From Chloroflexota bacterium (lineage in GTDB: Bacteria; Chloroflexota; UBA6077; SHYK01), in contig DASRDP010000001.1 of NCBI GenBank assembly GCA_035652535.1, positions 1-51,553 on the forward strand: DNA of 51,553 nt, in the 5' to 3' direction. The notes below the pieces were generated by a model. That model was given only the letters and a program-made list of their open reading frames with translations. It was not told the origin of the DNA and ran no database searches. Shown here one piece after another: positions 1 through 51,553 of the stretch; within the stretch, counting starts at the first letter, position 1, and each line of letters starts with the position of its first letter. Both the position numbers and the translations under genes were made by a program.

Positions 1-303
1 AAGGAGGTCCCGCGACCGATGATGGGAATCCCGCGTCGGCCCCAGATCACGCCGAAGATGTACGGGGAGATGGGCTACAAGGCGGCCATCCTGCCTGGCG
101 TGCTTCCAGCGGCCGAGGCACTCGGCATCGCGGGGGTCCTCAAGTCGCTCATCGAGCACGATAGCGATGCCCCGTTCTTCGAGTCATTCCCCGATGGGGC
201 GGAGCTGCGAGCTTGGACGAGCAGAATCGGCGGAGCCTGGGCCACGGATATCTCGAAAAAATACCATCCGGCCGCGGCGAGCCGAGGAGGCGGCGGACAC
301 TGA
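1..303 (+). CDS. Isocitrate lyase/PEP mutase-family enzyme, C-terminal part
   Basis: The frame is open from the first base to the TGA at 301-303, so the start lies outside the window. The visible 100 residues resemble the tail of the isocitrate lyase/phosphoenolpyruvate mutase superfamily, in which a Pro-rich turn is followed by a helix after a 'Gly-Tyr/Phe-...-Pro-Gly' segment. Here this reads GYKAAILPGVLPAAEA at about residues 26-41. Members cleave or rearrange C-C or C-P bonds of 2-methylisocitrate, oxaloacetate or phosphoenolpyruvate with Mg2+. The catalytic part is not visible, so the substrate cannot be named. The following genes (Rieske remnant, binding protein, amidohydrolase) fit a catabolic setting. 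The assignment rests on a short tail pattern. Confidence 0.5.
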   Translation, partial: KEVPRPMMGIPRRPQITPKMYGEMGYKAAILPGVLPAAEALGIAGVLKSLIEHDSDAPFFESFPDGAELRAWTSRIGGAWATDISKKYHPAAASRGGGGH

Positions 304-402
304 TCGCGGGCAGGGGCGGCCATGGACGCTCGCGGAACCATGCGGCCGGTCGGAGGATGATCATGACTTCGGTACAGACGGACGCGGCGAAGGACCGTTA
401 CC

Positions 403-528
403 GAACGCCAGGGGATCCGCTGCTGCTACCACGGCTGGGCGTTCGACGTCGATGGACGAGTGATCGACATTCCCGGCGAGCCATCGGCCGCGAGCATGAA
501 GAGCCGGATCGTTCACAAGCGGCGGCTT
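403..528 (+). pseudogene. Remnant of a Rieske [2Fe-2S] ring-hydroxylating oxygenase
   Basis: Frame 1 encodes GIRCCYHGWAFDVDGRVIDI from about 412, followed by a PGEP turn and a basic stretch ending near 528. The CxYHGW...DGR...PGEP series is the second cluster-binding half of the Rieske domain in phthalate-type oxygenase large subunits. The first CxH pair is absent: a TGA lies upstream in this frame at 364-366. Downstream the similarity stops in low-complexity sequence, and the catalytic iron domain is missing. No start codon or ribosome binding site precedes it. It is read as a decayed fragment, about 40 codons of an enzyme usually 350-450 residues long. The 3' end overlaps the tail of the opposite-strand binding-protein gene region. 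Confidence 0.6.
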
Positions 529-551
529 CGCAGCGGCAGCGGCGCGGTCCA

Positions 552-2258
552 CTACCGGAACTCCCAGGTCTCGATATTCCAGCTCATGTTCGACTCGCCC
601 GCCACGAGCTTGGGCCCGGTAAGGCCGGACACGAACGCCCAGGGCTGGGTGACAAAGAAGAGCGAGATGGCCGGTAGCTGGTCGGCTTGGAGCTTGGCCA
701 TATCGACGAGCTGCTGGAGGCGCTCGGCACGGTCGAGGGTGGTGGCGTAGGCGTCGGCGAGCCGATCGAAGTCGGGATTCGACCAGCCGCCCCGGTTTCC
801 GCCCTGCCACCGGTTCTCCGCCTTCGGGATGCGGACGGTCATGTGATTCAGCAAGGCCGGCTCGCCCACGGAGGTGTTGTTCACCCAGATGCCGGGGAAC
901 GTTGCCCGGAGCTGGTTGTCGCGCTCGAGTCCGCCGCCCACCACGTTCTGCTGCATCTCCAGCCCGAATTGGGTCCAGGTGTGGTCGAGAATCGCCAGCT
1001 CTGCCTCGTTGTCGGTGGCGGCGTTGGTGGCCAGCTCTGAGTGGAAGCGGCCGAAGGATGGACTCGTATAGATGCCATCTGCTCCGCGGCGGAATCCCGC
1101 GTCTTCCAGGAGCTGCTCGGCCGCCCGCGGATCGTACGTGTGCTTGGTGATGGCGCGGTCAATCGCCTTTCCGGTCTCGGTGAGGGGCGGGATCATCGTG
1201 TTGGATATCAGCGAATTGCCCTCGTAGACGGCCTCGTTGATCGGGTCTTTGTTGACCGTCATGGCGAGCGCTTTCCTCACCCGAAGATCCATGAGCGCCG
1301 GCTGTGTCAGCACGTCGGGCCGAAACTGGAAGAACGCGGCGCGCCACTGATTCGGGTGGAGGATCACCGTCCCGCCATCCGGTCCCCATTCGCGCCTGAG
1401 AATCGAAACTTCGGCGGTCCGAATCGAGGTGTCGGCTGAGAGCTGGACCACGCCCGAGAGCATGTTGGCCAGCGCCGTGTTGGAGTTGCTGATGAAGAGC
1501 ACCTTGATCCGCTGAATCTTTGGCGGCCCGTTCACGTGGCCGGCGAAGGGTACCGCCTCGTAGAAGGCGCCGGGCTCCCAACGGTCGAGCCGAAATGGTC
1601 CCAGCCCGATGTACTCGGTGGTCCAGAAGGGGTGGTTGACGAAGGCGTCCCACTGGCCGTCGGCGTAGGTGCTTTCGAGAATGTGGCGCGGAAGCGCGGG
1701 AAAGTACGCGTCGCGCGTCGTAAAGCTCTCGGCGTCGGGGTATGGCTGCCGCCATGTGATCATGATCGTCCGCGCATCGGGAGCGCTCACCTCGTCGATC
1801 ACGCTCATCGGACGACCGATGGCGCCCAGCTCGGGCGTCGAGTAGACGCGCCACGAGAAGACCCAGTCGTCGGCGGTAAGCGGCTCGCCGTCGTGCCACG
1901 TGAGGTTCGGCTTGAGGTGGTAGGACGTCTGCATGCGTCCATCGGGGAAGACCTGCCAGGAGTCCGTGTTGAGCTGGGGAAAGGCCTCGACGAGGTACGG
2001 GCGGGGAGTTCCCGTATCGTCGAGGATCGCCAGGTCCGCGTTGAACATGCGACTCGAGAGATACACGGCGACGCCCTGTTCCCGCAGCGACCGCTCGGCG
2101 AGCGTGAGTGGCTCGACGCGGACCGCGGCCACGAGGGTTCGCCCGGGCTCAGAGGGCGCGCTCGCCCCGGCCGGCGCGGCTGGCTCTCGCGTCGACGGCG
2201 CGGTCGCGCACGCCGCTGTGATGAGGAGAAAAGCCGAAGCCATTGCCCGCGTGAGCAT
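552..2258 (-). CDS. ABC transporter substrate-binding protein, peptide/nickel type (SBP family 5)
   Basis: A 568-residue protein starting at ATG 2258 with a GGGGGA ribosome site 8 nt upstream. Residues 1-17 form a lipoprotein-like signal ending ITAAC, then a Pro/Ala-rich linker. The body has the family 5 hallmarks: a SWQVFPDGRMQTSYHLKPNLTWHDG-type strand-turn near residues 100-125, an ADDWVFSWR segment, and RVRKALAMTVNKDPI near 325. It should capture peptides or similar solutes outside the membrane for an ABC importer. No permease or ATPase gene is beside it, so it is an orphan here. It is divergent from the amidohydrolase at 2390, with 131 bp between them. The true ligand cannot be read from sequence. 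Confidence 0.85.
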   Translation of the reverse strand: MLTRAMASAFLLITAACATAPSTREPAAPAGASAPSEPGRTLVAAVRVEPLTLAERSLREQGVAVYLSSRMFNADLAILDDTGTPRPYLVEAFPQLNTDSWQVFPDGRMQTSYHLKPNLTWHDGEPLTADDWVFSWRVYSTPELGAIGRPMSVIDEVSAPDARTIMITWRQPYPDAESFTTRDAYFPALPRHILESTYADGQWDAFVNHPFWTTEYIGLGPFRLDRWEPGAFYEAVPFAGHVNGPPKIQRIKVLFISNSNTALANMLSGVVQLSADTSIRTAEVSILRREWGPDGGTVILHPNQWRAAFFQFRPDVLTQPALMDLRVRKALAMTVNKDPINEAVYEGNSLISNTMIPPLTETGKAIDRAITKHTYDPRAAEQLLEDAGFRRGADGIYTSPSFGRFHSELATNAATDNEAELAILDHTWTQFGLEMQQNVVGGGLERDNQLRATFPGIWVNNTSVGEPALLNHMTVRIPKAENRWQGGNRGGWSNPDFDRLADAYATTLDRAERLQQLVDMAKLQADQLPAISLFFVTQPWAFVSGLTGPKLVAGESNMSWNIETWEFR

Positions 2259-2389
2259 CTGCGCATCCCCCGTCCGCCATCCGCGGCGAGGCAGATCGTA
2301 TCATTCCGCTGCGATCGGTGCGCACGGTCGGGGCTGCTCCCGCGAAACAGCGTTGTCGCATCGGTCGAACGCGGCGCGTGGAGGCTCGC

Positions 2390-3553
2390 GTGCGAAACGG
2401 CTACCGGATCTACGACACAGACACGCATAGTCGCCCCTCGGCGGAGTCGATCCGCCCGTATCTCCCCGCTTCCGTGTTCGAGCGGATTCCCGACCTCGAG
2501 GAGCACCGGACGGAAATTCGCGTCGGGATGGCCAGCGAGAAGCGCGAGCCTCCCTATCGCCACTGGTATCGTTTCGACCGCGGGGGCGGCGGGTGGGGAG
2601 CCGACCGGCCGCGCATGCTGGGTGAGGCGGCGCCCCGGCCTGACGCGCAGCGCGAGCGCCAGGTCTTCATGGGCTCGCGCTATCCCACCGAAGGTGGCGG
2701 CGACTACGATCCGGACGCTCGTCTCCGCGACATGGACGACGAGGGGGTCGACGTCCACTTCATCGTGCATAACTCGAGTGCGAGCCACCCCGACCCTGAG
2801 TTGGACATGGAGTTCATCCGAGCGGAGCACCGCTACCTGCACGACTTCTGCGGTCGCGACCCGCATCGGTTGAAGAGCTGTCTGCTGGTGACGCCCCGGG
2901 CCGTGGAGGCCTCAGTCGCGGAGATCCATCGGTGGGGACGCGAGACCTGGGCCGTCGCGATCCATCCGCAGCTTCCGCTCGACTACCCCCTCGATCATCC
3001 TGATCTGCGCCCCATCTGGGCCGCTGCGCAGGACGAGGGCCTCGCCGTCATTCACCACAGCTTCTCGACCGGCTACCCCGGCTATCGCGATCTGTGGAGC
3101 AACCCGTTCCTCGGCCGCCTGGCCTCCCACCCCTGGGCGGCGATGCGGGCGGTCGCGGCATTCGTCGGGTCCGGCCTGATGGAACGCTACCCGGAGATCC
3201 GGTTTGGGATCCTGGAGTCTGGATTTGGCTGGCTACCCTTTTGGGGACGCCGAATGGACGACCAGGCCGTCTACATGGGCTACGTCGCCGAGGAAATCGA
3301 GGGCAAGCTCAGCGACTTTTTGACCGGAGGACGGTTCTTCGCGGCTATCGTGTTGCACGAGGGGCCCGAGATGGTCCGAATGGTGACCGACATGCTGGGC
3401 GACCATGTCCTCATGTTCGGGTCCGACTATCCCCACCCGGAGTCGCGCTTTCCAGAATCGGCGGATCGCGTCCTCGAGTGGCAGGCGTTGACCTCGCACG
3501 AGATGCGCAAACTCCTGTGGGATAACGCGGTTCGCTTCTTCGGCGAGCCGTGA
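2390..3553 (+). CDS. Amidohydrolase-family metal-dependent hydrolase/decarboxylase
   Basis: A 387-residue TIM-barrel amidohydrolase of the amidohydrolase 2 (ACMSD-like) group. The GTG at 2390 is chosen because GTGGAGG lies 5 nt upstream; the open frame extends further, to 2318. The N-terminal YDTDTH supplies the first metal site, IHH in the middle the next His, and FGSDYPHPESRFPES near residue 345 the conserved Asp followed by His/Glu. Such enzymes hydrolyse or decarboxylate aromatic and related carboxylic acids, often in ring-degradation pathways, which agrees with the nearby Rieske remnant. The N-terminal region before the second metal site is longer than in ACMSD. Substrate unknown. Confidence 0.8.
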   Translation: MRNGYRIYDTDTHSRPSAESIRPYLPASVFERIPDLEEHRTEIRVGMASEKREPPYRHWYRFDRGGGGWGADRPRMLGEAAPRPDAQRERQVFMGSRYPTEGGGDYDPDARLRDMDDEGVDVHFIVHNSSASHPDPELDMEFIRAEHRYLHDFCGRDPHRLKSCLLVTPRAVEASVAEIHRWGRETWAVAIHPQLPLDYPLDHPDLRPIWAAAQDEGLAVIHHSFSTGYPGYRDLWSNPFLGRLASHPWAAMRAVAAFVGSGLMERYPEIRFGILESGFGWLPFWGRRMDDQAVYMGYVAEEIEGKLSDFLTGGRFFAAIVLHEGPEMVRMVTDMLGDHVLMFGSDYPHPESRFPESADRVLEWQALTSHEMRKLLWDNAVRFFGEP

Positions 3554-3556
3554 TGG

Positions 3557-3892
3557 CTACGTCCGCTTGAGCCTGCGCGCCCGGACCTCCCCCTGGGATC
3601 GCACGGCCACCCGATGCCAGATCTGCCCGCGGCGCATCGCTCCCAGGGAGGGCGCGCCTTCGGGTACTCCGCGAAAGTCCCACGTCATTCGATTCGCTTC
3701 AACGCTGCAGACGTACGGCTCAATCGTGGTCAGGTCCCATGGCGGGCACTCGCCTGAGACCTCCGCGATAACCTCGCCACCTTCCACGCGAACGGTGAGC
3801 TGCGGGTTCTCCAGCTCCACCTGGCCGACGCGCGCCTTGGATGCGCGCCAGCTTCCATGGGGGAGCGGATCGATTAATGTCGCGTCTTCCAT
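3557..3892 (-). CDS. Hypothetical protein, 111 residues
   Basis: I do not recognise this gene. It starts at ATG 3892 with GGAGAT about 10 nt upstream and ends 3 bp from the convergent amidohydrolase stop. The protein is beta-rich by composition: VGQVELENPQLTVRVEGGEV alternates in strand fashion, and two Cys (in GECPPWD and YVCSV) could pair. It has no signal or membrane segment and ends in a basic tail. Regular spacing of hydrophobic residues supports coding. Function unknown. Confidence 0.45.
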   Translation of the reverse strand: MEDATLIDPLPHGSWRASKARVGQVELENPQLTVRVEGGEVIAEVSGECPPWDLTTIEPYVCSVEANRMTWDFRGVPEGAPSLGAMRRGQIWHRVAVRSQGEVRARRLKRT

Positions 3893-4075
3893 GGTGAGAA
3901 TCGATCTCCAGTTCGCGGCTGCGCCGCGGCGCGTGTCCCGCCGCGGGCTTCGAGACCGCTGAGTTCCGTGGATGATACCGATCTGGCTGCGAGACGAGCG
4001 ATGGCCCGATAGTCATATCCCGAACGTCGCGCGCGATCACGCCCCAAGCGTGCGGAGCCAGCCCGGGCGGGTGAA

Positions 4076-4309
4076 TTAGTTCGTCGACAGTGGAGCGGGG
4101 CGCCACGCGCGGACTTCCACCGCAACGGCGTAGCCGTCGCCGTCCGTTTCAACCTCCGCGAAGTCGCCGACGTATGGTCGCGGGGCGGCGCCGATGGCCC
4201 ACGCAACCCAGCGTCGGCCGACGCGTAGCCCGTAGGCGTTCCACTCTTCGACCCATCCAGCCACCGTTGAAGCGGTTGGTCGATCTCGATGGTCCGAAAC
4301 GTATCCCAC
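4076..4309 (-). CDS. Small hypothetical protein, 77 residues
   Basis: A short frame from GTG 4309, rich in Trp/Tyr and acidic residues (VEEWNAYGLRVGRRWVAWAI, then GDFAEVETDGDGYAVAVEV), which looks like genuine protein rather than a shadow. A second frame opens at ATG 4317 with MDAWDTFRTIEIDQPLQRWL and could be the original N-terminus. If so, a frameshift near 4270 has split the gene. No family is recognised. It lies between the 111-residue unknown gene and msrQ, all on the same strand. Confidence 0.35.
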   Translation of the reverse strand: MGYVSDHRDRPTASTVAGWVEEWNAYGLRVGRRWVAWAIGAAPRPYVGDFAEVETDGDGYAVAVEVRAWRPAPLSTN

Positions 4310-4382
4310 GCGTCCATTTTAGAACGGGTGTGCTAAATTCGCCACTCCCGCTGGCGCGCTTTCGGTCGGCCGAGGCGACGGC

Positions 4383-5090
4383 TTAGCCGCTGCGGGCTCG
4401 CGCGGGCTGGTTCTTGGCGGCAGTGGATCGCGGCGCGAGGCTCCTGCGCGCCCAGAACACGGCCCGCACGGCGAGGAGGGCGCCGACAACGACTGCGTAG
4501 GCCAAGGGCTGGCTCACGTCGAGCTTCACGCGCCAGATGAAGTGCAGCACGGCCAGCCCGCCCGCGAGATAAATGAGCTGGTGGATCCGAGCCCAGCGGC
4601 GATAACCCAGCCGCCGCACCCACGCGTTGGTCGACGTTATGGCCAGCGGAGCCATCAGCACGAGGGCGCCAAAGCCCACCGTGATGAACGGACGCTGCAC
4701 GACGTCCTCGACGATCGCGCGCCAGTCGAAGAATTCATCCAGGACGAGATACGTCAGGAAGTGAAGCGAGGCGTAAAAGAACGCGAAGAGCCCGATCTCC
4801 CTGCGCACGCGCATCTGCCACGTCCAGCCAAACAGCCGCTTAGCCGGCGTGCAGGCCAATGACGCGACCAGGAAGATGAGGGCGGTGAGGCCCAGCTCGT
4901 TCTCGACTTCGGCGATGGGGTTTGCGCCGAGCTGACCGGCCATGGCCCGCCAGAGAACGGCGGCCAGCGGCGCCAGGCTTCCCAGGAAGATCCCGGACTT
5001 GAGCCACGGATTTGGCTCGCGGCGTCGTGTCCGTCGGAACACGCCGGCGACGGGTATCAGATCGAAGACGGATTGCTGGGTGGAGGCCAT
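4383..5090 (-). CDS. msrQ: MsrQ, heme-b membrane subunit of the MsrPQ methionine sulfoxide reductase
   Basis: The ATG at 5090 overlaps the msrP stop codon as ATGA, so the two are translationally coupled. The longer upstream frame is not used. The 235-residue protein has about six membrane helices, starting near residue 25 with IFLGSLAPLAAVLW. The conserved helices are FFYASLHFLTYLVLDEFF, which holds a His ligand, and IHQLIYLAGGLAVLHFIW, which holds two more His. In the family these bind heme b and carry quinol electrons across the membrane to MsrP. Length and helix pattern match YedZ/MsrQ. Downstream is unknown sequence; no other redox partner is present. Confidence 0.9.
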   Translation of the reverse strand: MASTQQSVFDLIPVAGVFRRTRRREPNPWLKSGIFLGSLAPLAAVLWRAMAGQLGANPIAEVENELGLTALIFLVASLACTPAKRLFGWTWQMRVRREIGLFAFFYASLHFLTYLVLDEFFDWRAIVEDVVQRPFITVGFGALVLMAPLAITSTNAWVRRLGYRRWARIHQLIYLAGGLAVLHFIWRVKLDVSQPLAYAVVVGALLAVRAVFWARRSLAPRSTAAKNQPARARSG

Positions 5091-6073
5091 CAGAAGTTGG
5101 CTCGTAGGTCCATGCCCGAGTACAGGCTCGCGACCTGGTCCGCGTATCCGTTGAAGGGAAGCGTCTTCCGCCGCTGGAACTCGCCGATCCGTCGCTCGGT
5201 CGCCTGGCTCCATCTCGGGTGGTCGACCTCGGGATTGACGTTCGCGTAGAAGCCGTATTCTCGAGGCGCGGCGACCGCCCAGGTGTTCTTGGGCTGCTCG
5301 CGGGTAAATCGGATCGTAACGATGGATTTGATGCCCTTGAACCCGTACTTCCACGGAACGACGAGCCGAAGCGGCGCGCCGTTCTGCTTCGGCAGCTCCT
5401 GGTTGTAGAGGCCCGTGGCGAGCAGGGTGAGCGGGTGCATCGCCTCATCCAGGCGAAGCCCCTCGACGTACGGCCAGTGCAAAATGGGCGAGCGTTGGCC
5501 CGGCATCTGCTCCGGGTCCAGCAGGGAGACGAACTCCACGTACTTGGCGTTCCCGGTTGGCTCGACGCGCTTGATGAGGTCTCCGAGGGGAAAGCCGTTC
5601 CAAGGAATCACCATCGACCACGCTTCTACGCAGCGCATGCGGTAGATCCGTTGCTGGATCGGAAACCAGGTGAGCAACGAGTCGATGTCGATGGTCTGCG
5701 GCTTCGTCACTTCCCCTTCGATGGAGACGGTCCACGGGCGCGGGCGCAGGGTGCTCGCGTGTCGCGCGGGATCGCCCTTCTCGACGCCGAACTCATAGAA
5801 GTTGTTGTAGGTCGTGACGTCGCGGAACGACGTCTCCGCCTCGTCCGTATCGAAGGGACTGCTTTCGGCAACTGGCGGCGTCGGCGCGTCAGCCGGCGCT
5901 TCCTGGGGCTGGTCCGGCGGCGGGCCATTGCCGATGAGCCACAGGAGTCCACCTCCCACCGCCGCCGCGGTGCCCAGGGTCAAGCCCGCGTTTTTGATGA
6001 AGGCTCTGCGGTTCAGGTAGAGCCTCTCGGGCGTAATCTCGCTGCTGGGAGGGTCGGGAGGTACGTCTCGCAT
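5090..6073 (-). CDS. msrP: MsrP, molybdopterin-dependent protein-methionine-sulfoxide reductase
   Basis: A 327-residue sulfite-oxidase-fold protein. A twin-arginine signal ([10 protein letters not shown], residues 21-30) precedes a hydrophobic stretch to about residue 48, so the folded enzyme is exported by Tat; a tatC gene lies at 43845-44552. A Pro-rich linker follows. [14 protein letters not shown] places the molybdenum-ligating Cys at residue 148. The segment [18 protein letters not shown] and a C-terminal [11 protein letters not shown]-like tail match the YedY/MsrP family. It reduces methionine sulfoxide in extracytoplasmic proteins using electrons from MsrQ. Length is typical (E. coli about 334). 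Confidence 0.93.
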
Positions 6074-6266
6074 TGTGCCCTCGGCTAGAACGGCCGTCTA
6101 CCGGCGCTCTCTACTGTGGTTACGCTGCCCGAGAAGCCGCGGATGCTGAGCCGGCCGGCCGCAACGGCCCGAGCTGGCCGCCGCGGGCTCGGGATGATCG
6201 AGCCGCGCCTTGTCGTGGGGCGGTGGCTCATCCACTGCCGCATCTGCACAGCGGTGCACGGACTCG

Positions 6267-6677
6267 TCAACTTGGCGCCCATGCCGCTAGCTCGACCTCG
6301 TTGCCGTCTGGATCGTCGACGTAGATGGCGTCGACCGGGAGAAATGGGTGGGTACCGGTGCGCACTTCGAGACCAAGGCCCTCGAGGCGAGCGCGCTCGC
6401 GCGGGACGTCGTCGGGAGCGATCTCGAGACCGATGTGGTGCACCGATCGCAGTCGCCGATCCGCTGGAAGAGCAGGCGCGTCCGCCGGCCGCTGCACGAG
6501 GACGACCTGTGAAGGAAGGCCCGGTCCTGCCGCGCCGGCTCGGAGGAAGCGAGCGTTGGTGATAGTCGAAGGTGAGATGACGTCGAGCCCGAGAACGTCG
6601 CGATAGAACGCCGTTGACGCCTCCAAGTCCCTCACCAGGAGCACGACTTCGGCGAGCCTGCGAATTGCAGAAGGCAT
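6267..6677 (-). CDS. VOC-superfamily (glyoxalase/dioxygenase fold) protein
   Basis: The ATG at 6677 is preceded by GGAAGGAGAGG, so the longer frame to 6749 is not needed. The 136-residue product has one vicinal-oxygen-chelate module pair: RLAEVVLLVRDLEASTAFYR, then GLDVIS, VHHIGLEIAPDDV with a metal-type His, and DPDGNEVELAAW ending in the metal-type Glu. Members include glyoxalase I, extradiol dioxygenases and antibiotic-binding proteins, so the reaction cannot be named. It is transcribed away from the Fur-type gene; 133 bp separate the two starts. Confidence 0.8.
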   Translation of the reverse strand: MPSAIRRLAEVVLLVRDLEASTAFYRDVLGLDVISPSTITNARFLRAGAAGPGLPSQVVLVQRPADAPALPADRRLRSVHHIGLEIAPDDVPRERARLEGLGLEVRTGTHPFLPVDAIYVDDPDGNEVELAAWAPS

Positions 6678-6756
6678 TCGGCCTCTCCTTCCGTGAACGG
6701 CAAGATCATCCACAATCGTCCGCAGACGTGGTCCCGAGGAGTTTGGCACGCGTTAT

Positions 6757-6804
6757 GATTCTGCACCTTCGCGCCTGACGAAACAATTCGCACCCTGTAG
6801 AATG
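6757..6804 (+). promoter_or_regulatory. Promoter of the Fur-type gene with a possible operator
   Basis: CTGACG at 6775-6780 and TAGAAT at 6798-6803 are separated by 17 bp, a plausible sigma-70 promoter 7 bp from the ATG at 6811. GATTCTGCA (6757-6765) and TGTAGAATG (6796-6804) are imperfect inverted half-sites around the promoter. This could be a Fur/PerR-type operator, but the spacing is far wider than a classical box, so that reading is weak. Confidence 0.35.
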
Positions 6805-6810
6805 TGCGCG

Positions 6811-7274
6811 ATGAAAAGCCCGCGCGAGCTGACCGAGCATTTCCGTCAGCACGGCCTCCGGGTGACGCCGCAACGTCAGCGGATCTTCGAACTCCTGGGC
6901 AGAACGCTGCCCATCCCACCGCTGAGGCGGTGTATGCGGCTGTCATCAAAGATATGCCGACGGTGTCGCTGAAAACGGTGTGTGAAACGCTAACCGAGCT
7001 TGTCCAATTGGGCGAAATGACCAGGCTAAACCTGGGAGCTGGCGCATGGCGTTTCGATCCCAATACGGACGCGCACCATCATCTCGTCTGCGTGGAGTGC
7101 GGCGCGGTCTGCGATTTCTACGCCGATTTCGGCCACATCGCGGTGCCTCCGGACCAGCAGTTCGGATTCGTGATCCGCTCGAAGGAGGTGACCTTCCGAG
7201 GCCTCTGCCGGAACTGCGCGGGCGCTCCATCGCGGACACGCCCGGGCGCCGGGCACGCGGAACCCCAAAACTGA
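6811..7274 (+). pseudogene. Fur/PerR-family metalloregulator with a frameshift near codon 31
   Basis: From ATG 6811 the frame gives MKSPRELTEHFRQHGLRVTP followed by QRQRIFELLGR, the standard Fur winged-helix start. Near 6901-6905 the family pattern moves to another frame, which continues NAAHPTAEAVYAAV, VSLKTVCETLTELVQLG and the metal and zinc sites DAHHHLVCVECG and LCRNC. One missing base (an AAA read as AA in AGAAC) would restore a protein of about 154 residues. All domains downstream are intact, so this is either a recent mutation or an assembly/sequencing error. Without the correction the DNA-binding domain is broken. The gene sits 16 bp before a DyP-type peroxidase, which suggests a peroxide-responsive role. 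Confidence 0.75.
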
Positions 7275-7290
7275 AAAGGGAGAGCGAACC

Positions 7291-8220
7291 ATGGCAACGC
7301 CACAAGCCGCAGTCCTCGATCGAAATATGGGGCGAAATCAGTGGTACGTCCACCTCAGCCGCGTAGAGGGGGCAGATGTCAACCACATCAGGCGCGTCCT
7401 CAAGAAGTACCGCGAGGACTGCGGCATGCTCCAGAGCGGGATCAAGACCGTCATCGCATTCGGCCCCTCGCTTCTCAAAGACCTGACTAACGACATCCCC
7501 AACGACTTTCAGCCGTACGAGACCTTCCGATCGATCGATGGGAGCGGGAGGGAAGCCAAGGGGACGCAGGAAGAGCTGCTTCTGTGGCTCCATTCCGACG
7601 ACAAGGGCGAGCTCTGGAAGGCGCAGTACGACGCCCGGACCGCACTGAAGGGTCACATGAAGGTCGCGCGCGAGACGATGACGTTCATCTATCGAAATTC
7701 GCTCGACCTATCCGGCTTCATCGACGGCACCGGAAACCCGACGCCGGACCGCGACATCGAAGTCGCCATCGTGCCGAACGGGCAGCCGGGCGCTGGCGGC
7801 ACGCACATCATCGCTCAGCGGTGGGTCCACGATCTCGAAGCATTCCACGCGCTCCCCATCGAGGAACAGGAGAAGGTGTTCGGTCGCCGGAAGACGGATT
7901 CCGAGCGACTCAAGGTACAGCCGCCGACATCCCACCTGTCGCACGTCGAACTGCGAGAGGGCCAGACCGGCGATGACACGAAGCCAAAGCGCGACGAGAT
8001 CTCACGCCGATCGACCCCCTATGCCAATCCAGATGGCGTCGTCGGTCTCTATTTCCTCGGCTTCTGCCGGAGCCAGGCACCGCTCCGGGAGCGAATGCGC
8101 GCGATGTATGGGATGGACGGTCAGGTGCGCGATCGCCTGACCGACTTCAGCAACCCGGCGTCGGGCTCTTTCTACTTCGCGCCTTCCCTCGAAACCCTCA
8201 ACGCGATCACAAACGTTTGA
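7291..8220 (+). CDS. DyP-type heme peroxidase
   Basis: A 309-residue protein at ATG 7291 with AAAAGGGAGAG 6-12 nt upstream. It has the family signature GFIDGTGNP (residues 142-150), whose Asp145 is the distal catalytic residue. The His in SHLSHVEL (residue 218) is the expected proximal heme ligand, and RRSTPYANPDG (239 onward) carries the conserved distal Arg. No Tat signal is visible, unlike EfeB-type members, so it is probably cytosolic. No encapsulin-targeting tail is evident and no encapsulin gene is nearby. It uses H2O2 to oxidise dyes, porphyrins or phenolics. The upstream Fur/PerR-type gene would be a natural regulator. Confidence 0.9.
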   Translation: MATPQAAVLDRNMGRNQWYVHLSRVEGADVNHIRRVLKKYREDCGMLQSGIKTVIAFGPSLLKDLTNDIPNDFQPYETFRSIDGSGREAKGTQEELLLWLHSDDKGELWKAQYDARTALKGHMKVARETMTFIYRNSLDLSGFIDGTGNPTPDRDIEVAIVPNGQPGAGGTHIIAQRWVHDLEAFHALPIEEQEKVFGRRKTDSERLKVQPPTSHLSHVELREGQTGDDTKPKRDEISRRSTPYANPDGVVGLYFLGFCRSQAPLRERMRAMYGMDGQVRDRLTDFSNPASGSFYFAPSLETLNAITNV

Positions 8221-8233
8221 GCCGGGGGTAGTC

Positions 8234-8274
8234 GCGATGGGGGCGGTCCCGCCGAGCGGGACCGCCCCCATCGC
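8234..8274 (+). terminator. Strong 18-bp hairpin after the peroxidase gene
   Basis: A perfect 18-bp GC-rich stem (8234-8251 with 8257-8274) surrounds a 5-nt loop, starting 13 bp after the peroxidase stop. There is no T-run after the 3' arm, so it may stop or stabilise transcripts without being a textbook intrinsic terminator. Confidence 0.7.
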
Positions 8275-8346
8275 ATTCCAGCAGGCTTGCCACCCGGAGC
8301 GCGACCTCCGGGTATTTCTGACACGTCATCGGTGGGCGACGCCGCG

Positions 8347-9525
8347 GTGACATCGGGTCTCTCGGCGGAGCGGGCCGTCCGCGGAGCCGTGGTCGTCGCG
8401 TGCGCGGCGTTCGCGCTTTGGCTCCATACCGCAGCGTCGATCGGCTTCCAGGGGGGGCTCCATCCGACCACGCTCCGAGACTTCGGGGCCTTCTGGGCAG
8501 CCGGGGACGCCGCGAACGCGGGCCGTGACCCTTATCAGACCACGGCGCTGGCCCGCGCGGTCGTCGCGCCAGGTGGCACCGAGCGCGCGACGAACCTCAA
8601 TCCGCCGGTCAGCGTGCTCGCCTTTCAGCTGCTCGCGCGCGTTCCCCCGGCCGTCGCGTTTCGCGCCTGGCAAGTCGGGTCCGCGCTCGGCTACGTCGGG
8701 ATGGTGGCCGGCCTCACCCTTGGCGCCCGGCCCCATGCCTGGGGTCGAGCGCTCCTGGTCCTGCTCTGGGAGCCCTTCTGGTCCACGGTCGATCTCGGCC
8801 AGATCTACGTCGGGCTCGCTGTGGCAGTGCTCGTGGCGACCGCGCTCCTGCGCCGCAACCCTGCGGTCGCGGGCCTCGTGATCGGCGCCGTCGTCGCCCT
8901 CAAACCCCAGTTCGTCCTGTGGCCGCTTTTTCTCCTGGCGGCCCGGCAGCGAAGACCGGCCGTCGCGGGGGCGATCAGTGCCGCGGCGCTGTCGCTCCTG
9001 CCCGTCGTGTTCGGCCACGTGGACTGGTACGTCGGGTGGTGGCACGCCATCGCGCGATGGAGGTTCCTCGCGTTCTCGGACAATCTCTCGCTCGTGAGCA
9101 TTCTCGCGCGCGCCGGCGTGCCCGACGGTCTCGCCGCCGTGGCGACGGCTGGCGTCGTGGGGACGCTGGTGGCGTTTGCACGTCATCGACGCATCGACTC
9201 GCAACGCGCGTCGACGGTGGGGCTCGTCGCGGCGATTCTTGCGGGCCCCGTGTCGTGGGTCGGGTATGCAACGGTTCTCGCTCCCGACGTCCTCATCCAG
9301 CCGAAGTGGTCTGAAGCCACGCTCGTCGCGGCGGCGCTCCTGGCCATCCCAGGAGCGCTCATCTGGTGGTCGGACCAAGCCGGCTTTCTCGCGTACGACG
9401 TCGCCCTCGCACACCTGTTGCTGGGCTCGTTCCAGCGGCCGCCAGATGCTTTCGAGGGACCTGTAGGTAAGGTCGAGAGGGCTGCCCACCAGCGCCTGCC
9501 CCCGGGCGCGTTGGCGGAAAATTGA
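8347..9525 (+). CDS. GT87-like (DUF2029) integral membrane mannosyltransferase-type protein
   Basis: About 392 residues with around ten membrane helices. The conserved features of the GT87/DUF2029 family are seen: an early RDFGAFWAAGDAANAGRDPY loop with the Asp expected to bind the polyprenyl-phosphate sugar, then NLNPPVSVL, DLGQIYVG and a KPQFVLWPLF segment. Family members transfer mannose from polyprenyl-phosphate-mannose onto cell-envelope lipids. The start is uncertain: GTG 8347 or GTG 8332 both fit, and neither has a clear ribosome site; the open frame reaches TTG 8287. It ends just before the SGNH hydrolase, which is on the same strand. Confidence 0.7.
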   Translation: MTSGLSAERAVRGAVVVACAAFALWLHTAASIGFQGGLHPTTLRDFGAFWAAGDAANAGRDPYQTTALARAVVAPGGTERATNLNPPVSVLAFQLLARVPPAVAFRAWQVGSALGYVGMVAGLTLGARPHAWGRALLVLLWEPFWSTVDLGQIYVGLAVAVLVATALLRRNPAVAGLVIGAVVALKPQFVLWPLFLLAARQRRPAVAGAISAAALSLLPVVFGHVDWYVGWWHAIARWRFLAFSDNLSLVSILARAGVPDGLAAVATAGVVGTLVAFARHRRIDSQRASTVGLVAAILAGPVSWVGYATVLAPDVLIQPKWSEATLVAAALLAIPGALIWWSDQAGFLAYDVALAHLLLGSFQRPPDAFEGPVGKVERAAHQRLPPGALAEN

Positions 9526-9614
9526 CCTCTTCTCGGCGTCCGCGTATCGTCGAGCCGCCGACGCTGGCCGCGCAGTCGCGCCCGGCCGGCGCATCACATC
9601 GCCGTGGAGGACAT

Positions 9615-10445
9615 GTGCGAAGCCGGTTGATCGCCACAACCCTCGGTTCGGCCTTCCTGGTGTCGGCGCTCATGGGGAGCTGGGGCCCGCCGGCCCTGTC
9701 CCAAAGCAGCGAGGGCGCCGGGGACGGCATCACCTACGCCGCGCTCGGGGACTCGATCGCCGCCGGAGTCGGTGCGCGCGCCGGCTATCCGCAGCTTTAT
9801 CGAGCGTCGCTCGAGGATCAGCTCGGCGTGTCCGTCCAGCTCATCGATTTCTCGCGTGGCGGCGCCACCAGCAGCGATCTCGTGGCGGCGCTCACCACCA
9901 ACCAGGCGGTGCGCGACGCCGTAGCCCACGCGCAGGTCATCTCATGGAATATCGGCGGCAATGACCTCCTCGCCGCCCGAGCAGCATATCGGGCCGAGCG
10001 GTGTGGCGGGGACGACAATCAAGCCTGTCTCCAAACCACGGTCGATCGGTTCGAGCAGAACTGGGATCGAAGTCTCGACGAGATCGTCGCGCTCACCAGC
10101 GGGCACGCCGCTGTGGCGATCACGATGGACATCTACGATCCCTATGTGCGCCTCGATGCGAGTGCCGCCTCAGCCGGCGCGGGGTCGGACCTGGACGTGT
10201 TCGTGCCATATCTGGACGAGGTGAACCAGCACATCGCGACGACGTCCGCCGGTCGCGGTGTTGATGTGGCTTCGGTGCGGGAGGCGTTCAACGGCCCGAG
10301 CGGCCGTGACGACCCCGCCGCGAAGCGGCTGATCGCTGCCGACCTCCTCCATCCCAACGAGACCGGCCAAAAGATGATCGCCGATCTCCTCATGGACGCG
10401 GGCTCGTCCGACGTTGCTCGACTGCGCGCCCAGGTCCTACGCTGA
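9615..10445 (+). CDS. Secreted SGNH/GDSL-family hydrolase
   Basis: GTG 9615 has GGAGG 4 nt upstream and opens directly into a signal peptide (RSRLIATTLGSAFLVSALMG, cleavage probably after ALSQ), so the upstream TTG at 9522 is not used. The mature protein shows the SGNH blocks: ALGDSIAAGVG (nucleophile Ser), a Gly in SRGGATSSD, the Asn in NIGGNDLL, and DLLHPNETGQ with catalytic Asp and His. It should hydrolyse esters or lipids outside the membrane. Its 3' end overlaps the convergent flavoprotein gene by 9 bp. Confidence 0.88.
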   Translation: MRSRLIATTLGSAFLVSALMGSWGPPALSQSSEGAGDGITYAALGDSIAAGVGARAGYPQLYRASLEDQLGVSVQLIDFSRGGATSSDLVAALTTNQAVRDAVAHAQVISWNIGGNDLLAARAAYRAERCGGDDNQACLQTTVDRFEQNWDRSLDEIVALTSGHAAVAITMDIYDPYVRLDASAASAGAGSDLDVFVPYLDEVNQHIATTSAGRGVDVASVREAFNGPSGRDDPAAKRLIAADLLHPNETGQKMIADLLMDAGSSDVARLRAQVLR

Positions 10446-11717
10446 GATCATCCGCGCCGCGACGCGGTTCGCCATTCGCACGCTGTAATTCTGCCCACGG
10501 TCCTCGGGATAGACCTGAAACATGTTGGCGAGGTAGACGCCGCGGAGCGGCGTTTCGTGGGGCGGGATGTGCTCGTGGTAATCGACCGTGACGATCGGCT
10601 GGGCAAAAGGCGCGGCGAACACGTGGGACTCCACGACCCAGCCCTCGTCGAAGTCGGGATTGATCCGGCGCAGGGCCGACGTGAACTCCTTCAGGACCTC
10701 TTCCCGGGGTTTTCGGAGCAACGGGTCGCTCATGGGGAGATAGTTGCCCAGGTACACGACGTGTAGTCCATCGTAGTCTGATGCGGGCATGAAATTCGTG
10801 TGCTCCACGACGGTGAGGAACGGGAAGCCGGGGTCGTGGATGTTGAGCCAGTAGGTGCGCTCCATGAGCTGGCGATTCAAGCCGAGGATGACCGAATGGG
10901 CGCCATAGTACTCGCCGGTGTCGTATCGACTTCGATACTCGTCCGGTAGGTTGACGGCCAGACGCATGAACACGCGCGTCGGCGTCGTCACGAGGAGCTG
11001 GTCGAAGTCGAATGCGCCATCCGAGGTGTCGACGTGCACGGAGTCGTCGGAGCGGATGGACTTCACCTCGGTCTTCAGCCGCATCTCGGCCCCGCTCTGC
11101 TCGAGCTGCTCGGCGAGGCGGGCGTACAGCCGATAGAAGCCGCCGCGAATGTAGCCCAGCCGCTGGCTCCGAAGGTGCACACGGGACCAGAACCACGGCA
11201 TGGCGATCTGTTCCGCGAAGTCCCCGAACTTGGCGCGAAGCAGCGGGCCCCAGAACACCTGGTACGCCTCCTCGCCCATCCACCGCTTGATCCACGATGC
11301 CGCGGTCTGGCCCTCGAGGCGATGGTAGTTGCGCTCGAGCTTCAGATACGCGGCGCACGCCCCGAGGCGAACGCGATCGGCAAAGGGTAGCGGCGAGAAG
11401 GCGAGCACGTCGGTCGGTGAATCGAACCCATAGAAGCGCCCGCCGCACAGGGAGCTGACGTCCGGTCGCGGCCAGACGAGGGCGTGCTCCAGGCCTGCTT
11501 CGGCGATGAGCGCGCGCACGTCGCGATCCGACCGGAACAGGTGATGGTAGTAACGTTCGAGGTGAGCGCCGCCGATCTTGAAGGACGCCACGAGTCCGCC
11601 GACCTCCTCCTCGCGCTCGATGACCGTGACGCGCATGCCGGCTTGCGCGAAACGGAGGGCCGCGGTGAGTCCGAGGATCCCGGCGCCGATCACGCCGACG
11701 GCACGAGGTTGCGCCAT
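10437..11717 (-). CDS. FAD-dependent amine-oxidase-like oxidoreductase
   Basis: A 426-residue flavoprotein. The N-terminal VGVIGAGILGLTAALRFAQA is the Rossmann dinucleotide motif, ending in the acidic residue of VIERE, followed by GGLVASF. A middle substrate domain (GPLLRAKFGDFAEQIAMPW) and the C-terminal GVYLANMFQVYPEDRGQNYS place it with the protoporphyrinogen oxidase/phytoene desaturase/UDP-galactopyranose-like group. In many bacteria such proteins sit beside glycosyl-carrier lipid genes. No such neighbour is adjacent here, though a GT87-like gene is close by. Substrate not assigned. Confidence 0.82.
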   Translation of the reverse strand: MAQPRAVGVIGAGILGLTAALRFAQAGMRVTVIEREEEVGGLVASFKIGGAHLERYYHHLFRSDRDVRALIAEAGLEHALVWPRPDVSSLCGGRFYGFDSPTDVLAFSPLPFADRVRLGACAAYLKLERNYHRLEGQTAASWIKRWMGEEAYQVFWGPLLRAKFGDFAEQIAMPWFWSRVHLRSQRLGYIRGGFYRLYARLAEQLEQSGAEMRLKTEVKSIRSDDSVHVDTSDGAFDFDQLLVTTPTRVFMRLAVNLPDEYRSRYDTGEYYGAHSVILGLNRQLMERTYWLNIHDPGFPFLTVVEHTNFMPASDYDGLHVVYLGNYLPMSDPLLRKPREEVLKEFTSALRRINPDFDEGWVVESHVFAAPFAQPIVTVDYHEHIPPHETPLRGVYLANMFQVYPEDRGQNYSVRMANRVAARMISA

Positions 11718-11797
11718 GCCTGCTCCTGTTTCATCGACTAGTGCGTGCTCTCTCAGAGCGGTCGGACGGAGGGCGCCTCTCGCTGACCTGAAACCAT

Positions 11798-12451
11798 TCA
11801 GCGAACTGCGCGCGCAGGCACCGCATCAAAGCGGCGCAAGAGCCACGATGTTTGGACATGGTCGAGACGGCGAGTCGCTCGCGTATGGAACCCGATGAGC
11901 TGCAGCTCGGTAAACGCGCGGCCGTTTCGATCGCGTTGCGTCCAGTCCCACGGTCCGCCATTCTGCGATGGGAGCCCGATCTCCTCCACGAAGGCACGGT
12001 CCATCAAGATCGGCTCCGCGAGCAGGCGCGATCCGGGGCCTCCTCGCCAGATTGTAAACCGCGTGTCCGAGTCGGGAAGCAACGCGTTGCGCCGAACGTG
12101 CGCGTTACCGGCGTACCGAGGATCGGTGAGGAGCCCCCGGCCCGCGAGGTCCTGGTATGAGATGCGCTCCTCGATCTGGAAGCACGCGATGACGAACCGA
12201 AGCTTGGCGCCCGCGACGATGAGCGTCTCGTTGAAGAAGATCCAGTCGCCGACCTCCATCTTGGCGAGGTTCGCCTTGGCTGGCTTCCACGGGTAGTCGC
12301 CATAGGTGAACGAGCGAAACTCGGGGTCGACGTGGCGAGGCACGTCGAGGGCGCGGTAGCGTGGCTCTTCGCGAATCCAGCGAATCTGCCAATCCCGGAG
12401 CTGGTGACAGGGTGACGGATCGCCGACGTTGACGAGAACGCCCTGCGCCAC
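11798..12451 (-). CDS. Unrecognised 217-residue protein, possibly PUA-like/nucleotide-modification associated
   Basis: Starts at GTG 12451 with an AGGGGG stretch upstream. I cannot assign it firmly. Visible features are a start VLVNVGDPSPCHQL, then DVPRHVDPEFRSF, LAKMEVGDWIFFNETLI, FVIACFQIEERI and SRLLAEPILMDRAFVEEIG. The order 'H-x-DPE', a helix with Asn-Leu, then GDWIFF followed by a beta strand resembles the Nmad-type domains seen near DNA-modification genes and other PUA/EVE-like folds. This is pattern matching by eye only. It is divergent from uvrD/pcrA, with about 110 bp between the starts. Confidence 0.5.
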   Translation of the reverse strand: MAQGVLVNVGDPSPCHQLRDWQIRWIREEPRYRALDVPRHVDPEFRSFTYGDYPWKPAKANLAKMEVGDWIFFNETLIVAGAKLRFVIACFQIEERISYQDLAGRGLLTDPRYAGNAHVRRNALLPDSDTRFTIWRGGPGSRLLAEPILMDRAFVEEIGLPSQNGGPWDWTQRDRNGRAFTELQLIGFHTRATRRLDHVQTSWLLRRFDAVPARAVR

Positions 12452-12464
12452 GGGACCCCCTGTT

Positions 12465-12470
12465 TATAAT
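12465..12470 (+). promoter_or_regulatory. Perfect TATAAT -10 element upstream of uvrD/pcrA
   Basis: TGTTTATAAT at 12461-12470 contains the consensus -10 hexamer in otherwise GC-rich DNA. No good -35 lies 17 bp upstream. It would place the transcript start near 12477, giving a leader of about 85 nt that contains the inverted repeat at 12506-12546. Confidence 0.5.
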
Positions 12471-12505
12471 CCCCGTGATTCCGGGAGACGAACCCCGGGG
12501 AAATG

Positions 12506-12546
12506 GTTGTCTCGCAGAAACGGCGAAGCCATTTCTGCGAGACAAC
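12506..12546. repeat. 15-bp perfect inverted repeat in the uvrD leader
   Basis: GTTGTCTCGCAGAAA (12506-12520) and its exact reverse complement (12532-12546) enclose 11 nt, within which GGC/GCC can pair further around GAA. It lies between the -10 element and the proposed start TTG 12562. As RNA it would form a stable hairpin without a T-run; as DNA it could be an operator or a small element's scar. Confidence 0.75.
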
Positions 12547-12561
12547 GTCTGGGTCTATATT

Positions 12562-14799
12562 TTGCTCTACCTCGACGGACTCAATCCCCCGCAGCGCGAG
12601 GCTGCCCTCGCCGTCCACGGACCGCTCCTCATCGTCGCCGGACCCGGATCCGGGAAGACCCGCGTCATCGTCCACCGGATCGCCCACCTCGTGCTCGGGG
12701 AGTCCGTCCGTCCGTGGAACGTGCTGGCCGTTACCTTCACGAACAAGGCCGCGCGCGAGATGCGTGAGCGGCTGGACGATCTGTTGGGGCGCGCGGGCGA
12801 GGGAATTGCTGTCGGCACATTCCACGCCCAATGCGCGCGAATTCTGCGACGTGATGGCGCCGTCATCGGCGTCGATCCGCGGTTCGCGATTTACGACGAC
12901 GGGGATCAGATCGGGCTCGTTCGGCGGATCCTTCAGGAGATGGAGATCGACGAGAAGCGATTCCCGCCGCGAGCCTTCCTTTCGGCGATCTCTTCAGCCA
13001 AGAGTGAGCTGATCGACGAACGCTCGTATGCGCGCTCGGCGCAGGGCTTCTGGCAAGAACGGGTGCTGGCCGTGTTCAACCGGTACCAGGAGGCGCTCGC
13101 CGAGAACCACGCCCTCGACTTCGACGACCTCATCGGAGAGACGGTCCGCCTCTTCCGGGAGCGACCCGACGTGCTCGAAAAGTACCAGGACCGCTTCCTC
13201 TACATCCTCGTCGACGAGTTTCAGGATACGAACGTGGCCCAGTATCAGCTCGTGAAGCTGCTGGGCCAAAAGCACCGCAACGTATGCGTGGTTGGCGATG
13301 AGGACCAGAGCGTGTACTCGTGGCGCAAGGCAGACTTCCGCAACTTGATGAACTTCGAAGCCGATTTCTCGGAGGCGCGCGTCATCTTTCTCGAGCAGAA
13401 CTATCGGTCGACGCAGACCATACTCGACGTGGCGCAGTCGGTCATCGGCGCCAACCAGGTGCGGAAGGACAAGCGGCTCTGGACCGAGAACGAGCGCGGC
13501 CAACCCGTTACGGTGCACGAGGCGTTCAACGAAGAGGACGAAGCGCAGTTCACGATTCGCGAGGTCGAGCGCCTGGTCCGGATGGAGGGAATCCGCTACA
13601 GCGACATCGCGGTGATGTACCGGACGAACGTCCAATCCCGGCCGCTGGAGGACGCGTTCGTGCGGATGGGCGTTCCGTACAAGCTGATTGGCGGCACGCG
13701 CTTTTACGAGCGGAAGGAAGTCAAGGACGTGCTGGCCTACCTGCGCCTCGCTCTGAACCCGCTGGATACGGTCAGCCTCGTGCGCATCCTGAACGTCCCG
13801 GCGCGCGGGATCGGCGATCGAACGGCGAACGAGATCCAGCGATGGGCCGGGCGGCATGGGCGATCGATCTTCGAGACGCTCGAGGAGGTCGCGACCGGCG
13901 ACGGATCGGAGCCGGGCTCGGCCGGCGCGCTCCTGCAAACTCGAGCGCGCAACGCCGTGCGGGGATTCGTGGACCTGATTCGGCTCCTCGGGCGCGCAGC
14001 CCAGGAGATGACCCCGCTCGACCTGCTCGACTTGCTGCTCGAGCGCTCCGGTTACGCGGCATCGGTTCGTGACGGAACCGATGCGGGGGAGGAGCGGTGG
14101 GCTAACATCACCGAGCTCCGCACGAAGGCGCAGGCATTCGCGGAGCTGGCGCCGCCGCTCGGGCTGGCGGCGCTCCTCGAAGAGGTCTCCCTCGTCCAGG
14201 ACGTCGATTCGTACGATCCGGCCTCCGACGGCGTCACACTCATCACGCTCCACGCCGCGAAGGGGCTGGAGTTTCCGTACGTGATCATCGTCGGCATGGA
14301 AGAAGGGCTCTGCCCGCATTCGCGGTCGATGGACGATCCGACCCAGATGGAAGAGGAGCGCCGGCTCGTCTATGTGGGGATCACCCGGGCCATGCGCGGG
14401 CTCTGCCTGGTCCACGCGCACCACCGGACGCTCTACGGCAACAGCATGATCAACCAGCCGTCGCGGTTCCTGGGGGACATCCCGCTGGAGCTGACGCGCG
14501 AGGCGTTTCCCAGCGTGCGCGCTCGAGGCCTCGTACCGAATGGGCGCGTCGCTGCTGGAGCGCAATGGCGACCGGTCAATGGGTCGACCGAGCCGGCTGC
14601 CGTTGCGTCCGCTGGCGCGCCGCAGCCGGCTGTCGAGCAGCAGTACCAGCCCGGCGACCGCGTGTACCATCCCGCCTTCGGCTCGGGAATCGTCGTGACC
14701 AGCGTGCTCGCCCGGGGTGATGAGGAGATCACCGTGGCCTTCGAAGGCAAGGGGGTGAAGAAGCTCTCCGTGGCCTACGCCCCGCTGCAGCGGAAGTAG
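12562..14799 (+). CDS. pcrA: UvrD/PcrA-type superfamily 1A DNA helicase
   Basis: A 745-residue ATP-dependent 3'-5' helicase for excision repair and fork clearance. The TTG at 12562 is preferred because it gives LYLDGLNPPQREAALAVHGP, the usual PcrA start; the frame is open to 12475 but would translate the inverted repeat. Motifs in order: LIVAGPGSGKTR (Walker A), TFTNKAAREM, GTFHAQCARI, VDEFQDTN (Walker B), VVGDEDQSVYSWRKAD, LEQNYRSTQ, ITLHAAKGLEFP and LVYVGITRA. The C-terminal YQPGDRVYHPAFGSGIV is the Tudor-like RNA polymerase-binding domain of PcrA. The stop is 2 bp from bioF, so it appears to lead the biotin operon. Confidence 0.93.
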   Translation: MLYLDGLNPPQREAALAVHGPLLIVAGPGSGKTRVIVHRIAHLVLGESVRPWNVLAVTFTNKAAREMRERLDDLLGRAGEGIAVGTFHAQCARILRRDGAVIGVDPRFAIYDDGDQIGLVRRILQEMEIDEKRFPPRAFLSAISSAKSELIDERSYARSAQGFWQERVLAVFNRYQEALAENHALDFDDLIGETVRLFRERPDVLEKYQDRFLYILVDEFQDTNVAQYQLVKLLGQKHRNVCVVGDEDQSVYSWRKADFRNLMNFEADFSEARVIFLEQNYRSTQTILDVAQSVIGANQVRKDKRLWTENERGQPVTVHEAFNEEDEAQFTIREVERLVRMEGIRYSDIAVMYRTNVQSRPLEDAFVRMGVPYKLIGGTRFYERKEVKDVLAYLRLALNPLDTVSLVRILNVPARGIGDRTANEIQRWAGRHGRSIFETLEEVATGDGSEPGSAGALLQTRARNAVRGFVDLIRLLGRAAQEMTPLDLLDLLLERSGYAASVRDGTDAGEERWANITELRTKAQAFAELAPPLGLAALLEEVSLVQDVDSYDPASDGVTLITLHAAKGLEFPYVIIVGMEEGLCPHSRSMDDPTQMEEERRLVYVGITRAMRGLCLVHAHHRTLYGNSMINQPSRFLGDIPLELTREAFPSVRARGLVPNGRVAAGAQWRPVNGSTEPAAVASAGAPQPAVEQQYQPGDRVYHPAFGSGIVVTSVLARGDEEITVAFEGKGVKKLSVAYAPLQRK

Positions 14800-14801
14800 G
14801 G

Positions 14802-16025
14802 ATGGGGCGCCTCCAGTTCGCGGAGCGACGCCTGGCTGCCCTGAGGGGACGCAGCCTCGACCGCCGACTGACGACGGTCGCTCGCGGCGCGGACCCTTGG
14901 GTCGAGGTCGATGGGCGAAAGCTTCTGAACCTCAGCTCGAACAATTATCTCGGGCTCGCCAACCATCCGGTGGTCGTCGCCGCCGCGGCGGAGGCAGGGG
15001 AGAAGTACGGCTGGGGCGCGGGCTCGTCGCGCCTGGTCGCCGGATCATCGCCCCTGTGTGATCTCTTGGAGGAGCGGCTCGCGCAGTTCAAGGGGAGCGA
15101 GCGCGCCCTGCTCTTCACCAGCGGCTATACCGCGAACGTGGGATTGATCCCATCGCTCGTGGGGCCCGGAGACGTCGTCGTCGGGGACGAGCTGAACCAT
15201 GCGAGCCTCATCGACGGGTGCAGGCTGAGCCGCGCCGACTTCTCGGCCTTCCGCCACAGAAACGTGGAGGCGCTCGACTCCCAGCTTGCGCGGGCGGTCC
15301 GACATTCGCCGCGCGGCAGGCGGCTGGTGGTGACGGACACCGTCTTCAGTATGGATGGCGACCTGGCTCCACTGGAGGCGATCGCCGAGGTGTGCGATCG
15401 ATACGAAGCGATGCTGGTGGTGGACGAGGCCCATGCCACCGGGTGCATCGGGGCAGGCGGCCGTGGACTGGTGTCCCAGCTCGGGATGGAGGATCGCGTC
15501 ACCGCTGCGGTCGGAACCCTCAGCAAAGCGCTTGGGAGCTTCGGGGCCTTCGTATCGGGAGAGCGCTTGCTCGCCGACTATCTCGTGTCGACGGCGCGAA
15601 GCTTCATGTTTACGACGGCCTTGCCGCCGCCGGTCGTCGCGGCATCGGTCGCCGCGCTCGATCTCCTCGAGGCTAACCCGGCGCTCGTCGACCAGCTCCA
15701 GGAGAACGCGGGCGTGCTCCGCGCGGCGCTTCGCGCGTCCGGATTCGATACGGGCGACTCAGAGACGCAGATCATCCCCGTGCTCGTCGGAGATTCGGGG
15801 ACGGCAGTGAAGATGGCGTCTGCCCTTCGGCAGGAGGGCGTCTATGCCGTGGCCATTCGGCCTCCCACCGTGCCGGCGAACGCGGCCCGGATCCGCGTGT
15901 CGGCGATGGCGACCCACACGCGCGATGACCTGACATTTGCCATCGAGACCTTCGTGCGCGTCGGCGAGCGGATCGGTCTGCTCGCCTCAGCCGGGTCCGG
16001 AGCTAGCCGTGTCACCGGGTCCTGA
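14802..16025 (+). CDS. bioF: 8-amino-7-oxononanoate synthase (KAPA synthase)
   Basis: A 407-residue PLP enzyme that joins pimeloyl thioester to L-alanine, the first step of biotin ring assembly. The ATG is 2 bp after the helicase stop. Fold type I motifs are LNLSSNNYLGLANHP near residue 42, ELNHASLIDGCRLS, VVDEAHATGCIG (the Asp that holds the pyridine nitrogen) and GTLSKALGSFGAF with the Schiff-base Lys. Length is slightly above the usual 385-390 because of the N- and C-terminal extensions. The 3' end overlaps bioA. Related enzymes such as 2-amino-3-ketobutyrate CoA ligase share the fold, but the bio context decides. Confidence 0.93.
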   Translation: MGRLQFAERRLAALRGRSLDRRLTTVARGADPWVEVDGRKLLNLSSNNYLGLANHPVVVAAAAEAGEKYGWGAGSSRLVAGSSPLCDLLEERLAQFKGSERALLFTSGYTANVGLIPSLVGPGDVVVGDELNHASLIDGCRLSRADFSAFRHRNVEALDSQLARAVRHSPRGRRLVVTDTVFSMDGDLAPLEAIAEVCDRYEAMLVVDEAHATGCIGAGGRGLVSQLGMEDRVTAAVGTLSKALGSFGAFVSGERLLADYLVSTARSFMFTTALPPPVVAASVAALDLLEANPALVDQLQENAGVLRAALRASGFDTGDSETQIIPVLVGDSGTAVKMASALRQEGVYAVAIRPPTVPANAARIRVSAMATHTRDDLTFAIETFVRVGERIGLLASAGSGASRVTGS

Positions 16026-17415
16026 CGAGGCAGCCTCCGCCTCAACACTCGTCGCAGTGGAAGACCTCGATGCCGACGACAAGCGCTTCCTGTGGCACCC
16101 GTTCACCCAGCAACAGGATTGGGAGGCCGAGCCGCAGATCGTCATCGATCGGGGGGAGGGGTCGTTCCTCATCGACGATCGGGGGAACCGGTATCTCGAC
16201 GGGGTGTCCTCGCTCTGGGTGAACCTCCACGGGCACGCGCGGCCCGAGATGAATCAGGCCATCGCCGCTCAGCTCGCCCGGGTCGCCCACTCCACCTTTC
16301 TCGGCCTGACCCACGCGCCCGCGGTGAGGCTCGCGCGGCGGCTCGTCGACCTGGCGCCGGGCCGCCTGTCGCGCGTGTTCTATTCGGACACCGGGGCGGC
16401 CGCTGTTGAGATTGCAATCAAGATGGCGCTCCAATACTGGCAGCAGTGCGAGCATCCACAACCCCGGAAGACCAAGTACTTCTCGCTGTGGAACGCGTAC
16501 CACGGTGATACAGTCGGAGCGCTCAGCGTGGGCGGAGTTGAAGCGTACCAGCGCGTTTACCGACCGCTGGTGTTTCCGACCGTGAAGGCGCACTCAGCCC
16601 ACTGCTATCGCTGCCATCTTGGCCTGAGTTACCCCGCCTGCCACATGGCGTGCCTGGATGAAGTCGACCGCCTTATCACCGAGCATGCTGACGAGCTGGC
16701 GGCCGTCATCATGGAGCCGCTCGTGCAGGGCGCCGCGGGGATGCTGGTCTATCCACCCAGCTACACGCGCGCCGTTCGGGAGATCGCGCGGCGGAACAAC
16801 GTGCTTTTTATCGCGGACGAGGTGGCCACTGGATTTGGCCGCACGGGGCGCATGTTCGCCTGCGAGCATGAGGGCGTCGATCCCGACCTCATGGCCCTCG
16901 GGAAGGGCATCAGCGGCGGGTACCTTCCGCTGGCGGCGACTCTGGCGACCGAGGAGATCTACCGGGCGTTTCTGGGGCCCATCGACCAGGGGCGCACCTT
17001 CTACCACGGGCACACGTATACTGGGAACCCGCTGGCCTGCGCCGCCGGGCTCGCCAGCCTCGACATCTTCGAGCGCGAGCGGGTGCTCGATCACGTCTCG
17101 CGATCCATCGAGCAGCTCCGGGCGGGCCTGGCGCGGTTCCGGGAGCTGGAACACGTAGGAGACGTCCGGCAATGTGGCATGATCGCGGGTATCGAGCTGG
17201 TCCGGGACCGCGCGTCTCGGCTGCCATTTCCAGCCAGCGAGCGAGTCGGCGTGCAGGTCATCAAAGAAGCGCGAGCGCGGGGCGTCATACTCCGGCCCCT
17301 GGGTGACGTCATCGTACTCATGCCTCCGCTGTCGATCTCCGGCGACGAGATGCAGATACTTCTCGACGTAACGTTCGACTCCATCGCCGCCGTAGAGCAG
17401 CGAGTGGCCGCATGA
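16009..17415 (+). CDS. bioA: Adenosylmethionine-8-amino-7-oxononanoate aminotransferase
   Basis: GTG 16009 has GGAG 6 nt upstream and overlaps bioF by 17 nt; GTG 16057 is the alternative. The 468-residue class III aminotransferase moves the amino group of S-adenosylmethionine to KAPA, giving DAPA. Seen: FLWHPFTQQQDW (the BioA-specific start that contacts substrate), DGVSSLWVNLHGH, PLVQGAAGML, IADEVATGFGRTG and LGKGISGGYLPLA with the PLP Lys. The combination of WHPFTQ and position between bioF and bioD separates it from other class III aminotransferases. It ends in ATGA shared with bioD. Confidence 0.95.
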   Translation: MSPGPDEAASASTLVAVEDLDADDKRFLWHPFTQQQDWEAEPQIVIDRGEGSFLIDDRGNRYLDGVSSLWVNLHGHARPEMNQAIAAQLARVAHSTFLGLTHAPAVRLARRLVDLAPGRLSRVFYSDTGAAAVEIAIKMALQYWQQCEHPQPRKTKYFSLWNAYHGDTVGALSVGGVEAYQRVYRPLVFPTVKAHSAHCYRCHLGLSYPACHMACLDEVDRLITEHADELAAVIMEPLVQGAAGMLVYPPSYTRAVREIARRNNVLFIADEVATGFGRTGRMFACEHEGVDPDLMALGKGISGGYLPLAATLATEEIYRAFLGPIDQGRTFYHGHTYTGNPLACAAGLASLDIFERERVLDHVSRSIEQLRAGLARFRELEHVGDVRQCGMIAGIELVRDRASRLPFPASERVGVQVIKEARARGVILRPLGDVIVLMPPLSISGDEMQILLDVTFDSIAAVEQRVAA

Positions 17416-18206
17416 GCGTCCCTGCCTTCGATCTCGGGGCACCTGCGGTCTTCGTCACAGGGACCGACACGGGAGTCGGGAAGACGGTCGTCGCAGGAAT
17501 GCTGGTCGCCGCCGCGCGCCAATGTGGCGTGCGCGTCGGCGTGATGAAGCCCGTCGAGTCCGGATGCCGGAAATTCGACGGTCGCCCCGTCCCCCAGGAC
17601 GCGGTGTTCCTGCGCGAGCTGGCGGGGTGCAGGACCCCGCTCGATGCCGTCACACCCTACGCCCTCGAGCATCCCCTCGCGCCCGCTCTCGCTGCCGAGA
17701 TGGAGGATGTGGTCATCGACGTCGGGAGGATCGTTCTCGGCTTTCGCTCGCTCGCCGCTCAGTACTCATGCGTCGTGGTCGAGGGGGCTGGTGGCCTGCT
17801 CACTCCGCTTGCCGGGGGGCTGACGATGCGCGATCTGGCCGCGCAGCTTCGCGTGCCGGTGTTGATCGTGGCGAGAAACACGCTGGGCGCCATCAACCAC
17901 GCGTCGCTCACGGTGGAGTCGGCGCGCGCCGCTGGTCTCGAGGTCCTCGGCATCGTCCTGAACCGCGTGGGGTTCGAACAGGACGCGGCGACGCGGACCA
18001 ACGCGGTCTCATTGCGGCGCTGGGGGCGCGCTCACCTCATCGGCGAGGTGCCCTTTCTTCCGAGCCTGGACAGCGGGACGCTGGCCATGTATGGCTTTCA
18101 CCTCGCCGAGCAGATCTCCATTGCGTGGGCGCGCGCGCATCCGCGTGACCTGCGGGCTCAGCACGCCGCGCTGCGACGCCGCCGCCGAGGCGAGCGGCGT
18201 GCGTGA
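17412..18206 (+). CDS. bioD: Dethiobiotin synthetase
   Basis: A 264-residue P-loop enzyme that closes the ureido ring of DAPA with CO2 and ATP. The start overlaps the bioA stop by 4 nt. VFVTGTDTGVGKTVVAG is the BioD Walker A, MKPVESGC carries the catalytic Lys and Ser, and VVVEGAGGLLTPL is the conserved Glu-Gly-Ala-Gly-Gly turn. The last 30 residues, rich in Arg, extend past the usual 225-240 length. The bioB start is 6 bp downstream. Confidence 0.95.
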   Translation: MSVPAFDLGAPAVFVTGTDTGVGKTVVAGMLVAAARQCGVRVGVMKPVESGCRKFDGRPVPQDAVFLRELAGCRTPLDAVTPYALEHPLAPALAAEMEDVVIDVGRIVLGFRSLAAQYSCVVVEGAGGLLTPLAGGLTMRDLAAQLRVPVLIVARNTLGAINHASLTVESARAAGLEVLGIVLNRVGFEQDAATRTNAVSLRRWGRAHLIGEVPFLPSLDSGTLAMYGFHLAEQISIAWARAHPRDLRAQHAALRRRRRGERRA

Positions 18207-18212
18207 TCGAAA

Positions 18213-19217
18213 ATGGGAGTATCGCTGTCGATGACGACCGACTTTCGCGCCTTGGCCGACAAGTCCATGGCGGGCATCGCCCTCAGCAGACAGGAGTGCG
18301 AGGCGGTGCTGCGCTGCCCGGATGATGAGATCCTCGCCCTCCTCGACGCGGCGTACCGGGTCCGCCTGGCGCACTGTGGAAATCGCGTCCACCTCCACAT
18401 GCTCATCAACGCGAAGAGTGGCCTTTGCCCGGAAGACTGTCACTACTGCGCGCAGTCAAAGATCTCCGAGGCGGACATCGCGAAGTATCCGCTGGTGAGC
18501 ATGGATGCCCTTCTGGACGGAGCTCGCCGGGCCTACCAGGCGCGCACCCGCCGCTATTGCATCGTCATCAGTGGGAGGGGCCCCACGCCGCGCGAAGTCG
18601 ATTATCTGGTGAACGCGGTTCGTCGCATCAAGCAGGAAGTGGACGTGGGCATCTGCTGCTCTGTGGGTCTGCTCTCGGAGGACGACGCAGTTCGGCTCCG
18701 GGACGCTGGCGTCGAGCAGCTCAACCACAATCTGAACACGAGTGAGCGCTACTACTCGGAGATCTGCACCACGCACACCTATCAGGATCGCGTCGATACG
18801 CTGCACGCCGCCCGGCGAGCCGGCCTGAGCCTCTGTACCGGCGCCATCTTTGGCCAGGGCGAGACTGAGGACGACGTCATCGACGTGTGCATGGCGCTCC
18901 GAGACCTCGATCCGCAGTCGATACCCGTCAACTTTCTGCTGCCGATCCCCGGAACGCCGCTCGAGGCTCAGGGGCCGCCCACTCCCCAGCGGTGCTTGAA
19001 GATCCTGTGCCTCATGCGATTCCTGAATCCCCGTCAGGAGATTCGCGTGTCGGCCGGCCGGGAGGCGCACCTCCGCTCGCTGCAGCCCCTCGCGCTCTAC
19101 CCCGCGAACTCCGTGTTCGTCTCGGGTTACCTCACGACGCCCGGCCAGCCGTATCAGGAAACGTGGAAGATGATCGAGGACCTCGGATTCGAGATCGAGA
19201 CCCATGTCGGGGGGTGA
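18213..19217 (+). CDS. bioB: Biotin synthase, radical SAM enzyme
   Basis: Inserts sulfur into dethiobiotin. The 334-residue protein carries the radical SAM cluster motif CPEDCHYCAQS (Cys72, 76, 79) for the [4Fe-4S] cluster. The expected [2Fe-2S] ligands are also present, with the unusual Arg ligand in RVSAGREAHL. GLCPEDCHYC, NHNLNTSERYY and a C-terminal NSVFVSGYLTTPGQ match BioB throughout. ATG 18213 lacks a good ribosome site. ATG 18231, with GGGAG about 10 nt before it, is an alternative that would remove six residues. The last 14 nt overlap the ketoacyl synthase gene. Confidence 0.95.
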   Translation: MGVSLSMTTDFRALADKSMAGIALSRQECEAVLRCPDDEILALLDAAYRVRLAHCGNRVHLHMLINAKSGLCPEDCHYCAQSKISEADIAKYPLVSMDALLDGARRAYQARTRRYCIVISGRGPTPREVDYLVNAVRRIKQEVDVGICCSVGLLSEDDAVRLRDAGVEQLNHNLNTSERYYSEICTTHTYQDRVDTLHAARRAGLSLCTGAIFGQGETEDDVIDVCMALRDLDPQSIPVNFLLPIPGTPLEAQGPPTPQRCLKILCLMRFLNPRQEIRVSAGREAHLRSLQPLALYPANSVFVSGYLTTPGQPYQETWKMIEDLGFEIETHVGG

Positions 19218-20490
19218 TGGCCGCCACGCGGCCCCGCTGGGCGGCCACCGCGTCGTCGTGACCGGCGTAGGCGTCGTCACGCCCCTCGGGTGCTCTGTCG
19301 CGGCGCTGTGGCGTTCGTTGTGCGAAGGACGAGCGGCCGCGGGGCCCATCACTCGCTTCGATGCATCGGGCTTCGAGGCGCGGATCGCCGCCGAAGTGCG
19401 CGATCCGGTCGAGATCGAAGGCGTGCCGGATCCGAAGCTCGACCGCTGCGCTCGGTTCGCCCTGGCCGCCGCGAGAGTGGCGTGGTCGGACGCGGGGCTC
19501 GGGCGGATCGACGATCCGTACGAGGCGGGCGTCGTCATCGGGTCGAGCCACGGCGGAGAGGCCACCGCGCTGAACGCCATCCGGACGCTGTGCACAGCCG
19601 AACGGCCGAGGGTGAGCGCGCGGCTGATCCCCCGCATGCTGGCGAACATGCCGTCCGCCCATGTGGCCATCGATCTCGGCCTCCGCGGCCCGAGCTTCGC
19701 CGTGACGTCGGCGTGCGCGACCGGCGCCCAGGCGATTGGCGAGGCCGCCGAGATCATTCGAAGGGGCGACGCGCGGATCATGGTGTGCGGGGGGGCCGAC
19801 GCGTGCATCACCCCGCTTACCGTCGCTGGCGATCAGGCGGCTGGCGCGTTGTCGACGCGGAGTGACGATCCGGCTTCGGCCAGCCGTCCCTTCGACCGCT
19901 CCCGCGACGGCTTCGTGATTGGCGAGGGGGCCGGGATCCTGGTGCTGGAGGAGCGGAGCGCCGCGCTCTGGCGAGGGGCAAGAATCCGTGGCGAGATCGC
20001 CGGGTACGCGGCTACCACCGACGCGCACCACGAGACGCGCCCGGATCCTGATGCGGAGCCGCTCGCGCGCGCCATCGATCGCGCCGTCGAAAAGGCGGGC
20101 ATCTCGCGCAGTGAGATCGATGCGATTTTCGCCCATGCGACTGGAACCGTGATTGGGGATGCGGCGGAGGCGGCAGCGTTTCGCCGGGTCTTCGGCGATG
20201 GCCTGCGTGAGATCCCGGTCACGGCGATCAAAGGCGGGCTGGGCCATCTCATGGGCGCGGCGGGCTCGGTTCAAGCCATCGTGGCGCTCCAGGCCCTGGA
20301 CCATCAGATGCTGCCGCCCACGCGCAATTGCGATGATCCGGACCCGACCCTCGGGCTGTCGATCGTGGCCGGCGAGGCGCGGCCGGCGCGGCTCTCCACC
20401 GTGCTCTCGACGTCGTCCGGTTTTGGCGGACATAACGTCGCGCTGGTCCTTCAGGGCTCCAGGACGCAAGGAGCTGGCCGCATCGTGTGA
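19204..20490 (+). CDS. Beta-ketoacyl-ACP synthase II-like (KAS II) enzyme in the biotin operon
   Basis: A 428-residue thiolase-fold condensing enzyme. The complete catalytic triad is visible: TSACATGAQAIG (nucleophile Cys), AHATGTVIGDAAE (first His) and IKGGLGHLMGAAG (Lys and second His); STSSGFGGHN closes the protein as in FabF. The first His motif differs from the usual HGTGT. It starts inside bioB (14-nt overlap), so it is cotranscribed and translationally coupled to biotin synthesis. It could extend or prime the pimeloyl chain, since bioC, bioH and bioW are not in the window. That role is inference; ordinary fatty acid elongation is the alternative. Confidence 0.85.
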   Translation: MSGGDGRHAAPLGGHRVVVTGVGVVTPLGCSVAALWRSLCEGRAAAGPITRFDASGFEARIAAEVRDPVEIEGVPDPKLDRCARFALAAARVAWSDAGLGRIDDPYEAGVVIGSSHGGEATALNAIRTLCTAERPRVSARLIPRMLANMPSAHVAIDLGLRGPSFAVTSACATGAQAIGEAAEIIRRGDARIMVCGGADACITPLTVAGDQAAGALSTRSDDPASASRPFDRSRDGFVIGEGAGILVLEERSAALWRGARIRGEIAGYAATTDAHHETRPDPDAEPLARAIDRAVEKAGISRSEIDAIFAHATGTVIGDAAEAAAFRRVFGDGLREIPVTAIKGGLGHLMGAAGSVQAIVALQALDHQMLPPTRNCDDPDPTLGLSIVAGEARPARLSTVLSTSSGFGGHNVALVLQGSRTQGAGRIV

Positions 20491-20511
20491 TTGTGGCTCG
20501 ACGGTCGGCGG

Positions 20512-22878
20512 TTAGCTGGGCCTCTTCGCGGAAGCCCCCAGTGGCCAGCGATCCGTCGTGACCCACAGGGCGGAGCCGTCGGTCGCCAGCTCGACGGTTC
20601 CGTGCAGGTCGGTCCGAAACAGCGACGTGTCCGCGAGCAATTCCACGGTATCTCGCGAAGGGCGGCCGGCGTGGTCGCCGCTGGCGACGGAGATCACGGC
20701 AACAGACGGCTGCACCGACCGCAGGAGCTGGGCGCTCACGGCTCCATTTGGCCCTGCCCACGGCACGAGGATCGCGTTCGCGGAGATCGGCCACCCCGCG
20801 CGTTCCGCGCGGAGCGCCTCCTGGGCTGTTGCCGACGGCGCCATGAGGACGCTCACCGAGCCGCGACGGACCCGGACCAGCAGGCTCCGCTGCGGCGTCG
20901 GGTCTCGGTCGCTCGGGGCTGCCGTAGCCTGAGTTGGGAACAGGTCGAGAGCTACGCCCGCATCCAGGGCGACGCTGATCGGCGCATCCACGGTCACGAC
21001 GTGGTCGGTCCCTGACGCGAGAGCCCACTGCTGCGCGGCGGCCGACGCGATCGAGTCCGCCGTGCGAAACGCAATGGCGGGCTGATAACGCTGAACCGCG
21101 GCCGTTGCGCCCGGAAGGCGCTCCCTGTCAGCCCGAGTGAGCACCGCAATGGCCAGGCTGTGCTCGACGAGGCCCATCCGTCGGCCGAGCTGTTCGAGAA
21201 CCGCCGCCGGCGTTGCGCCACCATCGATCAGGACGCTCTTCCCCGCGGGCGTCCGCACCAGCACCGCGTCTCCATCGCCGACGTCCAGGATGCTGATGCT
21301 GAGCGGACGGTCGCCCCCCACGGCCGGCGCCCAGGTGAGGCCCAGGCCGATGGCGAGGACGCCGATGGCCGAGGCAGCCGGTCGAGCTATCGCCGGGCGC
21401 ATCGCGGCGGACCACAGGTCCTGTCCCTCGGGCGTCCCCGCCAACGCCCAGCCCAGCAAGGCGACGGCGTAGGCGACCGTAAGAGACGGGGGCACATCGC
21501 CGATGCCCGCGATGGCGACCGGTATGCGAGCCGCGGCCTCGATGATCGCCACCATCGCCACGGTCGGGATTCCGACGACCCATGCCGCCGCCGACGCCAG
21601 GGGCGGAGCGCCCAGCATGATCGGCAGCGTGAGGAAGCCGCCGATCGTCGCCCAAGGGATCAGCGGCGCAACAAGCAGGTTCGCGAGCGGCGAGACGATC
21701 GAGACCTGGTGAACGACGGTCGCGAGGATGGGGAGCGTCGGCAGCTCCGCCGCGATCGTGGCGGAGACCGGATCGCGGATGGCGCTGGGCATCCAGGGGA
21801 ACAGCGCGGCGACGCGCGGCTGAAGGGCGATGAGGCCGAGCGTGGCAAGAGCCGAAAGCTGAAAGCTCAAGTCTGTGACGAGCAGGGGGTCAATGGCGAT
21901 CAACAGCGCGCCCGTGAGGGTCAGGGCGAGCAGCGCGTCTCGGCCGCGTCCGGTCCTGATCGCGACCAGGCCGATGGTCGCCATGATCGCCGCGCGCAGG
22001 GTCGGTCCTCCGGATCCGGCGACGGCGGCAAAGAGCCAGACGCCTCCAAGAGGGAGCAGCGTCGCGACGAGCCGCCAGCGCGAGGCGAGCCGCGCGAGCG
22101 CCGCTGCGACGAGGGTGACGTTGTAGCCCGACACAACCACGATGTGCGTCGTGCCCGAGGCGACGAGCGCACGGCGAAATTCCTCGCTGGTCCCGCTGGT
22201 CGCTCCGACGAGCAATCCGCCGAGAAGCGCCGCCTCCGGCTCCGGTAGCGTCCGGTCGATGGCCGCGGAGATGCGCCGGCGAGCCGCGGAGAGCGCGAAT
22301 TCGATCCCATTTGGCGCGCCATCGCCCGTCACAGCGATTCGCGGATAGGCGGCGACAGCCGCGACGCCGCGCGCCCGCAGCCTGGCGCCGTCGGCCGTTT
22401 CGGGGCGAACCGGATCGAGTCGAGCCGCGACCTCGACTCGATCCCACTGGACGACCGGAGCCAGGGCCGGAAGATACAGAAGGACGAGCCCCGGCGGAGG
22501 ACTTGCCGATTCCGGACTGATTACCCGATCGACACTGACGTACGCACGTGCCGTTTGCCCGCGCTGCTCGACCGGCGCCACGATCACGCCTGACGCACGA
22601 ATTTCAGAGGTTGGCGCATCCGTCCAAGGTTTGCCCCAGGCTTCGAATCCCACGGCGGCGCGCCAAATGCCGAGCGCCAGCGCTGCGACCGCGAAAAACA
22701 TGGCGCTCTGAACCCGCCTGAGCACGAGGCAGGCTGCGGCCGCCGCGACGGCGCCGCACGCGACGGTCGAGCCAACGGGGAGCCAGAGATCGGCGACACG
22801 GCCAGGGACCGCCGCGACGAGGGCCGTCCCGACGATGAAGAGCGCGCCGCAGACTGGGACGGCGCTCGATCTCGGCAT
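20512..22878 (-). CDS. comEC: ComEC/Rec2 DNA-uptake channel protein
   Basis: A 788-residue membrane protein whose start overlaps comEA as ATGA. The N-terminal third holds three helices and an OB-like segment. The competence domain follows with the signature GTTHIVVVSGYNVTLVAA and many helices up to about residue 520. The C-terminal metallo-beta-lactamase-like domain begins ISILDVGDGDAVLVRTPAGK and continues VLIDGG, but the metal motif expected after the AIAVLT strand reads RADRERLPGA instead of H-x-D-A-D-H. The channel should be intact while the nuclease-like domain has lost its metal ligands. It would carry single-stranded DNA across the membrane with ComEA as receptor. Confidence 0.88.
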   Translation of the reverse strand: MPRSSAVPVCGALFIVGTALVAAVPGRVADLWLPVGSTVACGAVAAAAACLVLRRVQSAMFFAVAALALGIWRAAVGFEAWGKPWTDAPTSEIRASGVIVAPVEQRGQTARAYVSVDRVISPESASPPPGLVLLYLPALAPVVQWDRVEVAARLDPVRPETADGARLRARGVAAVAAYPRIAVTGDGAPNGIEFALSAARRRISAAIDRTLPEPEAALLGGLLVGATSGTSEEFRRALVASGTTHIVVVSGYNVTLVAAALARLASRWRLVATLLPLGGVWLFAAVAGSGGPTLRAAIMATIGLVAIRTGRGRDALLALTLTGALLIAIDPLLVTDLSFQLSALATLGLIALQPRVAALFPWMPSAIRDPVSATIAAELPTLPILATVVHQVSIVSPLANLLVAPLIPWATIGGFLTLPIMLGAPPLASAAAWVVGIPTVAMVAIIEAAARIPVAIAGIGDVPPSLTVAYAVALLGWALAGTPEGQDLWSAAMRPAIARPAASAIGVLAIGLGLTWAPAVGGDRPLSISILDVGDGDAVLVRTPAGKSVLIDGGATPAAVLEQLGRRMGLVEHSLAIAVLTRADRERLPGATAAVQRYQPAIAFRTADSIASAAAQQWALASGTDHVVTVDAPISVALDAGVALDLFPTQATAAPSDRDPTPQRSLLVRVRRGSVSVLMAPSATAQEALRAERAGWPISANAILVPWAGPNGAVSAQLLRSVQPSVAVISVASGDHAGRPSRDTVELLADTSLFRTDLHGTVELATDGSALWVTTDRWPLGASAKRPS

Positions 22879-23486
22879 CAGTCGACGGAGATTAGTGTCT
22901 TGATGCGCTCATAGGTCGATGCAGTGACGAGCCGCTCCTCGCGGAGCTGCTCGATGCGCGCGAACGGCCCGGCCGCCGTCCTCCGATCTACGATTCGGCC
23001 GGCCGTCACGGGCCCAATTCCCGGTAGAGATTCCAGCACTCGCTGGCTCGCCGTGTTGATGTTGATCGTGGGGCTGCCGGGCGGGGCCGCCGCCGCGCTG
23101 GAGCCCGAGGCGGCCGCCGAGGACCGCGGCGGCTCCGTTCCGGTAGCCTGATCCTCCGAGCGTTTCATCGGGATGACGAGCTTCTGGCCGTCGGCGACGC
23201 GCGCCGCGAGGTTCAGCTCGCTCAAGTCGGCCTCGTCGGTCGCCCCGCCCGCCGCGTCGATGGCCTCAAAGACGCGCCCGCCGGTCGCCAGGACATAGAC
23301 ACCGGGCGCTGATACAGCGCCGTCCACGTGGACGTAGAGGATCGACGTTGGCGTTGGAATCGGATCGAGCGGCCGGACTTCGATGGGTGCCGGTTGCTGG
23401 CGCCCGAGATTCAGCAGCATGACGAGGAGTCCGGCGGCGAGCGCGGCCGCGACGGGAACGCCATTGGCCATGAGCCAGCTCTTCAC
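22878..23486 (-). CDS. comEA: ComEA DNA receptor: SLBB domain plus helix-hairpin-helix
   Basis: A 202-residue protein with one N-terminal membrane helix (VPVAAALAAGLLVMLLNLG) and the rest outside. A SLBB domain follows, VHVDGAVSAPGVYVLATGGR, with AGGATDEADLSELNLA and DGQKLVIP. After an Ala/Ser/Pro-rich linker comes the double helix-hairpin-helix ININTASQRVLESLPGIGPV...AGRIVDRR. In the family this binds double-stranded DNA at the surface and passes it to ComEC. The layout matches Gram-positive-type ComEA, not the short ComEA of proteobacteria. Pilus and pseudopilin genes are not in this window. Confidence 0.92.
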   Translation of the reverse strand: MKSWLMANGVPVAAALAAGLLVMLLNLGRQQPAPIEVRPLDPIPTPTSILYVHVDGAVSAPGVYVLATGGRVFEAIDAAGGATDEADLSELNLAARVADGQKLVIPMKRSEDQATGTEPPRSSAAASGSSAAAAPPGSPTININTASQRVLESLPGIGPVTAGRIVDRRTAAGPFARIEQLREERLVTASTYERIKTLISVD

Positions 23487-23594
23487 GTGAGTCTTTCCAA
23501 AGAGGCTTGGCGCGCGTCACGCGCCTGCGGACCTTCAGCGCGCATCGGCGCCCGTATGGTACGCAGCGTGCCGCTTCTTGTCACGGATGGCGCG

Positions 23595-23623
23595 TTGCCG
23601 TGCCCCGGATTCTCTGCTAGAGT
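23595..23623 (+). promoter_or_regulatory. Promoter of the cstA-led operon
   Basis: TTGCCG (23595-23600), 17 bp, then TAGAGT (23618-23623) preceded by TG at 23615-23616 (extended -10). The start of transcription would fall near 23630, leaving a leader of about 23 nt with the GGGAGGGAG ribosome site. Confidence 0.5.
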
Positions 23624-23652
23624 AGGCTCGCGTACCTCAGGGAGGGAGTCAG

Positions 23653-25455
23653 ATGAACACGTTTTTCGCCGTCGTCATCGGACTTGTCGCAAGCTACCTG
23701 GGCTACAACCAGTACGCGCGCAGAATCGACCGCGAGGTGATCCAATCGGATCCCAAGCGGATGACTCCGGCTCGGCTGTACACGGACGGCGTTGACTTCG
23801 TGCCAACGAGCCGGAATGTGCTCTTTGGCTACCACTTCAAATCTATTGCCGCGGCCGGGCCTATCGTTGGCGCGATCACCGCGGCGAATCTGTGGGGCTG
23901 GCTTCCGGCCATCATCTGGCTCGTGCTCGGAGTCGTCTTCATCGGCTGGGTGTCGGACTACACGGCCATCGTCGTCTCGATCCGAAACGAGGGGAACAGC
24001 CTGAGCGCGATCGCCCATCGGCTCATCGCTCCACGCACCCGCATCATCCTGTTCATTTTCATCTTCTTCTACCTGCTGCTCATCGGCGGCGCCTTCGGCG
24101 GGATCCTAGCTGACGTCATGAACTCCCAATCTCAGGCGCCGCTCGGCATCATCGTGCTCATGCTCATGGGCCTGCTCCTGGGCCAGATGCTGTATCGGTG
24201 GCGCGTGCCGTTGATCGCCGCAAGCCTGATCACCGTCGGCGTCACGTTTGCCGCGATCCTGCTCGGCCCGGCCAGCGCTGGCTTCTTCAAGGATGGATTG
24301 GACGGCGCGATCAACGCCATCACCGGAGGCCAGCCCGTCGTGCAGTATTTCGATCCCACGGTGGCCGATCCGAAGACCGGGCTCATCGTCGGGGCTGACA
24401 GGCAGATCCTGCCCAGCTTCATCTTCTGGGCGCTCTTCATTCTGGCATTCTGTTACTTTGGGTCCGTGCTTCCTATCTGGCGCTGGGCCCAGCCGGTCGT
24501 CTACATCGGCTTCTGGATCACGGCGACGGCGATGCTGCTCGGTCTGGCCGGGGCTGCCCTGGCGCTGTTCCTCAAGCCCGACGTGGCCATGCTCAAGCTC
24601 GCTGCGTTTAAGGGTTGGGACACCGGGGTCGGTGGGGCGCTCCAGCCCATCTGGCCCATGTTGTTCGTAACGATCGCGTGCGGCGCAATTTCCGGCTGGC
24701 ACGCCCTGTTCGGATCCGTGGGGACGGCGCGGCAGCTCGAGTACGAGACCGACGCGCTCCCAGTTGGCGGCGGATCGATGTTCATGGAGTTCCTGCTCGG
24801 CCTCCTCGCGCTCCTCGCCGTAAGCGTTGGCGGTGGAGGAGGCGCGGGCGCCTTCGCAAACGGCCTGGCCAGCTTCATGAATGTGTTCGGCATTCCGCTG
24901 GAGTACGGGCGCGCGCTGGCGTTCGCCGCCTTCGTCGTCATCGTCCTCGTGGTCACCCAGCTCGTCTTCCGAATCATGCGGGTCACCTTGGCCGAGTGGC
25001 TCGGCGATGCGTGGCCGGCCCTCCGAAACATCCACGTTTCCACGATCGTGTCGCTCGCGCTGGCGTTCTTCTTGGTCATGACCGGGACGTGGATCTACCT
25101 CTGGCAGCTCTTCGGGGGCGCCAACCAGCTCATGGCGTCGCTCTCGCTGCTGGTGGTCACGGTGTGGCTCGTGTCTATCGGACGCAAGGCGGCGTGGGTC
25201 GGAATTCCGATGCTGTTCATGTACGTCACCACCGTTGCGGCCAACCTGGTCACCGCCTATAACCTCTATGTCACGGTGTTCGTCGCCAACGTTGGCCAGC
25301 CGGGCCGAATCATCCCCGTCATCGGGTCCGGGCTGATGATCGTCGTTGCGCTGCTTCTCGTCGGTGCGGCGCTCGTGATCGGGTACGACGGTTGGCAGGC
25401 GTTCCGTCGCTATCGGGCACAGCCGGTCGTCCGGGCGGCCGCGCCCGCTTCATAG
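23653..25455 (+). CDS. cstA: CstA-family (carbon starvation protein) membrane carrier
   Basis: A 600-residue protein with about 15 membrane helices and a strong ribosome site (GGGAGGGAG). CstA hallmarks near the N-terminus are ARLYTDGVDFVPTSRNVLFG, YHFKSIAAAGPIVGA and GVVFIGWVSDYTAIVVSIRN. The middle has IACGAISGWHALFGSVGTARQL, and the later helices include WIYLWQLFGGANQLMASLSL. The family transports pyruvate or peptides, with the substrate differing between members. It is shorter than E. coli CstA (about 700), like many non-proteobacterial forms. A small gene starts 20 bp downstream, so it probably leads the ATPase operon. Confidence 0.9.
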   Translation: MNTFFAVVIGLVASYLGYNQYARRIDREVIQSDPKRMTPARLYTDGVDFVPTSRNVLFGYHFKSIAAAGPIVGAITAANLWGWLPAIIWLVLGVVFIGWVSDYTAIVVSIRNEGNSLSAIAHRLIAPRTRIILFIFIFFYLLLIGGAFGGILADVMNSQSQAPLGIIVLMLMGLLLGQMLYRWRVPLIAASLITVGVTFAAILLGPASAGFFKDGLDGAINAITGGQPVVQYFDPTVADPKTGLIVGADRQILPSFIFWALFILAFCYFGSVLPIWRWAQPVVYIGFWITATAMLLGLAGAALALFLKPDVAMLKLAAFKGWDTGVGGALQPIWPMLFVTIACGAISGWHALFGSVGTARQLEYETDALPVGGGSMFMEFLLGLLALLAVSVGGGGGAGAFANGLASFMNVFGIPLEYGRALAFAAFVVIVLVVTQLVFRIMRVTLAEWLGDAWPALRNIHVSTIVSLALAFFLVMTGTWIYLWQLFGGANQLMASLSLLVVTVWLVSIGRKAAWVGIPMLFMYVTTVAANLVTAYNLYVTVFVANVGQPGRIIPVIGSGLMIVVALLLVGAALVIGYDGWQAFRRYRAQPVVRAAAPAS

Positions 25456-25475
25456 AGGGTGTGGGGCGACCGGTC

Positions 25476-25751
25476 GTGAACGTACAGCGGCTGCGTCGCG
25501 CCATCGGCGAGTTCCTTTTCGGCATGGCGGGTTACGAATTCGCCCGCGAGGCCGCGCACATGCGCAGCGAGCTGAACGTCTTGCTCATGCTGATGTGCTT
25601 CGGGGACGTGATCGGGGTGCCCGTCATGCCGCCGACGTACGCGTTGCGGCTGCTTCCTTACATCGCGAGGGACCTCGATGCATGGAAGCGGAGCGTGCTG
25701 CGGGAGAGGCACCCGCTGGACAAAGAAGAATTCGATCTGATCGAGATGTAA
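25476..25751 (+). CDS. Small protein A of a paralogous pair, upstream of Get3-like ATPases
   Basis: A 91-residue protein from GTG 25476 (GGGG 9 nt upstream; GTG 25461 is the alternative), 20 bp after cstA. Unrecognised family. It has an amphipathic N-terminal part (FLFGMAGYEFAREAAHMR), a hydrophobic centre VLLMLMCFGDVIGVPVMPPT, then YALRLLPYIARDLDAWKRS and an acidic tail. The centre, the PP-x-Y and RLLPY motifs, and WKR-x-x-LRE recur in the next gene. The hydrophobic centre could lie at or in the membrane. Function unknown; its position before two Get3-type ATPases suggests a partner or client. Confidence 0.75.
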   Translation: MNVQRLRRAIGEFLFGMAGYEFAREAAHMRSELNVLLMLMCFGDVIGVPVMPPTYALRLLPYIARDLDAWKRSVLRERHPLDKEEFDLIEM

Positions 25752-25764
25752 GGAGGTTTGCGCG

Positions 25765-26043
25765 ATGGAGCCCGAGAGTGAGCCGAAAGGACTCCGAGGT
25801 TTCCTCCGCGGGTTCAAAGAAGTCGTGTACGGCATGGCCTCCCACGACATGGCGCGGCAGGCCATCCGGACGCGCGCGAGCATGGAGCACCTCTTCATCT
25901 TGACGACGATGGGGGACCTGCTCGGCGTGCCGATCCTCCCGCCGTATTACTCGATGCGGCTCCTGCCCTACGTCGTTCCGCAGGTCGCCACCTGGAAGCG
26001 CCGAATGCTGCGCGAGAAGGACATGACGGATGCCCTGTCGTAG
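25765..26043 (+). CDS. Small protein B of a paralogous pair, upstream of Get3-like ATPases
   Basis: A 92-residue protein at ATG 25765 with an excellent ribosome site (AAGGAGG, 8 nt spacing), 13 bp after small protein A. By eye it is about 40% identical to A over 65 residues: VVYGMASHDMARQAI, the centre LFILTTMGDLLGVPILPPYY, then SMRLLPYVVPQVATWKRR and LREKDMTD. Conservation of GD-x-x-GVP-x-x-PP and RLLPY across both copies shows selection on the protein. The ATPase pair begins 65 bp downstream. The duplication of small protein and ATPase together suggests a matched two-by-two system. Confidence 0.8.
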   Translation: MEPESEPKGLRGFLRGFKEVVYGMASHDMARQAIRTRASMEHLFILTTMGDLLGVPILPPYYSMRLLPYVVPQVATWKRRMLREKDMTDALS

Positions 26044-26108
26044 CCGGCGTCCGCCGTTGTGCTCATCTGTGCCGCCAGCTCGCTCCGATCGACTGGTCTT
26101 CCCAAACG

Positions 26109-27104
26109 GTGGCTGAACAGGGGCAGGTGAGACGCCTGCGAGACGCGTTCGAGCGGCACCCGGATCGCCGGTACATCATGTTCGGTGGGAAGGGCGGACT
26201 CGGGAAGACGACCTTCTCCGCTGCGACGGGCTACTGGCTCGCCAAACAGGGCAAGCGAGTCCTGATCTTCTCGGTCGATCCGCAGGCGAGCCTCTCGGAC
26301 ATCTTCCAGCAAGACCTCTTCGGAAAGGGCGCGGTGCCCATCATGCCCAACCTTTGGGCCCAGGAGATCGACGCCGACCGTCGCATCCGCGAGTACCAGG
26401 ACGAGATCAGACAGAAGATCCTCGACATGTACGGCTTCGATTCCGTCCCCGAGGAGATCGAACAGTACATCCAGGCGGCGGCCGCGGAGCCGGCGATGGA
26501 GGAGAGCGCGATCTTCGACGCCGTCGTCGACATCGTGGTCTCCGGCGAGTACGACTACTACATCTACGATCTCGTCCCCCTCGGCCACGCCCTCTACTAT
26601 CTGTCGATGGCGAAGATCTACGACGAGTGGATCAGCAAGATCACCAAGCTTCGGGAGGAGATGCGCGAGTACGAGAAGGTGGCTTCGGTCATGAAGCGGC
26701 AGAAGGTGCTCGAGGAGGACCAGATCCTCGGCGAGCTGCAGTACATCAAAGGTCGCATCAGCACCTCGGCCCAGATCCTTACTGACCGCCAGAAGACGGC
26801 TTTCTTCTTCGTGATCATTCCCGAAGAGATGGCCATCCTGGACACGCGGAAGGCGGCCGAGCTGTTCGCGAAGTTCGACGTGCCCATCGCAGGCTACGTC
26901 GTGAATCGCGTGGTGCCGGAGCATCTCTTGCGTGGGGAAATCCCCGCGTATCTGCGCAACCGCATCGGCATGCAAAAGGGGTATCTCGACGGCATTCGCA
27001 CCGGGTTCGGGTCGCAGGTGCTGGCAGAAGTCCCGGAGATGGAACGCGACGTGACGGGGCTCGCAATGATCGATCGGCTGGCGGGCATGATGTATGGCGA
27101 CTGA
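26109..27104 (+). CDS. Get3/ArsA-type ATPase, first of a tandem pair
   Basis: A 331-residue deviant-Walker ATPase. The P-loop GGKGGLGKTTFS (residues 26-37) carries the signature Lys28. Switch I reads FSVDPQASLSDIF with the catalytic Asp57, and PAMEESAIFDAV matches the conserved segment after the helical region. Switch II is altered, DLVPLGHAL instead of DTAPTGH. No CxxC zinc motif is present. ArsA/Get3 proteins act as dimers that couple ATP turnover to delivery of membrane proteins or metalloids. The start GTG 26109 has no clear ribosome site, and GTG 26127 is an alternative. The 3' end overlaps the second ATPase by 11 nt. No ars genes are nearby. Confidence 0.88.
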   Translation: MAEQGQVRRLRDAFERHPDRRYIMFGGKGGLGKTTFSAATGYWLAKQGKRVLIFSVDPQASLSDIFQQDLFGKGAVPIMPNLWAQEIDADRRIREYQDEIRQKILDMYGFDSVPEEIEQYIQAAAAEPAMEESAIFDAVVDIVVSGEYDYYIYDLVPLGHALYYLSMAKIYDEWISKITKLREEMREYEKVASVMKRQKVLEEDQILGELQYIKGRISTSAQILTDRQKTAFFFVIIPEEMAILDTRKAAELFAKFDVPIAGYVVNRVVPEHLLRGEIPAYLRNRIGMQKGYLDGIRTGFGSQVLAEVPEMERDVTGLAMIDRLAGMMYGD

Positions 27105-28113
27105 CCCTGGGAATGTCCGCGAGGCGACGGCGCCGCTCATCGCGGAGTCGATGGCGGCATTTCTGACGCGCAATCCGGTGAAATACGTGTTCTTCGGTGG
27201 GAAAGGTGGCGTCGGGAAGACGGCGATGGCGGGCGCCCTCGCGCTCTGGCTCGCGGCGAGCGGCAAGCGGACGATGCTCTGCTCCACGAATCCCGTCCAT
27301 TCTCTGTCCAGCCTCCTCGGCCAGGACGTCTTCGGTCGGCCCAGCCTGGTCGAGGGTTCGGAGAACCTCTGGGCGTATGAGATCGACACGAAGGAGACCA
27401 TCGAACGTTCGAAGACGGAGATCAAAGAGAAGATCCAGTGGTTCCTGAAATTCGCGGAGATCTCGACGCGCGCGGATGAGTTCGTGGAGTCCGCCACGAT
27501 GAACCCTGCCTTCGAAGAATCCGCAATGTTCGAAAACATGATCGACCTCATGTTTCGCGACGAATACGATGCCTATGTGTTCGATACGGCCCCGACCGCC
27601 AATGCACGGCGCCTACTGGGAATGTCGAAGGTCTATACGCTGTGGGTCGACAAGATGCTGCGTTCGCGTGAGGAGGCGCGCAGCCTCCGGGAGATGCTCT
27701 CGTTCACCAAGAAGAAGGAGGAGGACCCGCTCCTCGAGTATCTCCTCGGCTTTCGGGACAGGATGGCGCATGCGCGGGCCCTGTTGACCGACCCGGCGAA
27801 GACCGCGTTCTTCTTTGTGACGTTGCCCGAGGCCCTGCCCATCGCCGTCATTACGCGGTTCATCGGATGGTTCGAGGAATTCGGCATTCCAGTCGGCGGC
27901 GTGGTCGTCAACATGCTCATCGACGGCGCGTCCGTATCCGCTGACGCGGCGGAATTCGTGCGGAATCGCGTCGCGATGCAGAATGAGCACATGGAGACGA
28001 TCGCCGAGAAGTTCGGGGACTCTGTTCGGGCAGTCGTTCCGTTGTTTGAGACTGAGGTGCGCGGGATCGCTATGCTCGGCCGACTCTCCCAGTCCCTGAT
28101 GGCTCACGACTAG
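27094..28113 (+). CDS. Get3/ArsA-type ATPase, second of a tandem pair, with Asn at the switch I Asp
   Basis: A 339-residue paralogue of the preceding protein; its ATG lies inside that gene. The P-loop GGKGGVGKTAMA (residues 35-46) keeps the signature Lys37. Switch I reads CSTNPVHSLSS: Asn66 (codon AAT) sits where Get3 has the catalytic Asp57 of STDPAHNLSD. Switch II FDTAPTANARRLL is close to the canonical form, and PAFEESAMFENM matches the partner. The two proteins thus have complementary changes, which suggests an obligate heterodimer with one hydrolytic site impaired. Mycobacterial BagA/BagB (Rv3679/Rv3680) is a known precedent for paired Get3-like ATPases. Confidence 0.88.
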   Translation: MATDPGNVREATAPLIAESMAAFLTRNPVKYVFFGGKGGVGKTAMAGALALWLAASGKRTMLCSTNPVHSLSSLLGQDVFGRPSLVEGSENLWAYEIDTKETIERSKTEIKEKIQWFLKFAEISTRADEFVESATMNPAFEESAMFENMIDLMFRDEYDAYVFDTAPTANARRLLGMSKVYTLWVDKMLRSREEARSLREMLSFTKKKEEDPLLEYLLGFRDRMAHARALLTDPAKTAFFFVTLPEALPIAVITRFIGWFEEFGIPVGGVVVNMLIDGASVSADAAEFVRNRVAMQNEHMETIAEKFGDSVRAVVPLFETEVRGIAMLGRLSQSLMAHD

Positions 28114-28134
28114 CCACCTGGCCCAGCCGCGCCG

Positions 28135-28731
28135 ATGACGATCTGGGCATTCGTGTCCGACATCCACGGGAACGCGAAGGCGCTGCGTCGCGCAGACGCG
28201 TGGTGTGCGGACCACCGCGTGGAACGGATCGCGTGTCTTGGCGACGTTATCGGCCGCGGTGACCCGGAGAGCTGCGTGGAATGGGTCATCGACCGCGCGG
28301 ACATTGCCGTTGTTGGCAACCGCGACCGAGATTATCTGGGGCGCGTTCGGCCTGAGCTGCAGGCGGTGGTGCAGTCGTGGCCGAACGAGGCCAGCGCGGC
28401 CGACTTTGTCGTGTCTCACGGTGACCCGCGGCTCCACCGTACCCTCAACACGCGCGCGATCGGCGATGGGTTTCGTCGCGCGGTCACGGCCATGGAGGAG
28501 CGCGGCGCGCGCCTGTGGTTTTTCGGCCATACCCACCACGCACGCGTGTGGCGCGTCGACGGAGCAGCCGTTCAGCAGATTGCCGAATGCCGCGTCGAGC
28601 TGCGACTCGGCGCCCTGTACGTGGTGAACGTCGGCTGTGTAGGGCTCCCGCTTCCGGGAAAGGGACCGCCGTCGATCGTGCGCTACGACGACGTGGCCGG
28701 GGATGTCTGGCTCGTTGGGATGGGGCGGTGA
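28135..28731 (+). CDS. Calcineurin-like metallophosphoesterase (YfcE/MJ0936-like)
   Basis: A 198-residue protein 21 bp after the second ATPase, probably in the same transcript. It has the full metal-site series: FVSDIHGNAKAL, CLGDVIGRGDP, VVGNRDRDYL, VVSHGDPRL and FFGHTHHARVW. These Asp, Asn and His residues hold two metal ions that hydrolyse phosphodiesters or phosphomonoesters. The small single-domain size fits the UPF0025/YfcE type. Substrate unknown; its link to the ATPases is by position only. Confidence 0.85.
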   Translation: MTIWAFVSDIHGNAKALRRADAWCADHRVERIACLGDVIGRGDPESCVEWVIDRADIAVVGNRDRDYLGRVRPELQAVVQSWPNEASAADFVVSHGDPRLHRTLNTRAIGDGFRRAVTAMEERGARLWFFGHTHHARVWRVDGAAVQQIAECRVELRLGALYVVNVGCVGLPLPGKGPPSIVRYDDVAGDVWLVGMGR

Positions 28732-28755
28732 CCCATTCTGGCCCGAAAAGTCGAC

Positions 28756-28764
28756 TGCTATACT
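28756..28764 (+). promoter_or_regulatory. Extended -10 promoter of the cysteine desulfurase gene
   Basis: TGCTATACT at 28756-28764 is an extended -10 element (TG-n-TATACT) about 30 bp before the GTG at 28795. The -35 is weak. This suggests the desulfurase has its own promoter, separate from the ATPase operon. Confidence 0.45.
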
Positions 28765-28794
28765 CGTGGTGCGACTCTGAATGGGTGTGAGACG

Positions 28795-29967
28795 GTGAAG
28801 GAACCGACGTCTGTCTATCTCGACCACGCCGCGACGACGGCCGTGGACACCCGAGTGCTCGAGGCGATGCTGCCCTACTTCGTTGAGCGATATGGAAACC
28901 CCTCGGGCTCCTACGCCCTCGCTCGCGACTCCCGACGGGCCATCGACCGTGCGCGCGACACGTGCGCGTCGCTTCTGGGCTGTCGAGCCGCGGAAGTCGT
29001 GTTCACGAGCTGCGGCAGCGAGAGCAACAACCTGGCGATTAAGGGGGTCGCCTTCGCCACGCGCGAACGCGGCCGCCACATCATCACGTCGGCCGTGGAG
29101 CACCACGCCGTCCTCCACACGTGTGAATACCTCGAGCGATATTTCGGATACGAAATCACCTACGTCCCCGTCGACGGATACGGGCGCGTGGACCCGGACG
29201 CGGTTGGACGCGCCATTCGGCCGGACACCGTTCTGGTCTCCGTGATGCTAGCCAACAACGAAATCGGGACCATTGAGCCGATAGCCGAGATCGCGGCCGT
29301 GGCGCACCAGTCGAGGGTGCCCGTCCACACGGACGCCGTTCAGGGAGCTGCCAGTCTCGACTTGAACGTCGACCGGCTTGGTGTCGATCTCCTATCCCTC
29401 TCCGCGCACAAGTTCCAGGGACCCAAGGGCGCCGGGCTGCTGTTCATCCGTCGCGGCACACCGATCCTTCCCCAACAGCAGGGGGGAGGGCAGGAGCGGG
29501 GCCTGCGCTCGGGCACCGAGAACACGGCGGGCATCGTGGGGATCGCCACGGCGCTCGAGCTCGCGCAGGAAGGACGCGTCGCGTACGCCAGCCACTGTCA
29601 GGTGCTCCGCGACGCGCTCATCGAGGGTGTTCGGCGCAACGTCGACGACGTCGTGGTCACTGGCCACCCGACGGAAAGGCTTGCAAACAACGCGAGCTTC
29701 GCGTTCCGTGGCGCCGATGCGGAGGCGATCCTCATGGCGCTTGACGCCGAGGGGATCGCGGCATCCGCGGGAAGCGCGTGCACGTCCGGTACCCTTGAAG
29801 TGTCGCACGTCCTAAAGGCGATCGATCTGGACGACGAGCTGGGGGGCGGAAGTCTTCGGCTTACGCTCGGGATGGAGAACACGATGGACGATGTGAACCG
29901 CGTCGTGTCCGTGCTCCCTGGAGTGATCGATCGAGCCCGCGCCGCTCGCCGGATGTCGGTGGGCTGA
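28795..29967 (+). CDS. Cysteine desulfurase (NifS/IscS type)
   Basis: A 390-residue PLP enzyme from GTG 28795. The N-terminal VYLDHAATTAVDTRVLEAM is followed by CGSESNNLAIKG, SAVEHHAV (PLP-stacking His), HTDAVQG and SAHKFQGPKGAG with the Schiff-base Lys. SAGSACTSGTLEVSHV contains the catalytic Cys on the mobile loop. It removes sulfur from cysteine for Fe-S clusters, tRNA thiolation or molybdenum cofactor sulfuration; NifS-like enzymes can also handle selenocysteine. No iscU or mnmA is adjacent. Possible consumers in the window are bioB, the XdhC-assisted enzymes and the selenoprotein candidate 250 bp away. Confidence 0.92.
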   Translation: MKEPTSVYLDHAATTAVDTRVLEAMLPYFVERYGNPSGSYALARDSRRAIDRARDTCASLLGCRAAEVVFTSCGSESNNLAIKGVAFATRERGRHIITSAVEHHAVLHTCEYLERYFGYEITYVPVDGYGRVDPDAVGRAIRPDTVLVSVMLANNEIGTIEPIAEIAAVAHQSRVPVHTDAVQGAASLDLNVDRLGVDLLSLSAHKFQGPKGAGLLFIRRGTPILPQQQGGGQERGLRSGTENTAGIVGIATALELAQEGRVAYASHCQVLRDALIEGVRRNVDDVVVTGHPTERLANNASFAFRGADAEAILMALDAEGIAASAGSACTSGTLEVSHVLKAIDLDDELGGGSLRLTLGMENTMDDVNRVVSVLPGVIDRARAARRMSVG

Positions 29968-30003
29968 CGAGGAGCCCGTTCAAGGGCCCGCCCCCTCCGA
30001 TAG

Positions 30004-30150
30004 GCCTGTCTTGCGCGAAGCCGAAGGGCTCGGGGCGAGCGGACGAGGACAGGCGGAGGCGCCTGTCATGCTGCGCGAAGCCGAAGGGATCCGGGCGAGC
30101 GGACGAGGACAAGCGGAGGCGCCTGTCATGCTGCGCGAAGCGAAGCATCT
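30004..30150. repeat. Tandem 60-bp repeat (two copies plus a truncated third)
   Basis: Copies start at 30004, 30061 and 30121. The first two share a core of about 50 nt (for example CTGCGCGAAGCCGAAGGG-like, GCGAGCGGACGAGGACA, GCGGAGGC) with a few changes. The third diverges after 15-20 nt. Minus-strand translation gives PFGFAQ and RLRLSSSARP strings, typical of interspersed repeats seen in some Chloroflexota and other environmental genomes. It fills the gap between two convergent genes (29967 and 30223). No coding function is proposed. Confidence 0.8.
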
Positions 30151-30222
30151 GTGGCTTGCGAGAACCTTCAGGCTGACGGACGGAGGCGGCGCGGAAGCCT
30201 CGAACGGAGCCGGTGGCGCGGG

Positions 30223-30921
30223 CTAGCTTCCCCGGTCGTCGTCCGGATCGATTCCGGCCGCTTTCTGGATGGCGGCGACGAAGCTCTGCTCGGGCACAGC
30301 GCCGACGAACGTAACCTTGTCGTTGATGATCGTCTTGGGAACTCCGGTCACGTTGTATTCGCGAGACAGCTCGGGAAATTCATTCGCCTCGATCACGTCC
30401 GCGGTCACGTGGTCGAACTCGATCGCCATCTGGTGGGCCAAACTGGCCACTCTCGGACAGTGCGGTCAGGTGGGTGTGACAAATACCTGCAGGTGGATCG
30501 GCTCGTCGATGGCCGCCAGGGCGTCGCGTGTCGCCTGGGAAAGTGCGGTCTGGTGCTTCGACACGGCCTGGATGTCCTGAATCAGCGTCGAGAATTCGTA
30601 GCCCGCGGGGGCTCCGAAGTAGCGGACGCGCCCTTCGTCGCCCGAGGCGACCAGTAGCGCTGGCACGCGCGTTATGCCGTACCGTTCGGCGACTTCCCGC
30701 TCCCGCTCGAGATTGTGAATCTCCAGCGTCAGCTTGTCCGACAGGCTGGCGATCTCTTCGATGAGCTGCTGCACATCCTTGCAGGTTTCGCACGACGGAC
30801 GTCCAGGGATAAACAGCGGCGACGGAGGGATGGTGAAAAGGATCAGCCGCACAGGATTGCCGAGGTTCTCCTCGAACATCTTCGCGATGCTCGCTCGATC
30901 TTTGTCGCTGATGAAAGCCAT
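30223..30921 (-). CDS. Two-domain protein disulfide oxidoreductase; probable selenoprotein (TGA at 30466-30468)
   Basis: Read through the single in-frame TGA, the gene encodes 232 residues with two thioredoxin folds, the PDO/glutaredoxin-like layout. The N-terminal fold has SCETC (Cys44, Cys47) and ends RYGITRVPALLV. The C-terminal fold has VFVTPT-U-PHCPR, with the TGA at residue 152 exactly where the first Cys of the CPxC motif belongs, then YNVTGVPKTIIN with the cis-Pro. On the mRNA a hairpin (30433-30450) begins 15 nt after UGA. Its stem of 7 bp has one bulge, and the loop starts with G, as bacterial SECIS elements require. It should reduce or isomerise disulfides in the cytosol. A simple nonsense mutation is the alternative. 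Confidence 0.82.
30433..30450 (-). promoter_or_regulatory. Candidate bacterial SECIS hairpin
   Basis: On the minus strand GTGGCCA pairs with TGGCCCAC (one bulged C) around the loop GTT. The loop lies 22 nt after the UGA. This meets the usual bacterial SECIS rules as I recall them: stem of 4-16 bp, small apical loop with a G in its first two positions, and 16-37 nt between UGA and loop. Confidence 0.55.
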
Positions 30922-30942
30922 CGCTCCTCCGTCCCGGCAATT

Positions 30943-32142
30943 CTAGCAGGATTGAGATTCGGTAGGCCTCGGCCCGATGAAAATTCGGACGTCTCGACTG
31001 CCGAGCCGCCGAGGGCCTGCCGCAGATACGACGACGGTATCTCCCCAGCGGACGAGATGTGGCCCGAGTCGGTCTCGCCATTGCGCCCGGGCAGTTATGG
31101 AAAAGCAGGCGCCCGGCGCCAGCGGGCGGCCGAGCCGCGGGTCGTCGCGGGCGCGAACCGAACCGGGGCCCGGGAAATCATCGCCGATCCCCTGGCCGCG
31201 AATGACCACGCCGGTTCGAATCCCGCCCGCGCTCGCGGCCTCCCCTGCTGCCTGAACCTCACGAATCGTCCGGTCGCTGCGTACCCGGTCGAAGGCGCGA
31301 TACCACGCGTCGGCGCACGCGGTCGCCCCGTCCATCCAGCTCGGTGGGGGCGGCGCGACGGCTGCCATCTGAACGCCTCGGGAGCGGTAGCCAAGGTAGC
31401 GGCCTTCCGCTCGGACCACGAGCGTGCTGTCCTCCCCGGCGGTACGTCCGATCGGGATAGGCGACGACGCGCCGACGTCCGTCCAGCCCCGGAGCGCTAC
31501 CTCGATCGTCGTCGTGAGATCGCCGCCGGCTTCGATGGCCGCCTGTACCGCCCGCGCGGCGATCTCACGATCCGAGGCGCCGCGTGCGAGATGGGCGCAC
31601 GCGGCAATGAGGGCCGCATCGGAGACGGCGGCGGCCCGCTCGAGGGCGTGGATCTCCTCCGGGCTCTTGATGAAGCGCGCCTCCTCCATGAGGCCGGTCG
31701 CGCCAACCCAGCGGGCATGCGAAAAGACCTCGCGGAGCGTCACGAGGGTCTGGTAATTGAATCGGCCATCGGGTTCGCCCACCGTTGGATCGAGCCCGAC
31801 GATGCCGATGATCTTTCGGTCGGCTTCGAGCTCTTCCAGGCGTTCGACGATGCCGGCGATCCATCGTCGGCTCACCACCCGGATGTCCGGCGTCCAGGCG
31901 ATTGCTGCGCTGCCCACGCGACCTCTACTGGTCAGCGCCGTGACCGGGCCATCCGGCGCGACGATCGCCGGGCCAATGTCGAAAGCCATCTGTGTCAGGT
32001 ATCGGCTATCGTCTTCGGTGGGAACGATCAACACGTCGATTCCAGCCTCCGCCATGAGCGTGCGCACCGTCTGCCATCGACGATCGCGCTCGGCGAGCGT
32101 GAATCCCTCGACCTGGTAGTCGCCCAAACCCGCTAGGTCCAT
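30943..32142 (-). CDS. M24-family (creatinase/Xaa-Pro aminopeptidase-like) protein, probably catalytically altered
   Basis: The ATG at 32142 gives a 399-residue protein; the frame extends further upstream without need. The N-terminal creatinase-type domain is clear: FTLAERDRRWQTVRTLM, DVLIVPTEDDSRYLTQM and SHARWVGATGLMEEARFIKS. The pita-bread C-terminal domain starts with PEEIHALERAAAVSDAA. The metal ligands of M24 peptidases are not in place: the Asp-containing strand reads TLVVRAEGRYLGYRSRG, and the GHGIG motif reads RGQGIGDDF, with Gln for His. It is therefore probably not a standard dinuclear peptidase. Its starting codon adjoins the divergent HExxH gene. Confidence 0.7.
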   Translation of the reverse strand: MDLAGLGDYQVEGFTLAERDRRWQTVRTLMAEAGIDVLIVPTEDDSRYLTQMAFDIGPAIVAPDGPVTALTSRGRVGSAAIAWTPDIRVVSRRWIAGIVERLEELEADRKIIGIVGLDPTVGEPDGRFNYQTLVTLREVFSHARWVGATGLMEEARFIKSPEEIHALERAAAVSDAALIAACAHLARGASDREIAARAVQAAIEAGGDLTTTIEVALRGWTDVGASSPIPIGRTAGEDSTLVVRAEGRYLGYRSRGVQMAAVAPPPPSWMDGATACADAWYRAFDRVRSDRTIREVQAAGEAASAGGIRTGVVIRGQGIGDDFPGPGSVRARDDPRLGRPLAPGACFSITARAQWRDRLGPHLVRWGDTVVVSAAGPRRLGSRDVRIFIGPRPTESQSC

Positions 32143-32217
32143 ATGTGGCGCTATTATCCGAGCGCACAGCCGTCGCGCGCTATCGACCCCCATGCAAACG
32201 TTTGGACCCATCCACGG

Positions 32218-33306
32218 ATGCAGCGCTTCGTAATCCTTGGCCTCGTGTGCCTCGCGACCCTTGTCGGGAGTAGCCCGGATCTGACCGGTGTGCGCATCGC
32301 CCAACTGGCGGCGCCGTATCGCTGGGGAGCCGTCGGCTGGGAGGCCGAACATCTCGCCGAGGGCGCGGGAGAGATCGCCAATCAGCTCTTTCATCCCTCC
32401 GACGATCAGTCCGTCGTCGCGGACGTTCGTGCCCTGCTCCAGAGTGCCCGGGCGGGACCGGTGGGCGGCGATCGTCGCGTGTCTTCGCTCGTAGCCGGCG
32501 TCGTCGCTTTCGAGCTGCGCCGCCACGGCGCGCCGTCACTTGGCCGTGTCGTCGTGCCGCCAGTCACCCTCGCCCTGACCCAGCCGCTCCAACTGCTCGT
32601 GGTCTCGCCGCGCGATGAGATTCGCGAAAGCTACTGGGCCCTCCTCGAGGGCGGTACGCCGTCCACCGTCGCGCCCGTCCTCGAGAAGGCCGTCGAAGAC
32701 CTCGGGGTGTCGGCGCTGGTGGTAGACCGCATTGCCATCGCCACCTATCCGACCCTGATTCCGGTCGATACGTCCCCGGCTGCCATCCTCCAGACGGCTG
32801 CGCACGAGTGGACGCACACGGCGCTCTTCTTCACCAGGCTCGGTCAGGCGTATGGCTCCTCGCCAAGCGCTCGGGCCATCAATGAGACGACGGCAGATAT
32901 CGTTGGTGCCGAGATCGGCGATGCCCTTGATCGGAACGCCGGCATCGGGACCAAGACGGAGGAGTCGCAAGCCAGAGATCGCGCCTTCACTGCGCGCATG
33001 CGAGCGATCCGCCAAAGAGTCGATGTCCTCCTCGCGGAGCACGAGGTGGACCGAGCGGAGGCGTATATGGAGGAGCAGCGGCTCCTTCTGGTGAGCCAGG
33101 GGTATCGGATTCGCCGTCTCAACCAGGCGTACTTCGCGTTTTTCGGCAACTACGCGGAGGGGCCGTCCGCAACGACCGAGATCGTCGACTCCGTGCGCGC
33201 CATCCGAGATCGCAGCGGGACCCTCGCGGATTTTTTGGGCGAGGTGGGGCAGGTCACAACCATCGAAGAGCTTCGCGGCCTCGTTGCCCGCAAGGCGGCG
33301 CGATGA
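32218..33306 (+). CDS. Exported or membrane-anchored HExxH protein (putative zinc metallopeptidase)
   Basis: ATG 32218 opens a hydrophobic segment QRFVILGLVCLATLVGSS, a signal peptide or anchor; an in-frame ATG at 32143 would add 25 polar residues and leave no promoter space. The 362-residue protein contains AAHEWTHTALFF (HExxH; zinc ligands and catalytic Glu) and, about 45 residues later, INETTADIVGAEIGD, whose Glu could be the third ligand. The C-terminal half is helical with Arg/Glu-rich coiled segments and the motif LNQAYFAFFGNYA. No named peptidase family is certain. It diverges from the M24-fold gene. Confidence 0.7.
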   Translation: MQRFVILGLVCLATLVGSSPDLTGVRIAQLAAPYRWGAVGWEAEHLAEGAGEIANQLFHPSDDQSVVADVRALLQSARAGPVGGDRRVSSLVAGVVAFELRRHGAPSLGRVVVPPVTLALTQPLQLLVVSPRDEIRESYWALLEGGTPSTVAPVLEKAVEDLGVSALVVDRIAIATYPTLIPVDTSPAAILQTAAHEWTHTALFFTRLGQAYGSSPSARAINETTADIVGAEIGDALDRNAGIGTKTEESQARDRAFTARMRAIRQRVDVLLAEHEVDRAEAYMEEQRLLLVSQGYRIRRLNQAYFAFFGNYAEGPSATTEIVDSVRAIRDRSGTLADFLGEVGQVTTIEELRGLVARKAAR

Positions 33307-33337
33307 GCCCGCTGCGCGCGCGGGACCTGCCGTCCGC

Positions 33338-34123
33338 TTACCGTCGGGCGATCAGGACCGTCTTGAAGGCGTAATACGCGAGAACAACGCTGAGGAGAAG
33401 CCCGATCGGGCCGTCGGTCCAGCCGGCGAGCACGACGTACCGGCGCCAGAACTCGCGGATCGGCGCCGCGACGAGAGCGCGCACACGCGGGCGGGCGCCG
33501 GCGGTCCGCAGCGATTCCGCCTCCAGCTCCGCGTAACGGCGCTGCTTGTGGATGATTTGTCCGATCGAGGTGTAGTTGAGGTGAAGGAGCGGCTCGTCGA
33601 GGTAGTCGGACGGGCCGTTCAGCAGCACCGTCTCGTGGACAGCGCGGGCTGGGTCGTACGTCGCGGCGCCGCGTCGCAGCAGGCGGAGCTGGTAGTCCGG
33701 CCACCACCCGCCGCCGCGGACCAGTCTGCCGAGAATGACGTTGTGTCTCGGTATCCAGTAGCCAGTGGGCTGGGGCTCATTGGTCGACAAACCGCGACCA
33801 GAGGTGGCCTCTCTGATCTCCGCGGCCAGCGCGCTCGAGACGCGCTCGTCCGCATCGACGAAGAAGACCCAGGTCCCCGAGGCCAGCGCGAGCGCGCGGT
33901 TTCGGAAGTCGGAGAATGAGCGAAACGGAGCCTGTTCGACTCGATCGGCGAGGGGGGTAGCCACCGCCATCGATTCGTCCGTCGTGGCCGCGTCGACGAG
34001 GACCAGCACTTCGTCTGCCCATCGGAGGCCCGGAAGTCCCTCGCGAAGGTTCTTCGCTTCGTTGCGAGCGATGACGCACGCAGTGATGGACGGGTGGGGC
34101 GCGTCGGTTGCTCGGCCGCTCAT
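33338..34123 (-). CDS. Family 2 glycosyltransferase (WaaE/KdtX-like)
   Basis: A 261-residue GT-A enzyme. ITACVIARNEAKNLREGLP begins the nucleotide-sugar fold, DEVLVLVDAATTDES follows, and FFVDADERVSSALAAEI supplies the DxD metal motif. WIPRHNVILGRLVRGGGWWP and the RRGAATYDPARAVHE segment are typical of the WaaE/KdtX branch acting on surface glycans. A C-terminal helix LLLSVVLAYYAFKTVLI may associate with the membrane. The start overlaps the upstream glycosyltransferase stop as ATGA, so both are cotranscribed. Confidence 0.85.
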   Translation of the reverse strand: MSGRATDAPHPSITACVIARNEAKNLREGLPGLRWADEVLVLVDAATTDESMAVATPLADRVEQAPFRSFSDFRNRALALASGTWVFFVDADERVSSALAAEIREATSGRGLSTNEPQPTGYWIPRHNVILGRLVRGGGWWPDYQLRLLRRGAATYDPARAVHETVLLNGPSDYLDEPLLHLNYTSIGQIIHKQRRYAELEAESLRTAGARPRVRALVAAPIREFWRRYVVLAGWTDGPIGLLLSVVLAYYAFKTVLIARR

Positions 34124-35058
34124 CGCACCTGGTGGAGCGTACGCTCAATTCCAGCGATGCGCGCATCCCGGTCTGCGTCGGTGGCCGAAGTCCGGTCGCG
34201 CCGCAGCTGGCGCCGCACGTGGGCGAGGCCCAGGGTGGTGATGAACCGAGCGGCCGCCCGGAACATCGGCGAACGGTGCTTGCGATGGAGCCGGGCGCGG
34301 CTGGCGTACAGATGGACGATGCTGTCCGCCCGAGCGCGCGCGGCGCTGCGTCCGCCGTGATGGACGACCGCCGCGTCGGGAACGTGCGCGACAACCCATC
34401 CGCGCTTCTTCGCCCGGACGCACCAGTCGACCTCCTCGCAGTAAAGGAAGAACGCCTCATCGAGGGGCCCGACATCGTCCCATGCGGCGCGTCGGATCAG
34501 CATGCAGGCGCCGAGCGGGTGGTCGACCCGAATTGGGCGGCCGTCAGTCGAGGCGAGCCGCCCGTTCAGGCGCGTGCGCAGAAGGCGCGCCGGACGGGGA
34601 AAGAACTCGAGCCACGTCATGAGGAGGGTTGGGTAGGTGAAAGCGGAATCCTGCGGCGAGCCGTCCGGGAAAAGAAACTGGGGTCCGGCTGCCGCCACCG
34701 TTGGGCAGCGCCGCGTCAGCGCGACGAGTCGTGGCAGCGCGCCGTGGAGGAGCTCCGCGTCGGGGTTGAGGAGCAGGAGGAATTCACCCGTGGCGCGGGG
34801 CGCGGCAACGTTGACCGCCGCGGCGAACCCGCGGTTCGCGGGCAGGGTAATGACGCTTGTGGCAAGAGAGAAGCGGCGCGCTTCCGCGACGGTCGCGTCC
34901 GTCGACGCGTTGTCTACCACCAGCGTCTCGACGGGCATGCCCGCATGCGCGCGAATGGAGGCCAGGCAGCGACCGACGTAACCTTCGGATTGATACGTCA
35001 CGACAATGACTGAGACGGTCGGCCGCTCCTCGACCCGCGGATCGGAAGGGTCCCTCAC
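34120..35058 (-). CDS. Family 2 glycosyltransferase (rhamnosyltransferase-like)
   Basis: About 312 residues from GTG 35058; TTG 35076 is possible, and neither has a good ribosome site. The long open frame further upstream lies under tatD and is not real. VSVIVVTYQSEGYVGRCLAS, VVDNASTDATV and LLLLNPDAEL (the D-x-D-like metal motif) define the GT2 core. HPLGACMLIRRAAWDDVGPL and YCEEVDWCVRAKKRGW are typical of WbbL-like rhamnosyltransferases. It probably adds sugars to cell-surface polysaccharide with the coupled downstream enzyme. Only 51 bp separate it from divergent tatD. Confidence 0.85.
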   Translation of the reverse strand: MRDPSDPRVEERPTVSVIVVTYQSEGYVGRCLASIRAHAGMPVETLVVDNASTDATVAEARRFSLATSVITLPANRGFAAAVNVAAPRATGEFLLLLNPDAELLHGALPRLVALTRRCPTVAAAGPQFLFPDGSPQDSAFTYPTLLMTWLEFFPRPARLLRTRLNGRLASTDGRPIRVDHPLGACMLIRRAAWDDVGPLDEAFFLYCEEVDWCVRAKKRGWVVAHVPDAAVVHHGGRSAARARADSIVHLYASRARLHRKHRSPMFRAAARFITTLGLAHVRRQLRRDRTSATDADRDARIAGIERTLHQVR

Positions 35059-35084
35059 AATCGGCGATGGTAGCAAGGGGGAGA

Positions 35085-35093
35085 TGCTAGAAT
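35085..35093 (+). promoter_or_regulatory. Extended -10 promoter of tatD
   Basis: TGCTAGAAT (35085-35093) is an extended -10 element 16 bp before the tatD ATG, with no good -35. The transcript would have a very short or absent leader. Confidence 0.4.
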
Positions 35094-35109
35094 CCAGCGG
35101 ATCTGCTCG

Positions 35110-35913
35110 ATGTTGATTGATACGCATGCCCATCTGAGCGCACCCGAGTTCGTTGACGACCTGCCGACGGTTCTTGCGAGCGCACAGTTGGCGGGCGTTG
35201 CGCGCATCATCTGCGTTGGCTATGACGTGGCGACGAGCCGTCGAGCGATCGAACTCGCCGAAGCCGACCCACGAATCTTCGCGACGGTGGGTGTACACCC
35301 AAACTCGGTGGCCGGCGAACGGTCTGACTGGCAGCGCACCGTCGAGAAGCTCGCTCAACACGAACGCGTCGTCGCCATCGGAGAAACGGGCTTGGATTAC
35401 TACCGGACGTTCACACCTGTCGCGGCGCAGCAAGCGGCCCTGCGGTGGCACCTCGATCTGGCGTCGACGATGGCCCTCCCCATCGTAATCCACAACCGAG
35501 AATCCGACGAAGATTTGACGAGATCGCTCCTCGATTGGGCGCACGCGCAACCACTCCCGCGGCAACGGGGTGTTCTCCACTCCTTCTGCGGGAGTCGAAC
35601 CATGATGCAATCCTGTGTCGACGCGGGATTCGCCGTCTCGTTTTCGGGAATGGTGACTTTCCAGAATAAGTCGCTGGCGTTCATGGCGGACCTGGTGCGC
35701 GAAGCCCCGGCTGAGGCGCTGCTGGTCGAGACCGATTCGCCCTACCTGGCGCCCGCGCCGTATCGCGGACAGCGAAACGAACCGGCTCGCGTCCGGGAAG
35801 TTGCGGAGCGGGTGGCCGCGATACGCTCTGTGCCCTTGGCCGAGATCGAGGAGGGAACGACGCGGAACGCGCGTCGCATCTTCGCCCGGATCGGTGCGGC
35901 CGCAATTGCATAG
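35110..35913 (+). CDS. tatD: TatD-family metal-dependent DNase/hydrolase
   Basis: A 267-residue TIM-barrel hydrolase. LIDTHAHLSAPEF gives the first metal His pair, ATVGVHPNSV the next block, IGETGLDYYR the bridging Glu, IVIHNRESDED and LHSFCGS the His residues, and VETDSPYLAPAPYRGQRNEP the final Asp. Members cut DNA 3'-5' and can process D-aminoacyl-tRNA. The 3' end overlaps the polyprenyl synthase gene by about 20 bp. Confidence 0.92.
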   Translation: MLIDTHAHLSAPEFVDDLPTVLASAQLAGVARIICVGYDVATSRRAIELAEADPRIFATVGVHPNSVAGERSDWQRTVEKLAQHERVVAIGETGLDYYRTFTPVAAQQAALRWHLDLASTMALPIVIHNRESDEDLTRSLLDWAHAQPLPRQRGVLHSFCGSRTMMQSCVDAGFAVSFSGMVTFQNKSLAFMADLVREAPAEALLVETDSPYLAPAPYRGQRNEPARVREVAERVAAIRSVPLAEIEEGTTRNARRIFARIGAAAIA

Positions 35914-36883
35914 CTCTGCGCTTCGACTGTTCACGCCGATCGAAGCGGACCTCCTGGCGGTGGAGGAGCGCATCGAGCGGGTCACGGACATCGAGCCGCC
36001 GATCCTCCGCGACGCTCTTCGGCACGTCATGCTGGCGCCCGGCAAGCGGATTCGGCCCGCACTCACCATTGCCTGTGGGCGTCTCTTTCGCGACGCGACG
36101 GCGAGCCTCCATTCGATGGCAGCGGCGGTGGAGTATCTCCATACGGCCACGCTGATCCACGACGACGTGGTCGACCAGCCGAGCTTGCGACGCGGCGCCC
36201 CAGCGCTCTACAGCCTCGTGGGCAACTCGGTTGCCTTGCTGGCTGGCGACTACCTCTTCGCCCAGGCGGCGGCGACGGCGAGCGAGACGAACAACTTGCG
36301 CATCATGCGCCTCTTCGCTGAGTCGGTCATGACCCTCTGCGCGGGCCAGATCGATGAGTGTGCGCGAATCGGCGACGAACGGCAGGAGATCGATCGCGAT
36401 AGCTACTACCGAACGATCGATGCCAAGACCGCGGCGCTCTTCGTCCTGGCCTGCCACGCGGGTGCGATCCTGGGCGAGGCCTCGCTCGCGCAGACCGAGG
36501 CCCTCCGGCGGTACGGCCGCCTGCTCGGCCTCGCCTTTCAAATCGTCGACGACGTGCTGGACCTGGTGGGCGACGAGTCCGCGATGGGAAAGCCCGTGGG
36601 GAGTGACTTGCGGCAAGGGCTCGTAACCCTACCGGTCATCTATCTCCGGGATGAGATCGCCGAGGATCTATTGCGGCAAGCGTTTTCCGACGACGGCGCG
36701 AAGGAGCAAGCGATCGAGCAGATCGCGGACCGCGCTCGAGAGAGCAACGCGGTCCGCCGAGCCTATGCCGAAGCGCGGCATCTGTGCGACGAGGCGGCAG
36801 CGGAGCTGGAAGCGCTGCCAAAGGGCTCCCACCGCGAGCTGCTGTGGGAGCTGACGCGCACGGTCATCGATCGGCCGAGCTGA
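35894..36883 (+). CDS. Long-chain polyprenyl diphosphate synthase
   Basis: The GTG at 35894 is preferred because it gives a 329-residue protein of family length; the frame is open to 35801 within tatD. GKRIRPALTIACG is the IPP-binding block, LIHDDVVDQPSLRRG the first Asp-rich motif and FQIVDDVLDLVGD the second, followed by KPVGSDLRQGLVTLP. These trans-type enzymes build C30-C50 chains for quinone side chains. Length and motifs fit heptaprenyl- to nonaprenyl-diphosphate synthases, but chain length cannot be set by eye. Its product could serve respiratory quinones, which MsrQ would use. Confidence 0.9.
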   Translation: MRPQLHSSALRLFTPIEADLLAVEERIERVTDIEPPILRDALRHVMLAPGKRIRPALTIACGRLFRDATASLHSMAAAVEYLHTATLIHDDVVDQPSLRRGAPALYSLVGNSVALLAGDYLFAQAAATASETNNLRIMRLFAESVMTLCAGQIDECARIGDERQEIDRDSYYRTIDAKTAALFVLACHAGAILGEASLAQTEALRRYGRLLGLAFQIVDDVLDLVGDESAMGKPVGSDLRQGLVTLPVIYLRDEIAEDLLRQAFSDDGAKEQAIEQIADRARESNAVRRAYAEARHLCDEAAAELEALPKGSHRELLWELTRTVIDRPS

Positions 36884-36911
36884 GCGGCGCGTGCCCTGGG
36901 GTGCGCATGGA

Positions 36912-37463
36912 CTAGAAGCCAGTCGCGCTCGGCTCGAGGTACTCCCGCGGAGTCCATCCACGGTTTCCCTGGCGATCTTCCACCTGGCGCCATGCGCGTC
37001 CGTCGCTGTTTGCGTCCGGCCCGACGATGCGTAGAACGGTGCCGTCGCGGTAGGCGACGATGCCCGGTGATCCCGCTCGGGCCTCGCGTCGAATGAACGC
37101 GCCGGTCCCGCCGGTGTTTGCGATCCGGACGAATTCGGCCCGACCATTCTCGGTCGGAGTGGCGGCCACGGTTGCCGTCGATGTCGGATCTACCATCGCG
37201 AACGCGGATTCGTCATCGTCGGGTACATCCACGTCCTGCTGGACGACAATGGGAACGTCGGCAGGGGTGCGGGCGGTGAACCGGCTGCCGAGCAGGCCGA
37301 ACGTGATAACGGTGAGAACGAGGACCAGCAACGTTGCCGCTCCGGCCGGTGCAATCCATCGCGTATTGAACTGGCGGCGTTCGGCCACGAATAGCCGGCC
37401 GCACCACTCGCATTCGTGCGCGGCCGGGTCGTTTCGCCCTCCGCAGCCTGGGCAAAGCACCAT
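36912..37463 (-). CDS. Zinc-ribbon, membrane-anchored SH3-domain protein
   Basis: ATG 37463 gives 183 residues. A Cys4 zinc ribbon MVLCPGCGGRND...CEWCGRLF is followed by a basic stretch and one membrane helix (AGAATLLVLVLTVITFGLLG), then a Thr/Asp-rich linker. The C-terminal bacterial SH3 domain (FVRIANTGGTGAFIRREARA, VLRIVGPDANSDGRAW, GNRGWTPREYLEP) would lie outside the cell and may bind wall or surface polymers. No enzyme domain is present. It is convergent with the polyprenyl synthase gene (28 bp apart) and divergent from the XdhC-type gene. Confidence 0.75.
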   Translation of the reverse strand: MVLCPGCGGRNDPAAHECEWCGRLFVAERRQFNTRWIAPAGAATLLVLVLTVITFGLLGSRFTARTPADVPIVVQQDVDVPDDDESAFAMVDPTSTATVAATPTENGRAEFVRIANTGGTGAFIRREARAGSPGIVAYRDGTVLRIVGPDANSDGRAWRQVEDRQGNRGWTPREYLEPSATGF

Positions 37464-37606
37464 TGCTCGTCTCAACCTGTCAGCGGTGATCCACCCGAAA
37501 TTGTATCGTTTCGCAACCGCGTCCGAACGATCGAAGGCCCTGATCTGGAGGGTAGAATTCGATCGGGGCTCGTGTGGGGCCCGCGGCAAGGATCTGGGGA
37601 GCGGAT

Positions 37607-38455
37607 ATGCACAACGGCGCCATCAGACCCGGGCTCGACGTCTCGAGCGCTCTCCAGCGCGTTGTGCGGGAACGACGAATCGCGGACGTCGCGACCGTCG
37701 TCGCGACCTCGAGTAGAGCGAGGGTCCCGCTCGCGGCGAAGCTCCTGGTCGAAGACGAAGGCGCCGTAGTCGGGACGCTGGGGAGCGCAGAGCTGGACGA
37801 GGCGGTCATTCGCGACGCGCGCCGCCACCTCGAATCGCGAAAAAGCGAGGTTGTGGCGTACCGATTTGGAGTTGAGACCGAGCAGGAGGAGGTCGAGGTC
37901 TTTCACGAGATCATCGAGCCTCGTCCGCAGCTCTTGGTCGTCGGGGCCGGTCACATTGCCGTACCGCTCGCCCGATTCGGAAGTCAGCTCGGGTTTGAAG
38001 TCGTCGTTGTGGACGACCGCGAGAAGTTCGCTAATCGAGAACGCTTTCCGGATGCCGACCGCGTAATTGCCGCGGGCTTCGGAGAAACGCTTCGGGATTA
38101 TCCGATCAATCGGTCGACATTTGTCGTGATCATTACTCGTGCCCATACGTACGACGAAGAATCGCTGCGCCTCATTCTTGGCAGGCCGACCGCGTATCTC
38201 GGGATGATCGGCAGCCGGCGCCGGGTCCAAACCGTGCTCCGAACCCTTGCGGCCGAGGGGTACGACCATGACGTCTTGGGCAGCGTGCGGGCGCCGATCG
38301 GACTCGATGTCGGATCGGAGACGCCTGAGGAGATCGCGCTGTCGATCATCGCCGAGGTCGTCGCAGTGCGACGCGGCGGGACTGGCGTCCCCCTTTCCCA
38401 AAAGGGTCGACCGATTGCCATCGGACAGGGAGGGAGAAATGTCTCCGACGGGTGA
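37607..38455 (+). CDS. XdhC-family protein, Rossmann-fold form (molybdenum cofactor sulfuration/insertion)
   Basis: ATG 37607 follows GGGGAGCGG. The 282-residue protein has an N-terminal XdhC/CoxI-like half without the Cys-rich motif, then a Rossmann domain: PQLLVVGAGHIAVPLARFGS, VVVVDDREKFANRERFP, VVIITRAHTYDEESLRLIL and YLGMIGSRRRVQ. C-terminal APIGLDVGSETPEEIALSI is diagnostic for XdhC. The family binds molybdenum cofactor, helps it gain its sulfido ligand and inserts it into xanthine dehydrogenase-type hydroxylases. No such hydroxylase is in the window. Coupled to the next gene by a 17-nt overlap. Confidence 0.88.
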   Translation: MHNGAIRPGLDVSSALQRVVRERRIADVATVVATSSRARVPLAAKLLVEDEGAVVGTLGSAELDEAVIRDARRHLESRKSEVVAYRFGVETEQEEVEVFHEIIEPRPQLLVVGAGHIAVPLARFGSQLGFEVVVVDDREKFANRERFPDADRVIAAGFGETLRDYPINRSTFVVIITRAHTYDEESLRLILGRPTAYLGMIGSRRRVQTVLRTLAAEGYDHDVLGSVRAPIGLDVGSETPEEIALSIIAEVVAVRRGGTGVPLSQKGRPIAIGQGGRNVSDG

Positions 38456-38792
38456 TCTTGCGTGGCTGCTGGACCAAGCGAACGAACGGATTGCGCGAGG
38501 CGAGCGGGTTGCAATGGTGACGGTCGTGCGCACGCGAGGCTCGACGCCCCGCAAAGTGGGAACCAAGATGCTGGTGTTCGAAGATGGGCTGTTCGCCGGT
38601 ACCGTGGGCGGCGGCTGTGGGGAGGCGGACGTGCTTCAGGAAACGCTCAGGGCGATGGAGTCCGGTGAGCCCACACTGTTCCACGTTGATCTGACGGCGG
38701 ATGAAGCGGAGGAGAGCGGCGACGTCTGCGGCGGCATCATGGACGTCTTTATCGAGCCGCGCCTACCGGTGGACGAGTCACCCAGAAATTGA
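38439..38792 (+). CDS. XdhC/CoxI-domain protein, short form
   Basis: A 117-residue protein at ATG 38439 with GGGAGGGAG immediately upstream. It is only the N-terminal XdhC_CoxI domain: VAMVTVVRTRGSTPRKVGTK, then TVGGGCGEADVLQETL with the conserved Gly-rich Cys motif, and DVCGGIMDVFIEP. With the upstream protein it makes up the two halves usually fused in XdhC; here the Cys motif resides on the short chain. The pair probably work as one complex. Its end overlaps the convergent Nudix gene by 15 bp. Confidence 0.85.
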   Translation: MSPTGDLAWLLDQANERIARGERVAMVTVVRTRGSTPRKVGTKMLVFEDGLFAGTVGGGCGEADVLQETLRAMESGEPTLFHVDLTADEAEESGDVCGGIMDVFIEPRLPVDESPRN

Positions 38793-39284
38793 CGCGGGAA
38801 ATGGCATTCCCACGAATTCGTGCCAATCCCGCAGGATGCGGCGATCACTGGGAAAAGCCAGATCCGGCAGGGCCGATGGCCGAAACAACCCGACCTCGGT
38901 AACCTCGTCGCCCGCGGCCAGACAGCCACCGACAGCATGGGCGACATAGACGGCCAGGACGACCGGATTGCTGGTCTCCGAGTAGAGCCCGAGGAGCCGG
39001 TCCACCTCCACGATGAGCTGTGTCTCCTCGCGGACCTCTCGTACGGCCGCGGCCTCGACCGATTCCCCCCGGTTCACGTAACCGGACGGGAAAGACCAGA
39101 AACCCCGTCCAGGATTGATGGCGCGGCGACCCAAGACGAGCTTCTGATCGATGGCAATAACGCTCACCGCCACGAGCTTGGGGTCTTCGTAGTGGATGAA
39201 CCCGCAGCTTGCGCAGTGAGGACGGTCAAGGCCGGCGATGAATTGCAGGTCGAGGGGCGCTGCGCAGTGGGGACAGAATTTCAT
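38778..39284 (-). CDS. Nudix hydrolase with N-terminal zinc ribbon
   Basis: ATG 39284 has GGAGG 6 nt upstream. The 168-residue protein begins with a Cys4 zinc ribbon (FCPHCAAPL...HCASCGF) and continues with HYEDPKLVAVSVIAI, RGFWSFPSGYVNRGESVEAA and the Nudix box residues RGESVEAAAVREVREETQL. The start of the fold and the zinc ribbon resemble NudC-type NADH pyrophosphatases. The protein lacks the NudC N-terminal domain, so the substrate (ADP-sugar, NAD or another nucleoside diphosphate) is open. Confidence 0.85.
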   Translation of the reverse strand: MKFCPHCAAPLDLQFIAGLDRPHCASCGFIHYEDPKLVAVSVIAIDQKLVLGRRAINPGRGFWSFPSGYVNRGESVEAAAVREVREETQLIVEVDRLLGLYSETSNPVVLAVYVAHAVGGCLAAGDEVTEVGLFRPSALPDLAFPSDRRILRDWHEFVGMPFPASISG

Positions 39285-39519
39285 GCGCGACCTCCGGGCG
39301 CGAATAGCGTTCGATGGAAAGTCTCTTGCGACTTCGCGCCCGCGCGACGCTTGCCGACTGAAAGCATTGCTGCGCGCAACACGTTCCATTCACGGCACAT
39401 TGGCAGCTCGCTACGGCTATCATAGCCACGGTGCGTGGCGTACCGCAATGGGATGTTGCCTTGGTAGCTCGTACGGCCGCGCGAACCTGTTCGCCGGTCG
39501 CGAGTTGGCGTTGGATTCA
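39285..39519. other. Intergenic region without an identified gene
   Basis: Between the Nudix start and the tRNA promoter I see no convincing coding frame, repeat or RNA structure. Confidence 0.4.
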
Positions 39520-39549
39520 TTGGCGGCTCCCGGTTCGCTTCTGTACAAT
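39520..39549 (+). promoter_or_regulatory. Promoter of tRNA-Gly
   Basis: TTGGCG (39520-39525), 18 bp, TACAAT (39544-39549). Transcription would start near 39556, 10 bp before the mature tRNA. Confidence 0.6.
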
Positions 39550-39565
39550 GGTGCGGAAACCATGC

Positions 39566-39640
39566 GCGGAAGTGGCTCAGCGGTAGAGCATCACCTTGCC
39601 AAGGTGAGGGTCGCGGGTTCGAATCCCGTCTTCCGCTCCA
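39566..39640 (+). tRNA. tRNA-Gly (anticodon GCC)
   Basis: A full cloverleaf of 75 nt with encoded CCA. The acceptor arm GCGGAAG pairs with CTTCCGC, followed by discriminator T and CCA (39638-39640). The D arm GCTC/GAGC, anticodon stem CACCT/AGGTG with loop TTGCCAA (anticodon GCC), and T arm CGGGTTCGAATCCCG are all intact. It reads GGC and GGT codons. A terminator follows at 39654. Confidence 0.97.
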
Positions 39641-39653
39641 GTGCACCGGCGCG

Positions 39654-39684
39654 GGGCTCGTCTGCTCTAGACTGAGCCCTTTTT
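39654..39684 (+). terminator. Intrinsic terminator after tRNA-Gly
   Basis: GGGCTCGTCT (39654-39663) pairs with AGAC-T-GAGCCC (39669-39679, one bulged T) around GCTCT, followed by TTTTT. It separates the tRNA from the tig-clp operon. Confidence 0.85.
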
Positions 39685-39755
39685 GTTCGTCCATTTCCCA
39701 AATCGAGCCCGCACGTCAGTCGCGCTGCAGTGTCGAGCTGCTCACTGGAATAGCG

Positions 39756-41081
39756 ATGAAGGTCGAAACCGAACAACTGGATCAAGGCGAGATCGCCCTT
39801 TCCTTCGAGGTGGAGGACGCGCGGGTCGAGCGCGCGATGGATGCCGCGTATCGACGGGTGGCGAACCGCGTCGACATCGCGGGGTTTCGGCGTGGAAAGG
39901 CTCCGAGACCTCTCGTCGAACGCGTGATTGGTCGCGAATCCCTGATGCAGGAAGCTCTCAACCAGCTCTTGCCAGAGGTCTACGAAGAAGCGCTGCGTGA
40001 AACGAACATCCAGGCGATCTCGGAGCCAGAATTCGACGTCGAGAGTCTCAGCCCGTTTCGTGCCAAGGCAACGGTGCTGGTTCAGCCCAACGTTGCGCTC
40101 GGTGCCTACGAATCGATCAAGCGGGAGCCGACGTCCGTCACCGTCTCAGAGGACGAGATCGCCGGGGTCCTGCAGCAGTTACGGGAGCGCCACGCCGAGT
40201 GGGTGCCAACTGATCAGGCTGCCGCCGCCGGTGATCGCGTGACGATTGACGTATCCGGTTATGCAAATGGCGAAGAAGTCGTGTCACAGGAGGACGTAGA
40301 TTACGTTCTCGATCTAGAGGGCAGCACGCCCATACCGGGATTTGCGGAGAAGTTAGTCGGTGCCACCGCTGGTGAGACGCGCGAATTTCGGCTGGCGGTG
40401 CCGAGCGAGGACATGGCAGAGAAGCTCGCGGGGAAAGAGATCGATTTCACCGTCACGGTCAAAGACGTGAAGGCGAAGGATCTGCCCGAACTGGACGACT
40501 ATTTCGCAGCTACCGTCGGAACGTATAAAGACCTCGGCGAGCTGCGGGCCGATGTCGAGCGGCAGCTTCGAGAACGGGCAGAGGCGACGGCTGAGCGCTC
40601 CCTCCGGGATGAGATCGTCGACGAAGCGGTAGCGATGGCGACCGTGGAGCTTTCCGACAAGCTCATCGACTATCACGCCCACCGATCCTGGGACCGCCTC
40701 GGACGCGATCTTGACAGCCGCGGGCTCACAATCGAACAATACGCACGTTTTCGCCGCATGAGCGAGGACGATCTCCGTTCTGAGGTGCGCGCCGAAAGCG
40801 AGCGCACGCTGCGACGAGACTTGGTGCTGCGATCCATAGCGAGCGCGCAGCAGCTCGACGTTTCTGACGAGGACGTAGATGCGGGAGTCCGCGCGGTCTT
40901 GAGCGCGGACGGGGCCGACGACCGCGCCATCGCGCGCGCTCTTCGGTCGGCAGAGATCCGTGATCGCGTTCGCTCGACCCTGCGCGAATCCAGAGCGGTA
41001 CAATGGCTAGTGGACCATGCGGTGCGCGAGTCTGCACCAGTTCCAGCCGGCGATCCCGAGGAAGAGGGGGATCGAGCGTGA
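39756..41081 (+). CDS. tig: Trigger factor, ribosome-bound chaperone and prolyl isomerase
   Basis: A 441-residue protein of normal family length. The N-terminal ribosome-binding domain contains the signature [17 protein letters not shown] near residues 39-55. The FKBP-type isomerase domain starts [20 protein letters not shown], includes [19 protein letters not shown], and is followed by the arm region [20 protein letters not shown] and the helical C-terminal domain. It shields nascent chains at the exit tunnel. The stop overlaps clpP as GTGA, giving the common order tig-clpP-clpX. Confidence 0.95.
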
Positions 41082-41776
41082 CCACGAGCCGACCGAGCAA
41101 TGTGCTCGTCCCGATGGTCGTCGAAAGCACCAACCGGGGCGAGCGAGCCTACGACATTTACTCGCTCCTGCTGAAGGAGCGCATCGTATTCCTTGGCACC
41201 CCGATCGACGATCACGTCGCAAATCTCATCATCGCCCAGCTCCTTTTCCTCGAGCGGGAAGATCCCGATCGGGATATCGTGCTCTACATTCACTCCCCCG
41301 GCGGTGTCATCACGGCGGGTCTCGCAATCTATGACACGATGCAGCTCATTCGGCCGGACGTGTCGACGATCTGTATCGGGATGGCCGCGAGCATGGGTGC
41401 AGTGCTCTTGGTCGGTGGCGCGCCGGGTAAGCGATTCGCGCTTCCCAACGCAACGGTCATGCTGCACCAGGCTGCCGGTGGGTTCGAAGGAACCGCCGCG
41501 GACATCGAGATTCGCGCGCGCGAGATCCTTCGGCTCCAGACGCGGATACGCGACATTCTTCATCAGCACACCGGACAGCCGATGGAGCGCATTATTCGTG
41601 ACTCCGATCGCGATTTCTTCATGACGCCGGAACAGGCACTGGAATACGGAATCATCGACCAAATCATCGGCCGGGCAAAGACCGGCGCTCCCGATTTACC
41701 GGAGGGGAGCGCCAAAGCCACATCGGATGGAACGGGCCAGACGTCCACCGAGGAGCCGGCGAGCGCGACCAGCTAG
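41078..41776 (+). CDS. clpP: ClpP protease proteolytic subunit
   Basis: GTG 41078 overlaps the tig stop and has a GAGGGGGATCGA site upstream. The 232-residue serine protease has [22 protein letters not shown] as the usual start, [33 protein letters not shown] (catalytic Ser) and [15 protein letters not shown] (catalytic His), with the Asp in the later [18 protein letters not shown] block. A Ser/Thr/Glu-rich C-terminal extension of about 30 residues exceeds the usual 195-210. It forms the barrel that degrades proteins unfolded by ClpX. Confidence 0.95.
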
Positions 41777-41804
41777 GCGCATCAGGAGCCCATTTGGGGG
41801 GACC

Positions 41805-43085
41805 ATGGTTACCACTCGCGGGAGTCGCGGCCCATACCATTGCTCGTTTTGTGGAAAGAGCCAAGATCAGGTGCGACGGCTCATCGCGGGCCCCGGCTCG
41901 GTCTACATCTGCGACGAATGCGTCGAGCTGTGTCGCGAGATCATCAGTGAGGAGAATGCGCCGGCCACGAGGTCCAAGCTCCCAGCCTCGAAGCTGCCGA
42001 CTCCGAAGAAGATCTACGACCAGCTGAACCAGTACGTTATCGGACAGGACCGCGCCAAGAAGGTCCTGTCCGTCGCGGTCTACAACCACTACAAGCGGGT
42101 CAATGCTGGCATGGAGATCGACGACGTCGAGCTCCAGAAGAGCAACATCCTCATGGTTGGCCCGACCGGCTCCGGTAAGACACTGCTCGCCCAGACCCTC
42201 GCCAAAATCCTGGACGTCCCGTTCTGCATCGCCGACGCGACCGCCCTGACCGAGGCCGGATACGTTGGCGAGGATGTGGAAAACATCCTGCTCCGACTTA
42301 TTCAGTCCGCAGACTTCGACGTATCGCGGGCAGAGCGTGGCATCGTCTATATCGACGAGATCGACAAGATCGCCCGTAAGGCGGATAACCCGTCCATCAC
42401 CCGCGACGTCTCGGGCGAAGGCGTTCAGCAAGCGCTCCTGAAGATCCTTGAAGGCACCGTTGCCAACGTGCCGCCCCAGGGCGGTCGAAAGCATCCGCAC
42501 CAGGACTTCATCCAGATCAACACCACGAACATTTTGTTCATCTGTGGCGGCGCGTTCGAAAATCTTGACTCCGTCGTCGCGAGCCGCCTTGGGGCCAAGC
42601 GAAGCCTCGGATTCCAGGCGACCCCGAAGGTCGCGGATGACGCCGCGATCTTGCTCCGCCAGCTCACCTCCGACGATCTCTTGAAGTACGGGCTGATTCC
42701 GGAATTCGTCGGCCGACTCCCCGTCGTCGTGAGCCTCGAACAGCTGGACAAAGAGGCGCTCATGCGCATCCTCATCGAGCCGAAGAATGCGCTGACGAAG
42801 CAGTACGCGAAGTTCCTGGCCCTCGACAAGGTCGAGCTCGTCTTCACCGAGGACGCGCTCGAGGCCGCGGCGGAACGGGCGTTGAGCTATCGCACCGGCG
42901 CCCGTGGCCTCCGTACGCTGATCGAGGAGGTGCTGCTCGACGTGATGTACGAGATTCCCTCGCGCGGCGACGTGAAGAAGTGCGTCATCAATGCGGACAC
43001 GATCATTCAGGGAAAGTCACCGATTCTGTTGACGCGAAACGATCGGGTCATCGAGACGAACAAGGTAAACGACGCATCGGCCTGA
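41805..43085 (+). CDS. clpX: ClpX, ATP-dependent unfoldase of the Clp protease
   Basis: ATG 41805 follows GGGGGGACC. The 426-residue AAA+ protein begins with the Cys4 zinc-binding domain (YHCSFCGKS...[10 protein letters not shown]). Next come [20 protein letters not shown] (Walker A), the pore loop [34 protein letters not shown] (Walker B), the sensor region [12 protein letters not shown] and [14 protein letters not shown] with the sensor 2 Arg. An IGF-type ClpP-binding loop is expected between SLGFQATPK-type segments but is not obvious; the text there reads KRSLGFQA, which keeps the central LGF. A strong terminator follows. Confidence 0.95.
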
Positions 43086-43110
43086 GGGTTCGCGTGAGTT
43101 GTGAATACAC

Positions 43111-43138
43111 AAAGGCCCGGGCGGTCGCCCGGGCCTTT
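43111..43138. terminator. Terminator between clpX and the nitroreductase gene
   Basis: AAAGGCCCGGGC (43111-43122) and GCCCGGGCCTTT (43127-43138) form a perfect 12-bp stem with loop GGTC. The flanking A and T runs make it work in both directions for the convergent clpX and nitroreductase genes. Confidence 0.9.
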
Positions 43139-43157
43139 CCGTATCCGACCGTACCCG

Positions 43158-43775
43158 TCAGCTGGCAGCTGTCGTGTACCAGTGCGTGTGGCGCTCCGCG
43201 GGTAGCCGCTTCCCCATCGTCTCCTGATCCGAATAGCCGAGGAAGATGCACGCGACCGGGCGCTCCTTCTCGGTCAGCCCAAGGACGGGTCCGACGAAGT
43301 TGTAGTCGATCCAGTCCCCGGTGCTGGGGTAGCTGCCGAGGCCGCGCGCGGTTGCGGCGATCAGGAGGTTCTCGATGGCGCACCAGCAGGCCGCGTAGTT
43401 CTCCCGGTCCATGATCGGATTCTCGTCCCCGACCATGGAGACGATGATGATCGCGGGCGCCGAATAGCACTTCTTGCGCGCGAAATCCAGCGCCTCTTCG
43501 CTCACCTGTTCACCTTTTCGCTCCGCGGCCGCGGTGACGGCGGCCTGCCGAGCCGAGACGAGCCGTTCCCGCCCCGGTCCGGTGAAGACGTGGAAGCGCC
43601 ACGGGTGGGTCAGGTGGTGATTCGGCGCCCAGTGGGCCGCGTCGATGAGCTCCTCGATCCACTCCTTCGGGATCGGCGTGTCGAGATATTCCTTGACCGC
43701 ACGGCGCGTGCGGATGGCCTGAAGCGCATCTTCGAGCGGGCGCTCGTCCTGCACTCGAGGTGTTGCCGTCGCCAT
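43158..43775 (-). CDS. Nitroreductase-family flavoprotein
   Basis: ATG 43775 gives 205 residues (a GTG-like start at 43787 would add four). AIRTRRAVKEYLDTPIPKEW is the FMN-phosphate-binding start, AAHWAPNHHLTHPWRFHV the second FMN contact, and ENLLIAATARGLGSYPSTGDW the conserved helix. VACIFLGYSDQETMGKR near the end is typical of the single-domain NfsB/YdjA-like group. It uses NAD(P)H to reduce nitro or quinone compounds. Convergent with clpX. Confidence 0.9.
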   Translation of the reverse strand: MATATPRVQDERPLEDALQAIRTRRAVKEYLDTPIPKEWIEELIDAAHWAPNHHLTHPWRFHVFTGPGRERLVSARQAAVTAAAERKGEQVSEEALDFARKKCYSAPAIIIVSMVGDENPIMDRENYAACWCAIENLLIAATARGLGSYPSTGDWIDYNFVGPVLGLTEKERPVACIFLGYSDQETMGKRLPAERHTHWYTTAAS

Positions 43776-43844
43776 CTCATCCACCATATCGAAGAATTCG
43801 CGAGTATTCTACACGGCCTGCTCGGCTCGCTTCTCTGCGGCTTG

Positions 43845-44552
43845 TCAGGCGAATCGCGCCAGGATAATCCCAAGCTCGTAGAGGAGAAAGATCGGGACGG
43901 AGACGATTGTCTGATTGAACGGATCCGGGGTGGGGGTGATGATCGCGCCGATAACGAAGGCCGCCAGCAGCGCATACTTCCAGTAACGGCCGAGCTGCTC
44001 GGCGTCCACCACCCCCAGCTTCGCGAGGCTAAACATCAGCAGCGGCGTCTCGAATACAACGCCGACCCAGAAGAGGAACGTCGAGACAAACGAGACGTAC
44101 TCCTCGAAGCTCCACGTCACCTGGACGTACCCGGAGCCGAACCCGGCGAGAAAGCGAACCGCCGCCGGGATCACGACGAAGAACCCGAAGACCAGCCCCA
44201 GACAAAAAGACAGGCTGACGCCTGGAACGGCAAACAAGAGGAAACGGCGCTCGTGCTGATGAAGGGCCGGCAGGACGAACAGTAAGGCCTGCCACACGAT
44301 GATGGGCATCGCGAGCGCGGCACCGGTCACGAGCGCAACCTTCATATACACGCTGAAGGTCTCGGTGGGTCGAAGGACCTGGAGGTGAACGTCCGACGGC
44401 CGCGTCAGTAGGTCAATGACCGGCCAGGTGAGAAACACCGCCGCGATCGCCATTCCGACGAGCACGGCCAGACCGGCGATGATGATGCGACGACGCAGCT
44501 CGGCGAGATGCTCGAATATGGTCATCTCGCGGTCCTGAAACGCCTCACCCAT
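43845..44552 (-). CDS. tatC: TatC, core component of twin-arginine translocation
   Basis: A 235-residue six-helix membrane protein. MTIFEHLAELRRRIIIAGLA contains the conserved FxxHLxELRxR motif that binds the twin-arginine signal. VLRPTETFSVYMKVALV, ALHQHERRFLLFAVPGVSLS and AFVIGAIITPTPDPFNQTIV complete the family pattern. It exports folded proteins such as MsrP in this window. tatA/tatB are not seen. It is last in the fab-type gene row, 106 bp after acpP. Confidence 0.93.
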   Translation of the reverse strand: MGEAFQDREMTIFEHLAELRRRIIIAGLAVLVGMAIAAVFLTWPVIDLLTRPSDVHLQVLRPTETFSVYMKVALVTGAALAMPIIVWQALLFVLPALHQHERRFLLFAVPGVSLSFCLGLVFGFFVVIPAAVRFLAGFGSGYVQVTWSFEEYVSFVSTFLFWVGVVFETPLLMFSLAKLGVVDAEQLGRYWKYALLAAFVIGAIITPTPDPFNQTIVSVPIFLLYELGIILARFA

Positions 44553-44658
44553 CTGGGCGGCGCTCCGCAGCTGTGTCTCGCGAACCGTGGAGGGCGTCAG
44601 CCGGTGGAGCTGGCGTCAGAGCCGGCCGGAACCGCGCTCTGATACCGATCATCTGAGG

Positions 44659-44904
44659 TCAGTCGAGGTGGTCGTGAAGGTAGTCCATAGCGTCTTTGAC
44701 GGTCTTGATCTTCTCCGCGTCCTCGTCTGAGACCTGGATGCCGAACTCTTCTTCGAGCGAGATGATGAGGTCGACCATCTCCAGCGAATCTGCGTTGAGA
44801 TCGTCGATGAACGACGCGTCGGGCACCACCTCGTCCTCGGACACTCCAAGCTGCTCGGCAATGATCTTGCGAAGACGCTCGTCCGCACTATTCGCCATGG
44901 CCAT
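44659..44904 (-). CDS. acpP: Acyl carrier protein
   Basis: ATG 44904 has GGGAGAG about 7 nt upstream; an internal ATG at 44898 is also possible. The 81-residue acidic protein carries [20 protein letters not shown], where the Ser of DSL receives the phosphopantetheine arm. It shuttles acyl chains for FabD, FabG and the condensing enzymes. Located between nusB and tatC in the leftward gene row. Confidence 0.95.
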
Positions 44905-44976
44905 TCGATAACTCTCCCGTCTCGATTGGGCGGGCTCTCCGGATGGAGCCCGCGCTGAAGCGTCCACGTACGTGAC

Positions 44977-45441
44977 TCACGGCTGGGGAGGCGGTTCCGT
45001 TCTCCGCTGGTCATCCACGACGCGCCCGAGAACGCCGTTCACAAACCGACTCGAGCTGTCGCTCCCGTAGCGTTTGGCGAGCTCCACGGCCTCGTTGATC
45101 GCGACGCCGACGGGTATTTTAGACGAATTGAACGTTAGCTCGTAAACACCCAGGCGCAGCAAATTCCGGTCGATCGTGGAGATCTGCGCGATGGGCCACG
45201 CCGAGGCATGGCGCGCGATCTGCGCGTCAATCTCCCTGCGGTGGGCGATGATCCCGCTAATCAACTCCTGCGCGTACTGCACGACCGGCCCGCTCGCCCG
45301 GATGTCGGCGGCCATCCGTTGGAGGACTTCCTCCGGCGCGTGGGCGGACACGTCGATCTCGTACAGGGCCTGGAGCGCGAGTTCGCGTGCCCGTCTACGG
45401 CTGCGAGGCGACGCGTCCGACGGCTGCTCAGCGCTCGCCAT
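44977..45441 (-). CDS. nusB: NusB transcription antitermination factor
   Basis: ATG 45441 lies within the end of accC (14-nt overlap) and gives a 154-residue all-helical protein. RRRARELALQALYEIDVSA is the conserved start, WPIAQISTIDRNLLRLGVYE the central signature, and INEAVELAKRYGSDSSSRFVNGVL the end. It binds boxA RNA with NusE (S10) during rRNA transcription. The C-terminal RRTEPPPQP tail is disordered. Confidence 0.92.
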   Translation of the reverse strand: MASAEQPSDASPRSRRRARELALQALYEIDVSAHAPEEVLQRMAADIRASGPVVQYAQELISGIIAHRREIDAQIARHASAWPIAQISTIDRNLLRLGVYELTFNSSKIPVGVAINEAVELAKRYGSDSSSRFVNGVLGRVVDDQRRTEPPPQP

Positions 45442-46792
45442 TGGGCTCGGCCGAGGCGACCGGAAACGTCCATTGCGTATGAGCGCCGTGGCGTCGGAAG
45501 CCGTCATCGCGCAGGACCGCGAGCTGGTAAGGAATGCTCGTCTTCGGGCCGATGATTCGCGTCTCGGTCAAGGCACGCTCCATCCTGCGCATCGCCTCTT
45601 CCCGGTCGGTTCCCCAGGCGATGACCTTGCTCAGCAGCGAATCGTAAAACGGCGGGGGCTCATATCCGGAAAAGACGTGAGAGTCGACGCGGATACCCGG
45701 TCCTCCCGCGGCGTGGTACTCGCGGATGGGACTGAACTCTGGCCCAAAGTCGCGGTCGGGATCCTCCGCCACGATTCGGCACTCCATCGCGTGGCCCTGG
45801 ACGCGAATGGATTCCTGGGTAAACGGAAGCGGTTCGCCTGCGGCCAGGCGAATTTGCAGCTTGGCGATGTCGATCCCCGTCACCATCTCGGTGACCGGAT
45901 GCTCCACCTGGAGGCGAGTGTTCATCTCGATGAAGTAGTACGCGCCGTCGGGATCGAGGATGAACTCCATCGTGCCGACGCTTCGAAACGACGCGAAGCG
46001 CGCACCGCGGACAGCCGTTTCGCAGATGTCGCGCCGGTGCTCTTTGGACAGGGCGGGAGACGGCGCTTCCTCGAGGAGCTTCTGGTGTCGACGCTGAAGC
46101 GAGCAATCCCGCTCGCCGAGGTGGACTGCGTGTCCGTCGTTGTCGACGGCGAGCTGCACTTCGATATGGCGTGCCATTGGGACAAACCGCTCGACGTAGA
46201 GATCGCCGTTGCCGAAGCTCGCCAGCGCCTCCGCCTGCGCAATCTGAAATGCGCGCACCAGCTCCTCGTCGTTGGCGGCGGTCCGCATCCCCCGACCGCC
46301 GCCGCCCGCGTCCGCCTTCAGCATCACCGGGAAGCCGACCTCGGCGGCGGCCGATCGAGCCGCCTCGAGATTCGGCACGATCCCCTCGCTGCCCGGCACG
46401 ATCGGGAGACCCGCGGCTGCCATGAGCCGACGGGCCGCAACCTTGTTGCTGAACTCCTCGATCACCCGGGCAGGAGGCCCGACGAACGTGAGGTTGCATC
46501 GCGTGCACGCTTCGGCCAGATACGCGTTCTCCGCGAGGAAGCCATATCCCGGGTGGAGCGCGTCGCATCCAGTGATCAGCGCGGCGCTGACGATGTTGGG
46601 AATGTTCAGGTAGCTCTTTTCGCTGGGACCGGGTCCGATACACACGGTCTGGTCGGCGAGCCGCGCGCCCAGCGATTCGCGATCGGGCTCCGAATGCGCC
46701 AGGACGGTCTCGATTCCGAGCTCCCGGCAGGCCCGAATGATCCGAACGGCAATCTCGCCCCGATTCGCGACGAGGAGCCGGTGGATCGTCAT
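45428..46792 (-). CDS. accC: Biotin carboxylase subunit of acetyl-CoA carboxylase (or related acyl-CoA carboxylase)
   Basis: A 454-residue ATP-grasp enzyme. HRLLVANRGEIAVRIIRACRE begins the N-terminal domain, ADAGGGGRGMR is the Gly-rich ATP loop, ERDCSLQRRHQKLLEEAP and MEFILDPDGAYYFIEMNTRL...QVEHPVTE carry metal and bicarbonate residues. It stops after the third domain, so no BCCP or transferase part is fused. It carboxylates biotin on BCCP for malonyl-CoA formation. Start overlaps the fabG stop by 4 nt, placing it in the fatty acid operon. accB and accD are not in the window. Confidence 0.93.
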   Translation of the reverse strand: MTIHRLLVANRGEIAVRIIRACRELGIETVLAHSEPDRESLGARLADQTVCIGPGPSEKSYLNIPNIVSAALITGCDALHPGYGFLAENAYLAEACTRCNLTFVGPPARVIEEFSNKVAARRLMAAAGLPIVPGSEGIVPNLEAARSAAAEVGFPVMLKADAGGGGRGMRTAANDEELVRAFQIAQAEALASFGNGDLYVERFVPMARHIEVQLAVDNDGHAVHLGERDCSLQRRHQKLLEEAPSPALSKEHRRDICETAVRGARFASFRSVGTMEFILDPDGAYYFIEMNTRLQVEHPVTEMVTGIDIAKLQIRLAAGEPLPFTQESIRVQGHAMECRIVAEDPDRDFGPEFSPIREYHAAGGPGIRVDSHVFSGYEPPPFYDSLLSKVIAWGTDREEAMRRMERALTETRIIGPKTSIPYQLAVLRDDGFRRHGAHTQWTFPVASAEPNGER

Positions 46793-47562
46793 CCCATCAC
46801 CATTCCGCCGTCCACGTGGATCACCTGGCCGGTTATATAGGATGCGCGGTCGGACGCGAGAAATGAGACGACGCTGGCGACTTCATCCGGCTGACCGGGT
46901 CGCGCCAGGGGCACCATGTCGAGGAATCGCCGGCGTGCCTCGGCTGCCACGGTGGCCCACATCTCGGTCTCGATGTATCCAGGCGCCACGACGTTCGCGG
47001 TGATGCCCCGGGACGCGACTTCGCGAGCGACGGACCGCGTGAAGCCGATAAGTCCAGCCTTCGCCGCGGCGTAGTTTGCCTGGCCAGCGTTGCCGGCGAT
47101 GCCGGAGATCGAGCCAATGCAGATGATCCGCCCGCTTCGATTCCGCACCATACCGCGCAAGACGGCGCGCGTGCACAGGAAGGGTCCGCGAAGGTCAGCG
47201 CCGATCACGTCGTCCCAGTCATCGTCCTTCATCCGGAGAAGGAGCCGGTCGCGGGTAATTCCGGCGTTGTTGACCAGCACGTCGATGCGCTGAAAGCGGT
47301 CCAGCACCGCCGCCGTCATGCGCTCGACGTCATCGGCGTTGGCGACGTCTCCCTGCACGGCGAAGCCCTCGGACCCCACGGACGCCATTTCCGCGACGAC
47401 GTCGTTCGCCGCGTCGGCGCTGGCGAGGTAGTTGACGGCCACGTGCGCGCCGTTGCGCGCGAGGTCGAGCGCAATCGCGCGCCCGATGCCGCGGGCGGCC
47501 CCGGTGACGAGCGCCGTTTTTCCGCTGAGGGACAACGGTCCAACTGTGGCCGGCTCAGTCAC
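46789..47562 (-). CDS. fabG: 3-oxoacyl-ACP reductase
   Basis: A 257-residue short-chain dehydrogenase. KTALVTGAARGIGRAIALDL is the NADPH-binding loop and LVNNAGITRDRLLLRM the FabG-specific motif. Ser (CIGSISGIAGNAGQ), Tyr and Lys (ANYAAAKAGLIGF) form the catalytic triad. SYITGQVIHVDGGMVM is the C-terminal signature. It reduces beta-ketoacyl-ACP in chain elongation. It overlaps fabD by 8 nt and accC by 4 nt, so the three are translationally linked. Confidence 0.94.
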   Translation of the reverse strand: MTEPATVGPLSLSGKTALVTGAARGIGRAIALDLARNGAHVAVNYLASADAANDVVAEMASVGSEGFAVQGDVANADDVERMTAAVLDRFQRIDVLVNNAGITRDRLLLRMKDDDWDDVIGADLRGPFLCTRAVLRGMVRNRSGRIICIGSISGIAGNAGQANYAAAKAGLIGFTRSVAREVASRGITANVVAPGYIETEMWATVAAEARRRFLDMVPLARPGQPDEVASVVSFLASDRASYITGQVIHVDGGMVMG

Positions 47563-48556
47563 CCGTCATGCACGCTCGAATGATCTGGGCCGCGCGTTCT
47601 GCGGCGTCGGGCGATCCGACAGCGAGGACGCGAGCCTTCGGCGCGATCCGTCGCACGAGGCCGCACAGGACGTCTCCCGGCCCGATCTCGAGGAATGTGT
47701 CACATCCGAGGGCAACCAGCGCGTCGACGGATTCATGCCATCGGACCGGTCGAGTGATCTGGAGAGGCAGCTCGGATCGAAGCGCGCCGGCACTGCTCGC
47801 CAGCTCGGCGCTGGTATTCAAGATGACGGGGACGCGGGGAGGTCGAATCTCGATCGATTCGACCATCTCAGAGAAGTCGCGAGCCGCCGCAACCATGTAC
47901 CGCGAGTGAAACGGCCCGCCAACATTGAGCGGCAGAACGCGGCGCGCTCCGTTGGCCACAGCCGCCTCGGCCGCGCGTCCGACAGCGACGCGGTCGCCGC
48001 TAATGACGATCTGTCCCGGTCCGTTCAAATTTGCCACCTGAACCGTTCCGTCGGTCCCAACCGAAGCTTGTTGGCACACTGTCTCCAGCTTGCTCGGCTC
48101 GATCCCGATCACCGCTGCCATCGTGCCATCGCAGTTTGCCGCGTCCCTAGCCATCAGCTCGCCGCGCCGATGGACGAGCCGCAGCGTGTCCTGCACGCTG
48201 ATGGCGTCCGCCCAGCACATGGCGGTCAGTTCTCCCACGCTGTGACCGCCCGCGAAGGCAGCGGGAACCGGAGTTCCGAGCATGTCCTCAAGGTACCAGG
48301 CGGCGGCGATGCTCGCCGTGACGACAGCCGTTTGCGCCACGTCTGTCCGCGTGAGGTCGGTAAGGGGTCCCTCCGCGCACAAGCGCCCGAGTGGCAGACC
48401 GGTGATGGATTCAGCGAGGCCAAAAAGCTGCTCGACGCGGGGGCTTGCCGAGCGCAGCGCAGTAGCCATCCCAACGTGCTGCGAGGCCTGGCCGGGAAAT
48501 AACACCGCGAGGCGTCGCGCGGCCGATGGATCGCGTGTCTCGGGCGGCTCAGTCAC
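47555..48556 (-). CDS. fabD: Malonyl-CoA:ACP transacylase
   Basis: GTG 48556 is preferred, giving 333 residues; ATG-frame codons to 48574 also exist. AVLFPGQASQHVGM is the start signature, AGGHSVGELTAMCWADAIS holds the nucleophile Ser in GHSVGE, and VGGPFHSRYMVAA contains the active-site His. It loads malonyl groups on ACP. The order rpmF-fabD-fabG lacks plsX and fabH, which often sit between rpmF and fabD in bacteria. Confidence 0.93.
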   Translation of the reverse strand: MTEPPETRDPSAARRLAVLFPGQASQHVGMATALRSASPRVEQLFGLAESITGLPLGRLCAEGPLTDLTRTDVAQTAVVTASIAAAWYLEDMLGTPVPAAFAGGHSVGELTAMCWADAISVQDTLRLVHRRGELMARDAANCDGTMAAVIGIEPSKLETVCQQASVGTDGTVQVANLNGPGQIVISGDRVAVGRAAEAAVANGARRVLPLNVGGPFHSRYMVAAARDFSEMVESIEIRPPRVPVILNTSAELASSAGALRSELPLQITRPVRWHESVDALVALGCDTFLEIGPGDVLCGLVRRIAPKARVLAVGSPDAAERAAQIIRACMTGD

Positions 48557-48577
48557 GCGGGCGCTGCCGCGCACCGG

Positions 48578-48778
48578 CTAGGAGAGGGGCCGCGCGGTGT
48601 CCTTCACCTCGAGTACGTGGTGACCGTTGTACGTTCCGCAGAACGGACAGACCTGGTGCGTCGGCTTGAGGCGATGACACTGCGGGCAGGGACCCAATTG
48701 TGGCAATGCCGCGTGCAGGTGGCTGCGGCGATTGTTTCGACGACGGCGCGGGATTTTCTTCTTTGGGAGTGCTCCCAT
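48578..48778 (-). CDS. rpmF: 50S ribosomal protein L32
   Basis: A 66-residue basic protein with the L32 start MGALPKKKIPRRRRNNRRSH and the zinc-ribbon Cys pattern GPCPQCHRLKPTHQVCPFCG. It packs against 23S rRNA. It lies between yceD and fabD as in many bacteria. Confidence 0.95.
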   Translation of the reverse strand: MGALPKKKIPRRRRNNRRSHLHAALPQLGPCPQCHRLKPTHQVCPFCGTYNGHHVLEVKDTARPLS

Positions 48779-48867
48779 GTGCTCCTCTCTGGGCGGGCCC
48801 TCGCTCGGGGTGGTCTCATATTCGGGTTGGAATAAGCGTCGTGAATTCTACCGAATTCCGATCGGCG

Positions 48868-49407
48868 TCAGCTTCGCCCGGTCGTCTTTCGATCGAGCAG
48901 CGGAGCGAGGGCTGAGAATGGTGACGAATCGACGTCGGAGGGGCAAGCGCAGGCTTGCTCGTTGAGGTCCGCGCCACAAGTCGGGCAAAGGCCCCGGCAA
49001 TCGGGGCTACAGACGGGTTGGAGCGGGGCGTTGGTGAGGAGGTACTGGCGGACCAGCTCGGTCAGATCGAGAACGTGATGCTCGTCGATGCGCAGCGCCT
49101 CGTCCTCTGCAAGCTCCAGCGGCGCGCCGGTCGTGATGTTGATGCTCGGGCGGAATTCCTCCTCGAAGTCCATCGAGATCGGAAAGGGAAACGGATCGAG
49201 GCAGCGGGAACACTCGACCTCGATGACGGTATCGATGTGCCCGCGCACCACGATTGCATCCTGGGTACGGAACAGCCGGGCTCTCCCACGGACGGCGGCG
49301 GTGGTTACAAACTCGGGACCGAATCGCGGATGTTCGTCGAAGATCTCGATGTCGCGATTGGTGCCCGGTGGGGCCTTGAGGAGCGCGGCAACATTGTGCG
49401 CCAGCAT
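48868..49407 (-). CDS. yceD: YceD/DUF177 family protein, 23S rRNA accumulation factor
   Basis: A 179-residue protein. IEVECSRCLDPFPFPI contains the first CxRC pair and VCSPDCRGLCPTCGADLNEQ the signature Cys cluster of DUF177. EEFRP and a central acidic segment complete the family layout. It is nearly always beside rpmF, as here, and affects 23S rRNA levels in the organisms studied. Coordinate 49407 is an ATG. 89 bp separate it from rpmF. Confidence 0.9.
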   Translation of the reverse strand: MLAHNVAALLKAPPGTNRDIEIFDEHPRFGPEFVTTAAVRGRARLFRTQDAIVVRGHIDTVIEVECSRCLDPFPFPISMDFEEEFRPSINITTGAPLELAEDEALRIDEHHVLDLTELVRQYLLTNAPLQPVCSPDCRGLCPTCGADLNEQACACPSDVDSSPFSALAPLLDRKTTGRS

Positions 49408-49449
49408 CGTTTCGCTCGGGAGACTATCCGCACCAGCTTCGGTCTCGAC

Positions 49450-50019
49450 TCATTTTATCGAACCGGTGCCGCTTGACCCCCATTCCGGATTGTCCCGCCC
49501 GTAGCCACCCGAGTCGAAATCGGCGGCAGGCTGAGCGCTTTCGCGCCCTTCGTGGAGCGACTGGAGCCCGTTCCGGACGGTCGTGGCGAGGCTTTCCAGG
49601 TGGCGGTCCAGCTCCATGAGCACGCGATACACGTAATCATCCGCCTCATCGCGGACCTTGAGCGAATCTCGCTCCGCCTGCGCCACGATCTCGCTCGCGC
49701 GCGCTTGCGCCTGCTGCGTCACGTGGTGATCGCGAACACGCTCCTGCGCATCCGCTTCGGCCATCTTGATAATGTGGTCCGCGCGGGCGCGGGCCTCGTC
49801 CAGCAGCGCTTCGCGCTCGGCGTTGACCATGCGCGCCTGGCGAATCTCGTTTGGAAGGCTGAGCCGGATTTGATCGATGATCGCAAAACATTCCTCGTCG
49901 TCGATCAGCGTTCGGCTGGTGAACGGAAGGCGCGAGCCGGACCCGAGGACCTCCTCGAGCCGTTCGAGGAGGTACAGGATGTCCATCGAGCCCGGTTCGT
50001 TCGTCGGCGGATCCATCAT
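49450..50019 (-). CDS. Coiled-coil protein of a Chloroflexota-type family (V-ATPase subunit E/DivIVA-like helix)
   Basis: A 189-residue protein whose start overlaps the coaD stop as ATGA; ATG 49986 is a possible inner start. MDILYLLERLEEVLGSGSRL and IDDEECFAIIDQIRLSLPNE form the compact N-terminal part. A long charged helix follows (residues about 55-150) with Ala/Glu/Arg heptads and repeated RAxxIIxxAEADA-like segments. I recall near-identical layouts next to coaD in Chloroflexota genomes, where they are annotated as ATPase- or DivIVA-like without known function. A role in cell shape or membrane organisation is a guess. Confidence 0.75.
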   Translation of the reverse strand: MMDPPTNEPGSMDILYLLERLEEVLGSGSRLPFTSRTLIDDEECFAIIDQIRLSLPNEIRQARMVNAEREALLDEARARADHIIKMAEADAQERVRDHHVTQQAQARASEIVAQAERDSLKVRDEADDYVYRVLMELDRHLESLATTVRNGLQSLHEGRESAQPAADFDSGGYGRDNPEWGSSGTGSIK

Positions 50020-50531
50020 GGCATGCCCTCGACGTCCCGCTTGAGCGCGGCCGCCACGGGCGCGGGAACAAGCGTGTCCACGCGTGCGCCGAGACGCGCG
50101 ACCTCCTTCACCAGTGTAGAGCTGAGGTGCGCGTGCTCCAGCGACGTCATGAAGAAGATCGCCTCGACGTTTCGGTTCAAGTGGCGGTTCATGAGAGCGA
50201 CCTGGAATTCGAAATCGAAATCGGAGGTAGCCCGTAGTCCGCGGATGATCGCTCGCGCTCCCCGCGACACGGCATAGTCTACGGTGAGCGAGGCATAGCT
50301 TGCGACTTCAACGTTGGCCAGATCCGCAGTGGTCTCCCGTACGAGTTCGACCCGCTCGTCGGTGGTAAATCGCAGGCGCTTGTCGGGTTTGTCGTACACG
50401 GCGACGATGAGGCGGTCGAAGATGGTCGACGCGCGGCGGATGATATCCAAGTGCCCGTTGTGAATGGGGTCGAAGCTGCCCGGATACAGTGCAACCAGGT
50501 CGCCTGTGGATCGCGATTGAGCCGTTGCCAT
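50016..50531 (-). CDS. coaD: Phosphopantetheine adenylyltransferase
   Basis: A 171-residue nucleotidyltransferase for the penultimate step of coenzyme A synthesis, giving dephospho-CoA. ALYPGSFDPIHNGHLDIIRR contains the HxGH motif, IIRGLRATSDFDFEFQVALM the substrate-binding block, and SLEHAHLSSTLVKEVARLG the C-terminal ISSS-like motif (here LSST). It follows rsmD, a common bacterial order. The CoA product also feeds ACP phosphopantetheinylation. Confidence 0.94.
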   Translation of the reverse strand: MATAQSRSTGDLVALYPGSFDPIHNGHLDIIRRASTIFDRLIVAVYDKPDKRLRFTTDERVELVRETTADLANVEVASYASLTVDYAVSRGARAIIRGLRATSDFDFEFQVALMNRHLNRNVEAIFFMTSLEHAHLSSTLVKEVARLGARVDTLVPAPVAAALKRDVEGMP

Positions 50532-50600
50532 CGCTCACTCCAGACGAGGGGTTGGGCCGGAAGGGAGAGATCGCTCGCGCCTTGCTCTCTTGTGGCGCCT

Positions 50601-51188
50601 TCAGTTCTCGTCGTTGCGAAAGAGCGAAACCGCCGTCGTCCCGTAATTCCTGGTTCGCAAGGGCTGGAGCTTGCCGACACGGGCTCCAAAGTCGCGGGAC
50701 CGCGCATGCTCGAGGACGAGAATACCCCCGGGCTTTAGGATGGCATTGCGCCCGATAGTCTCGAGCACCTCTGGCACCGTGGGTTCATCGTACGGAGGAT
50801 CGGCCAGTATTAAATCATACGTTGCGCTGAATGTCGACACGGCCGCCTGGGCACGCAGGCCGTGGATCGAGGCCTGCGATACAAATCCAGTCCGCTCGAG
50901 ATTTGCGCGAATCGCCGACCGGGCACGCGCGTTCGCCTCAACGAAGTCGACGAACTCCGCGCCCCTGCTGAGGGCTTCAATCCCAAGTGCGCCGGACCCC
51001 GCGTACAGGTCCAAGACCCGGCGGTAGGGGAAGGCTACCTCCTCGGCGTCGAGGTCTTGGCGTCGCATCGCTTCGGCAGCAAGCATGGAGAAGATGGCTG
51101 CCTTGACCTTGTCGGTCGTCGGACGGATGTCGAGCCCCTTGGGGACATAGAGGGGACGCCCTTTGGCGCTCCCGGCGACGACACGCAC
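50601..51188 (-). CDS. rsmD: 16S rRNA (guanine966-N2)-methyltransferase
   Basis: GTG 51188 begins 2 bp after the recG stop. The 195-residue Rossmann-fold enzyme has MRVVAGSAKGRPLYVPKG and RPTTDKVKAAIFSML at the start, LDLYAGSGALGIEALSRGA for AdoMet binding, and LILADPPYDEP as the DPPY catalytic motif. It methylates G966 in the assembled 30S head. The length and motifs are typical. Confidence 0.93.
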   Translation of the reverse strand: MRVVAGSAKGRPLYVPKGLDIRPTTDKVKAAIFSMLAAEAMRRQDLDAEEVAFPYRRVLDLYAGSGALGIEALSRGAEFVDFVEANARARSAIRANLERTGFVSQASIHGLRAQAAVSTFSATYDLILADPPYDEPTVPEVLETIGRNAILKPGGILVLEHARSRDFGARVGKLQPLRTRNYGTTAVSLFRNDEN

Positions 51189-51190
51189 CG

Positions 51191-51553
51191 TCAGTTCGCT
51201 TCGCCGGAGCTGCTCGCCAACGCGTGGACAGCTCGGGCGAGGGCGGCATGCTCCGATCGCTCGAGTCGCGGGTCCGATTCCAGCACACGGCTGGCGGCGC
51301 CCCGGACTCGCTCGAGGAATTCGAGATCGGTGAGCCGAGCGATGCGAAGGGGTGGAAAGCCGCTCTGCCGAAATCCGGAGAATTCTCCCGGTCCGCGCAA
51401 CCGAAGGTCCTCCTCCGCGAGCTCCAATCCACTGGTCGACCGCGCGACGACGTCGAGCCGTTCCAGCGATTCCGGCGACTCCGTGCTGGCAATCAGGTAA
51501 CAGGCCGCCGGCGCACTGCCGCGTCCGACCCGTCCGCGAAACTGGTGGAGCTG
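51191..51553 (-). CDS. recG: ATP-dependent DNA helicase RecG, C-terminal part
   Basis: The frame is open to the last base, so the 5' part lies outside the window. The visible 120 residues begin QLHQFRGRVGRGSAPAACYL, the helicase motif VI with its Arg fingers, followed by the TRG-type wedge-translocation segment GLELAEEDLRLRGPGEFSG and the helical C-terminus. RecG remodels stalled forks. Order recG-rsmD-coaD is frequent in bacteria. Confidence 0.9.
   Translation of the reverse strand, partial: QLHQFRGRVGRGSAPAACYLIASTESPESLERLDVVARSTSGLELAEEDLRLRGPGEFSGFRQSGFPPLRIARLTDLEFLERVRGAASRVLESDPRLERSEHAALARAVHALASSSGEAN

Follow-up and report, generated by a model that had tools for sequence, protein, structure and literature searches.

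Does the TGA codon at positions 30466-30468 of this DNA terminate a gene, or is it translated as selenocysteine (Sec)? The window, i.e. the whole stretch of 51,553 nucleotides that was analysed, contains at 30223-30921 two open segments in one frame, which the first-pass annotation had joined through this codon into the sequence TPT-U-PHCPR. The strand was absent from that annotation. The gene is encoded by the minus strand, with its ATG at 30921-30919 and the end of the frame at 30223, and no similar coding content was found on the plus strand at 30223-30921. A GGAGG ribosome-binding site (30926-30930, minus strand) is located 4 nt 5' of the ATG. The frame is a single run of 232 codons and its sole interruption is the TGA (30468-30466). 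Reading the TGA as U gives a protein of 232 amino acids with U152 in the context VFVTPT-U-PHCPRV.

The complete protein matches the NCBIfam model TIGR02187, PDO_seleno_TRX, scoring 262.6 bits where the cut-off is 185, residues 6-221 corresponding to model positions 2-209. It also aligns end to end with the solved chain of an archaeal protein disulfide oxidoreductase (PDO), 1j08, with E=1.3e-44. Because of this score and the end-to-end alignment with solved archaeal PDOs, the product is identified as a tandem thioredoxin-fold PDO, as the first-pass annotation had proposed in calling it a two-domain disulfide oxidoreductase. The alignment with 1j08 points to two units of the thioredoxin fold, and both contain a motif of the CxxC type: C44-E-T-C47 in the N-terminal unit (30781-30792, minus strand; context GRPSC-E-T-C) and U152-P-H-C155 in the C-terminal one. 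Sec152 is the first residue of this second motif and coincides with the first Cys of FVTPTCPYCP in 1j08.

One alternative is that the TGA is an ordinary stop, the downstream half being the debris of a pseudogene or a separately started gene. This is how the locus appears to open reading frame callers using table 11, which give only the 151-residue front part (30466-30921). The full-length match to TIGR02187 and the conservation of both halves in homologues agree, however, with the earlier claim that the two sides are intact and do not represent a dead gene. When 400 genomes of the phylum were searched for homologues, 118 had a match, and the codon count at column 152 takes the 108 frames that have Cys or TGA in that column. 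They divide equally into 54 with TGA and 54 with Cys (39 TGC and 15 TGT). Thus the residue that had been claimed as necessary at this site, the first Cys of CPxC, is indeed encoded there in half of the relatives, and the predicted alternation of Cys and TGA at residue 152 is seen. In the 23,840 codons of the homologous frames, 54 in-frame TGA codons are at column 152 and one is elsewhere, in L090, past the natural C-terminus. The position of the TGA is therefore conserved well beyond chance. Random stop codons at this site in homologues had been named as evidence that would speak against selenocysteine, and neither TAA nor TAG turned up at column 152 among the phylum homologues. Same-column TGA codons with both halves conserved in these 54 homologues and in further loci from a wider scan, together with a wobble-position covariation that continues past the TGA (both described below), make termination at codon 152 very improbable. 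Nine TGA-split frames in the window have a coding-like composition; judged by sequence and length, all of them except the PDO resemble neighbouring genes or noise.

In a 106-row tree, even a count restricted to well supported branches gives at least 10 changes of the Sec/Cys character. Within the family nearest to the window gene, L017, L018 and L020 have TGA and L019 has TGC. No SelB above the cut-off was found in the genome of the Cys form L019 (G177, 80% complete). SelB is present in 50 of the 53 genomes with a TGA-form PDO, the remaining three being 76-88% complete. Taken alone, the association of SelB with the TGA form falls short of significance (Fisher p=0.067), since most genomes with the Cys form have SelB as well. 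In four genomes a Sec copy and a Cys copy of PDO occur together: G097 (L042/L060), G201 (L045/L061), G158 (L022/L080) and G036 (L113/L126). Such pairs are useful for asking whether the roles of the two forms differ.

The breadth of the family was established by scanning the DNA pattern TPT-U-P[HY]CP over one genome per species in 84,980 species. The scan gave at least 117 loci, and among the matches listed 115 encode the PDO family with TGA at column 152; since the pattern itself demands TGA, these loci show breadth and not the ratio of TGA to Cys. At least 13 named phyla are represented among the Sec-PDO loci. Among the matches listed, most are from Chloroflexota, Acidobacteriota and Bacillota, and further ones are from Rokuibacteriota, Actinomycetota, Gemmatimonadota, Zixiibacteriota, Thermomicrobiota, Armatimonadota, Myxococcota and others. 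Two planctomycete loci (L198 and L245) have the pattern without a PDO match, which is due to chance or to a different protein, and L143 includes one frame that is a spurious second hit.

These data bear on the possibility that a Cys codon, TGC or TGT, was turned into TGA by a sequencing or assembly error. The genome consists of many contigs (168), half of the homologues have Cys at this site, and binned genomes may mislead on single records. Nevertheless, TGA occurs independently in more than 100 assemblies, several of which are complete isolate genomes, including those of Sulfobacillus thermotolerans, Anaeromyxobacter oryzae and Alicyclobacillus mengziensis. Furthermore, an RNA hairpin is present in the TGA forms and not in the Cys forms. 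We regard an error as having a negligible probability, smaller even than that of a genuine stop.

The host genome (4.45 Mb in 168 contigs, 98.3% complete) was examined by family searches for the genes that selenocysteine insertion requires, as the first-pass annotation had suggested, and all four were found. The tRNA-Sec gene, selC, scores 69.5 bits and has the anticodon TCA. SelB was detected with 338 bits, plus its C-terminal part, SelA with 557.8 bits on the same contig as SelB, and SelD with 379.6 bits. An in-frame TGA also stands at the classical Sec site of SelD itself (HCSG-U-ASK) and at that of a formate dehydrogenase, FdhA (SCNRT-U-HAPSVV). These two further selenoprotein genes, Sec-SelD and Sec-formate dehydrogenase, are L048 and L250 on contigs C130 and C129. 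The full machinery and the Sec-type SelD and FdhA argue for active selenocysteine use in the organism, as had been claimed.

Readthrough as such shows only that UGA is decoded, and the codon could in principle stand for another amino acid, such as Trp or Cys, if it were reassigned or leakily read through. UGA is, however, the normal stop of other genes in the window, e.g. of the cysteine desulfurase gene at 28795-29967. The complete Sec machinery, the Sec-type FdhA and SelD, the alternation of TGA with Cys only and the presence of a SECIS hairpin all speak for selenocysteine, so that decoding as a different residue is about as improbable as an assembly error.

A bacterial SECIS element is a stem-loop positioned soon after the UGA with a G opening the apical loop. 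The first-pass annotation had placed a hairpin with a G-initiated loop 15 nt past the TGA. A SECIS-like stem-loop, GUGGCC-AGUUU-GGCCCAC, is located at 30433-30450 (minus strand). Its stem begins at 30450, the 16th nucleotide after the TGA, following a gap of 15 nt, and the loop, A-GUU-U, occupies 30444-30440. Its position agrees with the first-pass annotation, and position and loop fit the description of a bacterial SECIS element. The single-sequence fold of the 62 nt past the TGA is unremarkable (z -0.49), and for this reason folding alone was dropped as evidence and comparison was used instead. The Rfam model SECIS_3 (RF01989) gave 13.6 bits, missing its gathering threshold of 63, and only the apical hairpin (model positions 19-34) matches. 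The case for a SECIS element in the PDO gene thus rests on the comparison of sequences.

Covariation was analysed in 47 different TGA sequences whose hairpin is of the same type as that in the window. All of them have the stem GCC-AGNNU-GGC unchanged, although its GCC-AG half is fixed by choice because it was used to pick the type. The informative pair is formed by nucleotides 18 and 30 after the TGA (30448 and 30436), each of which is the wobble base of its codon (158 and 162, respectively). This pair is G-C in 25 sequences, C-G in 11, G-U in 4, A-U in 4 and U-G in 1, and is unpaired in 2. Pairing in 45 of 47 was reached by none of 5000 shuffles. The covariation score is 0.237, compared to 0.099 after shuffling (0/500), and no slid version of the structure does as well as slide 0; the shuffles do not remove relatedness, whereas the slid controls keep it. 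Most of the third-position changes at 18 and 30 are silent, Ala or Val being retained, and are naturally explained by selection acting on the RNA.

Across 158 TGA sequences the mean hairpin score is 14.98, compared to 9.17 under synonymous recoding. In 52 Cys sequences the corresponding values are 9.01 and 8.45. The hairpin therefore tracks the TGA rather than the protein sequence, and is missing from the Cys forms. A second register exists, in which the stem ends at nt 17 and the loop begins CGUG. It covaries at nt 14/27, where 23 of 23 sequences pair compared to 13.7 after shuffling, and at nt 13/27 (34 of 39 compared to 26.3). Loci of this GUG type are L083-L113 and L135-L244, and their loops have 5 or 6 nt.

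Taken together, these comparative-genomic observations make it highly probable (about 96%) that the locus is a genuine PDO selenoprotein gene, as the first-pass annotation had proposed, in which UGA codon 152 is decoded by the organism's own SelA, SelB, SelC and SelD under the direction of a SECIS element located within the coding region. Its product would be a probably cytosolic two-domain PDO with Sec152 and Cys155 as the working site. The truncated annotation of 151 residues is thereby corrected, and selenocysteine use in the SHYK01 lineage is supported.

The two redox motifs are not equally conserved. Both N-terminal cysteines are kept in 47 of the 53 TGA forms that are ungapped in the alignment, and are lost in the others. 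TGA-form PDOs that have no N-terminal CxxC and keep UxxC include L065, L068, L070, L074, L076, L108 and many of L133-L249. Loss of CxxC with retention of UxxC in several relatives fits a working Sec site, the retention being in part a matter of construction because the pattern scan required the U motif.

In the studied PDO system of Sulfolobus, electrons pass from NADPH to thioredoxin reductase, PDO and peroxiredoxin (PMC7465337). The C-terminal site of PDO is essential for thiol-transferase activity, and isomerase activity needs both sites (PMC7465337). We infer the order of steps and the substrates of Sec-PDO by analogy. Sec152 and Cys155 would form the active site of the C-terminal domain, equivalent to CPYC of the archaeal PDOs. 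Sec152 would attack the substrate disulfide and Cys155 would resolve the intermediate. The resulting selenenylsulfide would be re-reduced by a flavoenzyme of the thioredoxin reductase type with NADPH, possibly via the N-terminal C44/C47 pair or with its aid. Peroxiredoxins and other cytosolic disulfides are the likely substrates, to judge from the studied PDOs.

A thioredoxin reductase gene (TIGR01292, 384 bits) starts 10 nt downstream of the PDO gene in L062/L066, and such a gene is found near PDO in L029, L044, L079, L082 and L084. None adjoins the PDO gene in the window. A ResA/TlpA-like thiol oxidoreductase gene follows PDO in one group of related loci. The upstream gene on the same strand of the window (30943-32526, minus strand; start codon uncertain) encodes a creatinase_N/M24 family metallopeptidase, and its stop is 21 nt before the PDO start. 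Co-transcription of the two genes in the window is possible. A conserved peptidase-PDO operon was considered and rejected, as outside the window the sole trace of the peptidase next to PDO is a weak match in L019. The convergent gene on the other side (28795-29967, plus strand) encodes a NifS/IscS-type cysteine desulfurase and is kept as a neighbour in all four members of the window's family with a match. Two adjacent genes for ArsA/Get3-type ATPases are located at 26109-28113 (plus strand; PF02374, 236 and 231 bits). Imperfect direct repeats 3' of the PDO gene, at 30010-30160, gcgaagccgaagg...cgagcggacgagga...gcggaggcgcctgtc..., look like a dispersed intergenic repeat.

We lean towards a more general picture, with moderate confidence. 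Sec-PDO would be a widespread bacterial cytosolic disulfide reductase, present in at least 13 phyla, whose C-terminal Sec site is indispensable and whose N-terminal CxxC is dispensable. The repeated exchange of Sec and Cys would be coupled to the gain and loss of a SECIS element in at least two registers, one with the stem from nt 16 and the loop AGNNU, and the other with the stem from about nt 12 and the loop CGUGN. With close relatives that differ in having Sec or Cys at a single position, at least 10 switches between the two, and a SECIS element that comes or goes with the switch, the family represents a clean natural experiment. It therefore offers a way to test both what catalysis in PDOs gains from Sec and how bacterial SECIS elements evolve.

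The first-pass annotation could not name a described protein with Sec at the second motif of a tandem thioredoxin-fold PDO, yet this is an already listed selenoprotein family (TIGR02187, PMC1794560). A survey in 2006 reported two bacterial members, from Carboxydothermus hydrogenoformans and Symbiobacterium thermophilum (PMC1794560), compared to well over a hundred loci from the present scans. A stop-codon screen in 2007 listed three members with TGA as 'Glutaredoxin-like', among them CHY_0740 (PMC1914089). Asgard members were described in 2024 (PMC11227280), and the family has been graded a high-confidence prediction (PMC13188914). In view of these listings the gene cannot be called undescribed. 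It belongs to a catalogued selenoprotein family that is known from genome sequences; the additions made here are its wide distribution, the repeated exchange of Sec and Cys and the visible covariation of the SECIS element. A literature search, with most subscription papers outside its scope, found no biochemical study of a Sec-PDO.

The window protein shares with the previously listed Sec-PDOs the same NCBIfam model, the UxxC motif, one Sec per protein and the existence of Cys homologues. The examples listed first are from a different lineage, and the likeness to them is one of model and motif. TIGR02187 itself, an equivalog model for 'protein disulfide oxidoreductase' whose name marks the seleno forms, matches the whole protein without evident difference. 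The archaeal PDOs of Pyrococcus (1a8l, 1j08) and Sulfolobus likewise consist of two thioredoxin folds with a CxxC in each, and their second motif, FVTPTCPYCP, corresponds to FVTPTUPHCP here. They differ in having Cys where the window protein has Sec, and the studied members are hyperthermophilic. The N-terminal domain of AhpF (1hyu and 1zyn were matched) shares the tandem thioredoxin-like halves. In AhpF, however, this domain is fused to a flavoprotein domain, whereas the reductase is a separate gene where it is seen near PDO in the relatives.
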